Source: an uncultured Bacteroidales bacterium
GTDB taxonomy: Bacteria; Bacteroidota; Bacteroidia; Bacteroidales; Paludibacteraceae
Assembly (NCBI GenBank): GCA_902792535.1
Contig: CADAZU010000012.1
Coordinates: 30,322-94,321 of the forward strand
Length of the DNA stretch: 64,000 nucleotides
Direction: 5' to 3'
Every line of letters starts with the position of its first letter. Position 1 is the first letter of the stretch. Below, in pieces: positions 1 to 64,000 of the stretch. The notes under the pieces were generated by a model, which saw only the letters and a program-made list of their open reading frames with translations, was not told where the DNA came from and did not search any database. A program made the position numbers and the translations under genes.

Positions 1-2
1 AG

Positions 3-2951
3 ATGGGCAATGATTTCAGCGTCCAAAACGTCACCATCGCACTCTCTGCATTCGAACGACTGATCAACGAGGACTACAAGAAGCTCTTCGAGAAAATCTT
101 CTCTGCCCTCAGTTCCGGAATCGACAAACTCGGTTCTACAGCCGCTCAGCAATCGAAAGCCATCCTCGATCTGCTCTCGCTCATCAAAGACATCCCCACC
201 GATGACCGTCAGGGTTATGACGTGCTCGGTTTCATCTATGAGTACCTTATCGGTCAGTTTGCTGCTAACGCCGGTAAGAAAGCAGGTGAGTTCTACACCC
301 CGCATGAAGTGTCCGTACTGATGTCCGAGATCGTTGCCGGGTATCTACACGACCGCAAGACTATCTCTATTTACGACCCGACCAGCGGTTCCGGCTCGTT
401 GCTGCTCAATATCGGTCGTGTCATCAGCAAGCACACCAACAACAAAGATAGCGTCCATTATTTCGCGCAAGAACTCAAATCGGCTACGTTCAACCTCACC
501 CGAATGAACCTCGTCATGCGAGGCATCAAACCGAGTAATATAGAGGTGCGCAACGCGGATACGCTGGAGCAAGACTGGCCGAAAGACGAACGCACCAATG
601 CGCCTACGCTCTATCTCGATGCCGTGGTCAGCAACCCGCCGTACTCCCAACCGTGGAGTCCTGCCGGTAAGGAACTCGACCCGCGTTACCGTTACGGCGT
701 AGCGCCCAAAGGCAAAGCCGACTACGCTTTCCTGCTCCATGACCTCTACCACCTCAAGCCAGACGGCATCATGACCATTGTTCTGCCGCACGGTGTTCTC
801 TTCCGTGGCGACCCTGCCAAAGAGGAAGCAGAAGGAGTAATCCGTAAGAACCTCATTGAGAACAACCATATCGATGCCATCATCGGTCTGCCCGCAGACA
901 TCTTCTTCGGCACTCCTATTGCCACAATCATTATGGTGCTCCGCCAGAAACGTGACCGCGACGATGTCCTCTTCGTCGATGCCAGCAAAGGCTTCATCAA
1001 GTCGGGCAAGAAGAACAAACTGCGAGCCTCCGATATTCGCCGTATTGTTGATACGTACGAGTCACGTCGGGACGCCGACAAGTACGCACGCCACGTCAGC
1101 CGCGAAGAGATACGTGCGAACGGCTATAACCTCAATATCCCGCGTTATGTCGATTCGTCCGATGCCGCAGAGACATGGGACCTCTATGCCACCATGTACG
1201 GCGCAATCCCGAATCGTGAGATAGACGCGTTGCCCTATTGGTCTTTCCTGCCTACGCTTCGTCAGTCGCTCTTCCAACCGATCAGCAGCACGCATAGCAT
1301 ACCGCGTGAGGACGACGAGATCCGCTATCTCATCAACTCCGACCGTAGTTACTGCAACCTGCGTGACGACTATACTCGCACCATGGACGGTATCGACGCG
1401 TTCTTGCATCAGCAACTCCTCTCGTCTATCAACACCGTTCCGGTTAACCGCGAGGAAGATATCATCTCCGATGAACTATTCGCACGTCTTGGCAAACATC
1501 CTATCTTCAACCCATACGATGTCTATCAACTGCTCGACGACTCGTGGCAGGTTATCGCAACCGACCTTGAAATCCTCCAGACCGAAGGATGGGACAAGGT
1601 GCGTGAAGTAGAACCGAACATGGTGCTCAAGAAGAAGAAAGACAAAGATTCCGGTGTGGAGACTGAGATCGAAGTGCAGGAAGGCTGGAGAGGACGTATT
1701 ATGCCGTTCGAACTGGTACAAGAACTCTTCCTCCGCGAACTGCTCGACCATCGCGCTAATCTCCAAGCAGAAGCTGAAAGCTGTGCCAACGAGATTGATG
1801 ATAAGATAAACGGATTAACAGAGGATAATCGCGAGAAATATATCGAAGAAGAATCCGATAAACTTGACACCAAACAACTCGCTGCCGATGTCAAGGCCAT
1901 GCAGAAAGACCCGGATCTCAAAGACCCGGAACTGATGGAACTGCAACGGCTCCTCATTAAGCAGAAAGAGATTAACAAAGAACTCAAAGCACTCGAAGCA
2001 GCACTCATCGACAAGACCTGCTATACCATTGAGCATCTCACCGACGACGATGCTTATACGCTCTTGCGTGAGAAATGGATTATGCCGCTCTGCGCGAAAA
2101 TCCACTCGCTGCCTATCGAACTTCTCAACACCATCGAGACCGATGTCAACCGACTCATCAAGCGCTATGCCGATACGCTTCTGAACGTAGGCAACGAGAT
2201 CGACAAAGCCGAATCCGAACTCGCTAATCTCTTAGGCGAACTGACAGGTGATGAGGCCAATATGCAAGCTATTCGAGAGATATCAACGCTCAATAGAGGA
2301 TTAGCCGTCGCAGAGAAATTATTCCCGCAGAAGGGCAATAAAGTGCCCGCAATCCGATTTAAGGGATTTGAAGGAGAATGGGAAGAGCACTCATTGAATG
2401 AGTTCTTGATAGTATCAGGCGAGAAGAATGAAAACAATCATTATACAGCGCACGACATTCTATCTGTTTCTGGAGAGTATGGAGTGGTGAATCAAATTGA
2501 ATTCCAAGGTCGATCATTCGCAGGAGCCTCGCTTTTGAATTATCGTGTAATTCACAATGGAGAAATAGCATATACCAAATCCCCGCTTAAATTAAATCCT
2601 TATGGTATTATAAAAGCCAATAAGGGAAAGACTGGTATAGTTTCTGCTCTATATGGCGTATATAAAATCGTAAATGCAAATGCTGATTTTATTCAGTATT
2701 ATTTCGACTTGACATCAAGGATAAATAGTTATTTAAGACCTCTTGTCAATAAAGGTCCTAAGAACACTTTGCTCATTACAGATGAAGGAGCGTTAGCCGG
2801 AAAGGTTGTCTTCCCCAAAACTGATGAGCAGAAAAAGATAGCAGATTTTATAAGCTGCCTTACAAACTTGATTTTATTACACGAGAAACAGTTATTACTT
2901 TTGAAACATTCCAAACAAGCCCTCCTGGAGCAAATGTTTGTAAACGAATGA
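3..2951 (+). CDS. hsdM: Type I restriction-modification HsdM-HsdS fusion (5' truncated by window edge)
   Basis: N6-adenine DNA methyltransferase fused to a DNA-specificity domain. Visible: the end of the HsdM N-terminal helical region, the FYTPHEV segment (~residue 97), SAM-binding motif I DPTSGSGS (~125) and catalytic motif IV NPPY (~211). A long, charged, probably coiled-coil region (about 520-770) follows. From ~775 there is one HsdS-type target-recognition domain (begins PAIRFKGFEGEW) and a conserved C-terminal helix (TDEQKKIADF...LEQMF). Family knowledge: HsdM is usually a separate ~500-aa protein and HsdS has two recognition domains, so a single domain fused to M is unusual. The first ATG is at position 3, but about 75 residues of the usual N-terminal domain appear to be missing, so the true start lies upstream. 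It overlaps the next gene by 4 bp (ATGA). Confidence 0.9.
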   Translation: MGNDFSVQNVTIALSAFERLINEDYKKLFEKIFSALSSGIDKLGSTAAQQSKAILDLLSLIKDIPTDDRQGYDVLGFIYEYLIGQFAANAGKKAGEFYTPHEVSVLMSEIVAGYLHDRKTISIYDPTSGSGSLLLNIGRVISKHTNNKDSVHYFAQELKSATFNLTRMNLVMRGIKPSNIEVRNADTLEQDWPKDERTNAPTLYLDAVVSNPPYSQPWSPAGKELDPRYRYGVAPKGKADYAFLLHDLYHLKPDGIMTIVLPHGVLFRGDPAKEEAEGVIRKNLIENNHIDAIIGLPADIFFGTPIATIIMVLRQKRDRDDVLFVDASKGFIKSGKKNKLRASDIRRIVDTYESRRDADKYARHVSREEIRANGYNLNIPRYVDSSDAAETWDLYATMYGAIPNREIDALPYWSFLPTLRQSLFQPISSTHSIPREDDEIRYLINSDRSYCNLRDDYTRTMDGIDAFLHQQLLSSINTVPVNREEDIISDELFARLGKHPIFNPYDVYQLLDDSWQVIATDLEILQTEGWDKVREVEPNMVLKKKKDKDSGVETEIEVQEGWRGRIMPFELVQELFLRELLDHRANLQAEAESCANEIDDKINGLTEDNREKYIEEESDKLDTKQLAADVKAMQKDPDLKDPELMELQRLLIKQKEINKELKALEAALIDKTCYTIEHLTDDDAYTLLREKWIMPLCAKIHSLPIELLNTIETDVNRLIKRYADTLLNVGNEIDKAESELANLLGELTGDEANMQAIREISTLNRGLAVAEKLFPQKGNKVPAIRFKGFEGEWEEHSLNEFLIVSGEKNENNHYTAHDILSVSGEYGVVNQIEFQGRSFAGASLLNYRVIHNGEIAYTKSPLKLNPYGIIKANKGKTGIVSALYGVYKIVNANADFIQYYFDLTSRINSYLRPLVNKGPKNTLLITDEGALAGKVVFPKTDEQKKIADFISCLTNLILLHEKQLLLLKHSKQALLEQMFVNE

Positions 2952-4051
2952 CGAGCGAGCACGAAAAATGGCAATGGCAAGAACCCGGAGAGGCTTGGAA
3001 AGGCGCCGGGCTATACCATATCACGCTGACGATACCGTCGCGTGAGTCGTTGCTCGGTATGCTCATTATCCCTGATGATGATCCCACGCAAGCTTTTGTC
3101 GAGCGCACTATTTTGGGTGATGTGCTTGTAGATAATCTGGTGAATCTCTATTTGTATCATCCAGATATCCAAGTCTTGCATTTCTGCCTTATGCCAGATC
3201 ATCTACATGCTATATGGTATGTGAAACGTACCATGCCCAAGGGCATTATGTCATCCATACGCGGCTTTTGGCAAGCCGCCAAGCAGCTTGGCAGGGCATA
3301 TTCATATTTGTCTTCTTCTCTTTCCCTGAATGCCATTCAGGCTAACACTCAAGAAGCAAAAACCCGATTCCGCGAGATTGCAGACTCTCTCCGCCAACAG
3401 CTCGGCGATGATGCTTATTATCGTCTCCCGCCTGTCTTCACGGAGATGCCATTTGTCCGTCCAATGGGGCATCGGGATCAACTGCCCACTACTATCCACT
3501 ATATAGACATGAACCCTCAGCGCCTCGCTACGAAAAAGCTCATGCCGGGATTCTTCCGAGTGCAAGAGGGCATAGAGATAGCCGGTCGCACGTATAGCGG
3601 GATAGGCAATCTTAAACTACTTATGTACGACCGTTATATGCCTGTGCATGTCCGTAGCACGATGATAGACGAGGCGGCTCATGGCGATAACAAGCGCTTG
3701 CGCGATTATATGAACGGCTGTGTATTGGCTGCCCGTCAGGGCGCTGTGATGGTTTCGCCGTTCATCTCCGACAAAGAGAAAGAGGTGATGGTAGTGCTGC
3801 TGGCGGAGGAACATCCCATCATCTACATCGCGGATAATGGCTTCCGCGATTATTACAAGCCCAGCGACGGCTTGTTTGATGCCGTCGCCGAAGGGCGCGT
3901 GCTCATTCTCTCCCCATGGGAGTACGACGCACACAAGCGCAATGTGACGCGCTCCGAGTGCGTGGCGATGAACCGGATGGCGGAGGAGATATGCACCATC
4001 GCTTCTTCCTTTTCCCTGAATGGCATTCAGGATAAAAACCAAGAAGATTAA
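2948..4051 (+). CDS. REP-associated tyrosine transposase (RAYT, Y1/HUH) with C-terminal extension
   Basis: IS200-like single-strand DNA nuclease of the RAYT class. The HUH pair is H85-L-H87 (MPDHLHAIW) and the candidate nucleophile is Y185 in HYIDMNPQR, the typical RAYT YxxxNP context. The HUH-to-Tyr distance is about 100 residues, longer than I expect for compact RAYTs, and the extra length includes residues encoded by a palindromic repeat (SLNAIQ, 126-131). After ~residue 225 a further ~130 residues (VMVSPFISDKEKEV, IIYIADNGF, LILSPWEY, MNRMAEEI) resemble a DprA/SLOG-like Rossmann domain; this is inference. A second copy of the repeat encodes SLNGIQ (356-361) at the C-terminus. The gene sits between hsdM-S (4-bp ATGA overlap) and hsdR (start 26 bp downstream), so it is probably cotranscribed with the restriction system. 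Confidence 0.85.
   Translation: MTSEHEKWQWQEPGEAWKGAGLYHITLTIPSRESLLGMLIIPDDDPTQAFVERTILGDVLVDNLVNLYLYHPDIQVLHFCLMPDHLHAIWYVKRTMPKGIMSSIRGFWQAAKQLGRAYSYLSSSLSLNAIQANTQEAKTRFREIADSLRQQLGDDAYYRLPPVFTEMPFVRPMGHRDQLPTTIHYIDMNPQRLATKKLMPGFFRVQEGIEIAGRTYSGIGNLKLLMYDRYMPVHVRSTMIDEAAHGDNKRLRDYMNGCVLAARQGAVMVSPFISDKEKEVMVVLLAEEHPIIYIADNGFRDYYKPSDGLFDAVAEGRVLILSPWEYDAHKRNVTRSECVAMNRMAEEICTIASSFSLNGIQDKNQED
3312..3356 (+). repeat. REP-like palindromic element, copy 1, inside the RAYT gene
   Basis: A 45-bp element with core CCTGAATGCCATTCAGG at 3325-3341 (8-bp arms, 1-nt centre) and outer CTTCTT (3312-3317) and AAGAAG (3351-3356) that can extend the stem. Copy 2 lies exactly 690 bp downstream with about 38 of 45 positions identical. 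It is read in frame as SLNAIQ by the RAYT gene. Confidence 0.85.
4002..4046 (+). repeat. REP-like palindromic element, copy 2, at the RAYT 3' end
   Basis: Same 45-bp layout as copy 1: CTTCTT at 4002-4007, core CCTGAATGGCATTCAGG at 4015-4031 and AAGAAG at 4041-4046. It forms the last codons of the RAYT (SLNGIQDKNQED), whose TAA follows at 4049. An upstream in-frame ATG for hsdR at 4020 lies inside the palindrome and is unlikely to be the real start. Confidence 0.85.
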
Positions 4052-4076
4052 TGTGAATCAGCAAAATACATACACT

Positions 4077-7000
4077 ATGGATTACGATAGCGAACTGACT
4101 TTTGAACGCGACCTGATAGCCTTCCTAACCACAAAAGGTTGGAACAGCGGTGTCCTCAAGAACTGCACCGAGCAAGATCTGCTCGATAACTGGGCACATA
4201 TCCTCTATCAGAACAATTCCGGTATCGACCAACTCAACGGAGTGCCGTTGACCGCTTCGGAGATGCAGCAGATAATTCACCAAGTGAACACGCTGCACAC
4301 ACCTCTTGCGCTCAATGGTTTCATCAACGGTAAGACCGTCAATATCCGTCGCGACAACGAGGCTGACAAACTGCACTATGGGCAGACCGTTTCCCTCTCG
4401 ATCTATGACCGCAGTCAGATTGCTTCCGGCAGTAGTGTCTATCAGATTGCCGAGCAACCGAAGTTCCCTACCGCTCATCCTCTTGCCTCTGACAGACGAG
4501 GCGACTTGATGCTGCTTATCAACGGTATGCCCGTAATCCATATCGAACTCAAACGTTCGCACGTGGCAGTCTCGCAAGCCGTTAACCAAATACGCAAATA
4601 CTACCACGAAGGTATCTTCTCGCAAGGCATCTTCTCGCTCGTGCAAGTGTTCGTGGCGATGAACCCTGACGAGACGATCTATTTTGCGAACCCGGGCAGT
4701 TACGAAGCCTTTTCTCCGCAATACCAGTTCCATTGGGCAGACTTTAACAACGAGCCTATCAATGACTGGAAATCGATTGCCACACATCTGCTCTCTATTC
4801 CCATGGCACATCAGATGATAGGTTTCTATACCGTTGCAGACAAACTCGCGGGCAACCTCAAGGTAATGCGCAGTTATCAGTACTACGCCGCGTCAGCGAT
4901 TGCCGACCGTGTTGCCACCTGCCGTTGGGATGAACACGATCTGTTCGGTGGCTACATCTGGCATACTACCGGCTCAGGTAAGACCATGACTTCCTTCAAA
5001 TCGGCTCAACTGATAGCCGATTCCGGCAAAGCGGACAAGGTGGTCTTTCTCATGGACCGAATCGAACTCGGTACGCAGACTGCACTCGAATATCGAGGAT
5101 TCAAGAACGAGATAGAAGAAGTGCAGGAGACCGACAACACCGATGATCTGATCTCCAAACTGGATAGTACCGACACACGCGATACCCTCATCGTCACCTC
5201 TATTCAGAAGATGAGCCGTATTGTGCCAGAGTCCAGCAACCGTCACCAACTCAACCGAATCAACCAGAAGCGACTCGTCATTATCATCGACGAGTGCCAC
5301 CGAGACGTGTTCGGAGATATGTTGGCAACGATTCGCGCCACCTTCACACGCGCTATCTTCTTCGGCTTCGCCGGCACTCCGATCCAAGAGGAGAACCGCA
5401 AGCTGCTCCAGACGACAACCAACGTCTTCGGTAATGAACTGCACCGTTACAGCATCGCCGATGGTATCCGCGACGAAAACGTGCTGAAGTTCGACCCGGT
5501 AATGAAGATTGTCTTTCCTGATCAGAAACTCAAACACGAAGTGGCGCTCTTCAAGGCAAAAGCCAAGACCATGGAAGAAGCTCTTGCAGATGAGAAGAAG
5601 AAAGAGGTCTATTTCCATTATATGAACGACGTGCCCATGGCAGGTAAGACCGCCGAAGATGAAGGTATCGAGGACTATATCCCGAAAGCACAATTCGAAT
5701 CGGGTGAATACCAGCGTGCGGTTGTTAACGACATCAAGGCTTCTTTCCCGGCATTGAGTCTTGCTAACAAATATCACGCGATCTTTGCTACCTCGTCCAT
5801 CCAAGAGGCGTTCGAGTACTACGTCTATATGCGTGCGTTTGCGCCGGAACTCAAAGTGACCTGTCTCGTGGATCCTTCCATCGACAATGAAGGCAAAGGT
5901 GAGATCAAGGAAGACCTGCTCATCAAGATTGTCGGTGACTACAATGACCAATACGGCACGCACTTCACACTACCCAAATACGCTCTCTTCAAGAAAGATG
6001 TGGCGCTCCGTTTGGCGCACAAGGATATCTACAAAGGTATCGAGTCCAACCCTGCGCAGTGTCTTGACGTACTCATCGTCGTCAATCAGATGCTTACCGG
6101 CTTCGACTCCCATTGGGTCAACACCCTCTATCTCGACAAAGTGCTGTACAACGAGAACCTTATCCAAGCTTTCTCGCGTACCAACCGTCTGAACGGACCC
6201 GACAAACCGCACGGCACGATTTGTTACTACCGCTATCCGCACACCATGAAGCGGAACATAGAAAACGCGATCCGCCTCTATTCGGGACAACAACCGCTCG
6301 GTATCAAAGCCGACAAACTGGATGTGCATATCCGCGCGATTGAAGCCGCTTATGCACAGATACAATATCTCTTTCAGATAGCAGGTGTTGAGGACTTCTC
6401 CAAACTGCCGGAAGATAAAGACCTTCGTGCCCAGTTCGCCAAGCATTTCCGCGAACTCAACCGCCACCTCAACGCGGCACGTGTGCAGGGCTTCCAGTGG
6501 AACAAACTGCAAGAACCGACCCTGCCAACCGACGATACCGAAGAAGCGGAAGAGGTGACGCTGGCGATGAGTGCTCTCACTATCGATGAGACCACCTATG
6601 GTGCACTCCTGCAACGTTACAAAGAGATCGAGCGTGGACCCAAAGGTACACCTACCGATGAGGTGACTTTTGACATCGATCCCTATATCATATCTATCAA
6701 CACCGGTGCGATTGATACCGATTACATGAACGCTCGTTTCCGTAAGTACCTGCGCACACTCAACTCCTCCGAGCAAGAGCAAGCGCAGGCTCTCGAAGAG
6801 CTGCACCGCTCTTTTGCCACCCTCACCCAAGAGGAACAGGACGTGGCAGGACGTTTCCTGCGGGACGTGCAACGAGGCACTGTGCAAGTCGATGAAGCCA
6901 AACCGCTCCGCGATTATATCACCGAATACATGGCGCGCGAGAAGAACGATCGTATTCATCGTTTCGCACAAGCCTTCGGTCTCAACGAGAACCTGCTCCG

Positions 7001-7199
7001 CGAGATAATGAATAATTACATGCAGGGCGATATTATCCCGCAAGGACCACTCGACCAACTCAAAGAGTCCGTCGATAAATCCCTTGCCAAGGCCTGGTTC
7101 GAGCAGCACGAAGGTGTGGCGATTCCTGCTTTCCGTATTAACATCCGTATTGACGCCCTCCTCCGCCAATTCATCGAAGACGGTGGGTTTGAAATTTGA
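4077..7199 (+). CDS. hsdR: Type I restriction endonuclease subunit R
   Basis: ATP-dependent translocase and nuclease subunit of the type I system. The N-terminal nuclease domain contains a PD-(D/E)XK-like core (GDLML...HIELKR, E157/K159). SF2 helicase motifs follow: Walker A TGSGKT (~299), DECH box (~405), FAGTP (motif III region) and an AFSRTNR arginine-finger region. The C-terminal helical part matches the HsdR family in position. At 1040 aa it is a normal length. I chose the ATG at 4077 (MDYDSELTFERDL) over the in-frame ATG at 4020 because the latter lies in the RAYT repeat and adds 19 residues with no family resemblance. Together with the M-S fusion it makes a potentially complete restriction system, provided one half-S per M suffices. 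Confidence 0.93.
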   Translation: MDYDSELTFERDLIAFLTTKGWNSGVLKNCTEQDLLDNWAHILYQNNSGIDQLNGVPLTASEMQQIIHQVNTLHTPLALNGFINGKTVNIRRDNEADKLHYGQTVSLSIYDRSQIASGSSVYQIAEQPKFPTAHPLASDRRGDLMLLINGMPVIHIELKRSHVAVSQAVNQIRKYYHEGIFSQGIFSLVQVFVAMNPDETIYFANPGSYEAFSPQYQFHWADFNNEPINDWKSIATHLLSIPMAHQMIGFYTVADKLAGNLKVMRSYQYYAASAIADRVATCRWDEHDLFGGYIWHTTGSGKTMTSFKSAQLIADSGKADKVVFLMDRIELGTQTALEYRGFKNEIEEVQETDNTDDLISKLDSTDTRDTLIVTSIQKMSRIVPESSNRHQLNRINQKRLVIIIDECHRDVFGDMLATIRATFTRAIFFGFAGTPIQEENRKLLQTTTNVFGNELHRYSIADGIRDENVLKFDPVMKIVFPDQKLKHEVALFKAKAKTMEEALADEKKKEVYFHYMNDVPMAGKTAEDEGIEDYIPKAQFESGEYQRAVVNDIKASFPALSLANKYHAIFATSSIQEAFEYYVYMRAFAPELKVTCLVDPSIDNEGKGEIKEDLLIKIVGDYNDQYGTHFTLPKYALFKKDVALRLAHKDIYKGIESNPAQCLDVLIVVNQMLTGFDSHWVNTLYLDKVLYNENLIQAFSRTNRLNGPDKPHGTICYYRYPHTMKRNIENAIRLYSGQQPLGIKADKLDVHIRAIEAAYAQIQYLFQIAGVEDFSKLPEDKDLRAQFAKHFRELNRHLNAARVQGFQWNKLQEPTLPTDDTEEAEEVTLAMSALTIDETTYGALLQRYKEIERGPKGTPTDEVTFDIDPYIISINTGAIDTDYMNARFRKYLRTLNSSEQEQAQALEELHRSFATLTQEEQDVAGRFLRDVQRGTVQVDEAKPLRDYITEYMAREKNDRIHRFAQAFGLNENLLREIMNNYMQGDIIPQGPLDQLKESVDKSLAKAWFEQHEGVAIPAFRINIRIDALLRQFIEDGGFEI

Positions 7200-7205
7200 T
7201 GAGCC

Positions 7206-7943
7206 ATGAGTTGGGAAAATATATCTAACATATTGATTCTAATCTTTACGTTTGTAGGGACATGCGGAACGGGATTTCTGGTATGGAAAGCATGCCAGAA
7301 GCCGAAGGCTATTTTGCGTTTTTCCGATGGAAAGAAGGAGAAAACTCTGTCTCCGCATTATTATACCGAGACATTAAAATATTATGTAGTTCCATATCCG
7401 GAAATCTTTCAATTTGATAAATTTCATGACCTCGCAGAAAGATACCTGAAACTACACGAGAAAGACAATCGTTTTCTATTAACGTTTAGGCTTTCTAATA
7501 CGGGAGATTTTCAGTTGGAGAATTATCGCGTTGAAATAGATTATTATCCGGATCAATGCTCAGCATATCAAATTAAGGAGCATCGTCATGGAGAACCATT
7601 TGTAGACTTTCCCTCTTTTGATGGCGTCAATTTTAGTAAAGAAAAACCAATGGTTGTATTGGCTCCTGTTAATGTTATGTTTCCTCTGAATCAAAACGAC
7701 TATGAGGACTACTCATTTCAGATTACACCTAAAATGGATGCAAATGAAATTGTGTTAAATTGGCGGATTATTGCAAAGGACTTTTCAGATAATGGGAAAT
7801 TCATTATTCATCTTCAACCTACTGTTACTAACTTCACTAACATAAAGCCGGTATACCGCGCTTGTGAAGTCCCCGAAGGTGCAGAAATAGTAGATGATCT
7901 CACGCCCTATATCAAAGAGTTTGAAGAACTTCTAAAACACTAA
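7206..7943 (+). CDS. Membrane-anchored protein of unknown function
   Basis: A 245-aa protein I do not recognise. One hydrophobic segment (residues ~7-29, ILILIFTFVGTCGTGFLVW) is followed by a soluble, probably cytoplasmic region rich in aromatic and acidic residues. It begins 6 bp after the hsdR stop and ends 5 bp before the DUF6485 gene, so it is part of the same transcription unit. Base composition is lower in GC than hsdR, suggesting separate acquisition. A single N-terminal helix plus soluble domain next to a restriction system fits an accessory or signalling role, but nothing in the sequence shows it. Confidence 0.7.
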   Translation: MSWENISNILILIFTFVGTCGTGFLVWKACQKPKAILRFSDGKKEKTLSPHYYTETLKYYVVPYPEIFQFDKFHDLAERYLKLHEKDNRFLLTFRLSNTGDFQLENYRVEIDYYPDQCSAYQIKEHRHGEPFVDFPSFDGVNFSKEKPMVVLAPVNVMFPLNQNDYEDYSFQITPKMDANEIVLNWRIIAKDFSDNGKFIIHLQPTVTNFTNIKPVYRACEVPEGAEIVDDLTPYIKEFEELLKH

Positions 7944-7948
7944 CCACA

Positions 7949-8095
7949 ATGACCTGTCCACATAATAATATCGATTGTCCCTGTACGAAAGAAGGATGTC
8001 CACGGCACGGAAAGTGCTGTGAGTGTGTTGCGCATCATAAAGAACACGGGAAGAAACTACCGGCGTGCTTGAGGGTGATTGAATGGGAAGGGTAA
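7949..8095 (+). CDS. Small Cys-rich protein, DUF6485-like
   Basis: A 48-residue ORF starting MTCPHNNIDCPC with eight cysteines in the pattern C-x6-C-x-C-x4-C-x5-CC-x-C ... LPAC, plus a His pair. This matches my memory of the DUF6485 family, probably a small metal-binding protein. It starts 5 bp after the preceding stop and ends with TAA at 8093. It was found by reading the gap between two larger genes. Function unknown; the cysteine spacing suggests zinc or iron binding. Confidence 0.75.
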   Translation: MTCPHNNIDCPCTKEGCPRHGKCCECVAHHKEHGKKLPACLRVIEWEG

Positions 8096-8135
8096 AGAGT
8101 GAAAGACTTAAAGAGTTAATGAGTGAAAGAATAGA

Positions 8136-9020
8136 ATGCCTATGAATACTAAAATCTCTATACGTTTTTATAAAGACCACAAAGTGCGGGCGGTGTGGAG
8201 TGAGGAGCAGAACAAATGGTTCTTCTCCGTGCTGGATATTATTGGCGCTATCAATGAGCAAGATGACTACCAGAAGACTCGTAACTACTGGAAGTACCTC
8301 AAAGCAAAACTGCGTAAAGAGCAGAGTGAGGTGGTTAGTGCCACTACCCAACTGAAACTAATGGCGGCAGATGGTAAACGGTACCTATCTGATGCGATTG
8401 ACCAAGTCGGAGTGGAACTGCTTGCAAGGTCTGTTCACAACAGCAAAGCAATGGCTTTCCTTGATTGGTTCACCTTCTCCGACAACTCGATTGATGGTCA
8501 GAGCCGCAAGAAAGCCTACACATTCTGGGAAAGCAACGTGATAGCGGATGAGGAAATCGGCACAGTTAAGGCACTCCGGAAGATTCATGCGTATATCTTC
8601 GGAGGGTTATACGATTTTGCTGGACAGATACGCACCAAGACCATTTGGAAAGACGGTACGCTCTTCTGCCGTGCGGAGTATCTGAAGGAGAGCCTGGAGC
8701 AGATAGAGCAGATGCCGGAAACGACTTTTGATGAGATTGTAGATAAATACGTAGAAATGAATATTGCGCACCCCTTCATGGAAGGTAACGGTCGCAGTAC
8801 CCGTATCTGGTTGGACTTGATTTTCAAGAAGAATCTCAAGCAATGTGTGGACTGGAGTAAGATTGACAAGAAAGCGTACCTCAAAGCCATGCACGCCAGC
8901 ACCACTGATGCCAAATACATCAAAGCATTGCTCAAAAGTGCGTTGACCGACCAGATTGATGACCGTGAGATATTTATGAAGGGTATCGACTATTCCTACT
9001 ATTACGAACAGTCGGAGTAA
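8136..9020 (+). CDS. BRO-N/Fic domain fusion, probable protein AMPylase
   Basis: The N-terminal ~100 residues resemble a BRO-N/KilA-type DNA-binding domain (WFFSVLDIIGAINE, YWKYLKAKLR). The C-terminal half is a Fic domain with the catalytic loop HPFMEGNGR (H212) and a flap region (YDFAGQIRTKTIWKDGTLF). Fic enzymes typically transfer AMP from ATP to a protein hydroxyl. I see no clear (S/T)xxxE(G/N) inhibitory helix, so control may come from another partner. A second ATG at 8142 is an alternative start. Fusion of a phage-type DNA-binding domain to Fic beside a restriction operon points to a defence or toxin-like role (inference). Confidence 0.85.
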   Translation: MPMNTKISIRFYKDHKVRAVWSEEQNKWFFSVLDIIGAINEQDDYQKTRNYWKYLKAKLRKEQSEVVSATTQLKLMAADGKRYLSDAIDQVGVELLARSVHNSKAMAFLDWFTFSDNSIDGQSRKKAYTFWESNVIADEEIGTVKALRKIHAYIFGGLYDFAGQIRTKTIWKDGTLFCRAEYLKESLEQIEQMPETTFDEIVDKYVEMNIAHPFMEGNGRSTRIWLDLIFKKNLKQCVDWSKIDKKAYLKAMHASTTDAKYIKALLKSALTDQIDDREIFMKGIDYSYYYEQSE

Positions 9021-9062
9021 TAATCGACAGAACGAAGTGGCGGAGAACAACAAGACTAACCT

Positions 9063-9971
9063 ATGTCCGTAGTACAATATAAGAAATACTTTTGGCTCGT
9101 AGATACGATCCGCAGTGCGGGGAAGATCACCAAGGAGCAGATAGACCGCAAGTGGTCCGGTTCACGGTACAATGACAGTCACGAGACATCTATCCCGGAC
9201 ACGTCGTTCTATCGTATCCGGCGTGACATTGAGGAACTTTTCGACATCGAGATCTTATGCGACCGGACTTCCGGTCAGTACTACATCGATGATTCTGACC
9301 TCAATTCTCGCACCAAGCAATGGTTGCTCTCGCAGTTTGCCATGAGCCAGTCGCTTGATGCCAGTCGTGAACTGCGGGATAACATCATCTACGAGTCCAT
9401 TCCGGAAGGTACCCAATACCTCACGACCATTGTTACTGCCATCAGCGAGAGTAGAAACCTCCTTTGTACGCACAAGCGTTTTGATTCGGACGCTCCGCAT
9501 GTGTTCTACCTCTCGCCGTTGTGCCTCAAGGTGTTCAAACAGCGGTGGTACGTGCTGGGTAACTGCACCGAACTTGACGGAACGATTGACCCCAAGAGTC
9601 CGAAGATGTATTCTCTTGACCGCATCGTTAGTCTGGAACTGCTGGAGAAGATTTTCAAACGTCCGAAGAACTTCAATGCACGCGAGTATTTCGCTCCGTT
9701 CTATGGTGTGTTCTGCGGTAATGATCTGAAAGCGGAACTGGTGCGCGTGCGTGTTGAGTCGGAGAAAGATGCTATGTACCTGCGTTCACTTCCGTTGCAT
9801 GCATCGCAGAATGAGCCTGAACCCTGTGTGTTCGAGTGGCACGTGGCACCAACCTTCGATTTCGTTCAGCAGCTACGAACATACGGTTCCAAACTCGAAG
9901 TGCTCGAACCTCAATCGTTGCGGGAGAAGTTTGCCGATGAAGCGAAAAAACTCGCAGCTTTATATAAGTAG
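9063..9971 (+). CDS. WYL-domain transcriptional regulator
   Basis: A 302-aa protein with an N-terminal winged-helix-like segment (residues ~1-60, TSFYRIRRDIEELF) and a WYL domain (PLCLKVFKQRWYVLGNC ... MYSLDRIVSLEL). WYL proteins commonly sense nucleotides or nucleic acid and control defence operons. It is the last gene of the restriction operon, 42 bp after the Fic gene, and is followed by an intrinsic terminator. It is a good candidate repressor of the cluster, but no operator is visible because the operon promoter lies outside the window. Confidence 0.85.
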   Translation: MSVVQYKKYFWLVDTIRSAGKITKEQIDRKWSGSRYNDSHETSIPDTSFYRIRRDIEELFDIEILCDRTSGQYYIDDSDLNSRTKQWLLSQFAMSQSLDASRELRDNIIYESIPEGTQYLTTIVTAISESRNLLCTHKRFDSDAPHVFYLSPLCLKVFKQRWYVLGNCTELDGTIDPKSPKMYSLDRIVSLELLEKIFKRPKNFNAREYFAPFYGVFCGNDLKAELVRVRVESEKDAMYLRSLPLHASQNEPEPCVFEWHVAPTFDFVQQLRTYGSKLEVLEPQSLREKFADEAKKLAALYK

Positions 9972-9994
9972 AAAAAAACCTAAATAAACTATTT

Positions 9995-10016
9995 TGCACC
10001 TTCGGGTGCATTATTT
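9995..10016 (+). terminator. Intrinsic terminator after the restriction operon
   Basis: Stem TGCACC/GGTGCA closed by a TTCG tetraloop (9995-10010), followed by TTATTTTT. It lies 24 bp after the WYL gene stop. Confidence 0.8.
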
Positions 10017-10061
10017 TTGCACTTTTTTTTGTTCACTCCCGTGTTTTGGGAGTTAAAAGCA

Positions 10062-10098
10062 GTATCTTTGCGGTCGCTTTGACCGACCGCAAAGATAC
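10062..10098 (+). promoter_or_regulatory. Promoter -7 box embedded in a perfect 15-bp inverted repeat
   Basis: GTATCTTTGCGGTCG (10062-10076) and its exact complement (10084-10098) are separated by 7 nt. The left arm contains a TATCTTTG -7 box for the gene starting at 10104; the right arm presents the same box on the opposite strand. The -33 element is weak. It could be an operator or a 5' hairpin. Confidence 0.6.
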
Positions 10099-10103
10099 AT
10101 AAG

Positions 10104-10778
10104 ATGCCACCGCCCGATTCACATAGGATTTTCGACCCATGGGAAGCCCTGCGTCGCGACCGCGACAGATGGGCACAACTCGCTATGGATCAAGCGGAAT
10201 ACATCCGGCAGTTGGAACAAGAAGTAAAATACTATAAAACACAATTAGAAATGAAAGACAAGAATCAACAACCATCAGCACCGGTCATTAACGTTGCCGG
10301 TGATTATATCGCGAACCAGCACAATGAGTACCACACGGATATACATGACAACACCAATTGTCCTATATACCTTACTCCGAATGCGGGGAAAGAACGGATG
10401 AACGAATCAACGAATGAAAGAGGGAACGATGCACGGACGAAACGGCTCTTTATGACGGACGGCATAGAAGATATGCAGCGGACGGAAGAGGAAAAGAACC
10501 GCTTTCGGAACTATCTGACGGATCATCATTTAGGGCAGCGGCAGTTAGATTGCTGTGCGGATAATCCTATCCACAAAGCGATTGTCTGCTTCTGCGTGAA
10601 GTGGAAGCGGCTCAAGTATATCGACAAACCCAGTCCCGCTGCGGTGCTTCGTTTCCTAACGGAGACATGCGGCATTTCGTGCGCTTCTGAGCCATCGGCA
10701 CTCTGCACGCTCCTTGGACGGTTGTTCAAGAACGAGTACGACAAAGAGGTGTTTTTCGATGTGGAAGATTATTTTTAG
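10104..10778 (+). CDS. Coiled-coil protein of unknown function
   Basis: A 224-aa protein. Residues ~15-55 form a probable coiled coil (RRDRDRWAQLAMDQAEYIRQ onward). A stretch rich in N/H/D follows (VAGDYIANQHNEYHTDIHD), and the C-terminal ~100 residues include several cysteines and a YIDKPSP element. I do not recognise a family; similar modular small proteins occur on Bacteroidales mobile regions. The start is the ATG 6 bp past the inverted repeat. Confidence 0.6.
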   Translation: MPPPDSHRIFDPWEALRRDRDRWAQLAMDQAEYIRQLEQEVKYYKTQLEMKDKNQQPSAPVINVAGDYIANQHNEYHTDIHDNTNCPIYLTPNAGKERMNESTNERGNDARTKRLFMTDGIEDMQRTEEEKNRFRNYLTDHHLGQRQLDCCADNPIHKAIVCFCVKWKRLKYIDKPSPAAVLRFLTETCGISCASEPSALCTLLGRLFKNEYDKEVFFDVEDYF

Positions 10779-10825
10779 AGCACACATCAGCATTTTTACA
10801 TAACATAGCCTAAAGCCTTGAAAAG

Positions 10826-10853
10826 AAAGCAATCCGAGAGGGTTGCTTTTTTT
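10826..10853 (+). terminator. Intrinsic terminator
   Basis: Stem AAAGCAA/TTGCTTT with inner CC/GG pairs (AAAGCAATCCGAGAGG then GTTGC) followed by a T run, 48 bp after the coiled-coil gene. Confidence 0.7.
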
Positions 10854-10905
10854 GTGGAAATGTGGTTCACATTATCCACATCGACCCACACCATCATAGA
10901 ACGAG

Positions 10906-10913
10906 TACTTTTG
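10906..10913 (+). promoter_or_regulatory. Probable promoter -7 box for the HNH gene
   Basis: TACTTTTG fits the Bacteroidota -7 consensus TAnnTTTG and lies 67 bp before the HNH ATG. It supports the start at 10980 rather than the longer ORF from 10818, whose first codons overlap the terminator. No good -33 box is seen. Confidence 0.5.
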
Positions 10914-10979
10914 CATCGCCTTTCGGAAAACGGCAACTCCACACAGTGTGGAACCCGCATCCCTCCGACTGGCGATGTT

Positions 10980-11564
10980 ATGGTATCTGAATATCGATCA
11001 AAGATTCATCCTAAGCGCGATGTGCTACCGGATGGAACAGAAATCCGCCTCGTTCTACCTCTTGAACGTACCGGCAACCGACATCTTTATGTCACCGCAA
11101 GCGGACGAGCTTTCTCCCATGTTCGCGTAAAAGACAAGAAAACCGGCGTGATGCGTTGGATCTATCGCGAGCAAGTGTTATTCACATTAACTCCCGGTAA
11201 GCTTTCCGTGAATGCGAACAGGAAGCAAAGGTATTACGTTATGCCTCATCATGGCGACATCTACCTTCACATTGCTGTCTGTCTGGCGTGGAATGGTCCG
11301 TGCCCCGGAACGTCCTCCCGACAAACGGGAGGAGTGGCCTCCGCCGAGAAGGGCGAAAGATGGGAGGTGGACCACCTCAATGGAATCGTTTCCGACAATC
11401 GTGCGGAGAACCTGCAATGGGTCACACCGGCAGAGAACCGCAAACGAGCGAAACTATTGCGCGTGCTCCGTTCCATCGGGCGTGCCCCCAAGCAGATGAG
11501 CCGTGAAGAGCTCCTTTCAATCTTCAGCAAATACACATTTAACAACCTCAAAAACATCGACTAA
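10980..11564 (+). CDS. HNH endonuclease
   Basis: A 194-aa protein whose C-terminal half carries an HNH motif (WEVDHLNGIVSDNRAENLQW, with a downstream TPAENRKRA), typical of phage and homing-type HNH nucleases. The N-terminal half (ERTGNRHLYVTASGRAFS) is like the NUMOD-type segment often placed before HNH domains. An insertion around codons 108-118 (GTSSRQTGGVAS) is absent from compact homologues as I recall them. It starts the island of small genes and ends 2 bp before the next one. Confidence 0.75.
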   Translation: MVSEYRSKIHPKRDVLPDGTEIRLVLPLERTGNRHLYVTASGRAFSHVRVKDKKTGVMRWIYREQVLFTLTPGKLSVNANRKQRYYVMPHHGDIYLHIAVCLAWNGPCPGTSSRQTGGVASAEKGERWEVDHLNGIVSDNRAENLQWVTPAENRKRAKLLRVLRSIGRAPKQMSREELLSIFSKYTFNNLKNID

Positions 11565-11566
11565 TT

Positions 11567-11941
11567 ATGGAAACCAATAAATTGAAAGAACTGCACGAGT
11601 TGCGCGAACAAGAGAAAGCAATCAAAGCACGTATTGACGAGATCAGCGATGAGGCTACACAAGAAGCGGTGGCTCTCGCGCCGGATGGCGGTGAGTTTGA
11701 GGTGGAAGGAATAGGTACGTTCCAACTTCAAATGACGGAAGTCATAGATATGATGAACTCCAGACGCTACAAGGGCGAGGACGCCAAGCGGTGGCGCGCG
11801 CTCGCCAGGCTGCGGGATTTTGCCAAGAAGACCGCTTCGGCGTACACCAAGGAGATGGCGGCGATCGTCAAAGCGTTTGTCGCTACGCACCCCGACTGGG
11901 AAGCAGATGAGGTCAAACTGACGGTGAAGGTCATTGAGTAA
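11567..11941 (+). CDS. Small protein of unknown function
   Basis: A 124-aa protein beginning METNKLKELHELREQEKAIK, with an N-terminal coiled coil (residues ~4-30) and a mixed alpha/beta remainder ending in a beta strand (EVKLTVKVIE). It follows the HNH gene by 2 bp, so it is probably cotranscribed. It could be a phage-derived regulator or nuclease partner; not recognised. Confidence 0.6.
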   Translation: METNKLKELHELREQEKAIKARIDEISDEATQEAVALAPDGGEFEVEGIGTFQLQMTEVIDMMNSRRYKGEDAKRWRALARLRDFAKKTASAYTKEMAAIVKAFVATHPDWEADEVKLTVKVIE

Positions 11942-12012
11942 AAGACAAAAAGAAAAGAAGCAAAAGAATAAAAAGAAAAAAAAGTTTCTTCTTCTTCACA
12001 TTTAACTATGCA

Positions 12013-12045
12013 GATAGGAAGAAGATAGGAAGAAGATAGGAAGAA
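12013..12045 (+). repeat. Three tandem 11-bp repeats
   Basis: GATAGGAAGAA occurs three times in perfect tandem (12013, 12024, 12035) in the 141-bp gap between two small genes. The gap is otherwise A-rich. It starts 5 bp after a dead-end ATG (six codons). Confidence 0.9.
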
Positions 12046-12082
12046 AGAATCGTGCCCTTGTGGCTAAGAAGAACAACCTTTT

Positions 12083-12412
12083 ATGAGTACGTTTGATTTT
12101 CTTTGGCAGTTGGTAGCGAATCACGGCGGCGTGGCGGAGCACTACAAAGCAGAATTGGCGCGGGTATGGGCGGAATACTCGTTGGAAGAACAACGGTTTA
12201 TCTACCGCTCCATCCGCGACAAACTGCGGGCGGACAAGTTCGTCAACTACAACCCCGTCAAAGCCGTGCGGGAGAACGCACCGAAAGCAAAACCGCCGCA
12301 AGTGCTTTCTTTCGCAGAGTATTACAAACGATACGGAACGACCGAGGAAAGCGGCGGATGGGTGCGAAAATACCTGCCGGAGAAACAAACGACCATCTAC
12401 ATTAAAAAGTAA
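12083..12412 (+). CDS. Small protein of unknown function
   Basis: A 109-aa protein (MSTFDFLWQLVANHGGVAEH) ending in a Tyr/Lys-rich segment (LSFAEYYKRYGTTEESGGW ... TTIYIKK). It resembles short hypothetical proteins I recall from Bacteroides genomes, but no function is known to me. It is followed 5 bp later by the next small gene. An overlapping frame (12103-12405) is a shadow. Confidence 0.6.
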   Translation: MSTFDFLWQLVANHGGVAEHYKAELARVWAEYSLEEQRFIYRSIRDKLRADKFVNYNPVKAVRENAPKAKPPQVLSFAEYYKRYGTTEESGGWVRKYLPEKQTTIYIKK

Positions 12413-12417
12413 AGAAT

Positions 12418-12741
12418 ATGGCACAAGTGATTGAAATAAAGACAGTTCGCGGAGCGGAGATGATGCTGCGCGGGAAATTAGGAGACCAAGTTTTCCAAGT
12501 TCGGAACGGCAAGCAAATTGTGATGCAGATGCCGAGAAAACGCACCTCGCCACCGAGTCCCAAAGAGATTGAACACCGGGAGCGGTTTGCCACCTTGACG
12601 CAGGCTATCAACCGGCTAACGCCCGAACAATGGGAGTGGTTACGCAAGGAATGGAAAGCCGCAGGGTACAAGTTCAACGGCAAGAAATACTGCACGTTAC
12701 GAGGGTTTGCTTTTGCACGGCTGTACAAGGAATGGATGTAA
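12418..12741 (+). CDS. Small basic protein, likely paralogue of the 13447 gene product
   Basis: A 107-aa protein with RGKLGDQVFQVRNGKQIVMQ, a central helix (REIEHRERF-like region followed by NRLTPEQWEWLRKEW) and a C-terminal TLRGFAFARLYKEWM. The order RGK(I/L) - F.R.G - basic strand - helix - TLRG(F/Y)..A..Y is shared with the 13447 product, suggesting one small protein family in this island. Function unknown. Confidence 0.6.
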   Translation: MAQVIEIKTVRGAEMMLRGKLGDQVFQVRNGKQIVMQMPRKRTSPPSPKEIEHRERFATLTQAINRLTPEQWEWLRKEWKAAGYKFNGKKYCTLRGFAFARLYKEWM

Positions 12742-12754
12742 AAACGAGAAAAAT

Positions 12755-13045
12755 ATGGATTATCCTTTATATGACATCCCTTACCTCGTCCGCGACCCAA
12801 ACGATTTCCGCATATCGAAGAAACGGCATCAGTTAGAAGTGCGCAACCAAGCGGTGGTGGACGACTACTTCCTCTCCCGTGCCAAAGGTGCTTCGGCACA
12901 TGAGGCGCGAGAGGTCGTGGCGCAGAAGCACGGCATCACTCCGAAGCGAGTACAAACTATCATTGTTTGGTTCTTTAATGAAGCCAAAAAACGAAAAAAG
13001 TACGATTTTTTGATAAAATTCGCACCTTTGGAGACACTAAAATGA
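12755..13045 (+). CDS. Small protein of unknown function, helical
   Basis: A 96-aa protein starting MDYPLYDIPYLVRDPNDFR. The C-terminal half (AHEAREVVAQKHGITPKRVQ) looks like a helix-turn-helix. I chose the ATG at 12755, 13 bp after the preceding stop, over an upstream in-frame start that overlaps the previous gene. The end is TGA at 13043. Confidence 0.6.
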   Translation: MDYPLYDIPYLVRDPNDFRISKKRHQLEVRNQAVVDDYFLSRAKGASAHEAREVVAQKHGITPKRVQTIIVWFFNEAKKRKKYDFLIKFAPLETLK

Positions 13046-13054
13046 ATATCGTAT

Positions 13055-13093
13055 TATCTTTGCACCGTCTTTCAGTTGAGAGGCGGTGTTTTT
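13055..13093 (+). terminator. Terminator hairpin directly behind a promoter-like box
   Basis: CACCG (13063-13067) pairs with CGGTG (13084-13088) and is followed by five Ts. It fits a terminator for the small-gene operon. A TATCTTTG box (13055-13062) lies immediately upstream, so any transcript starting there would run straight into the hairpin. Confidence 0.55.
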
Positions 13094-13178
13094 GATGTCG
13101 CTATCGTCCCGTATCTCTCTCGTAAGCGGCTCGTAAAATGAAACCGCTCAAAAGTGCGCGAAACATAGACGCTAAAGA

Positions 13179-13355
13179 CCGACATCGGATGTCGGGGAAA
13201 AGAAGAAAGAGGAAAGCCCACAAACAATGCGGGGCTAAAGACCCGCGAAGCAAACGAAGAAAAGCCCGCATACAATGCGGAGGAAACGGACGCAGGACAC
13301 CGGAATAGAATTCCGGGCTAATAGACAAAGAAAGATAGCCCGCATACAATGCGGG
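13179..13355 (+). repeat. Array of short hairpins with a common plan
   Basis: The 400-bp gap 13046-13446 has no gene but holds several 15-17-nt hairpins with a 3-nt loop: CCGACAT/ATGTCGG (13179-13195), CCGCAT/ATGCGG (13266-13280), CCGGAAT/ATTCCGG (13300-13316) and CCCGCAT/ATGCGGG (13339-13355). A fifth place, 13216-13245, has a decayed version plus a GCGGG-gctaaaga-CCCGC stem. The loop is always flanked by AT. Spacers are A/G-rich. The sequences differ but the architecture is constant. Confidence 0.7.
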
Positions 13356-13370
13356 GAAATGAACATACAT

Positions 13371-13424
13371 TATTAACCAGATCGCCCATATATGGTCGAT
13401 ACGAAAGTAGAGGACATATGGGCG
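13371..13424 (+). promoter_or_regulatory. Structured leader of the 13447 gene
   Basis: TATTAACC is followed by a 20-nt hairpin (13381-13400, ATCGcCCAT/ATGGtCGAT, 2-nt loop) and ATACGAAA. An overlapping long-range pairing CGCCCATAT (13383-13391) with ATATGGGCG (13416-13424) is an alternative fold. The same order recurs before the 14004 gene with a different stem sequence. Two mutually exclusive folds upstream of a start codon suggest a switch (inference). Confidence 0.55.
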
Positions 13425-13446
13425 GTCGCAAAAACAAATCTTAACT

Positions 13447-13755
13447 ATGAGTAAAATCAATTTAGAAGCGCCGTTTACGGCTTTTCGAGGCAAGATCTGC
13501 AAGCACTCGAAAATCATCTTTGCCCAACGCGGGCAGACCCAGTACACCAGCCAGATTTGCAACCCACGAACCAAGGCTTACAGCGAGGAAGAAATCGCCC
13601 GGCAGGGTAAGTTCAAACAGGCGGTGGTCAATGCTAATGCCGCTTTAGCGGACAGCACGCAGAAAGCTGCTTACGAGGCAGAGTACAAAGCGCAGAGCAA
13701 GTACAAGACGCTGCGCGGGTATGTGATTGCAAAAGAATATGCAAAGTTGGCGTGA
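13447..13755 (+). CDS. Small basic protein, island paralogue
   Basis: A 102-aa protein, MSKINLEAPFTAFRGKICKH..., ending KYKTLRGYVIAKEYAKLA. It appears related to the 12418 product and to the broken 14004 gene (F..PIHHISGKI...). I recall comparable ~100-aa proteins in Bacteroidales genomes, always unnamed. The start is preceded by CTTAACTATG, identical to the context at 14004. Its stop overlaps the start of the lipoprotein gene (TGATG). Confidence 0.65.
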   Translation: MSKINLEAPFTAFRGKICKHSKIIFAQRGQTQYTSQICNPRTKAYSEEEIARQGKFKQAVVNANAALADSTQKAAYEAEYKAQSKYKTLRGYVIAKEYAKLA

Positions 13756-13913
13756 TGAGGAAGATCATGATTATCGCACTCGCCGGTGTAGCACTGGCGA
13801 GTTGCAACGTCACGCGGGTGATTACCAACGAGAGCCAGTACGTCCAGCGAGGTGACACATCGGTCGTCATTCAAACAAAGACCATCGAGACTTACGATGC
13901 TTCGAAGAAGTAA
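13755..13913 (+). CDS. Small lipoprotein
   Basis: A 52-residue ORF: MRKIMIIALAGVALASCNVT, a signal peptide with lipobox LASC (Cys17), then a short polar tail ending ETYDASKK. Its ATG overlaps the preceding stop by one base, so the two are translationally coupled. Probably anchored in the inner or outer membrane; function unknown. Confidence 0.7.
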   Translation: MRKIMIIALAGVALASCNVTRVITNESQYVQRGDTSVVIQTKTIETYDASKK

Positions 13914-13916
13914 AAA

Positions 13917-13979
13917 CGCGGGGCTAAAGACCCGCGAACAGAACGAACAATATTAACCCATCCGCCAAACTTGGCGGAT
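13917..13979 (+). promoter_or_regulatory. Two hairpins in the leader of the broken 14004 gene
   Basis: CGCGGG-gctaaaga-CCCGCG (13917-13936 region) repeats the motif seen at 13229-13245. TATTAACC then precedes a 20-nt hairpin ATCCGCCAA/TTGGCGGAT (13960-13979), followed by ACAAAA and CTTAACTATG. The second hairpin matches in length and flanks the one at 13381-13400 with compensating base changes. Confidence 0.6.
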
Positions 13980-14003
13980 ACAAAACCTAAACCAACCTTA
14001 ACT

Positions 14004-14328
14004 ATGGGAAAAGTATTTTTTGAAGACCCGATTCATCATATCTCGGGCAAGATCGCGAAGAAATTTCGCACCGTTTACAACTACATGAAAGCTACCGGCT
14101 TGAAGTACACAGCGCAGCACGCAGCCGAGCACGAAGGAGTTGAAAGCACGTGAGCGGTTCACCGCCGTGGCAGCGATGGTTCGGGCACGAAAGATCGACC
14201 TGAGCAAGATCGTCATCGATCAAGAGAACTTCCTTGCGCAGAAAGACACCGCAACCGGGGCAAAGACCATGAAGGCGTACCTGTGGAGGGTTTGCGGACA
14301 GGAGTACGACGAGCAGCATCAGGGCTAA
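14004..14328 (+). pseudogene. Frameshifted small island gene (paralogue of the 13447 product)
   Basis: Frame 1 starts at 14004 (MGKVFFEDPIHHISGKIAKK) and stops at 14153. The continuation (KELKARERFTAVAAMVRAR ... YLWRVCGQEYDEQHQG, stop 14326-14328) is in the next frame. The joined product would be about 107 aa, the same size as its relatives, so a single indel near 14120-14137 has split the gene. No obvious slippery heptamer is present, so programmed frameshifting is unlikely; a sequencing error is possible. Confidence 0.65.
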
Positions 14329-14334
14329 ATTTGG

Positions 14335-14362
14335 AAAAATCGTCCTTCGGGGCGATTTTTTT
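14335..14362 (+). terminator. Intrinsic terminator
   Basis: AAATCGTCC/GGGCGATTT stem with a TTCG tetraloop, followed by a T run. It separates the small-gene island from the methylmalonyl-CoA operon. Confidence 0.85.
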
Positions 14363-14370
14363 TGTTTTTA

Positions 14371-14402
14371 TTTGCATAAATGCAAAAAAAGTTGTATCTT
14401 TG
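14371..14402 (+). promoter_or_regulatory. Promoter of the methylmalonyl-CoA decarboxylase operon
   Basis: TTTG at 14371-14374, a 20-bp spacer and TATCTTTG at 14395-14402 match the Bacteroidota sigma-ABfr consensus. The mce start codon is at 14454, giving a leader of about 45 nt. Confidence 0.8.
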
Positions 14403-14453
14403 CGCGGAATTTTGAAAAAACCTTTTAATAAACACAAAATAACAAATTTCATT

Positions 14454-14867
14454 ATGAAACCTACGCACATTGAGCATTTAGGTATCGCAGTCACTTCGAT
14501 CGAAGAAGCTGCACCTTTCTTTGAGTTCCTGACGGGGAACAAGTGTTATTCCATTGAGGTAGTGGAGGATCAGAAAGTCCGCACCGCATTCTTCAAAGTG
14601 GGGGAAGTTAAGATCGAGCTTCTGGAGCCGACGAGCCCTGAATCAACTATTGCTAAATTCATCGAGAAAAACGGTGGCCGCGGTGGTGTTCACCACGTGG
14701 CTTTCAACGTAGAGAACGTAGCCGAAGCCCTGGCAGAATGCGAAGCAGCCGGCATCCAACTGATCGACAAAGCTCCGCGCAAAGGTGCCGAGAACCTGAT
14801 GATCGCATTCCTGCACCCGAAGAGCACCAAGGGCGTTCTCACCGAGCTCTGCCAGCAACCGAAGTAA
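14454..14867 (+). CDS. mce: Methylmalonyl-CoA epimerase
   Basis: Interconverts (R)- and (S)-methylmalonyl-CoA between the mutase and decarboxylase steps of the succinate-propionate pathway. The 137-aa protein has the VOC fold with candidate metal ligands H8 (IEHLGIAV), the HH of GGVHHVAF and the Glu of VLTELC near the C-terminus. The ORF can extend upstream, but the promoter at 14395 and the family length support ATG 14454. First gene of the decarboxylase operon. Confidence 0.93.
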   Translation: MKPTHIEHLGIAVTSIEEAAPFFEFLTGNKCYSIEVVEDQKVRTAFFKVGEVKIELLEPTSPESTIAKFIEKNGGRGGVHHVAFNVENVAEALAECEAAGIQLIDKAPRKGAENLMIAFLHPKSTKGVLTELCQQPK

Positions 14868-14884
14868 ACGAAGTTTACTAATTC

Positions 14885-14908
14885 AAAGATTTAAAGATTT
14901 AAAGATTT
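14885..14908 (+). repeat. Three tandem 8-bp repeats before mmdA
   Basis: AAAGATTT three times in tandem, continuing as degenerate GAAGATT/AAGATTT up to the mmdA start. It occupies the place of a ribosome binding region. Confidence 0.8.
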
Positions 14909-14929
14909 GAAGATTAAGATTTGAGGATT

Positions 14930-16486
14930 ATGGATCAAGCAAAATTAGATAGATTAGTAGAGAACCGCGAGAAGGCGATGGCAGGCGGTGGCGAAGCAGC
15001 CGTAGAAAAACACCACGCCAAGGGTTCTTATACCGCTCGTGAGCGTATCAATATGCTGCTGGACGAGGGTTCGTTTGAGGAAGTGAACATGTTCCTGACC
15101 CACCGCTGCCACGATTTCGGGATGGAGAAAAAAGTGTTCCTGGGTGACGGTGTAGCCGTCGGATCGGGTACTATCGACGGTCGTCTGGTGTTCGTTTTTG
15201 CACAGGACGCAACGGTGATCGGCGGTTCGCTGAGCGAGACGATGGCGCAGAAGATATGCAACGTGATGGATCAGGCGATGAAACTGGGTGCACCGATCAT
15301 CGGTCTGAACGATTCGGGTGGCGCGCGCATACAAGAAGGAGCGTGCGCGCTCGCGGGTTACGCGGAGATTTTCGAGCGTAATATCCTTGCTTCCGGCGTT
15401 GTTCCGCAGATCAGCGTGATCTTCGGTCCGTGCGCAGGCGGAGCAGTATATAGCCCGGCTCTGACCGACTTTATCATGATGACCGAGCAGAACAGTTATA
15501 TGTTCATCACCGGTCCGAAAGTAGTGAAATCCGTTACGGGTGAGGACGTGACCGTCGAGCAACTCGGCGGCGCAAAAATCCACGCCACCAAATCGGGTGT
15601 GACCCATTTCGTTGCGGCAACCGAGGAAGAGGCATTGGCAGAAGTACGCCGTCTCGTTTCGTTCATTCCGCAGAACAACATGGAGGAGGCTCCGCTGGTA
15701 GAGTGCACCGACGACATCACGCGTGTGGACGACAACCTGAACGACATCGTTCCGGCAGATCCGAACAAGCCATACGACATGCACGAGATCATCAACACGA
15801 TCGTTGACAACGGCGATTTCATGGAGGTTCACAAGGATTTTGCCAAGAACGTGATCTGCGGTTTCGCCCGTTTCAACGGCCGTTCGACAGGTATCATTGC
15901 GAACCAGCCTTCATGGCTGGCAGGCGTTCTGGACTGCGACGCGAGCCGCAAAGCCGCGCGTTTCGTCCGTTTCTGCGACGCCTTCAATATCCAGATTCTG
16001 ACGCTTGTGGACGTACCGGGCTTCCTGTGCGGCACGGGACAAGAGTACGCAGGAATCATTGACCACGGCGCAAAGTTGATGTTCGCTTACGGCGAAGCGA
16101 CCGTTCCCAAGGTGACGATCACCGTCCGCAAGTCGTACGGCGGAAGCCATATCGTGATGAGCTGCAAGCAGTTACGCGGCGATATGTGCTACGCATGGCC
16201 GAACGCAGAGATCGCCGTGATGGGTGCGAGCGGTGCAGTAGGTGTGCTCCAAGCCAAGGCTATCAAAGCTATCGAGGATCCGGAGGAGAAGAAGAAATTC
16301 ATCGCCGAGAAAGAGGCGGAATACAAGGATCTGTTCGCTTCTCCGTATCAGGCAGCCAACCGTGGCTATATCGACGATGTGATCGAGCCGCGCTACACCC
16401 GCAGCCGTATCATCCGTGCGTTTGAGATGCTGCAGACCAAGCGTCTGACCAATCCGCTGAAGAAACACTCTAATATACCGTTGTAA
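14930..16486 (+). CDS. mmdA: Methylmalonyl-CoA decarboxylase carboxyltransferase subunit alpha
   Basis: Transfers the carboxyl group of (S)-methylmalonyl-CoA to biotin. The 518-aa protein has two crotonase-like carboxyltransferase halves with oxyanion-hole motifs (GGARIQEG in the first, GGSH-type in the second). The family-typical start is MDQAKLDRLVENREKAM and the end RIIRAFEMLQTKR. Homologues also act as propionyl-CoA carboxylase beta, but the neighbouring membrane decarboxylase beta subunit and the lack of a biotin carboxylase gene favour the Na+-pumping decarboxylase. Three in-frame codons upstream of ATG 14930 are not counted. Confidence 0.93.
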   Translation: MDQAKLDRLVENREKAMAGGGEAAVEKHHAKGSYTARERINMLLDEGSFEEVNMFLTHRCHDFGMEKKVFLGDGVAVGSGTIDGRLVFVFAQDATVIGGSLSETMAQKICNVMDQAMKLGAPIIGLNDSGGARIQEGACALAGYAEIFERNILASGVVPQISVIFGPCAGGAVYSPALTDFIMMTEQNSYMFITGPKVVKSVTGEDVTVEQLGGAKIHATKSGVTHFVAATEEEALAEVRRLVSFIPQNNMEEAPLVECTDDITRVDDNLNDIVPADPNKPYDMHEIINTIVDNGDFMEVHKDFAKNVICGFARFNGRSTGIIANQPSWLAGVLDCDASRKAARFVRFCDAFNIQILTLVDVPGFLCGTGQEYAGIIDHGAKLMFAYGEATVPKVTITVRKSYGGSHIVMSCKQLRGDMCYAWPNAEIAVMGASGAVGVLQAKAIKAIEDPEEKKKFIAEKEAEYKDLFASPYQAANRGYIDDVIEPRYTRSRIIRAFEMLQTKRLTNPLKKHSNIPL

Positions 16487-16488
16487 TT

Positions 16489-16887
16489 ATGATACTATTA
16501 GCAGTAACAGCAGAGACATGGATCGTGACCGGACTGGGCTTCGGCATCGTGCTGGTGTTGCTTTTCTGTCTGGTGTTCATCCTCCAATTTTTCGGATGGA
16601 TCATGCAGAAAGCGACCGCCCCGCGTGCTCCGAAAGCCGAACCGGCAGCTAAACCAGCTCCCGCACCGCAGGCTCAAAAAGCTGCGGGCGCACCTACAGA
16701 GGGAGAGAAGGCAGCAATCGCCATGGCAATCTCTGAGGCAAGCAATGATGATGTCGTTGCTGTCGCTTACGCGCTCTATCTGGCGCAAAACAGGACACAT
16801 GATATTCCGACCGCAATGATCTCGCTTAATCAACACGAGACGGCATGGAATACCAAATCAGTAGGAATGAACAATATAGGATTTTAA
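16489..16887 (+). CDS. OadG-like gamma/delta subunit of the decarboxylase
   Basis: A 132-aa protein with one N-terminal membrane helix (residues ~12-38, VTGLGFGIVLVLLFCLVFIL), an Ala/Pro-rich linker and a C-terminal helical tail (AVAYALYLAQ ... ETAWNTK). OadG/MmdD subunits hold the carboxyltransferase onto the membrane beta subunit. The tail closely resembles the last 40 residues of the OadA-like protein at 35881. It lies 2 bp from both neighbours. Confidence 0.85.
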   Translation: MILLAVTAETWIVTGLGFGIVLVLLFCLVFILQFFGWIMQKATAPRAPKAEPAAKPAPAPQAQKAAGAPTEGEKAAIAMAISEASNDDVVAVAYALYLAQNRTHDIPTAMISLNQHETAWNTKSVGMNNIGF

Positions 16888-16888
16888 T

Positions 16889-17335
16889 ATGAAAGAGTTC
16901 ACATTCAAAATTAACGGCGTAGAGTACAAATGCGCCGTAGAAGAAGTAGAAGCCGGCAAAACGAACGTAACCGTTAACGGCAAAGTATATACCGTAGAGA
17001 CCGAGGTGGCCGCTCCGAAAGCCGCTCCGGCTCCGAAAGCAGCTCCAGCCCCTGCACCGAAACCGGCAGCTGCTCCCGCTCCGAAAGCAGAAGCACCGAA
17101 ACCCGCCGCTCCCGCAGCAGGTGGCGTACAAGTAAAAAGCCCGCTGCCCGGAAGCGTAATCAAAGTGCTGGTGAGCGAAGGACAAGCTGTGAAGAAAGGC
17201 GACACGCTGCTGACGCTGGAGTCCATGAAAATGGAAAACGCCATCATGGCAGAGCAGGACGGAACCGTAAAACAGGTAGCCGTTACTCCGGGACAAAACG
17301 TAATGCAGGACGATCTGCTCATCGTGCTTGGCTAA
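16889..17335 (+). CDS. mmdC: Biotin carboxyl carrier subunit
   Basis: A 148-aa protein with an N-terminal small beta domain, a ~50-residue Ala/Pro/Lys linker (about 41-77) and a C-terminal biotinyl domain with the ESMKMEN motif; K114 is the biotinylation site. It carries CO2 from the carboxyltransferase to the membrane decarboxylase. The flexible linker fits a swinging-arm role. It starts one base after the oadG-like stop. Confidence 0.93.
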   Translation: MKEFTFKINGVEYKCAVEEVEAGKTNVTVNGKVYTVETEVAAPKAAPAPKAAPAPAPKPAAAPAPKAEAPKPAAPAAGGVQVKSPLPGSVIKVLVSEGQAVKKGDTLLTLESMKMENAIMAEQDGTVKQVAVTPGQNVMQDDLLIVLG

Positions 17336-17366
17336 GAACGGTTATTTGCAAATTTAAAATACAATT

Positions 17367-18542
17367 ATGAATATAATTGAGTTTTTTCAAGGCATGGGAT
17401 TCATGCAGATGACATGGCAACAAGGCGTAATGCTGTTGGTGTCGTTCTTCCTGCTGTACCTTGCTATTCATAAGAAATACGAGCCGCTTCTGTTGCTACC
17501 GATCGCATTCGGAATGCTGCTGACGAACTTGCCGGGAGCAGGTATGTTCCACGACGAGTTATGGACGGCATTCCTCGATCCGAGCAGCCCTGCGTACCAC
17601 TCTTACGGCGCGATTCTGAAGGGTGCCGGACTGCTGGATGTGCTCTATATCGGCGTCAAAGCCGGCGTTTATCCCTGTCTGATCTTCATCGGTGTGGGCG
17701 CGATGACGGATTTCGGACCGCTGATTGCGAACCCGAAATCGCTGATCCTCGGAGCTGCTGCGCAGATCGGTATTTTCGTTACGTTCCTGTGCGCTAACTG
17801 GATGGGCTTTACGCCAGCCGAAGCCGGTTCTATCGGTATCATCGGTGGCGCAGACGGTCCTACGTCTATCTTCCTGACGTCCAAGTTAGCACCTCATCTG
17901 CTGGGTCCGATCGCTATTGCGGCGTACAGCTACATGGCGCTCGTTCCGGTTATTCAGCCGCCGATCATGCGCGCGCTGACGACCAAGAAAGAGCGTGCGA
18001 TCAAGATGGGTCAGCTGCGTCCTGTCAGCAAGACGGAGAAGATCGTTTTCCCGATCATCATTACCGCTATCGTAGCCCTCATTCTGCCGGACGCAGCTCC
18101 GCTGATCGGCTGTCTGATGCTCGGTAACCTGATGAAAGAGTGCGGGGTAGTGGAGCGTCTGTCGAAGACCGCACAGAACGAGCTGATGAACATTGTGGTC
18201 ATCTTCCTTGGTCTGTCTGTGGGTGCAACGGCAACTGCCGGCAGTTTCCTGACGCTCAAGACCCTTGGTATTCTGACGATGGGTATTGTAGCCTTCGGAA
18301 TGGGAACCGCAGGCGGTGTGCTGCTGGCAAAGTTCATGAACCTCTTCCTGAAGGAGAAGATCAACCCGCTGATCGGTTCCGCCGGCGTTTCGGCAGTACC
18401 GATGGCAGCTCGTGTGAGCCAGACCGTGGGACAAGAAGAGAACCCGTCGAACTTCCTTCTCATGCACGCCATGGGTCCGAATGTAGCCGGTGTGATCGGT
18501 TCTGCAGTCGCAGCCGGTGTGCTCCTGACGATGCTCGGATAA
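17367..18542 (+). CDS. mmdB: Na+-translocating decarboxylase beta subunit
   Basis: A 391-aa integral membrane protein with about ten hydrophobic segments that decarboxylates carboxybiotin and pumps Na+. The conserved [13 protein letters not shown] motif places the key Asp at D163; [12 protein letters not shown] and the C-terminal [15 protein letters not shown] are also family signatures. It completes the mce-mmdA-oadG-mmdC-mmdB operon, in which decarboxylation energy is stored as a sodium gradient. Confidence 0.94.
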
Positions 18543-18548
18543 CAGCTT

Positions 18549-19682
18549 ATGTCCAACAGACAAATAGGTACTTTAATACTGGTAATAGCCATGATCATCG
18601 TGGCTATTTCCGTATTATTTACCAATAATCTGGCGCGATCGCTTCAGATCGAGGAGCAGAAGAATATGTCCGTCTGGGTCGCTGCAACCCAGCAACTGAT
18701 CGTTGCGGAAGACGATGCCGATATAGATTTCGTATCTACGATCATCGAGAATAACACGACGATTCCGGTGTATATCTGCGACGAGGACGGACGTATCTTA
18801 GCGAGCCGTAATGTGGAAGACAAGAAACAGGCGGCAAACGACGTCCTGCTGACGGGTTCGCATCACGGACCGATAGAACTGAAGATAGACGAGACCACAA
18901 CGCAATATATCTATTGGGACGACAGCCGCCTGCTGACGAGCCTGCGCTACGTGCCCTATGCGCAGTTTGCGCTGATCTTCATCTTCATTGCGATCGCGGT
19001 GATCACCATGCTGACGGGGCAGAAAAGCGAGGAAAACCGGCTGTGGGTGGGTCTCTCCAAAGAGACTGCACACCAGTTAGGCACACCGATCTCATCGCTC
19101 AATGCATGGCAGCAACTGCTCTCGGACAAATATCCGGGGGATGAATATGTGCAGCAGATGAAGCGCGATATAGACCGTTTGCAGATGATCGCAGACCGCT
19201 TTCAGAAGATCGGTTCGGAGCCGTCTTTGCAACCGGAAGATTTCGTGCCGGTGATCCGGAATGCGGTGTCTTATATGCGCGTCAGGACGAGCAGCAGGGT
19301 AAGGATAGATGATTCGTCTTTGGTCGGCGTGAGTCGTGTGCTGATGCTCAATGCGCCGCTGATGCAATGGGTGGTGGAGAACCTGCTCAAGAACGCAGTT
19401 GACGCGATCTCCGGAGACGGTCAGATCGTTCTGCAACTGCATGAGAATGAACGCGATGTGATGCTGGACATTGCGGACAGCGGCAAAGGAATGGACACGC
19501 TGACCCAACGGCGGATTTTTGAGCCGGGTTACACCACGAAAGAAAGAGGATGGGGATTAGGCCTGCCACTCGCCAAACGTGTCGTCGAGCAGTATCATGG
19601 TGGCAAACTGCTGCTTAAGAGCTCGCAAGTCGGCGTCGGTACGACCTTCCGCATCGTTCTGAAAAAGCCCGAAGACCGTTGA
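18549..19682 (+). CDS. Membrane sensor histidine kinase
   Basis: A 377-aa protein with a TM helix at residues ~6-28, a ~110-residue periplasmic sensor region, a second TM helix (~137-158) and then HisKA with phosphoacceptor H175 (ETAHQLGTPISSL). HATPase boxes follow: N box (VENLLKNAVDAI), G1 (IADSGKGM), F/G2 (FEPGYTTKERGWGLGLPLAK). No response regulator gene is adjacent. It starts 6 bp after mmdB, so it may be cotranscribed with the decarboxylase. Its last 126 bp overlap ispE on the opposite strand. Confidence 0.9.
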   Translation: MSNRQIGTLILVIAMIIVAISVLFTNNLARSLQIEEQKNMSVWVAATQQLIVAEDDADIDFVSTIIENNTTIPVYICDEDGRILASRNVEDKKQAANDVLLTGSHHGPIELKIDETTTQYIYWDDSRLLTSLRYVPYAQFALIFIFIAIAVITMLTGQKSEENRLWVGLSKETAHQLGTPISSLNAWQQLLSDKYPGDEYVQQMKRDIDRLQMIADRFQKIGSEPSLQPEDFVPVIRNAVSYMRVRTSSRVRIDDSSLVGVSRVLMLNAPLMQWVVENLLKNAVDAISGDGQIVLQLHENERDVMLDIADSGKGMDTLTQRRIFEPGYTTKERGWGLGLPLAKRVVEQYHGGKLLLKSSQVGVGTTFRIVLKKPEDR

Positions 19683-20426
19683 GCCGCTGCCACTCATACT
19701 TGCATAGAAAGCACCTGCGTCCAGCAGGTGTTTTTTGATCGCCGCAATCTGCGGATGAAGAGGGAAGACCGTCGCTTCAAAATCATTGACAAAGAGACCG
19801 CTTTCGCACAAAGTAGAAAGAGCGCTTCGCTGACGGAGCAAAGAGCGGATTTGTCCTGCCGCCTCCGGATGTTTTGTGATGCCGGAGTATGCTTCTTTCG
19901 TACTCACCCCCTCATCGGGTTTAATCATGACGATACGAATCCCTTTGAGATCCAGATCAATCGGCGTCAAGACATCTCCGATACCCTCGGCATAGCAGGG
20001 CGTGTTGTAGATAAAGAACGGACAGTCCGCTCCGAGCGGTCGCACTTCTTGCGCCAGCTGCTCTTTGGTTAACCATAAATTGAACAAGTCATTGAGCGCA
20101 ATCGCCATGTGCGCAGCATCGCTGCTTCCGCCACCTAAACCTGCTCCGAAAGGGATGTTCTTCCGAAACCGAATAGAGACTTTTCCGATCTGCGGATATT
20201 TCGCCGCCATCTGTTCATAGCACCGGATGATCAAGTTATCCTCCGGCTTGCAATCGACGGCTATGCCTTCTTGGGTGAAAGAAAACTGAGGGCAAGCAAG
20301 CACTTCGAGCTCATCGTGCAGCGGATAAACAGGCAAAAAGACGGTCTCCAAATCGTGGTAGCCGTCTTTGCGCTTACGTGTTACTCGTAGCCCAAAATTG
20401 ATTTTACAATTAGGATAAAGTATCAT
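19557..20426 (-). CDS. ispE: 4-diphosphocytidyl-2-C-methyl-D-erythritol kinase
   Basis: ATP-dependent kinase of the MEP isoprenoid pathway. The 289-aa GHMP kinase has a start typical of the family (MILYPNCKINFGLRV), the ATP loop PFGAGLGGGSSDAAH (~residues 91-105) and the C-terminal SMSGSGSTVFGLF. Its 3' end (codons for roughly the last 42 residues) runs antisense to the kinase domain end of the upstream histidine kinase gene. Confidence 0.93.
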   Translation of the reverse strand: MILYPNCKINFGLRVTRKRKDGYHDLETVFLPVYPLHDELEVLACPQFSFTQEGIAVDCKPEDNLIIRCYEQMAAKYPQIGKVSIRFRKNIPFGAGLGGGSSDAAHMAIALNDLFNLWLTKEQLAQEVRPLGADCPFFIYNTPCYAEGIGDVLTPIDLDLKGIRIVMIKPDEGVSTKEAYSGITKHPEAAGQIRSLLRQRSALSTLCESGLFVNDFEATVFPLHPQIAAIKKHLLDAGAFYASMSGSGSTVFGLFQNDAEGRTDADLRALKQQFATMILLDDTFGEWQA

Positions 20427-20443
20427 GTTCTCTCTTAAAAACG

Positions 20444-20472
20444 AAAACAGTCGTCATCGCGACGCCTGTTTT
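20444..20472 (-). promoter_or_regulatory. Hairpin with U-run in the ispE leader
   Basis: On the minus strand AAAACAG pairs with CTGTTTT around an inner CGTC/GACG, followed by CGTTTTT about 10 nt before the ispE start codon. It looks like an attenuator or a start-proximal terminator. Confidence 0.4.
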
Positions 20473-20553
20473 TCTAAGGTATTAGTCTGTTTATTTAAGG
20501 TACAAAAAAGATTGGTCTTGTTCGTAGGATTTGTTTGTTTCTCAAATCCGTTG

Positions 20554-20561
20554 CAAAAGTA
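20554..20561 (-). promoter_or_regulatory. ispE promoter -7 box
   Basis: TACTTTTG on the minus strand, about 130 bp before the ispE ATG; consensus TAnnTTTG. The 210-bp gap 20427-20636 holds this box and the leader hairpin. Confidence 0.6.
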
Positions 20562-20636
20562 CTGCTTTTTTTTGACATGACCAAATTTTTTATTATGTTT
20601 TATAGCATATTTTGCTAAATTGACTTTACAAAATGG

Positions 20637-21158
20637 CTATATTCGTTCTAACTCGATCACTTCCAGATCTTTTATTGCGCTTCCGTCGATGGTAAAACGC
20701 AGTAAAGTCTGGCAGGGTTGCCATCCTTGTTTGCCTGCTGCTCCCGGGTTCATGGTCAGGAATTTATAGTGCGAGTCGTATTGCACTTTCAGGATATGGC
20801 TGTGTCCGCAAACGAATAAATCAATCCGCTGATTCGGGTCGTCGTAGTGCTCCAAGGCTTTGCGAAACATAGGAAGAAGCCACGGATTATACTTGCCCGG
20901 ATAACCGCCAATATGGGTCATCAGCACATTCACGTCCTCCACCCGAAAACGGTAGAACTCCGAGAGCGAATAGCGCACATCGCCGCTGTCCATGTTGCCA
21001 TACACCGCACGGGTGGGTTTGAACTCCCTTAGTTTGCGCAACACTTCCTCGGAACCGATGTCTCCGGCATGCCAGATCTCGTCCACATCTTTGAAATGAA
21101 CCAGAACGCGCGGATCCAACAGCCCGTGAGTGTCGCTTAGTACTCCAATACGTGTCAT
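20637..21158 (-). CDS. YfcE/MJ0936-type metallophosphodiesterase
   Basis: A 173-aa calcineurin-like phosphoesterase. Metal ligands are visible in GVLSDTHG, WHAGDIGS, VYGNMD, MTHIGGYP and VCGHSHI. These enzymes hydrolyse phosphodiesters; the substrate is unknown. I chose the start at 21158 (MTRIGVLSDTHG), which overlaps the gldF stop by 4 bp (ATGA), rather than a longer ORF whose N-terminus is antisense-like sequence within gldF. Confidence 0.9.
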   Translation of the reverse strand: MTRIGVLSDTHGLLDPRVLVHFKDVDEIWHAGDIGSEEVLRKLREFKPTRAVYGNMDSGDVRYSLSEFYRFRVEDVNVLMTHIGGYPGKYNPWLLPMFRKALEHYDDPNQRIDLFVCGHSHILKVQYDSHYKFLTMNPGAAGKQGWQPCQTLLRFTIDGSAIKDLEVIELERI

Positions 21159-21820
21159 TTTCGGGTCAGACGATTGATTAGTAGAATAGCCGCAATAATC
21201 GAAACGACGGAGACAGTGATGAAAACCATCACGTCGCGCAGGTCGATCACGCCGCGCGAGATTGAGGAGTAGTGGTCCTGCAGCAATGCCCAGTAAAGCA
21301 CAAAGCAACTCAGCGCGCCGGAGATAAAACAGACGATCTGGCTTTTGCTGAACGTGGCGCACAGCAAACCGATTGCCATGAATGTACCGCTCAGCATGAT
21401 CAGACCGAGGAACGAACCGATGAAAGCACCGCTGTCCAGATTACCCATCGGTTCCGCCATATAGGCTACGACAAAATAATGTACGAAGCACGGCAGAAGA
21501 CCGATTAGCACTAATGTCCATGCGGCAAAATACTTGCCGAGCATGATTCGGGTTAAGGAAATCGGTTTGGTACGAATGAGATCCCATATGCCGGACTGCC
21601 TTTCCTCCGACAGCAGCCGCATCGTCAGGGCAGGGCAGAGCAGCATAAAGAGCCACGGACTGAGTTGGAAGAGCCCGTCCACCTGAGCGTATCCCGAATC
21701 AATGATATTCCATTGACCCGGAATCACCCAGAGGAAAAGACTGATCGCCAATTGGTATAGCCCGATCACGATATAAGCAATCGGCGTAGAGAAATAATAT
21801 CGTAGTTCCTTGTGGTACAT
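21155..21820 (-). CDS. gldF: GldF-like ABC transporter permease
   Basis: A 221-aa protein with six predicted membrane segments, an N-terminal YHKELRYYFSTPIAYIV typical of GldF, and MLLCPALTMRLLSEERQSG. GldF works with GldG and the ATPase GldA in Bacteroidota; its exact role in gliding or secretion is unsettled. No gldG or ATPase gene lies next to it here. The phosphodiesterase gene follows with a 4-bp overlap. Confidence 0.85.
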   Translation of the reverse strand: MYHKELRYYFSTPIAYIVIGLYQLAISLFLWVIPGQWNIIDSGYAQVDGLFQLSPWLFMLLCPALTMRLLSEERQSGIWDLIRTKPISLTRIMLGKYFAAWTLVLIGLLPCFVHYFVVAYMAEPMGNLDSGAFIGSFLGLIMLSGTFMAIGLLCATFSKSQIVCFISGALSCFVLYWALLQDHYSSISRGVIDLRDVMVFITVSVVSIIAAILLINRLTRK

Positions 21821-21858
21821 AGCGTTCAGCCGTCAGCATTCAGCATTCAGCCGTCAAA

Positions 21859-23157
21859 TTAGTGTTTTACCTCGATGTCTTTGTTAACCGGCGTTTTGGG
21901 GAAGAAAATCCAGAAGGAGACAGCCACCAGGAGGGCAAAGCCTGCAAAGATAAACCATGCTTCTTTCCATCCATCCCAGATCGCCATCGGACCTTGCGCA
22001 ACGACCTCTTCCGCCATAACCAGTTTATTGACAATCGCTTGTGCGGAGAGCGTACCGATGGTAGCACCTAATCCGTTGGTCATCATCATAAACAGACCCT
22101 GCGCGGAGGAGCGTTGTGCCGGTGCGGTCTCCTGATCCACATACAGCGCGCCGGAGATATTGAAGAAATCAAACGCAAAGCCATATACGATGCAGCTGAG
22201 AATGAACAGCAGCACGCCCGGGAAACCCGGGTTACCTGCTCCGAAGAAACCGAAACGGAGCACCCAAGCAAACATCGCCATCAGCATCACATTCTTGATT
22301 CCGAAACGTTTCAGGAAGAACGGAATGGTGAGGATACAGAGCGCTTCGCAGATCTGGCTGATCGAAATCAGAATATTGGCGTGCTGTACACCGAAGGTGT
22401 TTGCAAACTCTTCAATCGCGCCAAACGAAGTGATGAACGGGTTGGCATACGAGTTCGTGACTTGCAGGCACATACCCAGCATCATTGAGAAGATGAAGAA
22501 GAGCGCCATTTTCTTCTGTCTGAAGAGCGCAAAGGCTTTGAGTCCCAGCGCTTCGACGAGATCGACATCGCCTTCTGTTTTCTTGATCTCGCAAGCCGGC
22601 AGGGTCAGCGAATAAGCCGCCAAGAGCAGCGAGAGACCGCCGCTGACAACAAACTGCCAAGGCGTAGCCTGGAATCCCAACAGATCAATACACCACATCG
22701 TGGCGATAAATCCCACCGTTCCGAACACACGAATAGGCGGGAAATCTTTTACCGTATCCATTCCGGCTTTGATCAATGCATTGAAAGCCACTGAGTTCGT
22801 CAGCGCAATCGTCGGCATGAAGAATGCCACCGAGATCGTGTACAGCGTGAAGAGGGTAGCGAATTGCACCTCTGCTGCCGTGTACGCATAGATACCTGCG
22901 GCGCACATGAAGAGACCTGCTAACGCGTGGCAAAGACTCAATGTCTTTTGCGCCTGAATCCAGCGGTCGGCAACGATACCCATCAAAGCCGGCATAAAAA
23001 GGCTCACAATACCTTGGATGGAGTAGAACCATCCGATGTTCTGACCCATTCCCTGTTTGAACAGGTAAGTACCCATTGAGGTTAAGTACGCACCCCATAC
23101 AGCGAACTCCAGAAAGTTCATCACAATGAGGCGAATTTGTAGTGATCTGTTTTTCAT
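21859..23157 (-). CDS. MFS transporter, nucleoside:H+ symporter (NupG-like)
   Basis: A 432-aa protein with twelve predicted membrane helices; the N-terminus IRLIVMNFLEFAVWGAYLTSMG and the loop GIVADRW match the nucleoside:H+ symporter family. Probable nucleoside or related solute uptake. It ends 38 bp before gldF; that gap contains GCATTCA repeats and shows no terminator. Confidence 0.85.
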   Translation of the reverse strand: MKNRSLQIRLIVMNFLEFAVWGAYLTSMGTYLFKQGMGQNIGWFYSIQGIVSLFMPALMGIVADRWIQAQKTLSLCHALAGLFMCAAGIYAYTAAEVQFATLFTLYTISVAFFMPTIALTNSVAFNALIKAGMDTVKDFPPIRVFGTVGFIATMWCIDLLGFQATPWQFVVSGGLSLLLAAYSLTLPACEIKKTEGDVDLVEALGLKAFALFRQKKMALFFIFSMMLGMCLQVTNSYANPFITSFGAIEEFANTFGVQHANILISISQICEALCILTIPFFLKRFGIKNVMLMAMFAWVLRFGFFGAGNPGFPGVLLFILSCIVYGFAFDFFNISGALYVDQETAPAQRSSAQGLFMMMTNGLGATIGTLSAQAIVNKLVMAEEVVAQGPMAIWDGWKEAWFIFAGFALLVAVSFWIFFPKTPVNKDIEVKH

Positions 23158-23187
23158 AATAGTATTGTTTTATAAATTACGGTATCT

Positions 23188-23231
23188 CGTCGGTCTCCCG
23201 TCGGTGTTTCAGAGCAGCGCGACGTCGGCGC
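23188..23231. repeat. Two pairs of 11-bp direct repeats
   Basis: CGTCGGT recurs at an 11-bp step (23188, 23199) and the step continues through CAGAGCAGCGC (23210) to GACGTCGGCGC (23221) and GACGTCGGCTA (23232). It lies in the 82-bp gap between prfC and the MFS gene. A related AGCAGCGCGACGTCAGC occurs at about 48893. Confidence 0.75.
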
Positions 23232-23239
23232 GACGTCGG

Positions 23240-24736
23240 CTAAAACTCTGACGTGAAATGGAAGGTTATATGTTTGTAATCCTGTTGCGCCATGGACAGT
23301 ACATAAGCGCTATCCGCCATGAACACATCGCGACCTTCTTTGTCGGTAGCCATATACTGCGCCTTGCGTTTCTTGAACATATCCAGCTCCGCTGCGTCGT
23401 CGCTTTCAATCCAGCAGGCTTTGTACATCTGCAAGGGTGTCCAGCGGCATTTGGCCTGATACTCATGCTCCAAACGGTATTGGATGACCTCAAACTGCAG
23501 TTGTCCCACCGTTCCGATGATCTTACGACCGTTCAGTTGGCTCACAAACAGCTGCGCCACACCTTCGTCCATCAACTGGTTGATACCTTTCTCCAACTGT
23601 TTCTGCTTCATCGGATCGGCATTGTCAATGTATTTGAACATCTCCGGAGAGAAAGAAGGAAGTCCTTTGAAATGCAAGTGCTCGCCCGCCGTCAGCGTGT
23701 CTCCGATCTTGAAGTTTCCGGTGTCCGGCAGACCTACTATATCGCCTGCAAACGCTTCATCGACGGTCTCTTTCTTTTGCGCCATGAAGCAGGTCGGAGC
23801 GGCGAAACGCATCTGCTGGTCCTTGCGCACGTGATAATAATAGGTGTTGCGCAGGAACTTGCCGGAGCAGATTTTGAAGAACGCGATACACGAACGGTGG
23901 TTCGGGTCCATGTTGGCATGGATCTTAAAGCAGAACGCGGTGAACTTGTCCTCCATCGGTTCTACCTCTCTCTCTTCCGCCATAACGGGGCGAGGGGAGG
24001 GTGCATTTTCGACAAAGAAATTCAGCAACTCCTGCACACCGATGGTCTTGTACGCCGAGCCGAAGAACACAGGCGCCAAGTCTCCGCGTAGATACGCTTC
24101 CCGGTCAAACTCCGGGTACACACCGTCTATCATTTCCAAGTCTTCTTGCAGTTTCTCGGACAGTTCCGCAGGGCGGTTGTTGAGCGCGAAGACGGATTCG
24201 AATTTTAGACCCTGTCCGTTCGCCCATGTCACGGGCGTGCAATGAATGCCTAATTCTTTCTCCGCTTCGTCCATCAGATCGAAGGGATCTTTACCCTCAC
24301 GGTCCATCTTGTTCATGAACACCATGACGGGCGTTTTTCTCATCCGGCAGACCTCCATCAGCCGCCGTGTCTGGGTCTCGACACCCTTTGCGCTATCAAT
24401 GACCACGATCGCACTGTCAACTGCTGTCAGCGTGCGGAAAGTGTCTTCCGCGAAGTCCTGGTGACCCGGTGTATCAAGGATATTGATATGGTATCCGTCG
24501 TAGTCAAATCCCATGACGGAAGTAGCGACGGAGATACCACGCTGCTTCTCAATCTCCATCCAGTCGGAGGTAGCGGTCTTGCGGATTTTGTTGCTCTTTA
24601 CCGCTCCGGCTACGTGGATAGCACCGCCGTAGAGCAGCAGTTTCTCGGTCAGCGTTGTTTTACCGGCATCCGGGTGCGAGATGATCGCAAACGTCCGGCG
24701 TCTTAATATCTCGTTCTGATCAGCGGAGGGTAGCAT
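23240..24736 (-). CDS. prfC: Peptide chain release factor 3
   Basis: GTPase that recycles RF1/RF2 after termination. The 498-aa protein has G1 HPDAGKTT (~residue 21), G3 DTPGHQDF, G4 NKMDREG, and an RF3-type C-terminal domain ([19 protein letters not shown]). The start ([20 protein letters not shown]) overlaps the end of pheT by 17 bp, so it is coupled to pheT. Confidence 0.95.
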
Positions 24737-27185
24737 TGAATTTCTCTTCGAATGTTGCCTTAAGGCGGTTCATAACTGCTTCAATCTGGGTATCTTTGAG
24801 GGTGTTCTCCGGATCCTGCAGGATGAAGGAGAGCGCATAACTCTTCTTGCCTGCCTCCAAGTTCTTGCCCTCATATACATCGAACAGGAACACATGCTTC
24901 AGCAGTTTGTGCTCCACAGCGAAAGCTGCGCGTGCGAGGTCTGCAAACTCTACGGATTTGTCCACCAGCAGCGCAAAATCACGCTTCACCTCCGGATATT
25001 TCGGCAGGTCATTGATGACTACTTTGTATTGCTTGTTCAGCTTCAGCAGCTGGTTCCACTCCAAGTCGGCGTAATAGACCTCTTGGTCGATGTCGAAACT
25101 CTTAAGCACTTTCGGAGCTACGATACCGATGTATCCGACGGCTTTGCCGTTAGCGGCTTTCAGCTCCAGTCCGTCTTGGAAGAGTTCGTTCACCAGCGGC
25201 TCGATATTGAGCGTGTCCACGTTCACACCAAGGCGGGTGAGGATATTATTGACATATGCGCGGAGTTGGAAGAACGATGTCTTCTCCTCTTTGCGCACCC
25301 AGCTCTGTGCGGTTTTGTTTCCTGTGATCCAAAGTCCCATATGCGGTTCTTCGGTGTAAGCCCGCAGCGGGTTCTCATCATTTCCTTCGCGTACCGAAGC
25401 GGAGTAGTGGTAGCAGTTTCCGAACTCATAGAACATCAGATCCGAGTTCCGTCTGTTGGCATTGCGGGCGATGGACTCCAGTCCGCCGAAGAGCAGGGTC
25501 TGACGCAGCACACCTAAATCCGAACTCAGCGGGTTCATGATCTTGACGCATTTGTCCAGCGTCAGGTCGGTGAGCGGCGCATAATACGCCACTTTGGTCA
25601 ACGAGTTATTGAGAATCTCGTTGAATCCCTGTGCGGTCAGTTGCTCCGCAATACGGCGGCGCAACTGCTCCGGATTCGGCTTCACGCCGTAGGCAAGGCT
25701 GGTATTCAGTTTCTCCGGGAACTCGATATTGTCATATCCGTAGATACGCAGGATATCTTCAACCACGTCGCACTCGCGCTGCACGTCCACGCGGTAGCGC
25801 GGCACTGCGAGTTGCCATACATCGCCGTTCTTGGACACGATCTCTATCTCCAATGCACGGAGGATACGCTCTATCGTCTCTTCTCCGATGGCTTTACCGA
25901 TCAGGCTGTTGACGCGGCTGATCTCGATAGTCACGTGCCACGGCTCGAACTGCGTTTGTCCGCAATCGCTAACCTCCATCGCTACTTTGCCTCCGGCTAC
26001 TTCCTGAATCAGCAACGCTGCGCGTTGGAGCACGTAGAGCGTGTTATTCGGATCGCACCCGCGCTCGTAGCGGAAAGAAGCGTCGGTCTGCAGTTGATGG
26101 CGGCGGCTGGTCTTGCGGATCGTCACGGGGTCGAAATAAGCGGACTCAAGGAACACATTCTTGGTGTTCTCCGTCACGCCGCTCTCCAAACCTCCGAAGA
26201 CGCCGGCAATACACATTGCTTCGCTCTCATTGGCAATCATCAGATCACGGCTGTCCATCTCGCGCTCTACGCCGTCCAGCGTAGTGAATTTCTCGTCTTG
26301 ACGGGCATAGCGCACATGAATCTGACGACCCTTGATCTTGTCTGCGTCAAAAGCGTGCAGCGCTTGTCCGCACTCATGGAGCACAAAATTGGTGACATCC
26401 ACTACGTTGTTAATCGGTCTGAGACCGATGGCGCTCAGGCTGTTCTTCAGCCAATCGGGGCTCTCTTTGATCTCCACGCCTTGAATGCTGACACCCGTGT
26501 ATCGCGGACAAGCGTCCGGCGCATCAATATTGACCTTGATCTCCAGATCGTGGCTATCTACTTTGAACGCCTCTACGGATGGTTTGGTCAATGTGACATT
26601 TTGCCCGTGCGACTTGTAATACGCATACAGATCGCGCGCTACGCCGAAATGCGAAGCAGCGTCCGAACGGTTCGGAGTAATATCCACCTCAATGATGGTA
26701 TCGTTCTCCAAATGGTAGTAGTCCGAGGCTTTCATACCCACCGGCGTATCGCCCGGGAGCACAATGATTCCTGCGTGATCCGTTCCCACGCCGATCTCGT
26801 CCTCCGCGCAGAGCATACCGAACGAATCCTCGCCGCGCAGTTTGCCTTTCTTGATCGTGAAAGACTGATCGCCGTCATACAGCACGGTTCCGATCGTAGC
26901 CACAATCACTTTCTGTCCCTCCGCTACGTTCGGAGCACCGCACACTATCGGCAGCGGTTCTCCCTCGCCGATGTTCACTTTGGTCAGATGCAAATGATCC
27001 GAATTAGGGTGGGGAACACAACTCAGCACTTCGCCCACTACGAGCCCTTTCAATCCTCCACGGATACTCTCTACCGTCTCTACGGTTCCAACCTCCAAAC
27101 CGATAGAAGTTAAGATTTTCGCTACCTGCTCTGCATCGTCCGGCAGATTGATGTAGCGCTTCAACCAATTATACGAAATATTCAT
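24720..27185 (-). CDS. pheT: Phenylalanine-tRNA ligase beta subunit
   Basis: An 821-aa bacterial-type PheT: an N-terminal tRNA-binding EMAP-like domain (~40-150, IVCGAPN), B3/B4 editing domain, B5, catalytic-like core and the C-terminal ferredoxin-fold anticodon-binding domain ([13 protein letters not shown] ... FNATLR). It pairs with PheS, whose gene is not in the window. Confidence 0.96.
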
Positions 27186-27213
27186 GTTTTATATGTATTT
27201 TGCAATTTGGCTG

Positions 27214-27221
27214 CAAATTTA
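27214..27221 (-). promoter_or_regulatory. pheT-prfC promoter -7 box
   Basis: TAAATTTG on the minus strand, 29 bp before the pheT ATG, giving a short leader. Confidence 0.65.
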
Positions 27222-27262
27222 CAAAAAAAATCCCACATACGCAAGTGCACGCGGGATTTTTT
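27222..27262 (-). terminator. Intrinsic terminator of the Omp28 operon
   Basis: AAAATCCC/GGGATTTT stem with A and T runs on the two sides, between the Omp28-type gene and the pheT promoter. Works in the minus direction and possibly both ways. Confidence 0.75.
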
Positions 27263-27294
27263 GCAGAAAAAGATGCTATTTTATAGCCAATTCC

Positions 27295-29121
27295 TTATTT
27301 TATCCGGTTACCGGTGGCGTCAAATAATTGTCCGTCCTGTGTTTTGATCATCAGTTTTCCGTTCTCCATGTACTTCACATTTTGGACTTTTCCGCCGGAA
27401 ACGGTCTCCACAGCCTGGTCTTCGGCGGAATTGGTGAGATGGATCTCCGCGCCGTTCATGGCATGTCCGTCCACTCTCCATTTGTCGCCGTTAATTTTCA
27501 ATGTACCGCTTACAATCAACCATTGTGCTGTAGGCACGAGATAGTTTTGGTTGAAATAGGCTCTGTTGATGAAATAGAACTGGCTTCCTCCGATGTAAAA
27601 TTCGCTGTCGTCGCGGAATCCGGCATAGGCTGTACCCGGTTGCTCGGAGGTGTTGAATTCATATATGCCGTCCGGGATGGTGGTCTCTGTCGTTTTGGTG
27701 AACAGATTGATTTGTACGAACGGGATAGAAATAGTTCTGTTTATCGTAACGGTCTCGTTTGCGTTATATGCCTGGATTGTCCAGAAATTGAATCCGTACG
27801 TCGGATAAGCCTGGTATGATTTGTTGGTGTTCGGCAGCAGTTCCGTCACTTGTTTGGTATAGGCAGCGGGACCATCTGTTGCGCTTGGCTCCGGATAGTA
27901 GTCTGCCACCGGAACAACTGTTATGCCGCCGTGCTCTATATCTGCACCGCCTTGCGTGCCCGATACCACAGGACGTTCTTCAGCCTGAACCACCGGCTTG
28001 AGACTTTCGCTCAGGAAAGCAACTACCATGCAGTTGTCCGCCACCCATTTGGTGTTCAGGGTAGTGGTGTATTCGGCTGTATAGACATGAGTTGCGCTGT
28101 CCAGATTCAAGGCGTTTCCGGTAGCGGAGGTAAGGAAAACACGTACCGCATTGGCATGACGGAATTCCTGCCAGCCTTCATACGTGGCATAGAAATCTGC
28201 CTGCGTGTCGATCATGCCGGATTCCTTGACCAGCACGGTCAGAACGAGGTTGGACGGAATCTCTTCTTTTCCGATCACGCCGTTTATTGCCACTTTCAGT
28301 TCGCGCGTTTCGCTGTTGTACGTATTGCGGATATTGACCGAGGCATAGGTCTCTGTCTCAAACTGGCTCTTGTTCACGGTCGGAAGGTAGCCCGGATGGA
28401 AAACAATTTCGCTTTTGCTTGCGTTATTCTCCGTGTAAGTCGTTTTCGCGCGGTTGATACACGAACTCGGAGCGCCGTTCACGCCTAATCTATTGCAGAT
28501 CGTTTTGCTGCCCGTTACGGTAAAATGGTCGTCGCTGTAACCCGCGTGGTGCAATACCAGAACCCAATTGGACTCATCGCCTATAAACTCGCTTACGGCA
28601 TCCATCCCGTTCGGACAATAACCGCATCCTTGTCCGGTGAACTCCTCGATCAGATTTTTCTTGGGGAACGTAGCCGGAATGGTGAACGGTGCTATGCCTC
28701 CGTTGTTATAGTGCACGGTGAGCGTGAGACTTTCCGTTCCTTCGGTGAAAGTGTAGGTAATGGTCTCATAGGATCCTTCCGCCGGTGTGTAATGGGCATA
28801 CCATGTCGCTACGCCGGAGGGCGAGAAATTCAGGCTCTGCGTTTGCTCTCCGTTGCCGTTCATGCATTGCCCGCAGCAGAACTGGTCGGTCAGTTCCGTA
28901 TTGGAACGGCTGATTTGTACACTCAGGGAACCATTGACGAGCAAGGTCCCGTTTACTTCCATCACCGGATCTCCGGTCAGAATATCTTCCTGAACCTCGC
29001 TGACGGTGATTTCCAATCCTTCGGTCGGAATTTCTCCGAAGCCTTCTACGTTCACAGTAAGGGCGTGAGCGCTACTCATTACCAGCAGACATAGTGCTGC
29101 TAAAATCCATTTTCTTTTCAT
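27295..29121 (-). CDS. Secreted Omp28-related protein with thioredoxin-like domain
   Basis: A 608-aa exported protein: signal peptide (MKRKWILAALCLLVMSSAHA), a ~130-residue beta region, then an Omp28-type thioredoxin-like domain starting LIEEFTGQGCGYCPNG (CxxC at about 165-170). A long beta-rich region follows, with a C-terminal KYMENGKLMIKTQDGQLFDA-type tail resembling Bacteroidales surface-protein C-termini. Likely secreted or outer-membrane attached; function of Omp28 proteins is not established. Last gene of a five-gene operon, overlapping the preceding gene by 50 bp. Confidence 0.8.
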   Translation of the reverse strand: MKRKWILAALCLLVMSSAHALTVNVEGFGEIPTEGLEITVSEVQEDILTGDPVMEVNGTLLVNGSLSVQISRSNTELTDQFCCGQCMNGNGEQTQSLNFSPSGVATWYAHYTPAEGSYETITYTFTEGTESLTLTVHYNNGGIAPFTIPATFPKKNLIEEFTGQGCGYCPNGMDAVSEFIGDESNWVLVLHHAGYSDDHFTVTGSKTICNRLGVNGAPSSCINRAKTTYTENNASKSEIVFHPGYLPTVNKSQFETETYASVNIRNTYNSETRELKVAINGVIGKEEIPSNLVLTVLVKESGMIDTQADFYATYEGWQEFRHANAVRVFLTSATGNALNLDSATHVYTAEYTTTLNTKWVADNCMVVAFLSESLKPVVQAEERPVVSGTQGGADIEHGGITVVPVADYYPEPSATDGPAAYTKQVTELLPNTNKSYQAYPTYGFNFWTIQAYNANETVTINRTISIPFVQINLFTKTTETTIPDGIYEFNTSEQPGTAYAGFRDDSEFYIGGSQFYFINRAYFNQNYLVPTAQWLIVSGTLKINGDKWRVDGHAMNGAEIHLTNSAEDQAVETVSGGKVQNVKYMENGKLMIKTQDGQLFDATGNRIK

Positions 29122-29779
29122 ATGCTTGTAAAATATGGTTGTCGTTGGGGTCGGAGAGGATTTTCAGTACAGTCAAGTGCGTGCTGTCCCATCCGGATTG
29201 TATTTCAAAATGCTCCTCTTTTTCGATAGCGCGCAGCACATGGCGGTGGTAATACTCTGTATTCACGGTGTTGTCCGGCATGGCTTGAACGCCTTTTACG
29301 CTGTCCTCCACCAGCCAGTAAGACACGGTGGCGTCGGACAAAGGCGTTGTGTTGACGGAGTCTTTTATCGCCTGAAAAAGCGCTGTAGCCCATTCGCTCG
29401 GATCTATGAAATAGGAGTCTTTGTATTTCGTCATATTGATGTTTCCTGTCGGAAAAGGCGTGGAGGCATCGCCTCCCATCAGACGATAGATGCTGTCTGC
29501 GGCAGGGCAGGTGTAGTCGTATCTGCCTTGCGTGAACGGGTTGGAAGCAGGGTGCATACTCACTACCACCAATTCCTCGCCGTATTGCTCTTTGAGAAGT
29601 TGCGCTTTCTCCGCCGCCGTTGGACAGTTCACACACCGGAAGCCCGTGAACTCGATGAGCACCTGCTTGCGCGTGCTGCCTGTTTCCCGTTCGAAGGGAA
29701 TAAGACGGTCACTCTCCTGTATCACTTCGCAGCCGATACAAGAGAATACTATTACCATGTAAATGAATAACTTACGCAT
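29072..29779 (-). CDS. Omp28-related lipoprotein
   Basis: A 235-aa lipoprotein (signal peptide with lipobox-like CIGC, Cys17) carrying a thioredoxin-like segment VLIEFTGFRCVNCPTA with a CxxC pair. It is a shorter relative of the downstream 608-aa protein. It overlaps both neighbours (28 bp with the DUF6029 gene, 50 bp with the next gene), showing tight coupling. Confidence 0.8.
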   Translation of the reverse strand: MRKLFIYMVIVFSCIGCEVIQESDRLIPFERETGSTRKQVLIEFTGFRCVNCPTAAEKAQLLKEQYGEELVVVSMHPASNPFTQGRYDYTCPAADSIYRLMGGDASTPFPTGNINMTKYKDSYFIDPSEWATALFQAIKDSVNTTPLSDATVSYWLVEDSVKGVQAMPDNTVNTEYYHRHVLRAIEKEEHFEIQSGWDSTHLTVLKILSDPNDNHILQAYEKKMDFSSTMSAGNE

Positions 29780-31401
29780 ACTCCTTCCATTTTAGGTACA
29801 TATCGGCACACACCTCCTGAACAATTGAAGCCTTCGCGGGTTTTGGTGTAGCCTAAATTGGCTCGATGGGAACCGTAATTGAAGGTCAGTCCAGCCGTGT
29901 AATAGTGTTCATTATTGGCTTCTGCGGCATGTCCGATATTGTACATCCATTGCCCGCTGAGGGTCCAATGCTTGTACATACTCAGTTCATAGAGCGCAAA
30001 GATCCATTGCCCCTGGTAGTGCGGGGTGTAGAGGTATTGTATCTCGCCGCGCATGGACACATTATTATTTACCTGCACGCGCGTGTCTATGACCGCAATG
30101 CCCGAACGCACTAATTCTCCGTGTCCCTCCATGATCTCGCGGTTGTAAGTCTGGTACATCAGCATTGCGTTGAGCCACCAGCGTTTGGTGATCCGTTTAT
30201 TGAGCTCTATATTGACGTCCGTGTAGTATTCTCCTTTTTCGCTGGTGTCAATCGCCCAACTGCCTTCGGCAGCCAAGCCGCGGATGTGTGCGGCAGAGAG
30301 TTTGAACGACGTTCCGTATTTGCCACCCATCTTGGTTTTGCGTGCAAAGGTGTATCGCAGTTCCGCCTGAAACGACCACTCGCCTCCGGCATACTGCGTG
30401 GCGTACGGGTAGAGTGCAGCCAGCGCATATGTGTGCTGCTGGGCAAACGCGGGCATGTGGTTGAGTCGCCCAGCAAGTCCGGTTCGAAGCCGCTCCGAAC
30501 GGAAAGACATATTGTCGCTTCGTTTTATTTGCGTGAGTACTGCTAATCCTTTGCGGCTGTAACCCGCGCTGACAAAGAGCGCTTCGCCGTCACGGTAAGA
30601 GTAGTTATTTTCGGTCGAAGGATCATTGGCTTTTCGCGCATATTCGATGAGGAGATCAAAGCCTTTCACTCGCAGCTGGGTACGCACATCTCCGGCTCCA
30701 ACCCATTTCGGGAAGCGGTAACGGTAATCGTTTTCGTCGATGCGTACCAAGATCGTGTCGTCCGCTTCGTATTTGGAGACATAACTTCCGCCAATAGTCC
30801 AATTGACTTCTGACGGCTGACGGCTGAATGTTTCAAACAGGTCTATCTCGAAGTCTCCACCGAGCGCGGCATCTCTTTTGTAGTTCCAACCGAAAGCTTT
30901 GTCGGAATAGCAGTTCCAGTATCTTCTTTGCTTGCCTCCAAGGGCTGTAAGACGTATTCCGCGGTATGGTTCGACGCTGATTTTTGCGCCACGAAGAGCG
31001 CCGTCAATGCCCAATGCGCGGTCTTCGTGCAGGTTAAGGATCAATCCACTACCGAATTGTCCATAGATGTCTCCGACCGTTATTTCGCCCCAAGTGAAGG
31101 ACGCAGCCACGCTCAAATGGCTCATTCCGTAGCCACCGAAATCGTGCTCGTAACCCGGCATAGGCCATTTGGTTAGTTCCAAGCGGGTTGTGGCTCGCAG
31201 TTCACGGAACGTGCTTTTTTCCGCCTGCCAATGGACGCTCAGGTCCATGTAACTGTTGCTATGATACATCACCGGCGTCCAGTCCAAGAGTCCGTCGTGT
31301 TGCAACGCGCCGGAGACAAAGACCGTGTCGTTTGACCAAGCCGTAGTGCATAGCACAGAGGCAAGGAGACTAACGCAGATATTTCTCAATTTCTGTTTCA
31401 C
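29752..31401 (-). CDS. DUF6029-like outer-membrane beta-barrel protein
   Basis: About 549 aa, rich in alternating aromatic beta strands and ending in a C-terminal aromatic (VCVSYSFTW), as in outer-membrane barrels. DUF6029 proteins sit next to Omp28 genes in Bacteroidota (from memory). The ORF opens at 31482, but a signal peptide (KQKLRNICVSLLASVLCTT) starts only at codon 28, a GTG at 31401; I prefer that start. It then overlaps the tlpA-like gene by 32 bp. Confidence 0.7.
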   Translation of the reverse strand: MKQKLRNICVSLLASVLCTTAWSNDTVFVSGALQHDGLLDWTPVMYHSNSYMDLSVHWQAEKSTFRELRATTRLELTKWPMPGYEHDFGGYGMSHLSVAASFTWGEITVGDIYGQFGSGLILNLHEDRALGIDGALRGAKISVEPYRGIRLTALGGKQRRYWNCYSDKAFGWNYKRDAALGGDFEIDLFETFSRQPSEVNWTIGGSYVSKYEADDTILVRIDENDYRYRFPKWVGAGDVRTQLRVKGFDLLIEYARKANDPSTENNYSYRDGEALFVSAGYSRKGLAVLTQIKRSDNMSFRSERLRTGLAGRLNHMPAFAQQHTYALAALYPYATQYAGGEWSFQAELRYTFARKTKMGGKYGTSFKLSAAHIRGLAAEGSWAIDTSEKGEYYTDVNIELNKRITKRWWLNAMLMYQTYNREIMEGHGELVRSGIAVIDTRVQVNNNVSMRGEIQYLYTPHYQGQWIFALYELSMYKHWTLSGQWMYNIGHAAEANNEHYYTAGLTFNYGSHRANLGYTKTREGFNCSGGVCRYVPKMEGVCVSYSFTW

Positions 31402-31840
31402 AACCGTCTGTGTATCCGACGTGGTTATAAACCGTTTTGCCTTTGCTGTCCACCACAAAGAGATGCGGTATATTCTGGACATTCATCGCCCGTTTGAGTG
31501 TTCCGTTAGGGTCGAGTAGGACTTTGTACTCCCAACCAAAACCGTTCACCATAGGCGCAACGCGTTGTGCGTCCTGACCTTCGTCCTCGGAAACGATGTA
31601 GATCTCCACACCCGTTTCGTCCTGCCAATCCGGATAGAGTTCGTGGATGGCTTTGAGTTCGCGGATGCAGGGTTTGCACCAGGTCGAGAAGAACGAAATG
31701 ATGATGGGTTTTCCGCTGCGGGAGAGGTCCGCAATCTTCACTTCTTTTCCGTTGATGTCTTTCAGCGTCACATCCGGCAAGGCCGCATAAGTGCTTAGCA
31801 TAAATAGAGCCAGCAGAATGGTTATAATACCTCTTTTCAT
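31370..31840 (-). CDS. TlpA-like thiol-disulfide oxidoreductase
   Basis: A 156-aa periplasmic thioredoxin-fold protein: signal peptide (MKRGIITILLALFMLSTYAA) and active site FFSTWCKPC, with the cis-Pro region NIPHLFVV. It probably reduces disulfides in exported proteins; the two CxxC-bearing Omp28 proteins of the same operon are plausible partners. Confidence 0.88.
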   Translation of the reverse strand: MKRGIITILLALFMLSTYAALPDVTLKDINGKEVKIADLSRSGKPIIISFFSTWCKPCIRELKAIHELYPDWQDETGVEIYIVSEDEGQDAQRVAPMVNGFGWEYKVLLDPNGTLKRAMNVQNIPHLFVVDSKGKTVYNHVGYTDGCETEIEKYLR

Positions 31841-31849
31841 TGTGTCAAT

Positions 31850-32689
31850 TTATTTATACAATTTACGTTTTCCCATGAGGCGCATCATTGCATCCCAGAG
31901 GCGGGTGGGGAGAAGCCAATGGAAGAAGACGATCGCGCCGGAGAGACGTCCGATGCGGTAGCGTGTACACGGACGGCGAGAATTGACCGCTTTGCAGATG
32001 GCTTTGCGGACGACTGCGGGATCGGACAGAGAAGGCGAGAGATACATGTTCCGCAAGTTATCCGCCATCATTTTGCCGGATTCGGCATAGGGTGTACCTT
32101 CCGATGTCTCTGCCAGATGGTCTGCTGCGATAATTCCCCAGTTGGTTTTGATAGCTCCGGGTTCTATGATAATTACGTCTATTCCGAAGGGTTTGAGTTC
32201 CATACGAAGGGCATCGCTGAAGGCTTCTACTGCATACTTCGACACATGATACCAACCGCCATAATAGAGGACCGATTTGCCTGCAACAGAGGAAGTGTTG
32301 ATGATTCGTCCGGAATGCTGTGCACGCATGGAAGGCAGGACTAACTGGCAGAGCCGAGCGAGACCGAAGATATTGACTTCCAATTGATTACGGGCATCGT
32401 CCATCGGTACATTTTCGATTGCTCCGAAATAGCCATATCCGGCATTGTTGATGAGGACATCGATGCGTCCTTCGTTGGAGAGGATCGTCTGCACGCCTTG
32501 CTGCATCGACTGCTCGTCGGTTACATCCATCCGAAGCGGGGTGATTCCGTATTGCCGAAGCGGTTCCATCCGTTCGATCCGGCGTGCCGCGGCATACACT
32601 TTGTGCCCCTGTTCCGCCAAGGCAATCGCTGTGTCATAACCTATTCCGCTACTGGCACCAGTGAGGAGAATAACTTGAGGAGTTTTCAT
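31850..32689 (-). CDS. Short-chain dehydrogenase/reductase
   Basis: NAD(P)-dependent oxidoreductase, 279 aa. Cofactor motif TGASSGIG (residues ~10-17), NNAG, catalytic Ser in INTSSVAG and YHVSKYA. The start at 32689 (MKTPQVILLTGASSGIG) is chosen over an ORF extension that adds a non-conserved hydrophobic stretch. First gene of the operon leading into the TlpA/Omp28 genes (9-bp gap). Substrate unknown. Confidence 0.88.
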   Translation of the reverse strand: MKTPQVILLTGASSGIGYDTAIALAEQGHKVYAAARRIERMEPLRQYGITPLRMDVTDEQSMQQGVQTILSNEGRIDVLINNAGYGYFGAIENVPMDDARNQLEVNIFGLARLCQLVLPSMRAQHSGRIINTSSVAGKSVLYYGGWYHVSKYAVEAFSDALRMELKPFGIDVIIIEPGAIKTNWGIIAADHLAETSEGTPYAESGKMMADNLRNMYLSPSLSDPAVVRKAICKAVNSRRPCTRYRIGRLSGAIVFFHWLLPTRLWDAMMRLMGKRKLYK

Positions 32690-32708
32690 AACTATGCAAA
32701 TTTGGGCG

Positions 32709-32739
32709 CAAAGGTAGTAAAAAAAAATGACATGTGCAA
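32709..32739 (-). promoter_or_regulatory. Promoter of the SDR-TlpA-Omp28 operon
   Basis: Minus-strand TACCTTTG (32709-32716), 20-bp spacer and TTG (32737-32739) embedded in TTGCACATGTCA. Confidence 0.75.
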
Positions 32740-32790
32740 GCGGGGAGTGCAAAAAAATAGCAAAGTAATAGCAAGCTACCCCGATTATGA

Positions 32791-32840
32791 CGCACTTATC
32801 TCACACTTATCACGCACTTATCACGCACTTATCACGCACT
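32791..32840. repeat. Tandem 11-bp repeats, 4.5 copies
   Basis: Units CGCACTTATCT, CACACTTATCA, CGCACTTATCA, CGCACTTATCA and a partial CGCACT step by exactly 11 bp between two divergent promoters. Confidence 0.9.
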
Positions 32841-32863
32841 ACGCACATTTTCCGACATTTACT

Positions 32864-32886
32864 GTATATATACATAGTATATATAC
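32864..32886. repeat. Doubled AT palindrome
   Basis: The self-complementary 10-mer GTATATATAC occurs twice separated by ATA, between the 11-bp array and the plus-strand promoter. Could be a regulator site. Confidence 0.6.
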
Positions 32887-32956
32887 ACTTTTTGAGGGTG
32901 TTTTTGGGTATAAAAATGAGAAAAAATGCTTTTTTTATAAAAAAGTACGCGCGCGC

Positions 32957-32987
32957 TTGCACATGTCAAAAAAAAGTTGTAAATTTG
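32957..32987 (+). promoter_or_regulatory. Promoter of the 33012-33918 genes
   Basis: TTG (32957-32959, within TTGCACATGTCA), 20-bp spacer and TAAATTTG (32980-32987); the first start codon is 25 bp downstream. Confidence 0.75.
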
Positions 32988-33011
32988 CAGCCAATTTGGA
33001 AAGAAAGAAGT

Positions 33012-33221
33012 ATGAAAGAGATTTTGATAGCTATAATTTTTCTGCTGGTAGCGATGGCGCTACTGAGTGTGGGGGTGATATTTCGCAAAGACCATAGTTT
33101 CCGGTCGCAACATATCCATGCCAACGAACGGATGAAAAAAGACGGCATCCATTGCTCGACCGCGCAGGACAAAGAGATGCGGAGGGCGAAAAAACATAAG
33201 ATTGATGTTGGGGAATTGTAA
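33012..33221 (+). CDS. Small single-pass membrane protein
   Basis: A 69-aa protein: an N-terminal membrane helix (MKEILIAIIFLLVAMALLSV), then a basic tail with HIHANERMKKDGIHC and TAQDKEMR. I recall a widespread Bacteroidota family with HVHSN...GI.C..TQD.EA in the same order; function unknown. The ATG at 33012 fits the promoter; the ORF can be extended but not plausibly. Confidence 0.75.
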   Translation: MKEILIAIIFLLVAMALLSVGVIFRKDHSFRSQHIHANERMKKDGIHCSTAQDKEMRRAKKHKIDVGEL

Positions 33222-33291
33222 GAGAGTTGATAGTTAAAATTTGGATTGCTGATCAAATTTAGAGAAATAAATTTAAACACATTATAACATT

Positions 33292-33918
33292 ATGAACAAA
33301 ATTAGTATTATTGTTGAGTCGATTTTGGCAGCAGCTGTTGTTGCCTTGTTTATTCTTTTCTTTACGGTGACGCCGGGCAAGAAAAAGCCGGTGAGCCAGG
33401 ATGTAGAAGCAGCAGGAGAAATGCTGCCGATCGCAATCATCAACACCGATTCGATCCTGAAACATTACACACTGGCAGTTGAGGCACAAGACCGATTGAT
33501 GTCTCAATATGAGGAATCCACCGTGAAACTGGACACCAAAGCTAAAGCGCTTCAGAAAGAGGTAGAGACCTTCCAGAAAGATCTGCTGGATTTCCAGCGC
33601 AAAGTAGAGGCAGGTGCTTTTTTGAGCCGTGAGCGCGCAGAGAGCGAGCAAGCCAAACTGCAAAAGAAAGAGCAACAGCTGATGGTAAAACAACAGGATC
33701 TGGAGAATCTGCGTCAGAAGCTGAGCAACGATTTTATGAACCAGCAAGCCGAGTTGACCCAACAGTTGCAGGATTCCGTTCAGGCATACCTGCGTGAGTT
33801 GAATGCAGACGGTCATTACCACCTGATTCTGAACGACGCTGTGGTGATGAACAAGACTGCAGGATACGATATTACCGATGAGGTGATCGAGGCGTTGAAT
33901 AAGAGGTATAATAAATAA
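33292..33918 (+). CDS. OmpH/Skp-like periplasmic chaperone
   Basis: A 208-aa protein with an N-terminal membrane anchor or uncleaved signal (residues ~6-26), IAIINTDSILKHY typical of OmpH, a long coiled coil (about 60-155) and a C-terminal hydrophobic LILNDAVVMNKTAGYDIT segment. Skp-type proteins hold unfolded outer-membrane proteins during transit. It is 70 bp downstream of the small membrane protein gene. Confidence 0.85.
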   Translation: MNKISIIVESILAAAVVALFILFFTVTPGKKKPVSQDVEAAGEMLPIAIINTDSILKHYTLAVEAQDRLMSQYEESTVKLDTKAKALQKEVETFQKDLLDFQRKVEAGAFLSRERAESEQAKLQKKEQQLMVKQQDLENLRQKLSNDFMNQQAELTQQLQDSVQAYLRELNADGHYHLILNDAVVMNKTAGYDITDEVIEALNKRYNK

Positions 33919-33935
33919 CCATAACCCCCCTCCGG

Positions 33936-33982
33936 CTCCCCCCTCAAGGGGGAGGGTAAAATTTGTCGGCATATATGCCGAC
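33936..33982 (+). terminator. Two hairpins after the OmpH-like gene
   Basis: A G/C-rich stem CTCCCCC/GGGGGAG (33936-33954) is followed by the perfect palindrome GTCGGCATATATGCCGAC (33965-33982). Neither has a long T run, so termination efficiency is uncertain. Confidence 0.5.
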
Positions 33983-34026
33983 GGTTAAACAAACGTAGAA
34001 AGTTGAGAGTAGAGAGAAGACATAGA

Positions 34027-35847
34027 ATGAGTTGGATGAGAGGATGGTTGGTCCTTGCGATACTCAGTTTTCATTTTTCCATATCCTATGCGCAGCGGAT
34101 TCCGGAGGCGATCGAGTACACGGAAGTGTATGATTTTATCGAGGAGTTGACGACGGATGGCGTTATTTCTTCCAATGCGGCAATTAAGCCTTATACGCGA
34201 GACGCGATCGCGCGCATGCTGGCGGAAGCGCAGAGCAAGGATTCGCTGCTGAACAAACGGCAGAAAGCGGATCTTCAGTTCTATATGCAGGATTATGCGC
34301 TGGAGCAGGACACGCTGCCGACGTATTATTCATACGGACACCGGCACGTGACACAATGGATCACGAAAGTATCTAATTTGTCCTTGGCGGATCCGAGTCT
34401 GCATATTCTGACGAAAGACAAGATCTTCAAAATGCGGCTTCGTCCGATTTTAGGAATGGATCTGAGTTACAATAAACGCGGGTTGCTGATGCACCGTGTG
34501 TATGGAGCTGAGATTCAGATGGATATAGCGCACCACCTCTCTATCTGGGGTTCGATCCGCGACAACAGCTGGAGCGGGCAGGGTATAGACGGCTCGAAAA
34601 TAACGAAGCCGGGTTTCCTGAACAACATCCCCGGCGTGCAATACAAAGAGGCGAACTACGGCGGCGATTTCTCGGATTCAAGGGGCGGTTTGTCGCTCTA
34701 TATGTGGTGGGGCAGTATCGGCGTTCAGCGCGAACGGATCCAATGGGGCGATGCGCAACACGCGTCGAATATCCTTTCCGCGCACAATCCGGCTGTCCCG
34801 ATGGTGACGCTGCAACTGACGCCGTGCAAATGGTTCCAGTTCGATTATTTCCACGCGTGGCTGCCGTCGAACGTGATCGATTCGACCTATTATTACAGCG
34901 AGCGCGAGAAAGAAGGCGTGACCGGAAGAGAGTATCGTCCGGCGAACAAATTTATGGCGGCGAACATGTTTACGTTCATGCCGATCAAGTACATTCAGTT
35001 CTCGTTCGGAAACTCGATCGTTTACGCGGAGCGCAATGTGCAAGCGGCTTATTTTATCCCGATTGCATTCTTCAAATCGCTGGATCACCTGCTGACCAAA
35101 GGACTTGGATCGGAGAACCAGAACTCGCAGGCTTTTGCGACGATCACCGTTCGTCCGACCGACCATTTACGGCTGTACGGGTCGTTCTTTCTGGACGAGT
35201 TCAAATTCTCGCGTCTGAAACCATCGAATCCGGAGCATAATCCGGTTTCGTATCTGGTGGGTTTCAACTGGAGCGGCTGGCCCGTGAAAGGTTTGGCGCT
35301 ACGGGGCGAGTTCATGCGAAGCTATATCGCGTGCTACACGCATTCGATCAAAGTGCTGGATTTCACGTCCAACAGTTACAATATGGGGCACTATATGGGC
35401 GACAATGCGCAGAGTATTTTTGTGCAGTTGTCTTACCGCCTGACGCGCAGTCTGCGGCTGATGCTGGACTACACCTGCGACACCAAATACCGCGCGTATG
35501 ATTATGTCCGCGCCTATATAGCGGGCCAGCGGAACACGACGACGCCGATCATTGCGCAGAAGCCGTTCTCGGAGAAGATTTGGCGGAACGATGTGGTGAA
35601 TTTCCGCGCAGTTTATGAGGTGTTCAACAACTGCTACGCACATGTTGATTTCACCTATAATAACGCGCGCGCGTTTGCTCCGAGCTCCGAGCGGATCTTA
35701 GGAGAAGACCGCGGCTGGAATGCCGATGGCACTTCGATGGAGTTAGCCGGCGACGAGCTGAAGAACTATTACTTAAATAAATACACGCCGGTTTATCTGC
35801 AGGGCGCGAACTTTACGTTCTCCTGCGGATTGAGTTTCGGTTTTTGA
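34027..35847 (+). CDS. Wzi-like capsule assembly outer-membrane protein
   Basis: About 606 aa. Signal peptide (MSWMRGWLVLAILSFHFSIS, cleaved near AYAQ), an N-terminal helical region and then many amphipathic beta strands ending FTFSCGLSFGF, as in outer-membrane barrels. The overall look is that of the Bacteroidota Wzi-family proteins, which anchor capsule at the surface. Upstream codons from 34003 give no signal peptide, hence ATG 34027. The glycan locus lies about 14 kb away. Confidence 0.7.
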   Translation: MSWMRGWLVLAILSFHFSISYAQRIPEAIEYTEVYDFIEELTTDGVISSNAAIKPYTRDAIARMLAEAQSKDSLLNKRQKADLQFYMQDYALEQDTLPTYYSYGHRHVTQWITKVSNLSLADPSLHILTKDKIFKMRLRPILGMDLSYNKRGLLMHRVYGAEIQMDIAHHLSIWGSIRDNSWSGQGIDGSKITKPGFLNNIPGVQYKEANYGGDFSDSRGGLSLYMWWGSIGVQRERIQWGDAQHASNILSAHNPAVPMVTLQLTPCKWFQFDYFHAWLPSNVIDSTYYYSEREKEGVTGREYRPANKFMAANMFTFMPIKYIQFSFGNSIVYAERNVQAAYFIPIAFFKSLDHLLTKGLGSENQNSQAFATITVRPTDHLRLYGSFFLDEFKFSRLKPSNPEHNPVSYLVGFNWSGWPVKGLALRGEFMRSYIACYTHSIKVLDFTSNSYNMGHYMGDNAQSIFVQLSYRLTRSLRLMLDYTCDTKYRAYDYVRAYIAGQRNTTTPIIAQKPFSEKIWRNDVVNFRAVYEVFNNCYAHVDFTYNNARAFAPSSERILGEDRGWNADGTSMELAGDELKNYYLNKYTPVYLQGANFTFSCGLSFGF

Positions 35848-35880
35848 TGACATAACGACATAACGAAAAAATCAATCATA

Positions 35881-37554
35881 ATGAAGAAAGAAATTCAATT
35901 CTCCCTTGTCTATCGCGACATGTGGCAGAGTAGCGGAAAGTACGTTCCGCGCAAAGACCAGTTGGCGAAGATCGCTCCCGTGATCATAGATATGGGTTGC
36001 TTCGATCGCGTGGAGACCAACGGCGGTGCGTCGGAGCAAGTGAATCTGTTGTACGGCGAGAACCCGAATCTGGCAGTCCGGACTTTTACCAAGCCCTTCC
36101 ACGAGGCAGGTATCAAGACGCATATGCTGGATCGCGGACTGAATGCGCTGCGTATGAATCCTGTTCCGGCAGACGTGCGTCAGTTGATGTACAAAGTGAA
36201 ACACGCGCAGGGAACCGACATCACCCGTATCTTCTGCGGTCTGAACGACCCGCGTAATATCATTCCGTCCATCAAATGGGCAAAAGCAGCCGGCATGACT
36301 GCGCAAGCAACGATGTGTATCACGTATTCGAAAGTGCACACGGCAGAGTATTATATCAACCTCGCGGAGCAACTGATCGAGGGTGGAGCGCAGGAGATCT
36401 GTCTTAAAGATATGGCCGGAATCGGACGTCCGCACATGCTGGGCGTCATTGTGGCTGCCATCAAAGAGAAACACCCCGATATTATCATCCAATACCACGG
36501 TCATACGGGACCCGGTTTCTCGGTGGCTTCGATGCTGGAGGTTGCCAAAGCCGGCGGCGATGTGCTGGACGTAGCGATGGAGCCGCTTTCATGGGGAAAG
36601 GTACATCCGGATGTGATTACGATTCAGGCGATGCTGAAAGATGCAGGCTTTCTGGTGAAAGACATTAACATGAAGGCATACATGGAGGCTCGCAGTCTGA
36701 CGCAGTCGTTCATCGATGATTTCTTAGGTTACTGGATTGATCCGAAGAACGCGCTGATGACGTCTCTGCTGGTTGGTTGCGGTCTGCCGGGCGGAATGAT
36801 GGGATCGCTGATGGCGGATCTCAAAGGTATGCATGCCGCGATCAATGCCAACCTGCGTAAGAAAGGCGAGAAAGAGTTGAGCGAAGACGAACTGCTGGTA
36901 CAACTGTTCGACGAAGTACAGCGGATTTGGCCGATGCTCGGTACGCCGTGTCTCGTGACGCCGTTCAGCCAATACGTCAAGAACGCTGCGCTGATGAACC
37001 TCTTCAGCCGTTCAATGGGTGAGAAAGATTTCACCCGTATGGATCCGGCTATGTGGGGTATGATCCTTGGTAAGAGCGGTAAGTTGCCGGGTGAGTTAGC
37101 GCCGGAGATCATTGAACTGGCAAAAGAGAAAGGATATGAGTTCTATACCGACGATCCGCAGAAACTCTATCCGGATGTGCTGCCGCAATATATCAAAGAG
37201 ATGAAAGAACTGGGTTGGGATCGCGGACAGGACGACGAAGAGCTGTTCGAGTTCGCTATGCACGACAAACAATACCGCGAATTCAAATCCGGTATTGCCA
37301 AAGAGCAGTTCAACAAGGATCTGGCGGAGCGGATGCAGAAAGCAGGTAAGGAAGTACCGGAGGAGCTGCGGAAATACCTGGCTAAGGGACAAAGTGACCA
37401 AGTACCAAGTACCAAGGGAGCTTCCGAGGATGAGATGGCAGCTGTGGCTATGGCGCTTCATCTGGCGCAAGGCAAGCAGCACAAAGAGGGTATCATCGAA
37501 CTGCCGTTCGTGCACAAAACGGCTTGGAATAATAAATTTTATACGTTAAAATAA
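35881..37554 (+). CDS. OadA-like carboxyltransferase (oxaloacetate/pyruvate type), no biotin domain
   Basis: A 557-aa TIM-barrel carboxyltransferase: [12 protein letters not shown] at the N-terminus (the usual metal Asp is in RD), the carbamylated-lysine motif CLKDMAG (K176) and metal-binding YHGHTGPG. The family often ends in a biotinyl domain; here it is replaced by a 40-residue tail (VAMALHLAQ ... HKTAWNNK) similar to that of the OadG-like subunit at 16489. It probably uses the separate carrier MmdC and may exchange with MmdA on the same membrane decarboxylase. A low-complexity 7-bp repeat (AAGTACC) lies just before the tail. Confidence 0.85.
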
Positions 37555-37574
37555 ACCATAAAAAACACATTGAT

Positions 37575-38654
37575 ATGAAGAAGTATAATTTTAATGCGGG
37601 TCCTTCTATCCTCCCGCAAGAAGTAATCAAACAAACGGCTGATGCTGTGATTGATTTTCAGGGCGAAGGTCTTTCCATTCTGGAGATTTCGCACCGCGCG
37701 AAGTATTTCCAGCCCGTCATGGACGAGGCGGAAGCACTGATGAAAGAGCTGCTGAACGTGCCGGAGGGGTATCGTGTGCTCTTCCTCGGCGGCGGCGCCA
37801 GTCTGCAATTCTGCATGGTTCCGTTTAATATGCTGGAGAAAAAAGCGGCTTACCTCAACACCGGCGTGTGGAGCAAGAAAGCACTCAAAGAAGCCAAAGG
37901 TTTCGGCGAGGCGGTCGAGGTAGCAGCCAGCACAGACTCCATTCCGACGGATTACGAGATTCCGCAAGATGCCGATTATTTCCATATCACGACCAATAAC
38001 ACCATTTTCGGAACCGAGATCAGCGACGAGAAACTGGCGGAGATTTATGCTAAAAAAGGCAATGTACCTTTGGTAGCCGATATGAGTTCGGATATTCTGA
38101 GCCGTCCGATTGATGTCAGCCAATACGATATTATCTATGGCGGTGCGCAGAAGAACCTGGCTCCAGCCGGTGTGACATTCGTGATCATCAAAGAGAGTTG
38201 TCTTGGCAAAGTGAGCCGTTATATCCCGACGATGCTGAACTATCAGACCCATATCGACGGCGGTTCGATGTTTAATACGCCTCCTGTGCTGCCTGTTTAT
38301 ACTGCGCTGCTGACCTTGCGTTGGCTCAAAGCGAACGGCGGTGTCAAATGGATCGAGGCGCGCAACAAAGCGAAAGCGGACCTGCTGTACAAATGTCTGG
38401 ACGAGAGCAAACTATTCACGCCGACTATCCTGAAGAAAGAGGATCGCAGCCGCATGAATATCTGCTTTGTTCTCAAACCCGAATACGCAGAACTTCAGGA
38501 CGATTTCTTCCAATTCGCGACCAAGCGCGGTATGGTGGGAATCAAGGGTCACCGTCTGGTTGGCGGTTTCCGCGCAAGCTGCTACAACGCTATGGACCTC
38601 GAGGGTGTTCAGGCACTCGTGGATTGTATTAAAGAATACGAGAAATTACATTGA
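37575..38654 (+). CDS. serC: Phosphoserine aminotransferase
   Basis: PLP-dependent conversion of 3-phosphohydroxypyruvate to phosphoserine. The 359-aa protein starts [16 protein letters not shown], carries [10 protein letters not shown], and has the PLP lysine K193 in [12 protein letters not shown]. serA follows 2 bp after its stop, giving a serine-biosynthesis pair. Confidence 0.96.
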
Positions 38655-38656
38655 TT

Positions 38657-39577
38657 ATGAAAGTACTTGTAGCAACAGAGAAGCCCTTTGCGAAAGTAGC
38701 CGTGGACGGCATTCGCGAAGTGGTAGAAGGAGCAGGGTATGAACTCGCGCTCCTGGAGAAATATACCGACAAACAGCAGTTGTTGGACGCCGTAGCCGAT
38801 GCAGACGCACTCATCATCCGTTCGGATATTGTGGACGCGGCTGTGTTGGACGCAGCGAAACAGCTGAAGATTGTTGTTCGTGCCGGAGCAGGGTACGATA
38901 ATATCGACCTTGACGCCGCTACGGCGCACAAGGTGGTAGCGATGAACACACCGGGTCAGAACAGCAACGCTGTGGCTGAGTTGGCTCTCGGTCTGATGGT
39001 GTATGCCGTGCGCAATCTATATAACGGCACAAGCGGAACCGAGCTGAAAGGCAAGAAACTGGGTATTCATGCCTTTGGTAATGTGGGTCGCAACGTGGCA
39101 CGCATCGCGCAGGGCTTCGGAATGGACGTGTATGCCTATGATGCGTATTGTCCGGATGAGGCGATGACGGCGGCTAACGTACATCCGCTGCATTCCGCTG
39201 AGGAACTGTACAAGACTTGCGACATCGTTTCGCTGCATATTCCGGCTACGGCGGAGACCAAGGGTTCGATCAATCATGATCTGGTCAACCTCATGCCGAA
39301 AGGTGCCATTTTGGTGAATACCGCGCGCAAAGAAGTGATCGACGAAGAGGGCTTGATCGCTCTGATGCAGGAACGTCCGGATCTCAAATACATGACGGAT
39401 ATTATGCCCGTGGCTGATGCGAAGTTCCGCACGCTTTTCGAAGGACGCTACTTCGCAACACCCAAGAAGATGGGTGCACAGACCGCAGAGGCTAATATCA
39501 ATGCCGGAATAGCGGCGGCTAAACAGATCGTGGATTTTATCCAAAACGGCAACACACGTTTCCAAGTGAATAAATGA
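38657..39577 (+). CDS. serA: D-3-phosphoglycerate dehydrogenase
   Basis: A 306-aa D-2-hydroxyacid dehydrogenase; NAD-binding LGIHAFGNVGRNVARIA, active-site Arg in VNTARKEVID. It lacks the C-terminal ACT domain, so serine feedback through that domain is absent. The ATG at 38657 is used; an upstream TTG overlaps serC. The next gene overlaps its stop by 4 bp. Confidence 0.93.
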   Translation: MKVLVATEKPFAKVAVDGIREVVEGAGYELALLEKYTDKQQLLDAVADADALIIRSDIVDAAVLDAAKQLKIVVRAGAGYDNIDLDAATAHKVVAMNTPGQNSNAVAELALGLMVYAVRNLYNGTSGTELKGKKLGIHAFGNVGRNVARIAQGFGMDVYAYDAYCPDEAMTAANVHPLHSAEELYKTCDIVSLHIPATAETKGSINHDLVNLMPKGAILVNTARKEVIDEEGLIALMQERPDLKYMTDIMPVADAKFRTLFEGRYFATPKKMGAQTAEANINAGIAAAKQIVDFIQNGNTRFQVNK

Positions 39578-40827
39578 AACGGCTATTCAGCATAGTATTT
39601 TTATCGCTTGTGGCGGCTGTTTCCTATGCGCTCCCTGTTGAGTGCGTGGGAACAGCTACGCAAGTGATAGATGGTAATGACACGGTATTAGTTTTTAGGG
39701 ACGAGATCCATCTGAAGACATCCGATGGCCAGCCCACCGATTGGTACAAAGGCGACGGTTCGCTCTATGCCTCCGGCGTGGATGAGATCTATCCGGACGA
39801 AGGATGTTACCGGGTGGGAGGAAGTCATTTCTGCGTGCAGTTGTACAAAGGTATTGACGATCTGGCATTCACAGTAGAGACAGGATGCGAGAACACCATC
39901 GTTCGTGTGACGGGCGATATAGGTTCGCGCGCGCATACGTATTCCTTATCATATAATGCACTGGCTTGGAACACTGAAGAGTGGGTGGACTCCGCGGCGC
40001 AAGAGACGGGAGATCTGATGAACACGATCTTGCTGCCGCCGCTCTATGGTCCCACGCCGATTACGCTTTGCTATGACGCAGAGGTGCGTTCGGCGCTGGG
40101 GTTGGACTCGGCTTGCGTGGAAGTGGATCTGCCGCTGGACAGTATCAAAGCGGTTAAAATGGAGTTGACTTCCCTTGCTACGGCGCGCGAGGACGATCCG
40201 CATGGAAATAACGAGCGCAACAGGCCTACCAGCCAGACACTCATCGCCGGATCGGAATACAGCGGACCGCTGGAGATTGCTTTCTATTCGAACCCGACGC
40301 CCGGAGCACAGTATTATTTCTGGGCAATCTATAAATCCGCAGAGCGTGTTGTTACTCGTAACGATCGCGACATCCGCTATACTTTCTCCGAACCCGGGGC
40401 GTATAGAGTGGTCTGCGCGGTCAATAACGGTTCTTGCTCTTCCGACTCATCGGAAGTGAATGTACAGATTTCCGAATCGTATCTGGCGGTTCCGAATGTC
40501 TTTACGCCCAATGGAGACGGAAAGAACGATGAGTTCCGCGTGGCGTACCGCTCCTTGCGGGAATTCCATTGCTGGGTCTATAACCGCTGGGGCAAACTGG
40601 TGTACGAATGGACCGATCCCTCAAAAGGATGGGATGGAACCATCAACGGTCGTCCGGCTGCAGAAGGTGCGTATTACTATGTAATACGGGCTCTCGGAAC
40701 CGATGCTGCCAAGAATGCCGGATATATGTCCAAGATTGCTTACACCAAGAAGAAAGTGGGAGCTGACGAGTCTGTCATCGGAATCTACCAGATGAGCGGA
40801 GACATCAATTTAATTAGAGGAAAATAA
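39574..40827 (+). CDS. Secreted protein with T9SS type B (CHU_C) sorting domain
   Basis: A 417-aa protein: signal peptide (MKRLFSIVFLSLVAAVSYA), beta-rich and PKD-like middle (YTFSEPGAYRVVCAV) and a C-terminal gliding-associated domain (VPNVFTPNGDGKNDEF ... YNRWGKLVYEW ... AAEGAYYYVI). The domain is the type B signal for the type IX secretion system. Its start overlaps the serA stop (ATGA), an odd partner for a surface protein. Confidence 0.9.
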   Translation: MKRLFSIVFLSLVAAVSYALPVECVGTATQVIDGNDTVLVFRDEIHLKTSDGQPTDWYKGDGSLYASGVDEIYPDEGCYRVGGSHFCVQLYKGIDDLAFTVETGCENTIVRVTGDIGSRAHTYSLSYNALAWNTEEWVDSAAQETGDLMNTILLPPLYGPTPITLCYDAEVRSALGLDSACVEVDLPLDSIKAVKMELTSLATAREDDPHGNNERNRPTSQTLIAGSEYSGPLEIAFYSNPTPGAQYYFWAIYKSAERVVTRNDRDIRYTFSEPGAYRVVCAVNNGSCSSDSSEVNVQISESYLAVPNVFTPNGDGKNDEFRVAYRSLREFHCWVYNRWGKLVYEWTDPSKGWDGTINGRPAAEGAYYYVIRALGTDAAKNAGYMSKIAYTKKKVGADESVIGIYQMSGDINLIRGK

Positions 40828-40829
40828 CA

Positions 40830-42977
40830 ATGAGAAAATTTCTAACTATGGCTTTAGCCACATCCGTTTTGGCAGCGTCCGCTGCCACGAACCCGTTCTT
40901 CGACTACAAGAACTGGAAAACGCCGCATGGCACGTACCCATTCAACGAGATTCATGCGGAGCACTATATGCCTGCTTTTGAGGAGGCGATGAAACAAGGA
41001 CTGAAGGAAATCGACGACATCGTCAATAATCCGGCAGCTCCGACCTTTGCCAACACGATCGAAGCCTATGAGGCTTCCGGCGAAATGCTCTCAATCGTAG
41101 CCGGCTGTTTCTATAACCTGACGAACTCCGAGACCAACGACACGCTTCAGCAGATCGAAATGGAGTTGAGCCCGAAGATGTCTGAATATTCGGCTACTAT
41201 TCGTCTCAACGAGGGACTCTTCCAACGTATCAAAGCCGTTTATGACCAGCGCGCGAAACTCAAACTGAACAAAGCGCAAGTCAAACTGCTGGAGGACATC
41301 TACGAGTCGTTCGCAAACAACGGCGCAAATCTATCGCCGGAAGACAAACAAATCTACCGCGAATTGTCCGCCAAACTGAGCAAACTGACCCTTCAATACG
41401 GTCAGAACGTACTGAAAGCGACCAACGCTTGGACCATGCTCGTTACCGACGAGGCACTCTTGTCCGGTCTGAATGACGATACCAAAGCGATGTTGCGTGC
41501 TAATGCGGAGAACAAAGGAATGGAAGGCTGGTTGCTGAACCTCAAACCGACGACCACGATTCCGGTAATGCAGGATCTCGACAACCGCGATATCCGCCGC
41601 GAGCTCTACATGGCGAATGCCGGCAAATGCGTGGGTGGCGAGTTTGACAATACTGCGATTATTGTAGAGATCGTCAACACCCGTTTAGCGCTGGCTAAAC
41701 TGTTCGGAAAAAAGACCTACGCGGAGAAATCGCTCTATAAGACGATGGCAGAGAAGCCGGAAACGGTCTATAGCCTGCTGGACCAACTGCGCGATGCGTA
41801 TATGCCTGCTGCACGCGAGGAGGTGAAGGAAGTGGAGGATTATGCTCACGCGCACGGTTTCTATGCCGCGCATATTCAGCCTTGGGATTTCAGCTATTAT
41901 TCCAAGAAACTCAAACAGGAGAAATACGCTATCTCGGATGATGACCTCCGTCCGTACTTCGAACTGGAGAATGTCAAGAAAGGCGTCTTCGGTTTGGCAG
42001 AGCGTCTCTATGGCTTGAAATTCAAGGAGAACAAGAAGATTCAGGTCTATAATCCTGAGGTAACCGCCTATGAGGTGTTCGACGAAAAAGGCAAGTTCCT
42101 CGCTGTGTATTACGCGGACTTCCATCCGCGGGATGGTAAACGTGGCGGTGCGTGGATGAATGATTTCCAGCCGCAATATATCAAGGGCAAGAAAGACCAC
42201 CGTCCGCATATTGTGAACGTGATGAACTTCACTCGTCCGACGGCAGACAAGCCGGCGCTCTTCACTTATGATGAGGTCCGCACGTTCCTGCATGAGTTCG
42301 GACATGGTTTGCATGGAATGCTCACACGCTGCCAGTATGCAGCACAGAGCGGAACCAACGTACCGCGCGATTTCGTGGAACTGCCTTCCCAGTTTAACGA
42401 GAACTTCATCGACGAGAAAGAGTTCCTCGATACCTTTGCCAAACATTATATCACGGGCGAACCGCTGCCGCAAGACCTGCTGGACAAGATGCACGCTTCG
42501 CAGACCTACCATGCTGCGTATTCTTGTGTGCGCCAGCTGAGCTTCGGCTATCTCGATATGGCTTGGCATACCTTGGAGAACCCATTTGAGGTCAACGAAG
42601 CCATCGGAACGGTTGAGTCCGTAACGCGTTTCAGCGATAAAGCGATGGAGCAGGTACAAGTGCTGCCGAACGTACCTGGCACGCAGATGTGCTGCGCCTT
42701 CACCCATATCTTCTCCGGTGGATACGCTGCCGGCTATTACAGCTACAAGTGGTCCGAACTGCTGGACGCAGATGCATTCTCCGTTTTCAAGGAAGCACAG
42801 CAGAAGAAAGGCGGAACGATCTTTGATAAGAAAGCCGCTAAGCGCTTCCGCGAGAACATCTTGGAGAAGGGTGGAACCGAGAAAGCGATGGATCTGTATA
42901 AACGCTTCCGTGGCGGCGAACCGACTATCAACGCATTGTTGGAGCGTGATGGAATCAAAGCACGTGAGATTAAATAA
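40830..42977 (+). CDS. M3-family metallopeptidase (Dcp-like)
   Basis: A 715-aa zinc peptidase, with the zinc motif HEFGH at residue 488 and the M3 C-terminal region (GYAAGYYSYKWSELLDADAF). Dcp-type enzymes remove C-terminal dipeptides. The N-terminus (MALATSVLAASAATNPFFDY) looks like a signal peptide, so it may be periplasmic. It starts 2 bp after the T9SS cargo gene. Confidence 0.93.
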   Translation: MRKFLTMALATSVLAASAATNPFFDYKNWKTPHGTYPFNEIHAEHYMPAFEEAMKQGLKEIDDIVNNPAAPTFANTIEAYEASGEMLSIVAGCFYNLTNSETNDTLQQIEMELSPKMSEYSATIRLNEGLFQRIKAVYDQRAKLKLNKAQVKLLEDIYESFANNGANLSPEDKQIYRELSAKLSKLTLQYGQNVLKATNAWTMLVTDEALLSGLNDDTKAMLRANAENKGMEGWLLNLKPTTTIPVMQDLDNRDIRRELYMANAGKCVGGEFDNTAIIVEIVNTRLALAKLFGKKTYAEKSLYKTMAEKPETVYSLLDQLRDAYMPAAREEVKEVEDYAHAHGFYAAHIQPWDFSYYSKKLKQEKYAISDDDLRPYFELENVKKGVFGLAERLYGLKFKENKKIQVYNPEVTAYEVFDEKGKFLAVYYADFHPRDGKRGGAWMNDFQPQYIKGKKDHRPHIVNVMNFTRPTADKPALFTYDEVRTFLHEFGHGLHGMLTRCQYAAQSGTNVPRDFVELPSQFNENFIDEKEFLDTFAKHYITGEPLPQDLLDKMHASQTYHAAYSCVRQLSFGYLDMAWHTLENPFEVNEAIGTVESVTRFSDKAMEQVQVLPNVPGTQMCCAFTHIFSGGYAAGYYSYKWSELLDADAFSVFKEAQQKKGGTIFDKKAAKRFRENILEKGGTEKAMDLYKRFRGGEPTINALLERDGIKAREIK

Positions 42978-42989
42978 TTGATCGGATAT

Positions 42990-43604
42990 ATGAAAGTATT
43001 ACTAATCAATGGTAGCGCAAGGAAAGGTGGCAACACCTTCCTTGCGCTTTCTGAAATAGCTCAGCAACTCGCCAAACACGGGATTGAGTCTGAGATCGTT
43101 CAAATAGGCAATCGTCCTATGCGCGGATGTATCGCGTGCGGGCAATGCAAAGTAAGAAACAATAACCGCTGCGTCTTCGATGACGATTTATGCAACCGCG
43201 TGAATGAGAAAATGGCTTCAGCCGATGCGCTAATCGTCGGATCGCCTGTCTATTACGGCCAGCCCAACGGATCAATGCTAGCACTCGTGCAGCGGATGTT
43301 CTTCTCCGCAGGAGATTATTACCGCAATAAACCTGCGGCGGCTGTGGCTGTTTGTCGAAGAGGTGGAGCCACTGCTGCCTTTCAGACGCTGAACATGCCG
43401 TTTATGATGATGAATATGCCTGTCGTGACATCCCAGTATTGGAATATTGTCTATGGACGCGAGGAAGGCCAGGCTGCCTTGGATACGGAAGGTATGCAAA
43501 CGATGCGCACGCTGGCGGATAATATGGCGTTCCTGTTGAAGAATACATACGGAAAGCCACTCCCCGAAAGAGAAGAGTGGCAGCCGATGCATTTCATTCG
43601 ATAA
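42990..43604 (+). CDS. NADPH-dependent FMN reductase / flavodoxin-like protein
   Basis: A 204-aa flavodoxin fold with FMN loop NGSARKGGNTF, CIACGQCKVRNNNRC (extra cysteines, as in iron-sulfur flavoproteins) and GSPVYYGQPNGSM. Reduces flavin or quinone-like substrates; exact substrate unknown. The ATG at 42990 is preferred over a TTG 12 bp upstream. Confidence 0.88.
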   Translation: MKVLLINGSARKGGNTFLALSEIAQQLAKHGIESEIVQIGNRPMRGCIACGQCKVRNNNRCVFDDDLCNRVNEKMASADALIVGSPVYYGQPNGSMLALVQRMFFSAGDYYRNKPAAAVAVCRRGGATAAFQTLNMPFMMMNMPVVTSQYWNIVYGREEGQAALDTEGMQTMRTLADNMAFLLKNTYGKPLPEREEWQPMHFIR

Positions 43605-43621
43605 ATGAATCTTTCCGCTGA

Positions 43622-43786
43622 TTATTGATGCAAACGAGCATGTGTCCCAACATGCGAACACGTACAATAATCATAAATTGACATAGTGCCCGAAGAGGAC
43701 AGAGATGAACCTCCGGAGGTTTCCACAAACAAACGCAGGACAAAATCCTGCGTTTGTTGTTTCAATGTGTGTACATCGATCTTCAT
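43622..43786 (-). CDS. Candidate 54-residue protein with its own promoter
   Basis: Minus-strand ORF: MKIDVHTLKQQTQDFVLRLF, then a Ser/Gly-rich centre and a C-terminal YDYCTCSHVGTHARLHQ with two cysteines. A consensus promoter lies 67 bp upstream of the ATG. No homologue is known to me. The composition (amphipathic start, Ser/Gly/Thr middle, short Cys/His tail) would fit a peptide precursor or a small regulator, but nothing proves it. A perfect 10-bp inverted repeat (AAACGCAGGA/TCCTGCGTTT) inside the ORF may form a hairpin. Confidence 0.5.
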   Translation of the reverse strand: MKIDVHTLKQQTQDFVLRLFVETSGGSSLSSSGTMSIYDYCTCSHVGTHARLHQ

Positions 43787-43852
43787 AAGTTAAATGGTTT
43801 TTAGGTTTAATGGCAATAGCCGCTGATTTTTCTCTTTGTCTTAAATTCGATG

Positions 43853-43883
43853 CAAAGGTAGTATATTTTTGTGAACTACGCAA
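43853..43883 (-). promoter_or_regulatory. Promoter of the 54-residue protein gene
   Basis: Minus-strand TACCTTTG (43853-43860), 20-bp spacer and TTG (43881-43883). A TTCACAAA box sits in the spacer. Confidence 0.7.
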
Positions 43884-44411
43884 GCAAAAAATCAGAATTG
43901 TATGCACAATAAATGTGAACACGAATCCGACAGATTTTGTACACAAATTTGTTGTTCACAAAGCAAAACAAAAGTGATCGAACCATAAAAGTTCACAAAA
44001 TTGAAGTGCCGGAGTGGAGTAGTGAGGCGTCTGATCTATTTATTGATTCCTAATATTAGAAAGAGTGTAGATAGACTTATGTTTCTACGTATAATTTTAT
44101 ATTGTAACTGATTGATTTTCAATAATACTGTATTTTATTTAAAATTATACTTTAATATAAAACTCGGATTGCGGCATATTGGAAAATATATACATGATTT
44201 ATATTATATAAAATTTATAAACTATATAAAATAAACGACTTACATTGTTTAATTAATGTTTAATAATAAGACGAAATGACCTTCTTAGATGCCGTAGAGT
44301 GCTACTATCCTTCGGTTTGGTCATTAAAATGTTCCACGGGAAGGTGATTACTTTCTGTGTTCATAATGTAGAATTTACATAATTCACAAATGAAACAAAA
44401 TAATTCACAAA
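43868..44411. promoter_or_regulatory. Cluster of TTCACAAA boxes
   Basis: The sequence (G/A)TTCACAAA occurs at 43868-43876 (minus), 43954-43962, 43991-43999, 44382-44390 and 44403-44411 (plus). The first is between the promoter elements of the small gene, the last two just before the -33 box of the XRE gene. The rest of 43887-44425 is AT-rich and I see no gene in it. Confidence 0.55.
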
Positions 44412-44425
44412 AATATATGTATATA

Positions 44426-44457
44426 TTTGTGTATTTCGATTATTTTTTGTACCTTTG
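44426..44457 (+). promoter_or_regulatory. Promoter of the XRE regulator gene
   Basis: TTTG (44426-44429), 20-bp spacer and TACCTTTG (44450-44457); ATG at 44475. Confidence 0.75.
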
Positions 44458-44474
44458 CAGCAAATTTGAAAACT

Positions 44475-44898
44475 ATGAATGAAAGAGAGCGTATTGATGC
44501 GGTTAGAAAATCGATGAATTTGTCCGCACGGCAGTTTGAGAAAATCGATGAATTTGTCCGCACGGCAGTTTGCACAAGAAATTCACGTACGTCCCGGAAC
44601 AATCAGTAATATGATGGCTGGACGCAATAATCCCAGTCTGGATGTTATGCGGCGTATTATGGAGCGCTATCCCACGCTGAATCCGGAATGGCTCATTCTC
44701 GGCGTGGGAGAGATGTGGCGCACGGCTCCGGGGCAAGAAGCAGGCTTGTTTGATAGCTTGGCACCTGAGGGAAGAAAAGCTGTTGTACATAGTACAACAA
44801 AAGAAGAGCCGCAGGCTCCTGCAGCTCCTCCTAAACAGATTCGGAATATCGTCGTCTATTATACGGACGGCACGTATGAAGAGTTTCTACGGAACTAA
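44475..44898 (+). pseudogene. XRE-family regulator interrupted by a 34-bp tandem duplication
   Basis: With one copy of the repeat the gene reads MNERERIDAVRKSMNLSARQ, then FAQEIHVRPGTISNMMAGRN, a clear HTH domain, and ends VYYTDGTYEEFLRN (about 129 aa). The 34-bp unit is duplicated (44505-44572), which shifts the frame and stops the first reading at 44609. An ATG inside the second copy (44548) could start a 116-residue product lacking the first helix. Either a reversible on/off state or a sequencing or assembly error. Confidence 0.7.
44505..44572 (+). repeat. Perfect 34-bp tandem duplication
   Basis: Two identical 34-bp units, 44505-44538 and 44539-44572, each starting AGAAAATCGATG and ending CGGCAGTTTG. 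The length is not a multiple of three. Confidence 0.95.
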
Positions 44899-44917
44899 AA
44901 CTCCGCAAAACACAAAA

Positions 44918-44940
44918 GAAGCGCCCTATTGGAGCGCTTC
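44918..44940. terminator. Shared terminator between the XRE gene and lon
   Basis: GAAGCGC (44918-44924) and GCGCTTC (44934-44940), with A and T runs on either side, fit a bidirectional terminator. It includes the last codons of lon. Confidence 0.75.
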
Positions 44941-47313
44941 TTTTAGTACCTCGCTGATGTCATGCACGTAGTGCAGGTTCAGACCGTTGAGATAAATCGG
45001 TGCAATCTCTGCTACATCCTTGCGATTTTCTTCACATAGAATAATATCCGTTATTCCTGCTCGTTTTGCAGCGAGCAGTTTTTCTTTCACTCCGCCGATC
45101 GGCAGCACTTTGCCGCGCAGCGTCATTTCTCCGGTCATAGCGATACGAGGTTTGACAAGACGTTTGGTAAATGCACTCACAAGCGCCGTAGTCATCGTGA
45201 TTCCCGCAGACGGACCATCCTTGGGAATAGCGCCTTCCGGCACATGAATATGTACGGATGTCGTCTCGAAAAGCTCAGGATTGATACCTAACTCCTCTGC
45301 GTGCGCTTTGACGTAGCCTAGTGCCAGCGTGGCGCTCTCTTTCATCACGTCGCCTAAGTTACCTGTCAGCGTCAGAGTCGGATTCTTCGACGCAGAGAGG
45401 CTGGTCTCTATGAACAGGATCTCGCCGCCGACTTGTGTCCAAGCCAAACCGGTCACGACTCCAACATATTTGTTGGTCTCCCAACTGTCGCGGCTAAATC
45501 GCGCCTGACCGAGGTATTCTCGCACGTCATCCAGCGTCACAGTGACGTTGTATTCCTCGCCCAAAGCCAGTTTGGTATCGATCTTGCGGCAGATCGTCGC
45601 GATCTGTCGCTCCAACGAACGCACACCGGATTCACGGGTGTAATCATCGATAATATGACCGATAATATCCTTCTTGAATTTCAGTTGCGACGCCTTCAGA
45701 CCATGGTTTGCCAGTTCTTTCGGGATCAAATGCCGCTTGGCGATCTCCTCTTTCTCTTCCTGTAGGTATCCGGTCATCTCGATCAGTTCCATTCTATCCA
45801 GCAGCGGACGCGGAATGGTCTCCAGGCTGTTTGCAGTAGCAATGAAGAGCACCTTGCTCAGATCATAATCCACATCCAGATAATTGTCGTGGAAAGCGCT
45901 GTTCTGCTCCGGATCCAAAACCTCAAGCAGCGCAGACGTCGGATCGCCTTTGTAATCCGCCCCGATTTTGTCGATTTCATCGAGTACAAACACGGGGTTG
46001 GACGTCCCGCATTTCTTGATACTATCAATGATTCGACCGGGCAAAGCACCGATGTAAGTGCGCCTGTGTCCGCGAATCTCCGCTTCGTCGTGCAGACCGC
46101 CTAACGAGATACGCGCGTACTTGCGTCCAAGAGCCTCTGCGATGCTCTTTCCAAGACTCGTTTTGCCCACACCCGGAGGACCGTAAAGGCACAAAATCGG
46201 CGATTTCACCGGATGATTTTCTTTCTCTTTGGCGCTCCGAAGTCCTAACTGACGTTGTACCGCCAGATATTCCACAATCCGCTCTTTCACCTTGTCCAAA
46301 CCGTAATGATCGCGGTTCAGAACTTCCTGTGCGTGCTCCATGTCGTAATTATCCTCGGAATAAACGGACCAAGGCAGATCCAGCATCGTCTCCAAATAAT
46401 CCAGTTGGGTGGAGTAGTCCGGCGAGTGCATCGGCATGTGTTCCAAGCGTTGTAACTCACGCTGGAAGACATCTGCCACAGCCTGCGACCATTGTTTTTG
46501 TGCCGCACGGTCGCGCAGTTCTTGTAATTTCTGCGCACCGGTATCCGTGTCACCCAGGTCTTTTTTGATGGTCTCGATCTCTTGCTGCAGGAAATACTCG
46601 CGTTGCTGTTTGTCCATTTTCTCCATGGTCCGACGGCGAATATCTGCCTTGATATTCAGCATCTCCAGCTCTTTCTGAAGGGTTGCTAACAAAGCCGACG
46701 CGCGTTCGTCCAGCGAATCGATTCCCAGCAGTTCCTGCTTGTATTCAACGGGGAAATGGTAGATCGCGCATATATAATTCAGCAGCGACGGACTGCTTTT
46801 TATGTTCTTGATGGTGATCAGCGCACCGTTCGATTCCGCTTGCTCTTTTTCCTCCAGCAGCTTCATCACCACTTCCTTGATCGAATCCACTTTTACCTTG
46901 AATTCTTTGTTGCTGGCAAGTGGCATTTCCTCGTCGCAAACGGTCACGTTTGCGAGCAGGGTAGAAGACGAAGCCTTTTGAAAATCAACCGCTTGCACGC
47001 GATGTTCGCCTTCTAAGATTGCCATTACGGTATCCTGACCCATCTCCGGAACAGGAATGATCTGAAGCACATGTGCATACGTACCTAATTCAAATAAATC
47101 TTCCTTGCCTGACGGTTCAGAGGAATGTGGATCTTTCTGCGACAGAACGATAAGCGGTTTGTTGTTGCGTTCAGCAGCTCGTACCAGTTTCAAACTGTTC
47201 TTGCTGGAAACTGCTACCGGCATCATAATACCGGGGAAGAGTACCGATTTTTTTATCGGCAGCACTTCAATCCAGCTTTCTTCAATTTCTTTTATCTCTT
47301 TTGTCTTTTTCAT
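44926..47313 (-). CDS. lon: ATP-dependent protease Lon
   Basis: A 795-aa Lon: N-terminal substrate-binding domain (VLPIKKSVLFPGIMMPV), AAA+ domain with Walker A GPPGVGKTS and LGGLHDEAEIRGHRRTY, and a Ser/Lys protease domain with catalytic S702 in PKDGPSAG. Degrades misfolded and regulatory proteins. It follows the PfkB kinase gene by 31 bp. Confidence 0.97.
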   Translation of the reverse strand: MKKTKEIKEIEESWIEVLPIKKSVLFPGIMMPVAVSSKNSLKLVRAAERNNKPLIVLSQKDPHSSEPSGKEDLFELGTYAHVLQIIPVPEMGQDTVMAILEGEHRVQAVDFQKASSSTLLANVTVCDEEMPLASNKEFKVKVDSIKEVVMKLLEEKEQAESNGALITIKNIKSSPSLLNYICAIYHFPVEYKQELLGIDSLDERASALLATLQKELEMLNIKADIRRRTMEKMDKQQREYFLQQEIETIKKDLGDTDTGAQKLQELRDRAAQKQWSQAVADVFQRELQRLEHMPMHSPDYSTQLDYLETMLDLPWSVYSEDNYDMEHAQEVLNRDHYGLDKVKERIVEYLAVQRQLGLRSAKEKENHPVKSPILCLYGPPGVGKTSLGKSIAEALGRKYARISLGGLHDEAEIRGHRRTYIGALPGRIIDSIKKCGTSNPVFVLDEIDKIGADYKGDPTSALLEVLDPEQNSAFHDNYLDVDYDLSKVLFIATANSLETIPRPLLDRMELIEMTGYLQEEKEEIAKRHLIPKELANHGLKASQLKFKKDIIGHIIDDYTRESGVRSLERQIATICRKIDTKLALGEEYNVTVTLDDVREYLGQARFSRDSWETNKYVGVVTGLAWTQVGGEILFIETSLSASKNPTLTLTGNLGDVMKESATLALGYVKAHAEELGINPELFETTSVHIHVPEGAIPKDGPSAGITMTTALVSAFTKRLVKPRIAMTGEMTLRGKVLPIGGVKEKLLAAKRAGITDIILCEENRKDVAEIAPIYLNGLNLHYVHDISEVLKEALQ

Positions 47314-47344
47314 ATATGCTATTTTACATAATCGCGATTAGGTT

Positions 47345-48253
47345 TCAGACTGAGCCATTTCTTTCTAAAGCCAGATTTCTGACCAATTCATCGCTGATAT
47401 TATTGCCGATTTGCTGGCAGACATCCTGGCTCCAGCGTTGCGCCATTTTAACTCGGCTCTTTTGATCTTTGACACCTTGCAGCAACGCATAAATATATCC
47501 GGCGTTGAAATTATCTCCGGCTCCAACGGTACTAATCGTTTCTATGGTTTTGACCTCAAAAGTCTCGATTTCATCGGCATTAAATATCCGGATTTCCTTG
47601 GATCCATCGGTCAAAATCAACGTCCGGCAGAACGGTCTCACGCGTTCATATATCGCTTTGCCGTCGTTCAGCCCATACAGATTCACAAAATCCTCGATGG
47701 AACCGCGCACAATGTCCGCCAAACGCATGTTTTCCTCTATATTTGACATAACCTCCGGCAAATCGGCGATATGCGATTTTCGGAAATTGATGTCATAATA
47801 CAGCCATGCGCCGGCATTTTTTGCCTCATGCAGTAATCGGCTCACAACACTCCGAATCGCCGGATTGATCGAGAAAAACGAGCCGAAAAGCACCACGTCA
47901 TCCTTTGTAAATTCAGGCATTGGACCTTCCAGCGACACAGCCCTGTGATCCTTATAAAAGATATACTGCGCATCGTTGTTTTCGTCTAAAAATGCCAGTG
48001 TGATATGCGATTTCTCATTTGCATGGCGGCACACGTATGCCGTTGAAACGCCATTTTCTTGCATAAATCGGCAGATCATATCACCTATATGGTCTCCGCC
48101 GACGTCGGTCACCATCGCGCAGGGCACCCCTGCCCTACCCAATGACACGATACTGTTGTACGTCGAGCCGCCGGGAACGGCTTTCTGAGGCTGGTCATTC
48201 TTAAAAAGAATGTCCAACACCGTCTCGCCTATACCGATCACCCGCTTGCTCAT
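47345..48253 (-). CDS. PfkB-family sugar kinase
   Basis: A 302-aa ribokinase-type enzyme: GETVLDILF near the start, GGSTYNSIVSLGRAG, and the catalytic TVGAGDNFNAGY anion-hole motif. Probably a fructokinase-type enzyme; substrate not determinable from sequence alone. Probably cotranscribed with lon. Confidence 0.88.
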   Translation of the reverse strand: MSKRVIGIGETVLDILFKNDQPQKAVPGGSTYNSIVSLGRAGVPCAMVTDVGGDHIGDMICRFMQENGVSTAYVCRHANEKSHITLAFLDENNDAQYIFYKDHRAVSLEGPMPEFTKDDVVLFGSFFSINPAIRSVVSRLLHEAKNAGAWLYYDINFRKSHIADLPEVMSNIEENMRLADIVRGSIEDFVNLYGLNDGKAIYERVRPFCRTLILTDGSKEIRIFNADEIETFEVKTIETISTVGAGDNFNAGYIYALLQGVKDQKSRVKMAQRWSQDVCQQIGNNISDELVRNLALERNGSV

Positions 48254-48280
48254 AATGAATTATACGTTCAATAATCGCTG

Positions 48281-48311
48281 CAAAATTACTACATTTTTTT
48301 GAGATGTGCAA
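48281..48311 (-). promoter_or_regulatory. Promoter of the PfkB-lon operon
   Basis: Minus-strand TAATTTTG (48281-48288), 20-bp spacer and TTG (48309-48311) within TTGCACATCTCA. Confidence 0.7.
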
Positions 48312-48389
48312 GTTTTGAACGTTTTTTTTATATAGGAGGTGGAAGATTGGCTTTCCGAGGGGCGGGGTTTGGGGATGCGAATGTGTCGC

Positions 48390-48458
48390 CACCGTATTAG
48401 CGCGGTTGTAGGAAGGGATGATAGTTGAGATTAATGGTCGTTTTTGTACTGATGTCAT
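48390..48458 (-). pseudogene. 5' remnant of a family 2 glycosyltransferase gene
   Basis: The minus strand reads MTSVQKRPLISTIIPSYNRA before losing similarity after about 23 codons. LISTIIPSYNRA is a classic GT2 N-terminus. The first 25 nt including the start match the start of the WbsX gene at 57223. The rest of the gene is missing. Confidence 0.6.
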
Positions 48459-48514
48459 ATATCGTATATTCTTTTGTTTACATTTTGTTTGATATGTATT
48501 CCTATTGAAAAAAA

Positions 48515-48588
48515 GCGATTTTACGCATATTTTAAAAAATAAATTTTGCGATTTTACGCATATTCCTTAAAATAAATTTTGCGATTTC
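48515..48588. repeat. 33-bp tandem repeat before an orphan promoter
   Basis: GCGATTTTACGCATATT recurs 33 bp later and GCGATTT a further 33 bp on (48515, 48548, 48581). The units are AT-rich and end in AAATTTT. Confidence 0.8.
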
Positions 48589-48600
48589 AAAAAAAAGTGG

Positions 48601-48608
48601 TATCTTTG
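48601..48608 (+). promoter_or_regulatory. Orphan promoter -7 box
   Basis: TATCTTTG followed by GCAGCG, as at true promoters in this window. The downstream ~450 bp has no convincing ORF, so it may drive a noncoding RNA or be a remnant. The gap 48459-48960 otherwise holds only repeats and an AGATTTGG/CCAAATCT hairpin near 48858-48882. Confidence 0.5.
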
Positions 48609-48769
48609 CAGCGAAATTTGACTTTTGCGATCCGCAAACATGAGTATCGTTTGACTTTTCCAATCGACATAATATACTAATTATTGACTTATTGATTTAC
48701 ATTTTGTAGGGTTGCCAACGTGACCGATTATTAAGATTCGGGCAGACACGTCAGGCTTACTACCCGGCG

Positions 48770-48802
48770 TACGAGAGACATACGAGACACCTACGAGACG
48801 AT
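48770..48802. repeat. Three tandem 11-bp repeats
   Basis: TACGAGAGACA, TACGAGACACC, TACGAGACGAT. Confidence 0.8.
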
Positions 48803-48960
48803 AGAAGCCCTAAAATCGCCCTTTTTCGTCCCTCAAAAGTTTCCTATTTTTAAGATTTGGCGGTTATACCCAAATCTGCCCAAGAGCAGCGCGACGTCAG
48901 CGCAGCCTCTGCCGCCCGAACCGATTTTGAAACGAACTTAAAAAGTTCCTGTTGTTAAGA

Positions 48961-49041
48961 AAAAAAATGACATGACCGTTCTGACCGGATTGACCGTTTG
49001 GGGTGAAACGGTCAAAAAGGTCAAAACGGTCATAACAAAAA
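48961..49041 (+). repeat. 3x9-bp inverted hairpin element, left copy
   Basis: TGACCGTTC, TGACCGGAT, TGACCGTTT (48973-48999), loop GGGGTG, then AAACGGTCA, AAAAGGTCA, AAACGGTCA (49006-49032). Flanked by A8TGACA on the left and AACAAAAAA on the right. An inverted copy lies at 61690-61773. Confidence 0.85.
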
Positions 49042-49129
49042 ATTATATTCGGCTGTCGACGAATTTAGGATGAGTGTAAACTATTTCAGGAAAGGAAAAT
49101 TCGCTTATTTTTCATGCAATTATGTTTTC

Positions 49130-49348
49130 TTACCTTATTGTATCTCGTTCCTCCTCATGTATCCGTTTGCGCTCCACGCGGTTGCGCTTCATTTGTTGGT
49201 AATAGACAAAGCCAGCCATCGGATGATGCCATTCGGCAGCGGCTTCATCTTCTATTTTTTCCAATTCCGCATCTTCCTCCCTGCGGAGTTTGATTTCCAG
49301 ACACCAGAAACGAATGTCAGAGATTAGTCGTTTTGTGTATTTGAACAT
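49130..49348 (-). CDS. Small charged protein, uncertain
   Basis: A 72-aa minus-strand ORF (MFKYTKRLISDIRFWCLEIK, then REEDAELEKIEDE and QQMKRNRVERKR), very rich in Glu/Arg/Lys and probably helical. It lies 55 bp downstream of the glycosyltransferase gene. The opposing plus-strand ORF (49070-49327) looks less protein-like. Not recognised. Confidence 0.45.
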   Translation of the reverse strand: MFKYTKRLISDIRFWCLEIKLRREEDAELEKIEDEAAAEWHHPMAGFVYYQQMKRNRVERKRIHEEERDTIR

Positions 49349-49403
49349 AACGGATATATGTTAATTTGTTTTTAATGCTTTATGAACTTTCGTAGTGCTC
49401 TGT

Positions 49404-50360
49404 CTATCGCTCGCACACAGATATTGTCCTTATAAGGTTGCGTAAGATCCAAATATTGATGAACCAAACGCACATACCATGGACGCGGATCTTGTATATG
49501 ATAATATTCCATAAACTCCGGTGCTCGTCCAATTCCACATTATTCCATAGACTCCAGCCGTCCTTCTCCGTGGTATAAATCCACTCTTCCGGCAAATCGA
49601 ACTGCTCCGCCGGATAAGCATTACTGCCGATATAATTTCGCCCCATGGTATATGGCGGACGGTGGTTCACCTGCCAATCGACAAACATATAGAACCGCTC
49701 TTTGGCACGCACTCTGTTCAGGGGAGCGGGACCAAGATGCAGCACGCGGAAATCCTTGACATGGGTCATGTCATGTTCGTCTAACGGATAAGGAATCCGC
49801 ATCGAGTGCATTTCCCGTACGTAGTTTCCGTGCGGCTCTACCCCATCATCGTGAAAGAGCCATGGATACGGATCGCGATTATTATAATAATGCTTCTTGT
49901 CATGCGTCAACTGCGCCCAATGAAACCAAAAGACCGCACCGGGTTTGGAATGCATAATCTTCTCCCAATCTTCTGTATCAAAGGCATTTGCTGCCAATAT
50001 CTCATCGGCATCCAGTCCCCAGAGAAGCGTATCGCGTCCGGCTGCCACTTCACGCGCCTTGGCAACCAATATCCGTTGCCGCTCCGCCTCGTTAAACTCC
50101 GTATTAGGGTTGTCAATGAGAATCACCTCAGAACGCTTGACATCATTCTCATCATTAAGCGAACTTGTGAGCTGTCTTTTATCTTTCGACCTTTGACTAA
50201 GCGCAGCATACTGCGCGACAATCTCTCGCGTCCCGTCCGTTGAAAACTGATCGCATATAATCACATAATCCGCCCACCGTGTAGTGGATTCCAAGAACGC
50301 CCGTATCACCCACGCCTCATTGCGTGTCGGCGTCATTACGATGTGAATTGGTTGACTCAT
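49404..50360 (-). CDS. Glycosyltransferase (GT2-like)
   Basis: A 318-aa protein whose N-terminus MSQPIHIVMTPTRNEAWVIR and YVIICDQFSTDGTREIVAQY match GT-A-fold glycosyltransferases; LLWGLDADEIL provides the DxD-type motif. Likely adds a sugar in surface-glycan synthesis. Its 5' 57 bp are duplicated at 52084-52143, next to the acyltransferase gene it probably once followed. Confidence 0.8.
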   Translation of the reverse strand: MSQPIHIVMTPTRNEAWVIRAFLESTTRWADYVIICDQFSTDGTREIVAQYAALSQRSKDKRQLTSSLNDENDVKRSEVILIDNPNTEFNEAERQRILVAKAREVAAGRDTLLWGLDADEILAANAFDTEDWEKIMHSKPGAVFWFHWAQLTHDKKHYYNNRDPYPWLFHDDGVEPHGNYVREMHSMRIPYPLDEHDMTHVKDFRVLHLGPAPLNRVRAKERFYMFVDWQVNHRPPYTMGRNYIGSNAYPAEQFDLPEEWIYTTEKDGWSLWNNVELDEHRSLWNIIIYKIRVHGMCVWFINIWILRNLIRTISVCER

Positions 50361-50549
50361 ATATATATTCGTTTTATTTCAAACTATACTCAGTACTCTT
50401 CCTTGAGTAATAGTGACAGACAAATTTCCGTCTATAGTGAATTGATAGATTCTTTATCAAATCTCATATTTTTGATATACATTTGGTACGGTATTAAGTC
50501 GATTTTTCTATTATATAGCATTATTTCATACCAAATCTCACTTTTTTCT

Positions 50550-50580
50550 TGCACATTTGGTAAATTATTTGTACCTTTGC
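50550..50580 (+). promoter_or_regulatory. Promoter of the first AAA/DUF4143 gene
   Basis: TTG (50550-50552, in TTGCACAT), 20-bp spacer, TACCTTTG (50573-50580). Confidence 0.75.
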
Positions 50581-50610
50581 GCCGAAAAAGTGTAAAGTTG
50601 CAGCCAAAAG

Positions 50611-50661
50611 TCGCCCGATAAAATGCAAACAACGCGCTTTTTCTCGCCCGATAAAATGCAA
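50611..50661. repeat. 18-bp direct repeat in the AAA leader
   Basis: TCGCCCGATAAAATGCAA at 50611-50628 and 50644-50661, a 33-bp step, within the 100-nt leader before ATG 50682. Confidence 0.85.
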
Positions 50662-50681
50662 CTAACTAATAAACCGATATT

Positions 50682-52010
50682 ATGTTCAAACGTAAAATTG
50701 AAGAGGTATTACTCAACTGGAAAAACAACCCTCGCCATAAACCTCTTGTGATTAAGGGAGTCCGGCAGTGCGGCAAGACCAGCTCTGTTAAGCAGTTTGC
50801 ACAGCAGCACTATGAGAATGTCGTGTACCTCGATTTTCGTGAGGATCCTAAACTCATTCCTCTTTTCGACGATTCTCTAAACGTGGACTATCTGACGATG
50901 GCTCTTACCGCTGCTATCCCCGGATCACATTTTGTACCAAGTAAAACGTGCCTCATATTGGATGAGATACAAGATTGTCCACGTGCTCGCGGGGCTCTGA
51001 AATTCTTCTGTATGGACGGACGATATGATGTTATCTGTACTGGTTCCCTCTTAGGAGTAAACGGGTATCAAACGCCCGAACAAAAGAAACGCTCCGAGTT
51101 GTCGTCTATTCCTGTTGGGTTTGAAGATATTCGTGAAATGTACCCGATGGACTTCGAGGAATGGCTTTGGGCAAATGGCATTAATGATGATGTAACTCAG
51201 TATTTGCGTGGCCAATTGGAGAACGAACAACCCGTCGCCCAAGGTATTCACTTGCGTTTACGTCAGTTGCTACTTGAGTATGTCATTGTCGGCGGTATGC
51301 CGGAAGCTGTTCAAACATTCCTTCTTACTCATGATGTCAACGAACTCAAAAGAGTACAACGTGCTATCATAGATGAATATAAGGGTGATATGATCAAGTA
51401 TGCACGTTCGGAAGACAAATCCCGCATTCGGGAGTGTTTTGAATCTATTCCTCGCCAGTTGGCGCGAGAGAACAAGAAATTCACCTATTCGCTGGTACGC
51501 TCAGGCGGACGAAGTAAGGAGTACGCCGGCAGTCTGCAATGGATTGAGGATGCAGGGATTATTCATCGTTGTTACAACTTGCAAATCACCGAGTTACCTT
51601 TGGACGGAAATGCTATACAAGATCATTTCAAAGTATATATGGCAGACACAGGACTCTTTATAAGTATGTTGGACGAGCATACCCAGTCGGACATTCTCCG
51701 TGGCAATCTTTTGAGTTACAAAGGGGCTATCTTCGAGAACTTAATGGCTGATTTCTTAGGTAAGAAAGGATATAAACTATATTTCTATCACAAACCGGAT
51801 AGCATTGAACTCGATTTCCTAATGAGATACCATGATGAATGTACCGTAATTGAATGCAAAGCTACTACAGGTAATGCCAAATCTTTAAAGACTGTATTGA
51901 ACCATCCTGAAAAATATCATGTCTTCCATGCTCTAAAGTTCGGAGATTATAATATTGGTAGGAATGGAGCAATACTGACTTTACCATTTTATATGGCTTA
52001 TCTCTTATAG
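50682..52010 (+). CDS. AAA ATPase with DUF4143 domain
   Basis: A 442-aa P-loop protein: Walker A VIKGVRQCGKTSS (~residue 24), Walker B CLILDEIQD and the DUF4143 C-terminal domain, which includes a nuclease-like element (DSIELDFLMRYHDECTVIECK). Such ATPases are common, variably located accessory genes in Bacteroidales; function unknown. It interrupts the glycan operon in the opposite orientation and is bounded by duplicated glycosyltransferase 5' ends. Confidence 0.85.
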   Translation: MFKRKIEEVLLNWKNNPRHKPLVIKGVRQCGKTSSVKQFAQQHYENVVYLDFREDPKLIPLFDDSLNVDYLTMALTAAIPGSHFVPSKTCLILDEIQDCPRARGALKFFCMDGRYDVICTGSLLGVNGYQTPEQKKRSELSSIPVGFEDIREMYPMDFEEWLWANGINDDVTQYLRGQLENEQPVAQGIHLRLRQLLLEYVIVGGMPEAVQTFLLTHDVNELKRVQRAIIDEYKGDMIKYARSEDKSRIRECFESIPRQLARENKKFTYSLVRSGGRSKEYAGSLQWIEDAGIIHRCYNLQITELPLDGNAIQDHFKVYMADTGLFISMLDEHTQSDILRGNLLSYKGAIFENLMADFLGKKGYKLYFYHKPDSIELDFLMRYHDECTVIECKATTGNAKSLKTVLNHPEKYHVFHALKFGDYNIGRNGAILTLPFYMAYLL

Positions 52011-52047
52011 ATATTGTCTATCACTATGTCAAAGATCGCTTATTTAT

Positions 52048-52080
52048 GCAACCGGCTGCAACGTCGGTTGCTTTTATTCT
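52048..52080 (+). terminator. Terminator of the first AAA gene
   Basis: GCAACCG/CGGTTGC stem followed by TTTTATTCTTT. The sequence ATGTCAAAGATCG just upstream also precedes the terminator of the second AAA gene. Confidence 0.8.
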
Positions 52081-52083
52081 TTA

Positions 52084-52143
52084 TTATATCACCCACGCTT
52101 CATTGCGTGTCGGCGTCATTACGATATGGATTGGTTGGTTCAT
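52084..52143 (-). pseudogene. 5' remnant duplicated from the 50360 glycosyltransferase gene
   Basis: Minus-strand MNQPIHIVMTPTRNEAWVI followed directly by TAA. About 91% identical over 56 bp to the start of the gene at 50360. Its ATG overlaps the acyltransferase stop (ATGA), as expected for the ancestral operon junction. Confidence 0.8.
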
Positions 52144-53150
52144 ATAGTTATGAAATATTTAGTATACTTATTGGTTTGTAAAAGCCATGTCAATGCCATA
52201 CATACTAATAGAGTAGCTATTGGTAAGATGACGCGTAATGGATAACAGAAACCTATTATTTCTTTATATACTGTGGTGTGATTCAACAAAGAAATCACCG
52301 ATGATTGCATTAGGTATATCGGCAATGAGTTGCGTCCTACATAACTCCAGAAAGCATTTTCTTTCCATTCAATCTTTTGAAAAAGCAAGCACACTCCGGC
52401 AGTTGCCAATACGATAATAGGTGACCAATAGCCATACCAAACAATCTCATTTGTTGGAATCCATTTGTGAGAGATATTCAACTCAGCCAAGGGACCTTCC
52501 AAGAACACCCAGTTATATCCCCATTGCGCCAGCAGCAAAACCACTATTGTTAATCCGACATGCCATGCTTTCAGTTTTTCCGTATGGAGATGACCGTCCA
52601 ACAAAGCATACCCCAACACATAATACAAAACAGGATACCAATCCCAACCATATAACGGATTATAAAACTTTCCGATGATTATATCAAAGAACCTCGTCGT
52701 ACACAAAAACAATATGACTATTAAATAGTACATCCCCTTTTTATTATAGTGGATAAAATAGTATAATATTGGATTGAGTATATTCAAAAAGAACAATGTC
52801 CGCAAGAACCACAAATGTCCACAATAATTCATAGAGATACGCATGGCATTGCCGAATAGAGTATCGCCCCACCTATAAGCCCATTCTCCGCGCAATGTCA
52901 TTTCTAACGCGGTCACAATAAATGCCCATAAGAATAATACAAGTAGTAGTTTTATATTCTTCTTGAGCATGTCGCCAATGGAGTGTTCTTTGCGCAACAT
53001 CAAATACCCGTTTACCATAAAGAATAACGGTACGCATATGGAATACATACTTTTGAAAAACAAACTTTCAAAAGGGAAATAATAACAATGCAGTATGATG
53101 ACCAAACTAATTGCAAATGCCTTGATATAATCTATGTATGTTAGTCTCAT
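52140..53150 (-). CDS. Acyltransferase 3 family membrane protein (OafA-like)
   Basis: A 336-aa protein with about ten membrane segments; typical start RLTYIDYIKAFAISLVIILH (conserved catalytic-type His at the end of helix 1), FMVNGYLML and a GHLWFLRTLF motif. Likely O-acetylates or otherwise acylates the surface glycan. Its neighbours are the GT32 gene (3-bp gap) and, formerly, the 50360 glycosyltransferase gene. Confidence 0.85.
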   Translation of the reverse strand: MRLTYIDYIKAFAISLVIILHCYYFPFESLFFKSMYSICVPLFFMVNGYLMLRKEHSIGDMLKKNIKLLLVLFLWAFIVTALEMTLRGEWAYRWGDTLFGNAMRISMNYCGHLWFLRTLFFLNILNPILYYFIHYNKKGMYYLIVILFLCTTRFFDIIIGKFYNPLYGWDWYPVLYYVLGYALLDGHLHTEKLKAWHVGLTIVVLLLAQWGYNWVFLEGPLAELNISHKWIPTNEIVWYGYWSPIIVLATAGVCLLFQKIEWKENAFWSYVGRNSLPIYLMQSSVISLLNHTTVYKEIIGFCYPLRVILPIATLLVCMALTWLLQTNKYTKYFITI

Positions 53151-53153
53151 ATA

Positions 53154-53885
53154 CTATAATCTAAATAAAACTTTTCTGGCTAAATGATATGCCTTATATG
53201 CGCGTGTCCCCCATAATTCGCCGAAGATCTTCTTCAAGTTTGTGCTCAATTTATCTTCATTATGCCATGAGCCTGCAAAGTGATGAATGGTATATGTATT
53301 CTCGGTCAAGTATATTTTCCCATCAACATATGATTTGGGGCAGAAATAATCCTTTTGGAATATGACTAATTCGTCATTTACTATTTGGAATTGTCCATTT
53401 GGAACCAAGCCGTGAATCATTGCGTGTTCTGTGATTATCTGCACATTAGGTTTAGTATTAAACGCCCCGTTGGATCTAATAAATGAAATATTATCATAAT
53501 ATTCAAGTTCGCGTTTTGCCCATGTGCTTCCTTTTTCCGCTCCCATAATTCCCGTAGGGATAGCTTCGTCTATCTCAAATCCAGAAAAAGCCGGATATTG
53601 CAAGAACTCGTCTAATGGTTTTAAAACCTCGACATCTGTATCCATGTATATTCCGCCATAGTTGTATAACGCATACAATCGTACAACATCTGTTACGAAT
53701 GCGAACTTTCTATTATGATACGCTTCTTTCACGAACTTGTTACTATTGATATCATAATTATCCTCATTCCATAGGTGCAATTCGTACTCTGGCAAGTACT
53801 TCTTCCAACTATCAATGCATTTTATAGCCAGTTCTGGCATTGGTCCACGTCCGAACCAACAATAATGAATAATTTTTGGTATCAT
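53154..53885 (-). CDS. GT32-like glycosyltransferase
   Basis: A 243-aa protein starting MIPKIIHYCWFGRGPMPE with the DxD motif in GGIYMDTDVEVLKP (~95-108). These are typical GT32 features. Probably transfers a hexose to the lipid-linked oligosaccharide. It starts 4 bp after wecB. Confidence 0.88.
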   Translation of the reverse strand: MIPKIIHYCWFGRGPMPELAIKCIDSWKKYLPEYELHLWNEDNYDINSNKFVKEAYHNRKFAFVTDVVRLYALYNYGGIYMDTDVEVLKPLDEFLQYPAFSGFEIDEAIPTGIMGAEKGSTWAKRELEYYDNISFIRSNGAFNTKPNVQIITEHAMIHGLVPNGQFQIVNDELVIFQKDYFCPKSYVDGKIYLTENTYTIHHFAGSWHNEDKLSTNLKKIFGELWGTRAYKAYHLARKVLFRL

Positions 53886-53889
53886 ATTC

Positions 53890-55077
53890 TCAATTCTCTA
53901 AAAATTTTGCTATTCTATTACAAGCCTTTCCGTCACCATACGGATTGACTGCTTGGCTCATTCTCTGATACGCCTCGGCGTCATCAAGGAGCGTACTCAC
54001 CTCCCCTACTATCTTATCATAGTTTGTTCCTACCAGATGGACGGTGCCAGACTTCAACGCCTCCGGACGCTCGGTCGTATCACGCATCACAAGTACTGGC
54101 TTACCTAATCCGGGAGCTTCTTCTTGAATGCCTCCGGAGTCTGTCAGGACAATGGTCGATTTCTCCATCAGATAAACAAAGCTTAAGTACTCAAGCGGTT
54201 CGATGAAATAGAGATTGTCGAGAGCTGAGAGCCGAGAACCGAGAGCGCATGGCTTATGGTTCTCTATCTCTCCAAACACCTCATGTATCGGTTTGCGGAC
54301 ATTGGGATTGAGATGCATCGGATATACAAAATCAACATCCGGATACTTGGCAGCCAAATCACGGATCGCAGTACACATAGAGATAAATCCATCTCCGAAA
54401 TTCTCCCGTCTATGCCCCGTTATCAGCACCAGACGGCGCTCTCCATCCAAACGAGCCGTATCATATCCGGCTTCCTTCAGCACTCCTGCCAATTCCTTTT
54501 GCAAAGCCTCGTCATTCTTGATTTTATCTACCACCATATACAGCGCATCAATCACCGTATTGCCGGTGACGATGATCTGGTTCTCAGTTACATTCTCGCG
54601 CAAGAGGTTCTGTTTCGCCAGAGGCGTGGGTGCGAAATGATGGGTCGTGATACGGCCTGTTATCTGGCGGTTCATCTCCTCCGGCCATGGGCTGTAGATA
54701 TTATGCGTGCGCAGTCCCGCCTCCACATGACCGACCGGTATCTGTTGGTAAAAAGCCGCAAGAGCCGCAGCAGTAGAGGTCGTGGTATCTCCATGCACGA
54801 GAACCACGTCCGGTTGCACCTCTTTGAGTATATCGCGCATACCAAGAAGCACACGGGATGTGACATCATAGAGATCCTGATTAGGCTTCATGATGTCCAG
54901 ATCATAATCCGGCACGATGTCGAAGATATGCAGCACCTGATCGAGCATCTGCCGATGCTGCGCTGTCACACACACCACCGTCTTAAACCTCTCTGGATGC
55001 GCCTGCAGCGTTTTCACCAGCGGAACCATCTTTATCGCCTCCGGTCGCGTACCAAAAACTAAAAGTATTATTTTCAT
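53890..55077 (-). CDS. wecB: UDP-N-acetylglucosamine 2-epimerase
   Basis: Makes UDP-ManNAc from UDP-GlcNAc. The 395-aa enzyme has the start FGTRPEAIKMVPLV, VHGDTTTS, HVEAGLRT and the catalytic GHRREN and SGGIQEEAP motifs. UDP-ManNAc or a derivative is thus a likely precursor of the locus glycan. Confidence 0.95.
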   Translation of the reverse strand: MKIILLVFGTRPEAIKMVPLVKTLQAHPERFKTVVCVTAQHRQMLDQVLHIFDIVPDYDLDIMKPNQDLYDVTSRVLLGMRDILKEVQPDVVLVHGDTTTSTAAALAAFYQQIPVGHVEAGLRTHNIYSPWPEEMNRQITGRITTHHFAPTPLAKQNLLRENVTENQIIVTGNTVIDALYMVVDKIKNDEALQKELAGVLKEAGYDTARLDGERRLVLITGHRRENFGDGFISMCTAIRDLAAKYPDVDFVYPMHLNPNVRKPIHEVFGEIENHKPCALGSRLSALDNLYFIEPLEYLSFVYLMEKSTIVLTDSGGIQEEAPGLGKPVLVMRDTTERPEALKSGTVHLVGTNYDKIVGEVSTLLDDAEAYQRMSQAVNPYGDGKACNRIAKFLEN

Positions 55078-55080
55078 ATA

Positions 55081-56118
55081 TTAGAAATTTCTTATTTGTG
55101 TAATAACATATCTACCTGCCTTAGCTATCGGAGATATAACAGAAAATAGGCATATTGTATAAGTAGGATACTTGAGTGCGAAATTCACCCATCCGGTAAA
55201 TTTATATCTGCTAAGTTCCTCTCTATTCTTATCACCTAAGCTTTGGTATATATGTCTAATATCACTTACTGAATATTTTGACATGTTTCGCATTCGTAAT
55301 AGACCTATTACGTATCTATAACGGGCTTCTTCTTTAAGAACATTTGCTAAATTTGGCAAGGTGTTATTTATTTCATCGGCATAATGCAACAATCTTAACC
55401 CTGCATATAACTGTTCTCCTATGGTATTGGCCATATTAGCGATACTACATGTATTTGTATCATTTTGAACATACCTGTAGCCTACTCCATCCACAAACTG
55501 TATCTCTTTTGCTTTGGCATACACTTTTACAGTCCAATCGCAATCTTCCCAACGAACACCTTCGACAAAACGGATATGTGTTCCTTTTAGAAATTCGGTT
55601 CTATACAAGCAGCGAACCGGGCCATTGTAATAACATGTATAATAATTTTCCAGGTACTCTTTGCTGGACATAATTGTATTATGGGTTGCCTCTGGCATTT
55701 CTACCAAATGCCACTCATCATCGGGACCATTTTGATATTCCATCTCAAAGTAGCAGACATCAGCATGACTTTTCTCTACAGCGCGCAAGGCATTTATTAC
55801 ACCTTCTGGCAACATGTAATCATCAGCGTCGCAGAAAGTTATGTATTCTCCTTGGGCGGCATCTATACCCACATTCCGCGCCGCTCCTTGACGTTTATTC
55901 TCCTGTTGCCGGAAAATGCGTAAATTGCTATGTCCTCTCGCATACTTCTGAAGAATATTGTATGTATCATCAGTTGAGCAATCGTCTACTACGATAACTT
56001 CAAATGTATCTTCAGTAATTGGGATTGCATATATACTATCAAGGCATCTCTCTATATATGGCGATACATTGTATGCTGGGATTATAATAGACAGATTATT
56101 ATGTGCGTTATTTTCCAT
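55081..56118 (-). CDS. Family 2 glycosyltransferase
   Basis: A GT-A enzyme of 345 aa: NLSIIIPAYNVSPYIERCLD, then VIVVDDCSTDD and ITFCDADDYM (DxD). The ORF extends to 56139, but ATG 56118 (MENNAHNNLSII) gives a normal start and overlaps the WbsX stop by 11 bp. Sugar and linkage unknown. Confidence 0.88.
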   Translation of the reverse strand: MENNAHNNLSIIIPAYNVSPYIERCLDSIYAIPITEDTFEVIVVDDCSTDDTYNILQKYARGHSNLRIFRQQENKRQGAARNVGIDAAQGEYITFCDADDYMLPEGVINALRAVEKSHADVCYFEMEYQNGPDDEWHLVEMPEATHNTIMSSKEYLENYYTCYYNGPVRCLYRTEFLKGTHIRFVEGVRWEDCDWTVKVYAKAKEIQFVDGVGYRYVQNDTNTCSIANMANTIGEQLYAGLRLLHYADEINNTLPNLANVLKEEARYRYVIGLLRMRNMSKYSVSDIRHIYQSLGDKNREELSRYKFTGWVNFALKYPTYTICLFSVISPIAKAGRYVITQIRNF

Positions 56119-57223
56119 ATACTTCTGCTTGCAAAGCATCTAAATAGGCATGTCCATATTTTAAATCCGGCTCAAGATAATTTCCCTCAGCCCATTCGTT
56201 CCACGATTTAATCATCAAAAAACGTTGTTCAAATGGTTTTTGCCCAATTGAACCAATCATTGTATGCAAACATTCTTGAAATGAGTGCGGAGATGAGTTG
56301 TACAAGATAATTCCTCTTCTGCCCGTACGTGGGGTATGATCCCAATTGGGAGTCACCGATGGGATTACATTAACTTCTTTGTCTATTGGCGATTGCATTT
56401 GAAAAATTCCATATGGTCTCAAATCGGGAATACATTTGAGCCATTTGAATAAAACTTTACGCATCAAGCGGAATTTTATGTCATATGAAGAAGTGGGAGC
56501 ATCATATGAATTTATTACGTTTAGCGCGTCAAATCCTGCTTTCAAGAACTTATGGTATGTTTCTTCTGCAAGTTCTCTATCATACAATCTGCCGCAAATA
56601 CCAATGAAATAGATACCCTTTAACCCACATTCTATTGCTAATGTTTGCCATAGTTTAATAAAATGCGTAATATCCGGCATCTCGAATGGTCTATATATTA
56701 AGAAGATAGGCTTTCCCTCACAGGTAATATATCGTTTATCTTTGAATGCCGGTAACACGGTGTTAAAATGTGCAATATAGTCTTCCTCTCCGGGATAAGT
56801 CTGCTCAATTAATACATTCCCCTCCTTTAACCCGTGAAAACTACCGCTCCAACTCTCATTCGCCCATGCGAGTGCAAAGGGGAAATCGGGTTTGCCGGAA
56901 GCAAGAACTTCATTGAACGGGCGCTCCAAGAGGCGTTTGCCGTTACCGAACCAATAGTGCCAATACACAAAGCCTTCTACCCCTGCCTTACGAGCCATCT
57001 GAGCTTGCGCTTCGCGGGTCTCAGGCACTCGCAGATCATAATAGCCCAAGTCCGCCGGCACATGCGGTTGATAGTGTCCGGGGAAAAGCGGCTTGGCTTT
57101 TCCTACATTGGTCCATTCCGTAAATCCTTTACCCCACCACTCATCATTCTCCGGTATCGGATGAAACTGCGGCAGGTAATACGCCAGCACTCTGGCTTTG
57201 GGTTGTTTTTGTTCTGATGTCAT
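56108..57223 (-). CDS. WbsX-like glycosyltransferase (GH99-like)
   Basis: A 371-aa protein with ARVLAYYLPQFHPIPEND, WWGKGFTEWTNV, FVYWHYWFGNGKRLL and ENES/WNEWAEG motifs, typical of the WbsX family found in O-antigen and exopolysaccharide loci. Enzymatic role assumed from family context. First surviving gene of the central run; the AAA cassette lies just upstream. Confidence 0.88.
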   Translation of the reverse strand: MTSEQKQPKARVLAYYLPQFHPIPENDEWWGKGFTEWTNVGKAKPLFPGHYQPHVPADLGYYDLRVPETREAQAQMARKAGVEGFVYWHYWFGNGKRLLERPFNEVLASGKPDFPFALAWANESWSGSFHGLKEGNVLIEQTYPGEEDYIAHFNTVLPAFKDKRYITCEGKPIFLIYRPFEMPDITHFIKLWQTLAIECGLKGIYFIGICGRLYDRELAEETYHKFLKAGFDALNVINSYDAPTSSYDIKFRLMRKVLFKWLKCIPDLRPYGIFQMQSPIDKEVNVIPSVTPNWDHTPRTGRRGIILYNSSPHSFQECLHTMIGSIGQKPFEQRFLMIKSWNEWAEGNYLEPDLKYGHAYLDALQAEVYGK

Positions 57224-57317
57224 ATATTGTTTCTTCTTTTATTTGCAATATTTTTGATACGTGATGACAATATTTTGATAAAAATGATATATTTTTAGTC
57301 AAATTTCATTTATTTTC

Positions 57318-57348
57318 TTGCTTATTTGGAAAAATAGTTGTACCTTTG
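57318..57348 (+). promoter_or_regulatory. Promoter of the second AAA/DUF4143 gene
   Basis: TTG (57318-57320), 20-bp spacer, TACCTTTG (57341-57348). The leader to ATG 57479 is about 125 nt and contains a repeated TTGTATAACT. Confidence 0.75.
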
Positions 57349-57478
57349 CGGCGAATTTGTGTTATATGAGACACAAAAACAATAGAATTATGTTTCCTGA
57401 AAGAAACAAAAACAAATAAATTCTGTGTCTTGTATAACTCGAATAGCTCATTTTTGTATAACTAAATTCACATCAAAT

Positions 57479-58678
57479 ATGGATAGATTATTTGCTCAAC
57501 AAGACCGTCTACTGTCGCAAACTCCAATGGAAATTATCAGGAAATGCGGCATGGACATCAATTGGAATGCCCGGATGATGGCGATTAGAGGTCCAAAAGG
57601 TATTGGTAAATCGACGCTTTTAAAGCAATACATTCGTCAGCATTATAAGACTGGTGACAGAACAGTACTCTATTGCTCGTTGGACAATAACTATTTTGCA
57701 GACCATTCCATTTTAAATCTGGCAGAAGAGTTTTATTTGAAGGGAGGAAAGCATTTGTTCTTGGATGAGATACACAAATATGCCCATTGGAGCCGCGAAC
57801 TGAAAGAGATATACGATGTCTATCCGGATATGCAAGTAGTGATTAGCGGCAGTTCTTTATTGAGTTTGCAACAAGGTGAAGCGGATTTAAGCAGACGATG
57901 CATCAACCATGATTTTCAAGGCCTCAGTTTCCGGGAATACCTGCAATTCTACAAAGGGATAGATCTGCCCACATGTACCTTGCAGGAGATGCTGGAAAAC
58001 CCGTACCCATTCCTTGAGAGAGTATATGCTCAGTGCAAGCCCATGGCTTTTTTCGATGATTATCTTTTATACGGCTACTACCCATATTACAAAGAGAATG
58101 AGATTGATTATTATTCCGTCATTAATTCCGTCATGGGCTATGTGATCGATGATGAGTTGCCCAGAATCTGCGGAGTGGATTTGGAAAACACCCGTAAGAT
58201 CCGTGCACTAATGAACATCCTTGCTGCCAGTGAGCCTTATGAGGTGGATATTTCGCGAATGTCAGTACAAAGTGGACTGCAACGAAAAACCATTTTGACG
58301 TATTTGAAGTATTTGTCCGATGCCAAATTGGTTAATCTGCTATATAGCGACTTTATCAATGTGAAAAAAATGCAGAAGCCGGACAAGATCTACATTGAGA
58401 ACACGAATATGCTGAAGGCTTTGGCTACACATCCCATTAAAGAAGGTACTTTGCGTGAAACATTTGCCATTAACCATTTAGCATTCACACATTCAGTGGA
58501 ATACGGCAAGCAGAAAGGAGATTTTGTAGTGGATGGCAAGTACACTATCGAGGTTGGAGGACAAGGTAAAACCACTAAACAAATTGCCAATGTCCCCAAT
58601 GCCTATATCTTAGCAGATGACATTGAATTTCCTATTGGAAACAAGTTACCACTATGGATTCTCGGTTTCCTATATTGA
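57479..58678 (+). CDS. AAA ATPase with DUF4143-like domain
   Basis: A 399-aa P-loop protein: Walker A IRGPKGIGKSTL (~residue 37), Walker B LFLDEIHK and a C-terminal half with YIENTNMLKAL and VDGKYTIEVGGQGK, the positions of the DUF4143 nuclease-like core. A diverged relative of the 50682 product with the same gene layout (own promoter, long leader, shared 3' motif and terminator). ATG 57479 is chosen over the ORF extension from 57425. Confidence 0.83.
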   Translation: MDRLFAQQDRLLSQTPMEIIRKCGMDINWNARMMAIRGPKGIGKSTLLKQYIRQHYKTGDRTVLYCSLDNNYFADHSILNLAEEFYLKGGKHLFLDEIHKYAHWSRELKEIYDVYPDMQVVISGSSLLSLQQGEADLSRRCINHDFQGLSFREYLQFYKGIDLPTCTLQEMLENPYPFLERVYAQCKPMAFFDDYLLYGYYPYYKENEIDYYSVINSVMGYVIDDELPRICGVDLENTRKIRALMNILAASEPYEVDISRMSVQSGLQRKTILTYLKYLSDAKLVNLLYSDFINVKKMQKPDKIYIENTNMLKALATHPIKEGTLRETFAINHLAFTHSVEYGKQKGDFVVDGKYTIEVGGQGKTTKQIANVPNAYILADDIEFPIGNKLPLWILGFLY

Positions 58679-58710
58679 TTTTTATCAAAATATGTCAAAG
58701 ATCGTTTTTT

Positions 58711-58740
58711 ACAACCATCCACACGGGTGGTTGTTTTTAT
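58711..58740 (+). terminator. Terminator of the second AAA gene
   Basis: ACAACCATCC/GGGTGGTTGT stem with ACAC loop, followed by TTTTTAT. The upstream ATGTCAAAGATCG is shared with the first AAA gene. Confidence 0.85.
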
Positions 58741-58806
58741 TGCGGGTTATTCAAAACTTTGTTATATACTTCCATTATCTTTGGGTCATAGACCTCTTGG
58801 TTTAGG

Positions 58807-60045
58807 TTATTGATATAGGCTTATTCGGCTCTCTCTCAATGCCTGAATAGAATATTTCGCTGCTATCACCCCGCGTAGACTCATCACGAATTTTTGACGT
58901 AGAGATTTGTCTTGTAATTTCAATATATCATCTATAAATTGAGATGGAATATCTGTAATAAAACTATTCTCTCCATCTATCAGCGGCAAGCCTTCTCCTC
59001 CAACATGAGTTGTTACTACCGGAACATTTAATTGTGCTGCTTCAAGTATCTTCATCCTGATACCGCTTCCAATATTTAGAGGAACTATCATTGTCGTTCC
59101 AGCCAAAGCCTTTCTTAAATCATCCACGAAACCAACACAGTGCACCTTGTTATTGTATTTTTGAGCAAGTTCATTTGCCGTTTGCTCAGACCACTTTCCT
59201 ATAATTTGAAAATCATATTCGGGATCTCGTGCTAGTAACAATGGCCAACAATTCTCCAAGAACCACATTATTCCGTCATAGTTTGGATAGTGTGATTCAG
59301 GTCCCACATAAGATAAAACTTTTCGTACTGATGTTTCAACTGTTAACTGACACAGAGAAGGATTTACAATAGCTAATGAAGTTGTAATTGGTGTTGTAAC
59401 TCCTGCCTCTATCAGTTTTTTTGTATCAATGAGCGAAAGCGTAATCACATGGTCATATTTATTATGTAATTCAATTTCCTCTTTCTTGTTTTGATTATAC
59501 ATAGCATTCATTGTTTCTGTAATATTTTCCATAGTCTGTAGAAACAACTCGTCACGAACAAATTTAATTTCATGCTGAACAAATATAGTTTTAACTTCTT
59601 TAGGCAAGGAATTGATCAGTCTAATATCTGGCATCATTTCCACTTGAACGATGTCTATGTGATATTGTTTAATTGCATTAAGTACGAAAGTTATTTTATG
59701 TTCTGACAATTCACTAATTGATTCTATTCTTAATTGAGGATTTGCTACTTCTTTGGGAGCATCATTTATTCCCAATTTCCCTTTCAATTTATTCATTAGT
59801 ACCTTCCAATACCATTTTATAGTATGTTTGGAAGCTGGGTCAATATTAGATAGAACATGTACAAATGGTAGTGCTTCTTCGATAAGTCTATCCTCTCCAC
59901 GTTTATGCTGGCTTTCCGTTGTTTCAACATAGATATACACATTAGCAACATCCTTCAATATGGCTATTCCATTGAAGATAGCTTGATGTCCTCCGCTTAC
60001 CAATGGATACGGATTAAATGGCGGAATGATTAGTATATTTTTCAT
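58807..60045 (-). CDS. GT4-like glycosyltransferase
   Basis: A 412-aa GT-B enzyme: ILIIPPFNPYPLVSGGHQA at the start and a C-terminal VPLNIGSGIRMKILEAAQLN (GT4 nucleotide-sugar site) followed by VVTTHVGGEGLPL. Donor unknown. Its start overlaps the end of the upstream glycosyltransferase gene by 32 bp. The sequence is AT-rich compared with the chromosome backbone. Confidence 0.87.
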   Translation of the reverse strand: MKNILIIPPFNPYPLVSGGHQAIFNGIAILKDVANVYIYVETTESQHKRGEDRLIEEALPFVHVLSNIDPASKHTIKWYWKVLMNKLKGKLGINDAPKEVANPQLRIESISELSEHKITFVLNAIKQYHIDIVQVEMMPDIRLINSLPKEVKTIFVQHEIKFVRDELFLQTMENITETMNAMYNQNKKEEIELHNKYDHVITLSLIDTKKLIEAGVTTPITTSLAIVNPSLCQLTVETSVRKVLSYVGPESHYPNYDGIMWFLENCWPLLLARDPEYDFQIIGKWSEQTANELAQKYNNKVHCVGFVDDLRKALAGTTMIVPLNIGSGIRMKILEAAQLNVPVVTTHVGGEGLPLIDGENSFITDIPSQFIDDILKLQDKSLRQKFVMSLRGVIAAKYSIQALRESRISLYQ

Positions 60046-61222
60046 TTTTTAATTCATTTAATAAATTCATCCATAAATTAGAAATATTTTCTAATGAAAA
60101 TTTTTCGACATAATTTAAAGCGTTGTTTCGCAAATACATTAGTTTGTCTTTTTTTAACATTAATGTTTGCATTGCTTTTACTAAGGCTTGAGGACTTTGG
60201 TTAGAAACAATTTCTCCATTATAGTCAGAAACGATTATGTCATGAACAGCAGGATATGAATCAGTAACAATTGGCACAACTCCCATGCGTTGCGCTTCCA
60301 ATAACACATTCCCAAATCCTTCCATGCGAGATGTTAATAGGAGTATTTTTGCTTTTTTATAATATGGAATTGGATCTTGAAATCCTGTAAATGTAACGCG
60401 TTCAAGACAATAATCTTTAGCCATCTGCTTGTATGAGGTTAAATCCTCTCCATCTCCAACCATTTCTAAACGCCAATTTTGGATTTCATGATCTTTTATG
60501 CTTTCTATCATATGCCATGCATTAATCACAATACTAAATCGTTTAGTACTTTCCTGCATCCTCCCCACAACTAAAACTATATTTTCCTTTTGATTTATTT
60601 CACTATCTAAAATATTAAATACTTTTGTAATAGGGTTAGGTATTGCACAAACTTTATCATATTGGGGACATATACTACCATCTATGTATTGTTCTCTATA
60701 AGCGTCCGATAAAAATACATACTTATCCACATATGGTAGTATTGAATCTACTACTTGCGCGGCCTGTTGAATTCTGCGTTTTTCATAATGCTTGGGGAAT
60801 AAAGAATGCTTTATCCATCTTTTGAATGTTTTAGGTTTTTCATATGGTGGGACAAGCATTGTTCTAAGGCACCACACTACACTTGCATTTGTTTCTTGCT
60901 TTATGTTTTTTATAAACGATAATGGCAACCACTGATTTATCACTATATCAATAGATTCTTTATTAATCAGATCACATATCATACCACAAACGTTAGCTTC
61001 ATCTTCTACATCATTACTTGTAAATTCATCACACAATCCGCCTTCTATGAGATGTTGCCTAATACGCTCGTCTACAAAAGGTTTTGTACCATACTCGGTG
61101 TGCTTAAAATATGCAATATGAACAATGATTCCCTTTTTAGAAAATTCGTTTGCCCACAATCTAGTCATTGCTTCTCCTCCGCCAAAAACTGGCCATAATC
61201 GGAGTAAAAATAAAATATTCAT
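60014..61222 (-). CDS. GT4-like glycosyltransferase
   Basis: A 402-aa GT-B enzyme: NILFLLRLWPVFGGGEAMTR, VVGRMQESTKRF, and SRMEGFGNVLLEAQRMGVVP with the E-x7-E signature. First gene of the minus-strand glycan transcript. Low GC, like its neighbour. Confidence 0.9.
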   Translation of the reverse strand: MNILFLLRLWPVFGGGEAMTRLWANEFSKKGIIVHIAYFKHTEYGTKPFVDERIRQHLIEGGLCDEFTSNDVEDEANVCGMICDLINKESIDIVINQWLPLSFIKNIKQETNASVVWCLRTMLVPPYEKPKTFKRWIKHSLFPKHYEKRRIQQAAQVVDSILPYVDKYVFLSDAYREQYIDGSICPQYDKVCAIPNPITKVFNILDSEINQKENIVLVVGRMQESTKRFSIVINAWHMIESIKDHEIQNWRLEMVGDGEDLTSYKQMAKDYCLERVTFTGFQDPIPYYKKAKILLLTSRMEGFGNVLLEAQRMGVVPIVTDSYPAVHDIIVSDYNGEIVSNQSPQALVKAMQTLMLKKDKLMYLRNNALNYVEKFSLENISNLWMNLLNELKNEKYTNHSAI

Positions 61223-61425
61223 ATAATCACAAATTATTCTGTTATAAACACTTGTTTCCCTATATATTCATAAAATTGTCTAATTTCAAATATGCAATTT
61301 CATTTTTTATAAGTAGTACGTGTAGATTATCTTTAAGGCTCTCTATTAACTTTTTAGGTATCGAGTCAAAAGTTTACGATTTTTAAGATTCCATCTCAGT
61401 TATCGAGTCAACCTTTTTCAGTTTT

Positions 61426-61535
61426 AATCAACCTTCCATCTACCTTTCAACTACCTTTCAATAACGCAACCATCACGCAACCACCTCGGGAGAACCTCGG
61501 AACCCCTTCGGGACAAACTCGGGAGGACGTAGTAA
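61426..61535. repeat. Ten-unit array with 11-bp period
   Basis: Consecutive 11-mers AATCAACCTTC, CATCTACCTTT, CAACTACCTTT, CAATAACGCAA, CCATCACGCAA, CCACCTCGGGA, GAACCTCGGAA, CCCCTTCGGGA, CAAACTCGGGA, GGACGTAGTAA. Neighbouring units are similar while distant ones are not. It is in the gene-free gap 61223-62026. Confidence 0.85.
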
Positions 61536-61558
61536 TAAATTAGTATAAAAATTTGTAG

Positions 61559-61681
61559 TGGCAGAAATGGCAATCTTGGCACTTTCTTTCATTTTGTAAA
61601 CTACAAACAGATTGTTTCTTTAATTATAGTGGCGATTTCCTGACAGTTTGTAAGTTTCTGCCATTTATGCCACTTCTGCCA
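61559..61681. repeat. Second 3x9-bp inverted element
   Basis: TGGCAGAAA, TGGCAATCT, TGGCACTTT (61559-61585) are answered by TTTCTGCCA, TTTATGCCA, CTTCTGCCA (61655-61681). The 69-nt centre has further pairing (AAACTACAAACAG with CTGACAGTTTGTAAG). It abuts the TGACC element. Confidence 0.75.
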
Positions 61682-61689
61682 TGTCAATT

Positions 61690-61773
61690 TTTTTGTTCTG
61701 ACCGTTTTGACCTTTTTGACCGTTTCACCCCAAACGGTCAATCCGGTCAATTCGGTCATGTCATTTTTTTTTC
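61690..61773 (-). repeat. 3x9-bp inverted hairpin element, right copy
   Basis: Inverted copy of 48961-49041: TGACCGTTT, TGACCTTTT, TGACCGTTT (61699-61725), loop CACCCC, AAACGGTCA, ATCCGGTCA, ATTCGGTCA (61732-61758), then TGTCAT and a T run. About four differences over ~80 bp relative to the left copy. Confidence 0.85.
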
Positions 61774-62026
61774 GAACACCCTGTTCAAAAACGCGACGTT
61801 GGTTATTCTTGTATATTCTTAGTCATCCGTTACCCATTACCGATACTATCTGCTGTCAAAATCCCTTCAATTCCGTGACCATCTCATTCGCATCGTGAAC
61901 GTCTTTCTTAATAAGTTCTTGCGGACTATGGAATTGTTCTGATTCATTCTTTCTTAAGTCGTTCTCGGAACATGATCCCGTGATGGTCCTGTTCTTATCC
62001 GTAGATTATCCACGGAACGATTATTA

Positions 62027-62398
62027 CTAATCCGTATTTTCCCCTTTTCTCAGCTGCCTTTGTATCACGCTTTGAACATACCTATCCAAACGCAGGTAAA
62101 TATGCCTTTTCCCTGTTTTACGCTCTATGGGTGCATCGGGTTCGGGCGTTTCCAACTGGGCGTGCCAGCGGCGGCTCCATTCGGCTCTGCGGACGGGGTC
62201 TTTCAATTCCTCCAGAGCCATCGTCATAGAAAGATGGAAGATAGAGGTATTACGCACCTCGCCCTCACGCAAAGGATGCGTCTCATAGTCACGCGGCTTG
62301 GCCACGAAATAGACCTCCTCTGCTCCATAACCGACCACCACGCCTTCTTCATCGCGGTAGGTCTTACGTCTTCTGATTAAACTTTGTTGCGGTTTCAT
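62027..62398 (-). CDS. Small protein of unknown function
   Basis: A 123-aa basic protein: MKPQQSLIRRRKTYRDEEGV, then AEEVYFVAKPRDYETHPL, a helical middle (MTMALEELKDPVRRAEWSRR) and a charged C-terminus. It resembles unnamed ~120-aa proteins I associate with Bacteroidales genomes. The start is the ATG at 62398 (two codons into the ORF). Confidence 0.65.
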   Translation of the reverse strand: MKPQQSLIRRRKTYRDEEGVVVGYGAEEVYFVAKPRDYETHPLREGEVRNTSIFHLSMTMALEELKDPVRRAEWSRRWHAQLETPEPDAPIERKTGKRHIYLRLDRYVQSVIQRQLRKGENTD

Positions 62399-62408
62399 AT
62401 ACAAAAAA

Positions 62409-62460
62409 TTCCCATCTTAACAATTTACCGGCATTTACCGGATCGTTGTCAAGATGGGAA
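62409..62460 (-). promoter_or_regulatory. Long hairpin just upstream of the 62398 gene
   Basis: TTCCCATCTT (62409-62418) pairs with AAGATGGGAA (62451-62460), with an inner ACAA/TTGT. The loop holds two TTTACCGG. It is part of a ~390-nt leader counted from the promoter at 62800. Confidence 0.55.
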
Positions 62461-62799
62461 ATGGAGTGAAAAACAGGTATTCCGTTTCGGACATCAAAAA
62501 ACGCGGATCTCTTCTCTTGCTTATCCGCCGTTTGTGGTCCTAGGAAAACCAATATATCCGAATAAGCAATGCAGAAACCCACGCCGTGTATATATGCACA
62601 CGCGCGTACCAATAAAGACGGCACGCACGGGTGTAGATACACCCATGGGCATCTACCACTACTTGTTTTTTAGATATATTGACTTTTGAAATTTCCTAGG
62701 TTTCAAACGGTCAAAAACAAGCGTTAGTAAACGCCATTAAATATGTCTGCTCCCTCACTCCGAAATATCACGCAGACACCCCAGCGTGAGTTTGCGCTG

Positions 62800-62807
62800 C
62801 AAAGGTA
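62800..62807 (-). promoter_or_regulatory. Promoter -7 box upstream of the 62398 gene
   Basis: Minus-strand TACCTTTG followed by GCAGCGC. The 62461-62799 stretch contains a GGGTGTA/TACACCC hairpin (near 62631-62646) but no convincing gene. Confidence 0.6.
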
Positions 62808-62833
62808 CTACATTTTTTTGATATACACAAAAA

Positions 62834-62855
62834 AAATCGCAACTGAGTGCGATTT
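62834..62855. terminator. Bidirectional terminator after fabD
   Basis: AAATCGCA/TGCGATTT stem, loop ACTGAG, with A and T runs on both sides. Ends the fabD transcript. Confidence 0.8.
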
Positions 62856-62890
62856 TTTTATTTATGGATGAAAATTTGTGTCAGTCTGTA

Positions 62891-63763
62891 CTACCCTACG
62901 GTCACATCCGGATTGATCTTGCGGATCAAACCTTTGAGGACGTCGCCCGGACCGAATTCATAGAACTCCGTAGCTCCGTCAGCAATCATATTCTGGACGG
63001 ACTGCGTCCAGCGAACGGGGGCCGTGAGTTGCTTCAAGAGGTTTTCGCGGATGATTTCCGGTTCTGTTTCTGCCTTAGCCGATACGTTTTGATAGATCGG
63101 GCAGAAGGGTTTTCTAAATTCCGTTTTCAGTATGGCGGCCTTCAGATCTTCCGCAGCGGGAGCCATGAGCGGCGAGTGGAACGCGCCACCGACAGGCAGA
63201 CGCAAGGCTCTCCGTGCACCGGCTTCTTTCATTGCCACGCAAGCGGCTTCGACCGCTTCGATATTGCCGGAGATCACTACTTGCCCCGGACAGTTGAAAT
63301 TCGCCGCAACGACTACTCCACCCGTTTGAGCCTCACAAATCTCCACCACTTTCTCATCCTCCAGACCGAGGACAGCCGCCATCGTGCCGGGGTTTTGCTC
63401 ACAGGCAGCTTGCATCGCCTGCGCACGCGCGGACACTAATAATAAGGCGTCCTCAAAACGAAGTGCGCCGCAAGCCACAAGAGCCGAGAACTCACCAAGA
63501 CTATGTCCGGCTACCATGTCCGGCTTCTCGATCGTCATCAGACGTTGGGAAACAACGGAATGGAGAAAGACTGCCGGCTGGGTCACTTTGGTCTGCTTGA
63601 GGTCGTCCGCAGACCCCTCAAACATCACATCGGTGAGCGAGAAGCCAAGCAGCCTATTGGCCGCCCGGCACATCTCGCGCGCCTCTTCATGCGCGTCGTA
63701 TAAATCGCGACACATTCCCGGGAACTGGCTTCCCTGCCCCGGGAAAACAAAGGCTTTGCTCAT
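62891..63763 (-). CDS. fabD: Malonyl-CoA:ACP transacylase
   Basis: Loads malonate onto acyl carrier protein for fatty-acid synthesis. The 290-aa enzyme has FPGQGSQFPGM at the N-terminus, the nucleophile S88 in GHSLGE and GGAFHSPLM with the catalytic His. It starts 2 bp after the V-type ATPase subunit gene. Confidence 0.96.
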   Translation of the reverse strand: MSKAFVFPGQGSQFPGMCRDLYDAHEEAREMCRAANRLLGFSLTDVMFEGSADDLKQTKVTQPAVFLHSVVSQRLMTIEKPDMVAGHSLGEFSALVACGALRFEDALLLVSARAQAMQAACEQNPGTMAAVLGLEDEKVVEICEAQTGGVVVAANFNCPGQVVISGNIEAVEAACVAMKEAGARRALRLPVGGAFHSPLMAPAAEDLKAAILKTEFRKPFCPIYQNVSAKAETEPEIIRENLLKQLTAPVRWTQSVQNMIADGATEFYEFGPGDVLKGLIRKINPDVTVG

Positions 63764-63765
63764 GA

Positions 63766-64000
<235 letters not shown>

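Follow-up and report, generated by a model that had tools for sequence, protein, structure and literature searches.

Paired inverted hairpins at a glycan locus as probable modules of a dispersed repeat in a genus of Paludibacteraceae

Described repeats and the hairpins of this locus

Short inverted palindromes in intergenic DNA are the hallmark of REP sequences and REPINs with their RAYT, and the element described here has that form as well, but unlike them it is not associated with a Y1 transposase. A second point of comparison comes from Porphyromonas gingivalis, which is itself a member of the Bacteroidales. In its strain ATCC 33277 the BrickBuilt MITE is present in 19 copies; tandem repeats lie between leader and tail segments in intergenic DNA, as they do here, whereas the BrickBuilt unit is a 23-nt direct repeat and its small terminal inverted repeats resemble those of insertion sequences, none being established for the present element (PMC4596501). 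The BOX repeats of Streptococcus pneumoniae share with our element a variable number of distinct modules, RNA hairpins, near restriction to close relatives, and clusters with mutual insertion (PMC3049150). The same source reports target duplications and an excess between convergent genes for BOX, but here no convergent excess is seen (p = 0.82) and target duplication is not established, and the arms of 3 x 9 bp with a changing word and the leader of 11-bp repeats set the present element apart (PMC3049150). Our element combines distinct modules whose number and order vary, as in BOX, and has the short, dispersed, inverted-repeat structure of a MITE. The repeat may work like BOX or BrickBuilt, a comparison that concerns organization. 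Finally, palindromic candidate structured RNAs of 80–132 nt have been described in Bacteroidetes, three of four being predicted Rho-independent terminators, and that report places them near phage-related domains, TPR, ruvA, and tonB genes, a description that sets them apart (PMC8040213). Among the papers listed by our searches of the open-access literature, none described the element itself.

The window, that is, the whole stretch of 64,000 nucleotides that was analyzed, contains two such hairpins. The left module (48961–49041, + strand) has three 9-bp TGACC units starting at 48973, 48982, and 48991, a loop, and three inverted GGTCA units starting at 49010, 49019, and 49028; the right module (61690–61771, start approximate, − strand) has the same build in the opposite orientation. 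Both are 83 bp long, and 79 of 83 aligned bases are identical. The description in the earlier note, of near-identical inverted elements around a low-GC glycan region, in each of which three 9-bp TGACC units and their three inverted counterparts enclose a short loop, therefore stands together with its positions (39.5% GC between the elements vs. 49.8% in window 1–48960). Allowing up to three mismatches, a triple-TGACCG pattern has five matches in the window where 0.03 are expected, and four of the five are the four arms of the elements. Folded as RNA, the left copy reaches −36.7 kcal/mol on the + strand (z = −7.9) and −40.3 kcal/mol on the − strand (z = −9.8), energies to which no shuffled sequence descended on either strand. 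On the − strand, which is the direction of the operon, the hairpin comes first and TGTCATTTTTTTT after it. The arms are imperfectly complementary: the words pair, outer and middle units have spacers that are mostly unpaired, and the inner spacers are paired, with 1, 0, 3, and 5 of 500 shuffles reaching the observed values. The element matched no family in Rfam 15, the best score being that of mir-360 (E = 0.94, 22.8 bits, gathering score 60).

Limits of exchange at the glycan locus

The glycan genes (49404–61222, − strand) encode a GT2, an acyltransferase 3 family protein, a GT with a DXD sugar-binding region, a UDP-GlcNAc 2-epimerase, a further GT2, WbsX, and two GT1/4-type proteins, and two AAA/DUF4143 genes lie within the same interval on the + strand. 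Beyond the right hairpin, orf125 (62027–62404, − strand) has no Pfam or NCBIfam match and is 33% identical to a gene beside an array at another locus (L077). The suspicion in the earlier note that the locus is variable is borne out by relatives: the close relative G104 carries different glycan genes at the FabD-PfkB-Lon place, and the gap from FabD to Lon, taken from gene positions in those 7 of 15 relative stretches where FabD and Lon are both present, ranges from about 1.2 to 15.4 kb.

The same note proposed that the elements are ends of a mobile island or sites for exchange or inversion of the locus, and two observations speak for this proposal, namely the inverted placement of the elements around a variable locus and the presence of the hairpin likewise at the 3' end of two glycan operons in the genome G059 and one in G104. 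However, the segment without long alignable DNA in G104 spans 48303–62494 and reaches past both elements, its exceptions being 49126–49356 and one 31-bp match. DNA alignable to G104 stops at 48302 and 62495, which places these limits 659 and 724 bp beyond the elements, and since the breakpoints lie away from the elements, the elements are not island ends. The exact TGACC triplet is present in 0 of 15 relative stretches of the FabD-Lon place (in 5 of them the contig stops at 2.2–11.9 kb). FabD, the glycan genes, and PfkB-Lon have the same order and strand in the G104 assembly as in the window, and no inverted locus was seen there, which leaves inversion without support. Furthermore, the similarity of the two copies stops at ~83 bp, where different repeat leaders follow as outer flanks, and six of the eight full-length copies in the own draft genome lack such a paired partner as far as contigs show. 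Random placement gives a close inverted pair in ~14% of cases, so the bracketing of the glycan region is compatible with chance. The exchanged DNA does not end at the hairpins, and we regard a role of the pair as terminal or recombination sites as highly improbable.

Copies, modules, and mobility

With those eight copies, the element is a repeat of the genome. It is carried by 9 of 100 relatives (E up to 1e-5), all of the same genus, and of 62 stretches in named genomes, 59 are Bacteroidales, Paludibacteraceae, or Bacteroidia records. The exact hairpin pattern found 0 stretches among viral_contigs, on which ground a viral origin was rejected. The three genomes compared are drafts, 71–83% complete, and copies are therefore missed. 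The most probable reading, in our judgment, is that both elements represent a single hairpin module, part of a modular repeat that is dispersed in the intergenic DNA of this genus of Paludibacteraceae, and that glycan operons are swapped by recombination outside the hairpins.

The right copy belongs to an array on the − strand that also comprises a second hairpin (61559–61681; TGGCA x3, a 77-nt inner stretch, TGCCA x3), a short palindrome module GAACAGGGTGTTCGAA (61771–61786), and a leader core ACTAAGAATATACAAGAATAACCAACG (61797–61823) that ends a series of degenerate 11-bp repeats. With up to three mismatches the leader core pattern occurs at 11 places in the own genome and its reversed pattern at 0; a coding role was set aside on account of in-frame TAA in several copies, read by eye. 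The left hairpin is preceded by another leader type (48724–48960, + strand), a dispersed repeat that recurs elsewhere in the own genome and also in G104 and G059. Upstream flanks show a periodicity at lag 11 (z = 8.4), but also at lag 7 (z = 6.3), and because the flanks are related to each other the 11-bp reading is no independent statistic. A word-free detector, run on loci picked for carrying the TGACC word, returned 93 distinct hairpins with a 9-bp period and the words TGACC, TGCAC/TTGCA, TGGCA, and TGAGA, against 0 in 650 kb of shuffled sequence, 5 with period 7, 1 with period 8, and 0 with periods 10–12. Arms of some hairpin modules are nested within others. Three loop types occur in both loop orientations (48 distinct oriented elements), although the flanks of one type leave its orientation unsure and another type lies within a single mismatch. 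The border AAAAATGACAT was set aside as a module marker: it occurs at 33 places vs. 0 for the reversed pattern, yet on our reading ~13 of 30 of its loci are the antisense of promoters (adjoining CAAANGTA), so it gives no module count. Each unit of the repeat starts with degenerate 11-bp repeats as its leader, continues with a short palindrome, and has at least one hairpin of three 9-bp units per arm, whose five-base word varies by module. A strict 9-bp period, conserved words between outer and middle spacers that are largely unpaired, and different words within one framework would also be expected of binding sites for a DNA-binding protein dimer, with modules differing in specificity; a candidate protein is absent, however, and the inverted arms, tight loop, and paired inner spacers favor a hairpin, which makes this idea quite improbable.

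Module sets differ at orthologous sites. They do so at the trmB site among G000, G104, and G059, for which alone the comparison is informative as they are the sole carriers of the TGACC triplet or leader core among 30 loci, and between species at a second site, C4. That close species differ in the modules present at a given site makes module exchange observable. At a further site, where the genes were identified by eye as mraZ and rsmH, the four readable loci (own genome, G104, G022, and G139) have four different repeats that do not align by eye, and among the 30 rsmH loci the leader core is found in the own locus only; a wider orthologue search gave few clean sites. Exchange of modules between sites probably proceeds through ectopic recombination, or through template switching within the inverted repeats, and not through a dedicated transposase.

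The alternative is a non-autonomous transposable element, a MITE or REPIN mobilized by a transposase such as a RAYT/Y1 HUH enzyme. Copies at unrelated sites, A-rich borders, and nested modules fit this model, as does one array that has the same two neighboring genes in the own genome and G104 but is inverted in one relative to the other, for which transposition could be the source. Two copies (L008 and L026) are adjoined by an IS-like end, TGTCTTGTCCTGAAATATGTTGACAC, which by eye differs from the ends of the element. However, we found no empty site that was clean and carried a target-site duplication, and one 105-bp indel with a 4–5 bp repeat is ambiguous in this respect. Of 101 genomes of the genus, 30 gave a match to Y1_Tnp, and these include G000 (below cut-off), G022, G044, and G055 and hence 4 of 11 known element carriers; the many-copy genomes G104 and G059 are not among the matches (drafts of 71–82% completeness), a statement that presumes the sample of the trmB comparison, the unmatched genomes being listed in part. 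RAYT mobilization was rejected because element carriage is not associated with Y1_Tnp, and we consider the transposable-element model as a whole unlikely.

Gene context and the ends of glycan operons

Elements lie in 32 tandem, 8 convergent, and 1 divergent gene contexts, against a background of 68, 21, and 27; of the 69 elements, 28 do not enter these counts, 19 because they lie close to the end of a locus and 9 because an ORF call covers them. Divergent contexts are depleted at p = 0.0016, a rough value since orthologous sites entered separately for each species, together with one off-clade hit; convergent contexts (8/41 vs. 21/116) are those compared with BOX above. This scarcity between divergent genes would suit functional transcription terminators or stabilizers of mRNA 3' ends that are kept at gene ends, as would the high stability of the hairpin, the T-run that follows it on one strand only, and the four glycan operons with the hairpin after the last gene in T-run orientation, the left copy among them. 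Against this, the orientation that yields hairpin plus T-run shows no significant preference in tandem contexts (19 vs. 13, p = 0.38, n = 32), the T-run stands ~5 nt off the stem, the right copy has no T-run in the direction of the operon, and several copies at a DUF3987-type site lie 33–37 nt upstream of a start codon. A terminator function is accordingly possible, but we doubt it as the general explanation.

The operon of the window ends in a small gene (49130–49348, − strand; 72 codons plus stop, MFKYTKRLISDIRFW...), of which there are six copies in three genomes, four of them followed by the hairpin in T-run orientation; relatives have a 75-aa form of it, for which Pfam and NCBIfam gave no match. 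Two further operons in G059 run leader, glycan genes, small gene, hairpin, and one operon in G104 has glycan genes, small gene, and hairpin, with the leader 10 kb upstream. The left copy is part of this conserved 3' end of glycan operons, whereas the right copy looks independent of it. The left copy would have traveled with the shared end, that is, the small gene and then a terminator-like hairpin, and the right copy would have arrived within an independent array. At the other end, the operon has a structured leader RNA (62498–62790, − strand; model R1 matches 62500–62713) whose end is a terminator-like hairpin, extending downward from 62529, and a T-run, with a promoter-like TACCTTTG at 62800–62807 beside it. 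Of its 62 pairs, 55 covary, and among 393 genomes of the order it is present in 67, which belong to many genera. Its modelled part has no match in Rfam 15, and the papers listed by the literature search included PMC8040213, whose candidates were not compared by sequence. Glycan operons at FabD-PfkB-Lon would have been swapped by recombination with limits outside the hairpins, plausibly via the shared ends, with leader RNA on one side and the small gene on the other.

A more elaborate scheme, which we offer tentatively and consider unlikely, is a self-renewing set of hairpin words in which both arms change their word together, the 11-bp leaders feed the set, and sites trade whole modules. Glycan operons would in addition be cassettes whose standard ends (an attenuator-type leader RNA; the small gene plus hairpin), and not the hairpins alone, serve as homology handles when one glycan operon replaces another at the same chromosomal place.

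Thus, an eye-catching but misleading reading of the hairpins as island ends gives way to a testable family of modular repeats. In these gut bacteria, operons for surface glycans are built with standard ends at the front and the back, and the front end holds a structured RNA that, although not found in Rfam 15, extends through many genera of the order and is likely a control point for surface molecules.

Anatomy and dispersal of the TGACC hairpin

The earlier note described a near-identical inverted pair, each member built of three TGACC units, a loop and three inverted units, and both points are borne out. The left copy (48961..49041, forward strand) and the right copy (61690..61771, reverse strand) are identical at 79 of 83 bases. 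In each, TGACC stands three times at a 9-bp spacing, followed by a short loop and then GGTCA three times, a pattern that far exceeds chance expectation. RNA folding predicts a very stable hairpin in which the arms pair via the words; the spacers of the outer and middle units are mostly unpaired and the inner spacers are paired.

The TGACC element is a dispersed repeat. It recurs at eight full-length places in the source draft genome (2.37 Mb, 83% complete), and it was matched in 9 of 100 relatives, every one from the same genus. The exact 3+3 pattern is present in 62 stretches of named genomes, 59 of which come from Bacteroidales, Paludibacteraceae or Bacteroidia records, many of them with ruminant titles. 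The three off-clade stretches belong to Kiritimatiellae (L058), the PVC group (L069) and Hydrogenedentota (L085); L058 and L085 are without A-rich borders and L069 has a short A-run on a single side. Searching viral_contigs for the exact 3+3 pattern returned 0 stretches.

Furthermore, the TGACC hairpin is one module of a composite repeat. Neighboring hairpins of like build carry other words (TGCAC, TGGCA and TGAGA), and a TGACC hairpin may sit inside TGGCA arms. A leader DNA of degenerate 11-bp repeats is another part of the composite and terminates in ACTAAGAATATACAAGAACAACTAACG or close forms, a pattern found at 11 places in the source genome (9 exact, one with one mismatch, one with three), with 0 places for the reversed pattern as a control. 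Across 35 non-redundant but mutually related upstream flanks, autocorrelation peaks at lag 11 (z 8.4), and lag 7 is also raised (z 6.3). The source genome and two relatives' drafts, G104 and G059, have unlike module sets at trmB (a gene identified by eye), and the modules at the C4 site likewise differ among these three. Both loop orientations are seen for three loop types (one with unsure flanks, one when a single mismatch is allowed). This suggests that the process acts on inverted repeats in the DNA; recombination would be the route of exchange.

Drifting 11-bp tandem repeats, such as TTATCACGCAC and AATAACCCCCT, also lie at 32785-32840 and 61431-61524 and in loci L192 and L193. Arrays in non-coding DNA at periods 7, 8, 9 and 11 number 1, 3, 5 and 1 in the window and 8, 5, 3 and 7 in 15 relative stretches, with none in either at periods 10, 12 and 13. 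The rsmH gene of the source genome (L104; named by eye) holds NPTPALPSREGG within its protein, resembling a palindromic repeat translated as coding DNA. A RAYT-like gene in the same genome (L115, 1228-2424) has an HFH motif and a Y1_Tnp score of 20.2 bits, below the cut-off, and is flanked on either side by apparent restriction subunit genes (named by eye).

Few elements lie between divergent genes (1 of 41 vs. 27 of 116 in the background, p 0.0016), with 28 of 69 elements unclassed, genes taken from simple ORF calls, orthologous sites of different species counted apart and the off-clade L058 included. Convergent pairs showed no excess (p 0.82), and no orientation preference was found in tandem pairs (19:13). 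BOX repeats are argued to be tolerated behind genes (PMC3049150), and the gene context suggests a likeness on this point: the placement appears closer to that of such tolerated repeats than to that of a dedicated terminator.

A structured leader RNA at the operon front

The glycan operon begins with a leader RNA of ~300 nt (62498-62790, reverse strand) with a predicted promoter and intrinsic terminator, also present in L295, L298, L302 and other loci. Nine leaders from three genomes can be aligned (one row short at the 5' end), and in their consensus fold both partners are changed in 9 pairs, of which 7 belong to the long closing helix. Of the order's 393 genomes, 67 have covariance-model matches with E up to 0.01, representing 39 of 206 genera, these E-values being rough and some weak or antisense matches being counted. 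When 41 matches (40 distinct and three antisense; the RNA is near-palindromic) are aligned to the model, and hence lean to it, 93.6% of cells pair, and both partners are changed in 55 of 62 pairs. A covariation of 0.540 compares with 0.212 after shuffling (0 of 500 shuffles reach the observed value), and sliding the partners by 1-3 columns lowers pairing to 34-47%. A new fold predicted from the same alignment contains 52 pairs, and in 46 of these both partners are changed.

Among 38 matches examined, with one place (L302/L064) counted twice, the last hairpin is followed by at least six T in 10 bases in 36, and TAnnTTTG lies within 170 bases upstream in 32, vs. 238 of 2,220 random 170-base pieces from the same loci. 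Based on this placement of T-run and promoter-like motif around a structured RNA, the order of promoter, RNA, intrinsic terminator and gene looks like an attenuator. No Rfam 15 family matched the modeled part of the leader, whether in the window (E up to 1), in three loci searched at E up to 0.5 or in twenty searched at E up to 0.1; on the opposite strand of L302, an Rfam 15 miRNA match (E 0.24) touches the promoter end. The downstream genes, judged by eye, are of several kinds: BspA-like surface proteins, MBOAT acyltransferases, glycan genes and short HTH genes.

The variable glycan place and its two hairpins

Between the elements GC is 39.5% and glycan genes are encoded, in agreement with the low-GC glycosyltransferase region noted earlier. 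Of the further proposal, that the elements could be the ends of a mobile or exchanged locus, only the variability is upheld: what the glycan place carries differs among genomes, but the hairpin elements do not mediate this. In the closest comparison, G104, conserved flanks (HTH, Lon and PfkB to one side, FabD to the other; 87-92% DNA identity) enclose glycan genes other than those of the window, and long alignments stop at 48302 and 62495, outside both elements. The FabD-to-Lon distance in the 7 of 15 relative stretches that include Lon is about 1.2, 1.8, 3.1, 3.8, 11.1, 14.5 and 15.4 kb. Strict patterns detected neither the exact TGACC triplet nor the leader core in the 15 stretches downstream of the relatives' FabD, five of which (2.2-11.9 kb) end at a contig end. 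Over the 289 kb of these stretches and the window, the only 9-bp-period hairpins found are the window's three, with none at other periods from 6 to 13.

The left copy is not randomly placed. The 0.3-kb segment directly inside it has six copies across three genomes and contains a small gene of 72 codons (49130-49348, reverse strand). This conserved gene of 72-75 codons lies at the distal end of the glycan operons, and its 75-aa form is without a Pfam or NCBIfam match. Five of six small-gene copies (C12 of the source genome, C15 and C17 of G104, C4 and C13 of G059) lie 6-13 kb from the shared leader RNA in matching orientation with glycan genes between, the glycan genes of G104 C17 being covered over their last 7.4 kb and the sixth copy, C6 of the source genome, falling outside this check. 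A TGACC hairpin follows the gene in constant orientation in four of the six (C12, both G059 copies and G104 C17), and none follows it in the sequence examined at G104 C15 and C6. Thus, this hairpin and the glycan-operon 3' end travel together.

The right copy has a leader DNA of the other type than the left copy's, and two G059 operon stretches have the element at the 3' end only. A close inverted pair arose among eight randomly placed copies in 14% of simulations. Beside the right copy, orf125 (62027-62404, reverse strand) is 33% identical to proteins of L077 (892-1266) and L072 (584-964); together they form a small-protein family adjoining hairpin arrays, and the L077 member is located behind a DUF3987 gene. 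We favor, as the probable reading, that the element is a BOX-like modular repeat whose module happens to flank the glycan region on both sides, with one copy belonging to a conserved glycan-operon end.
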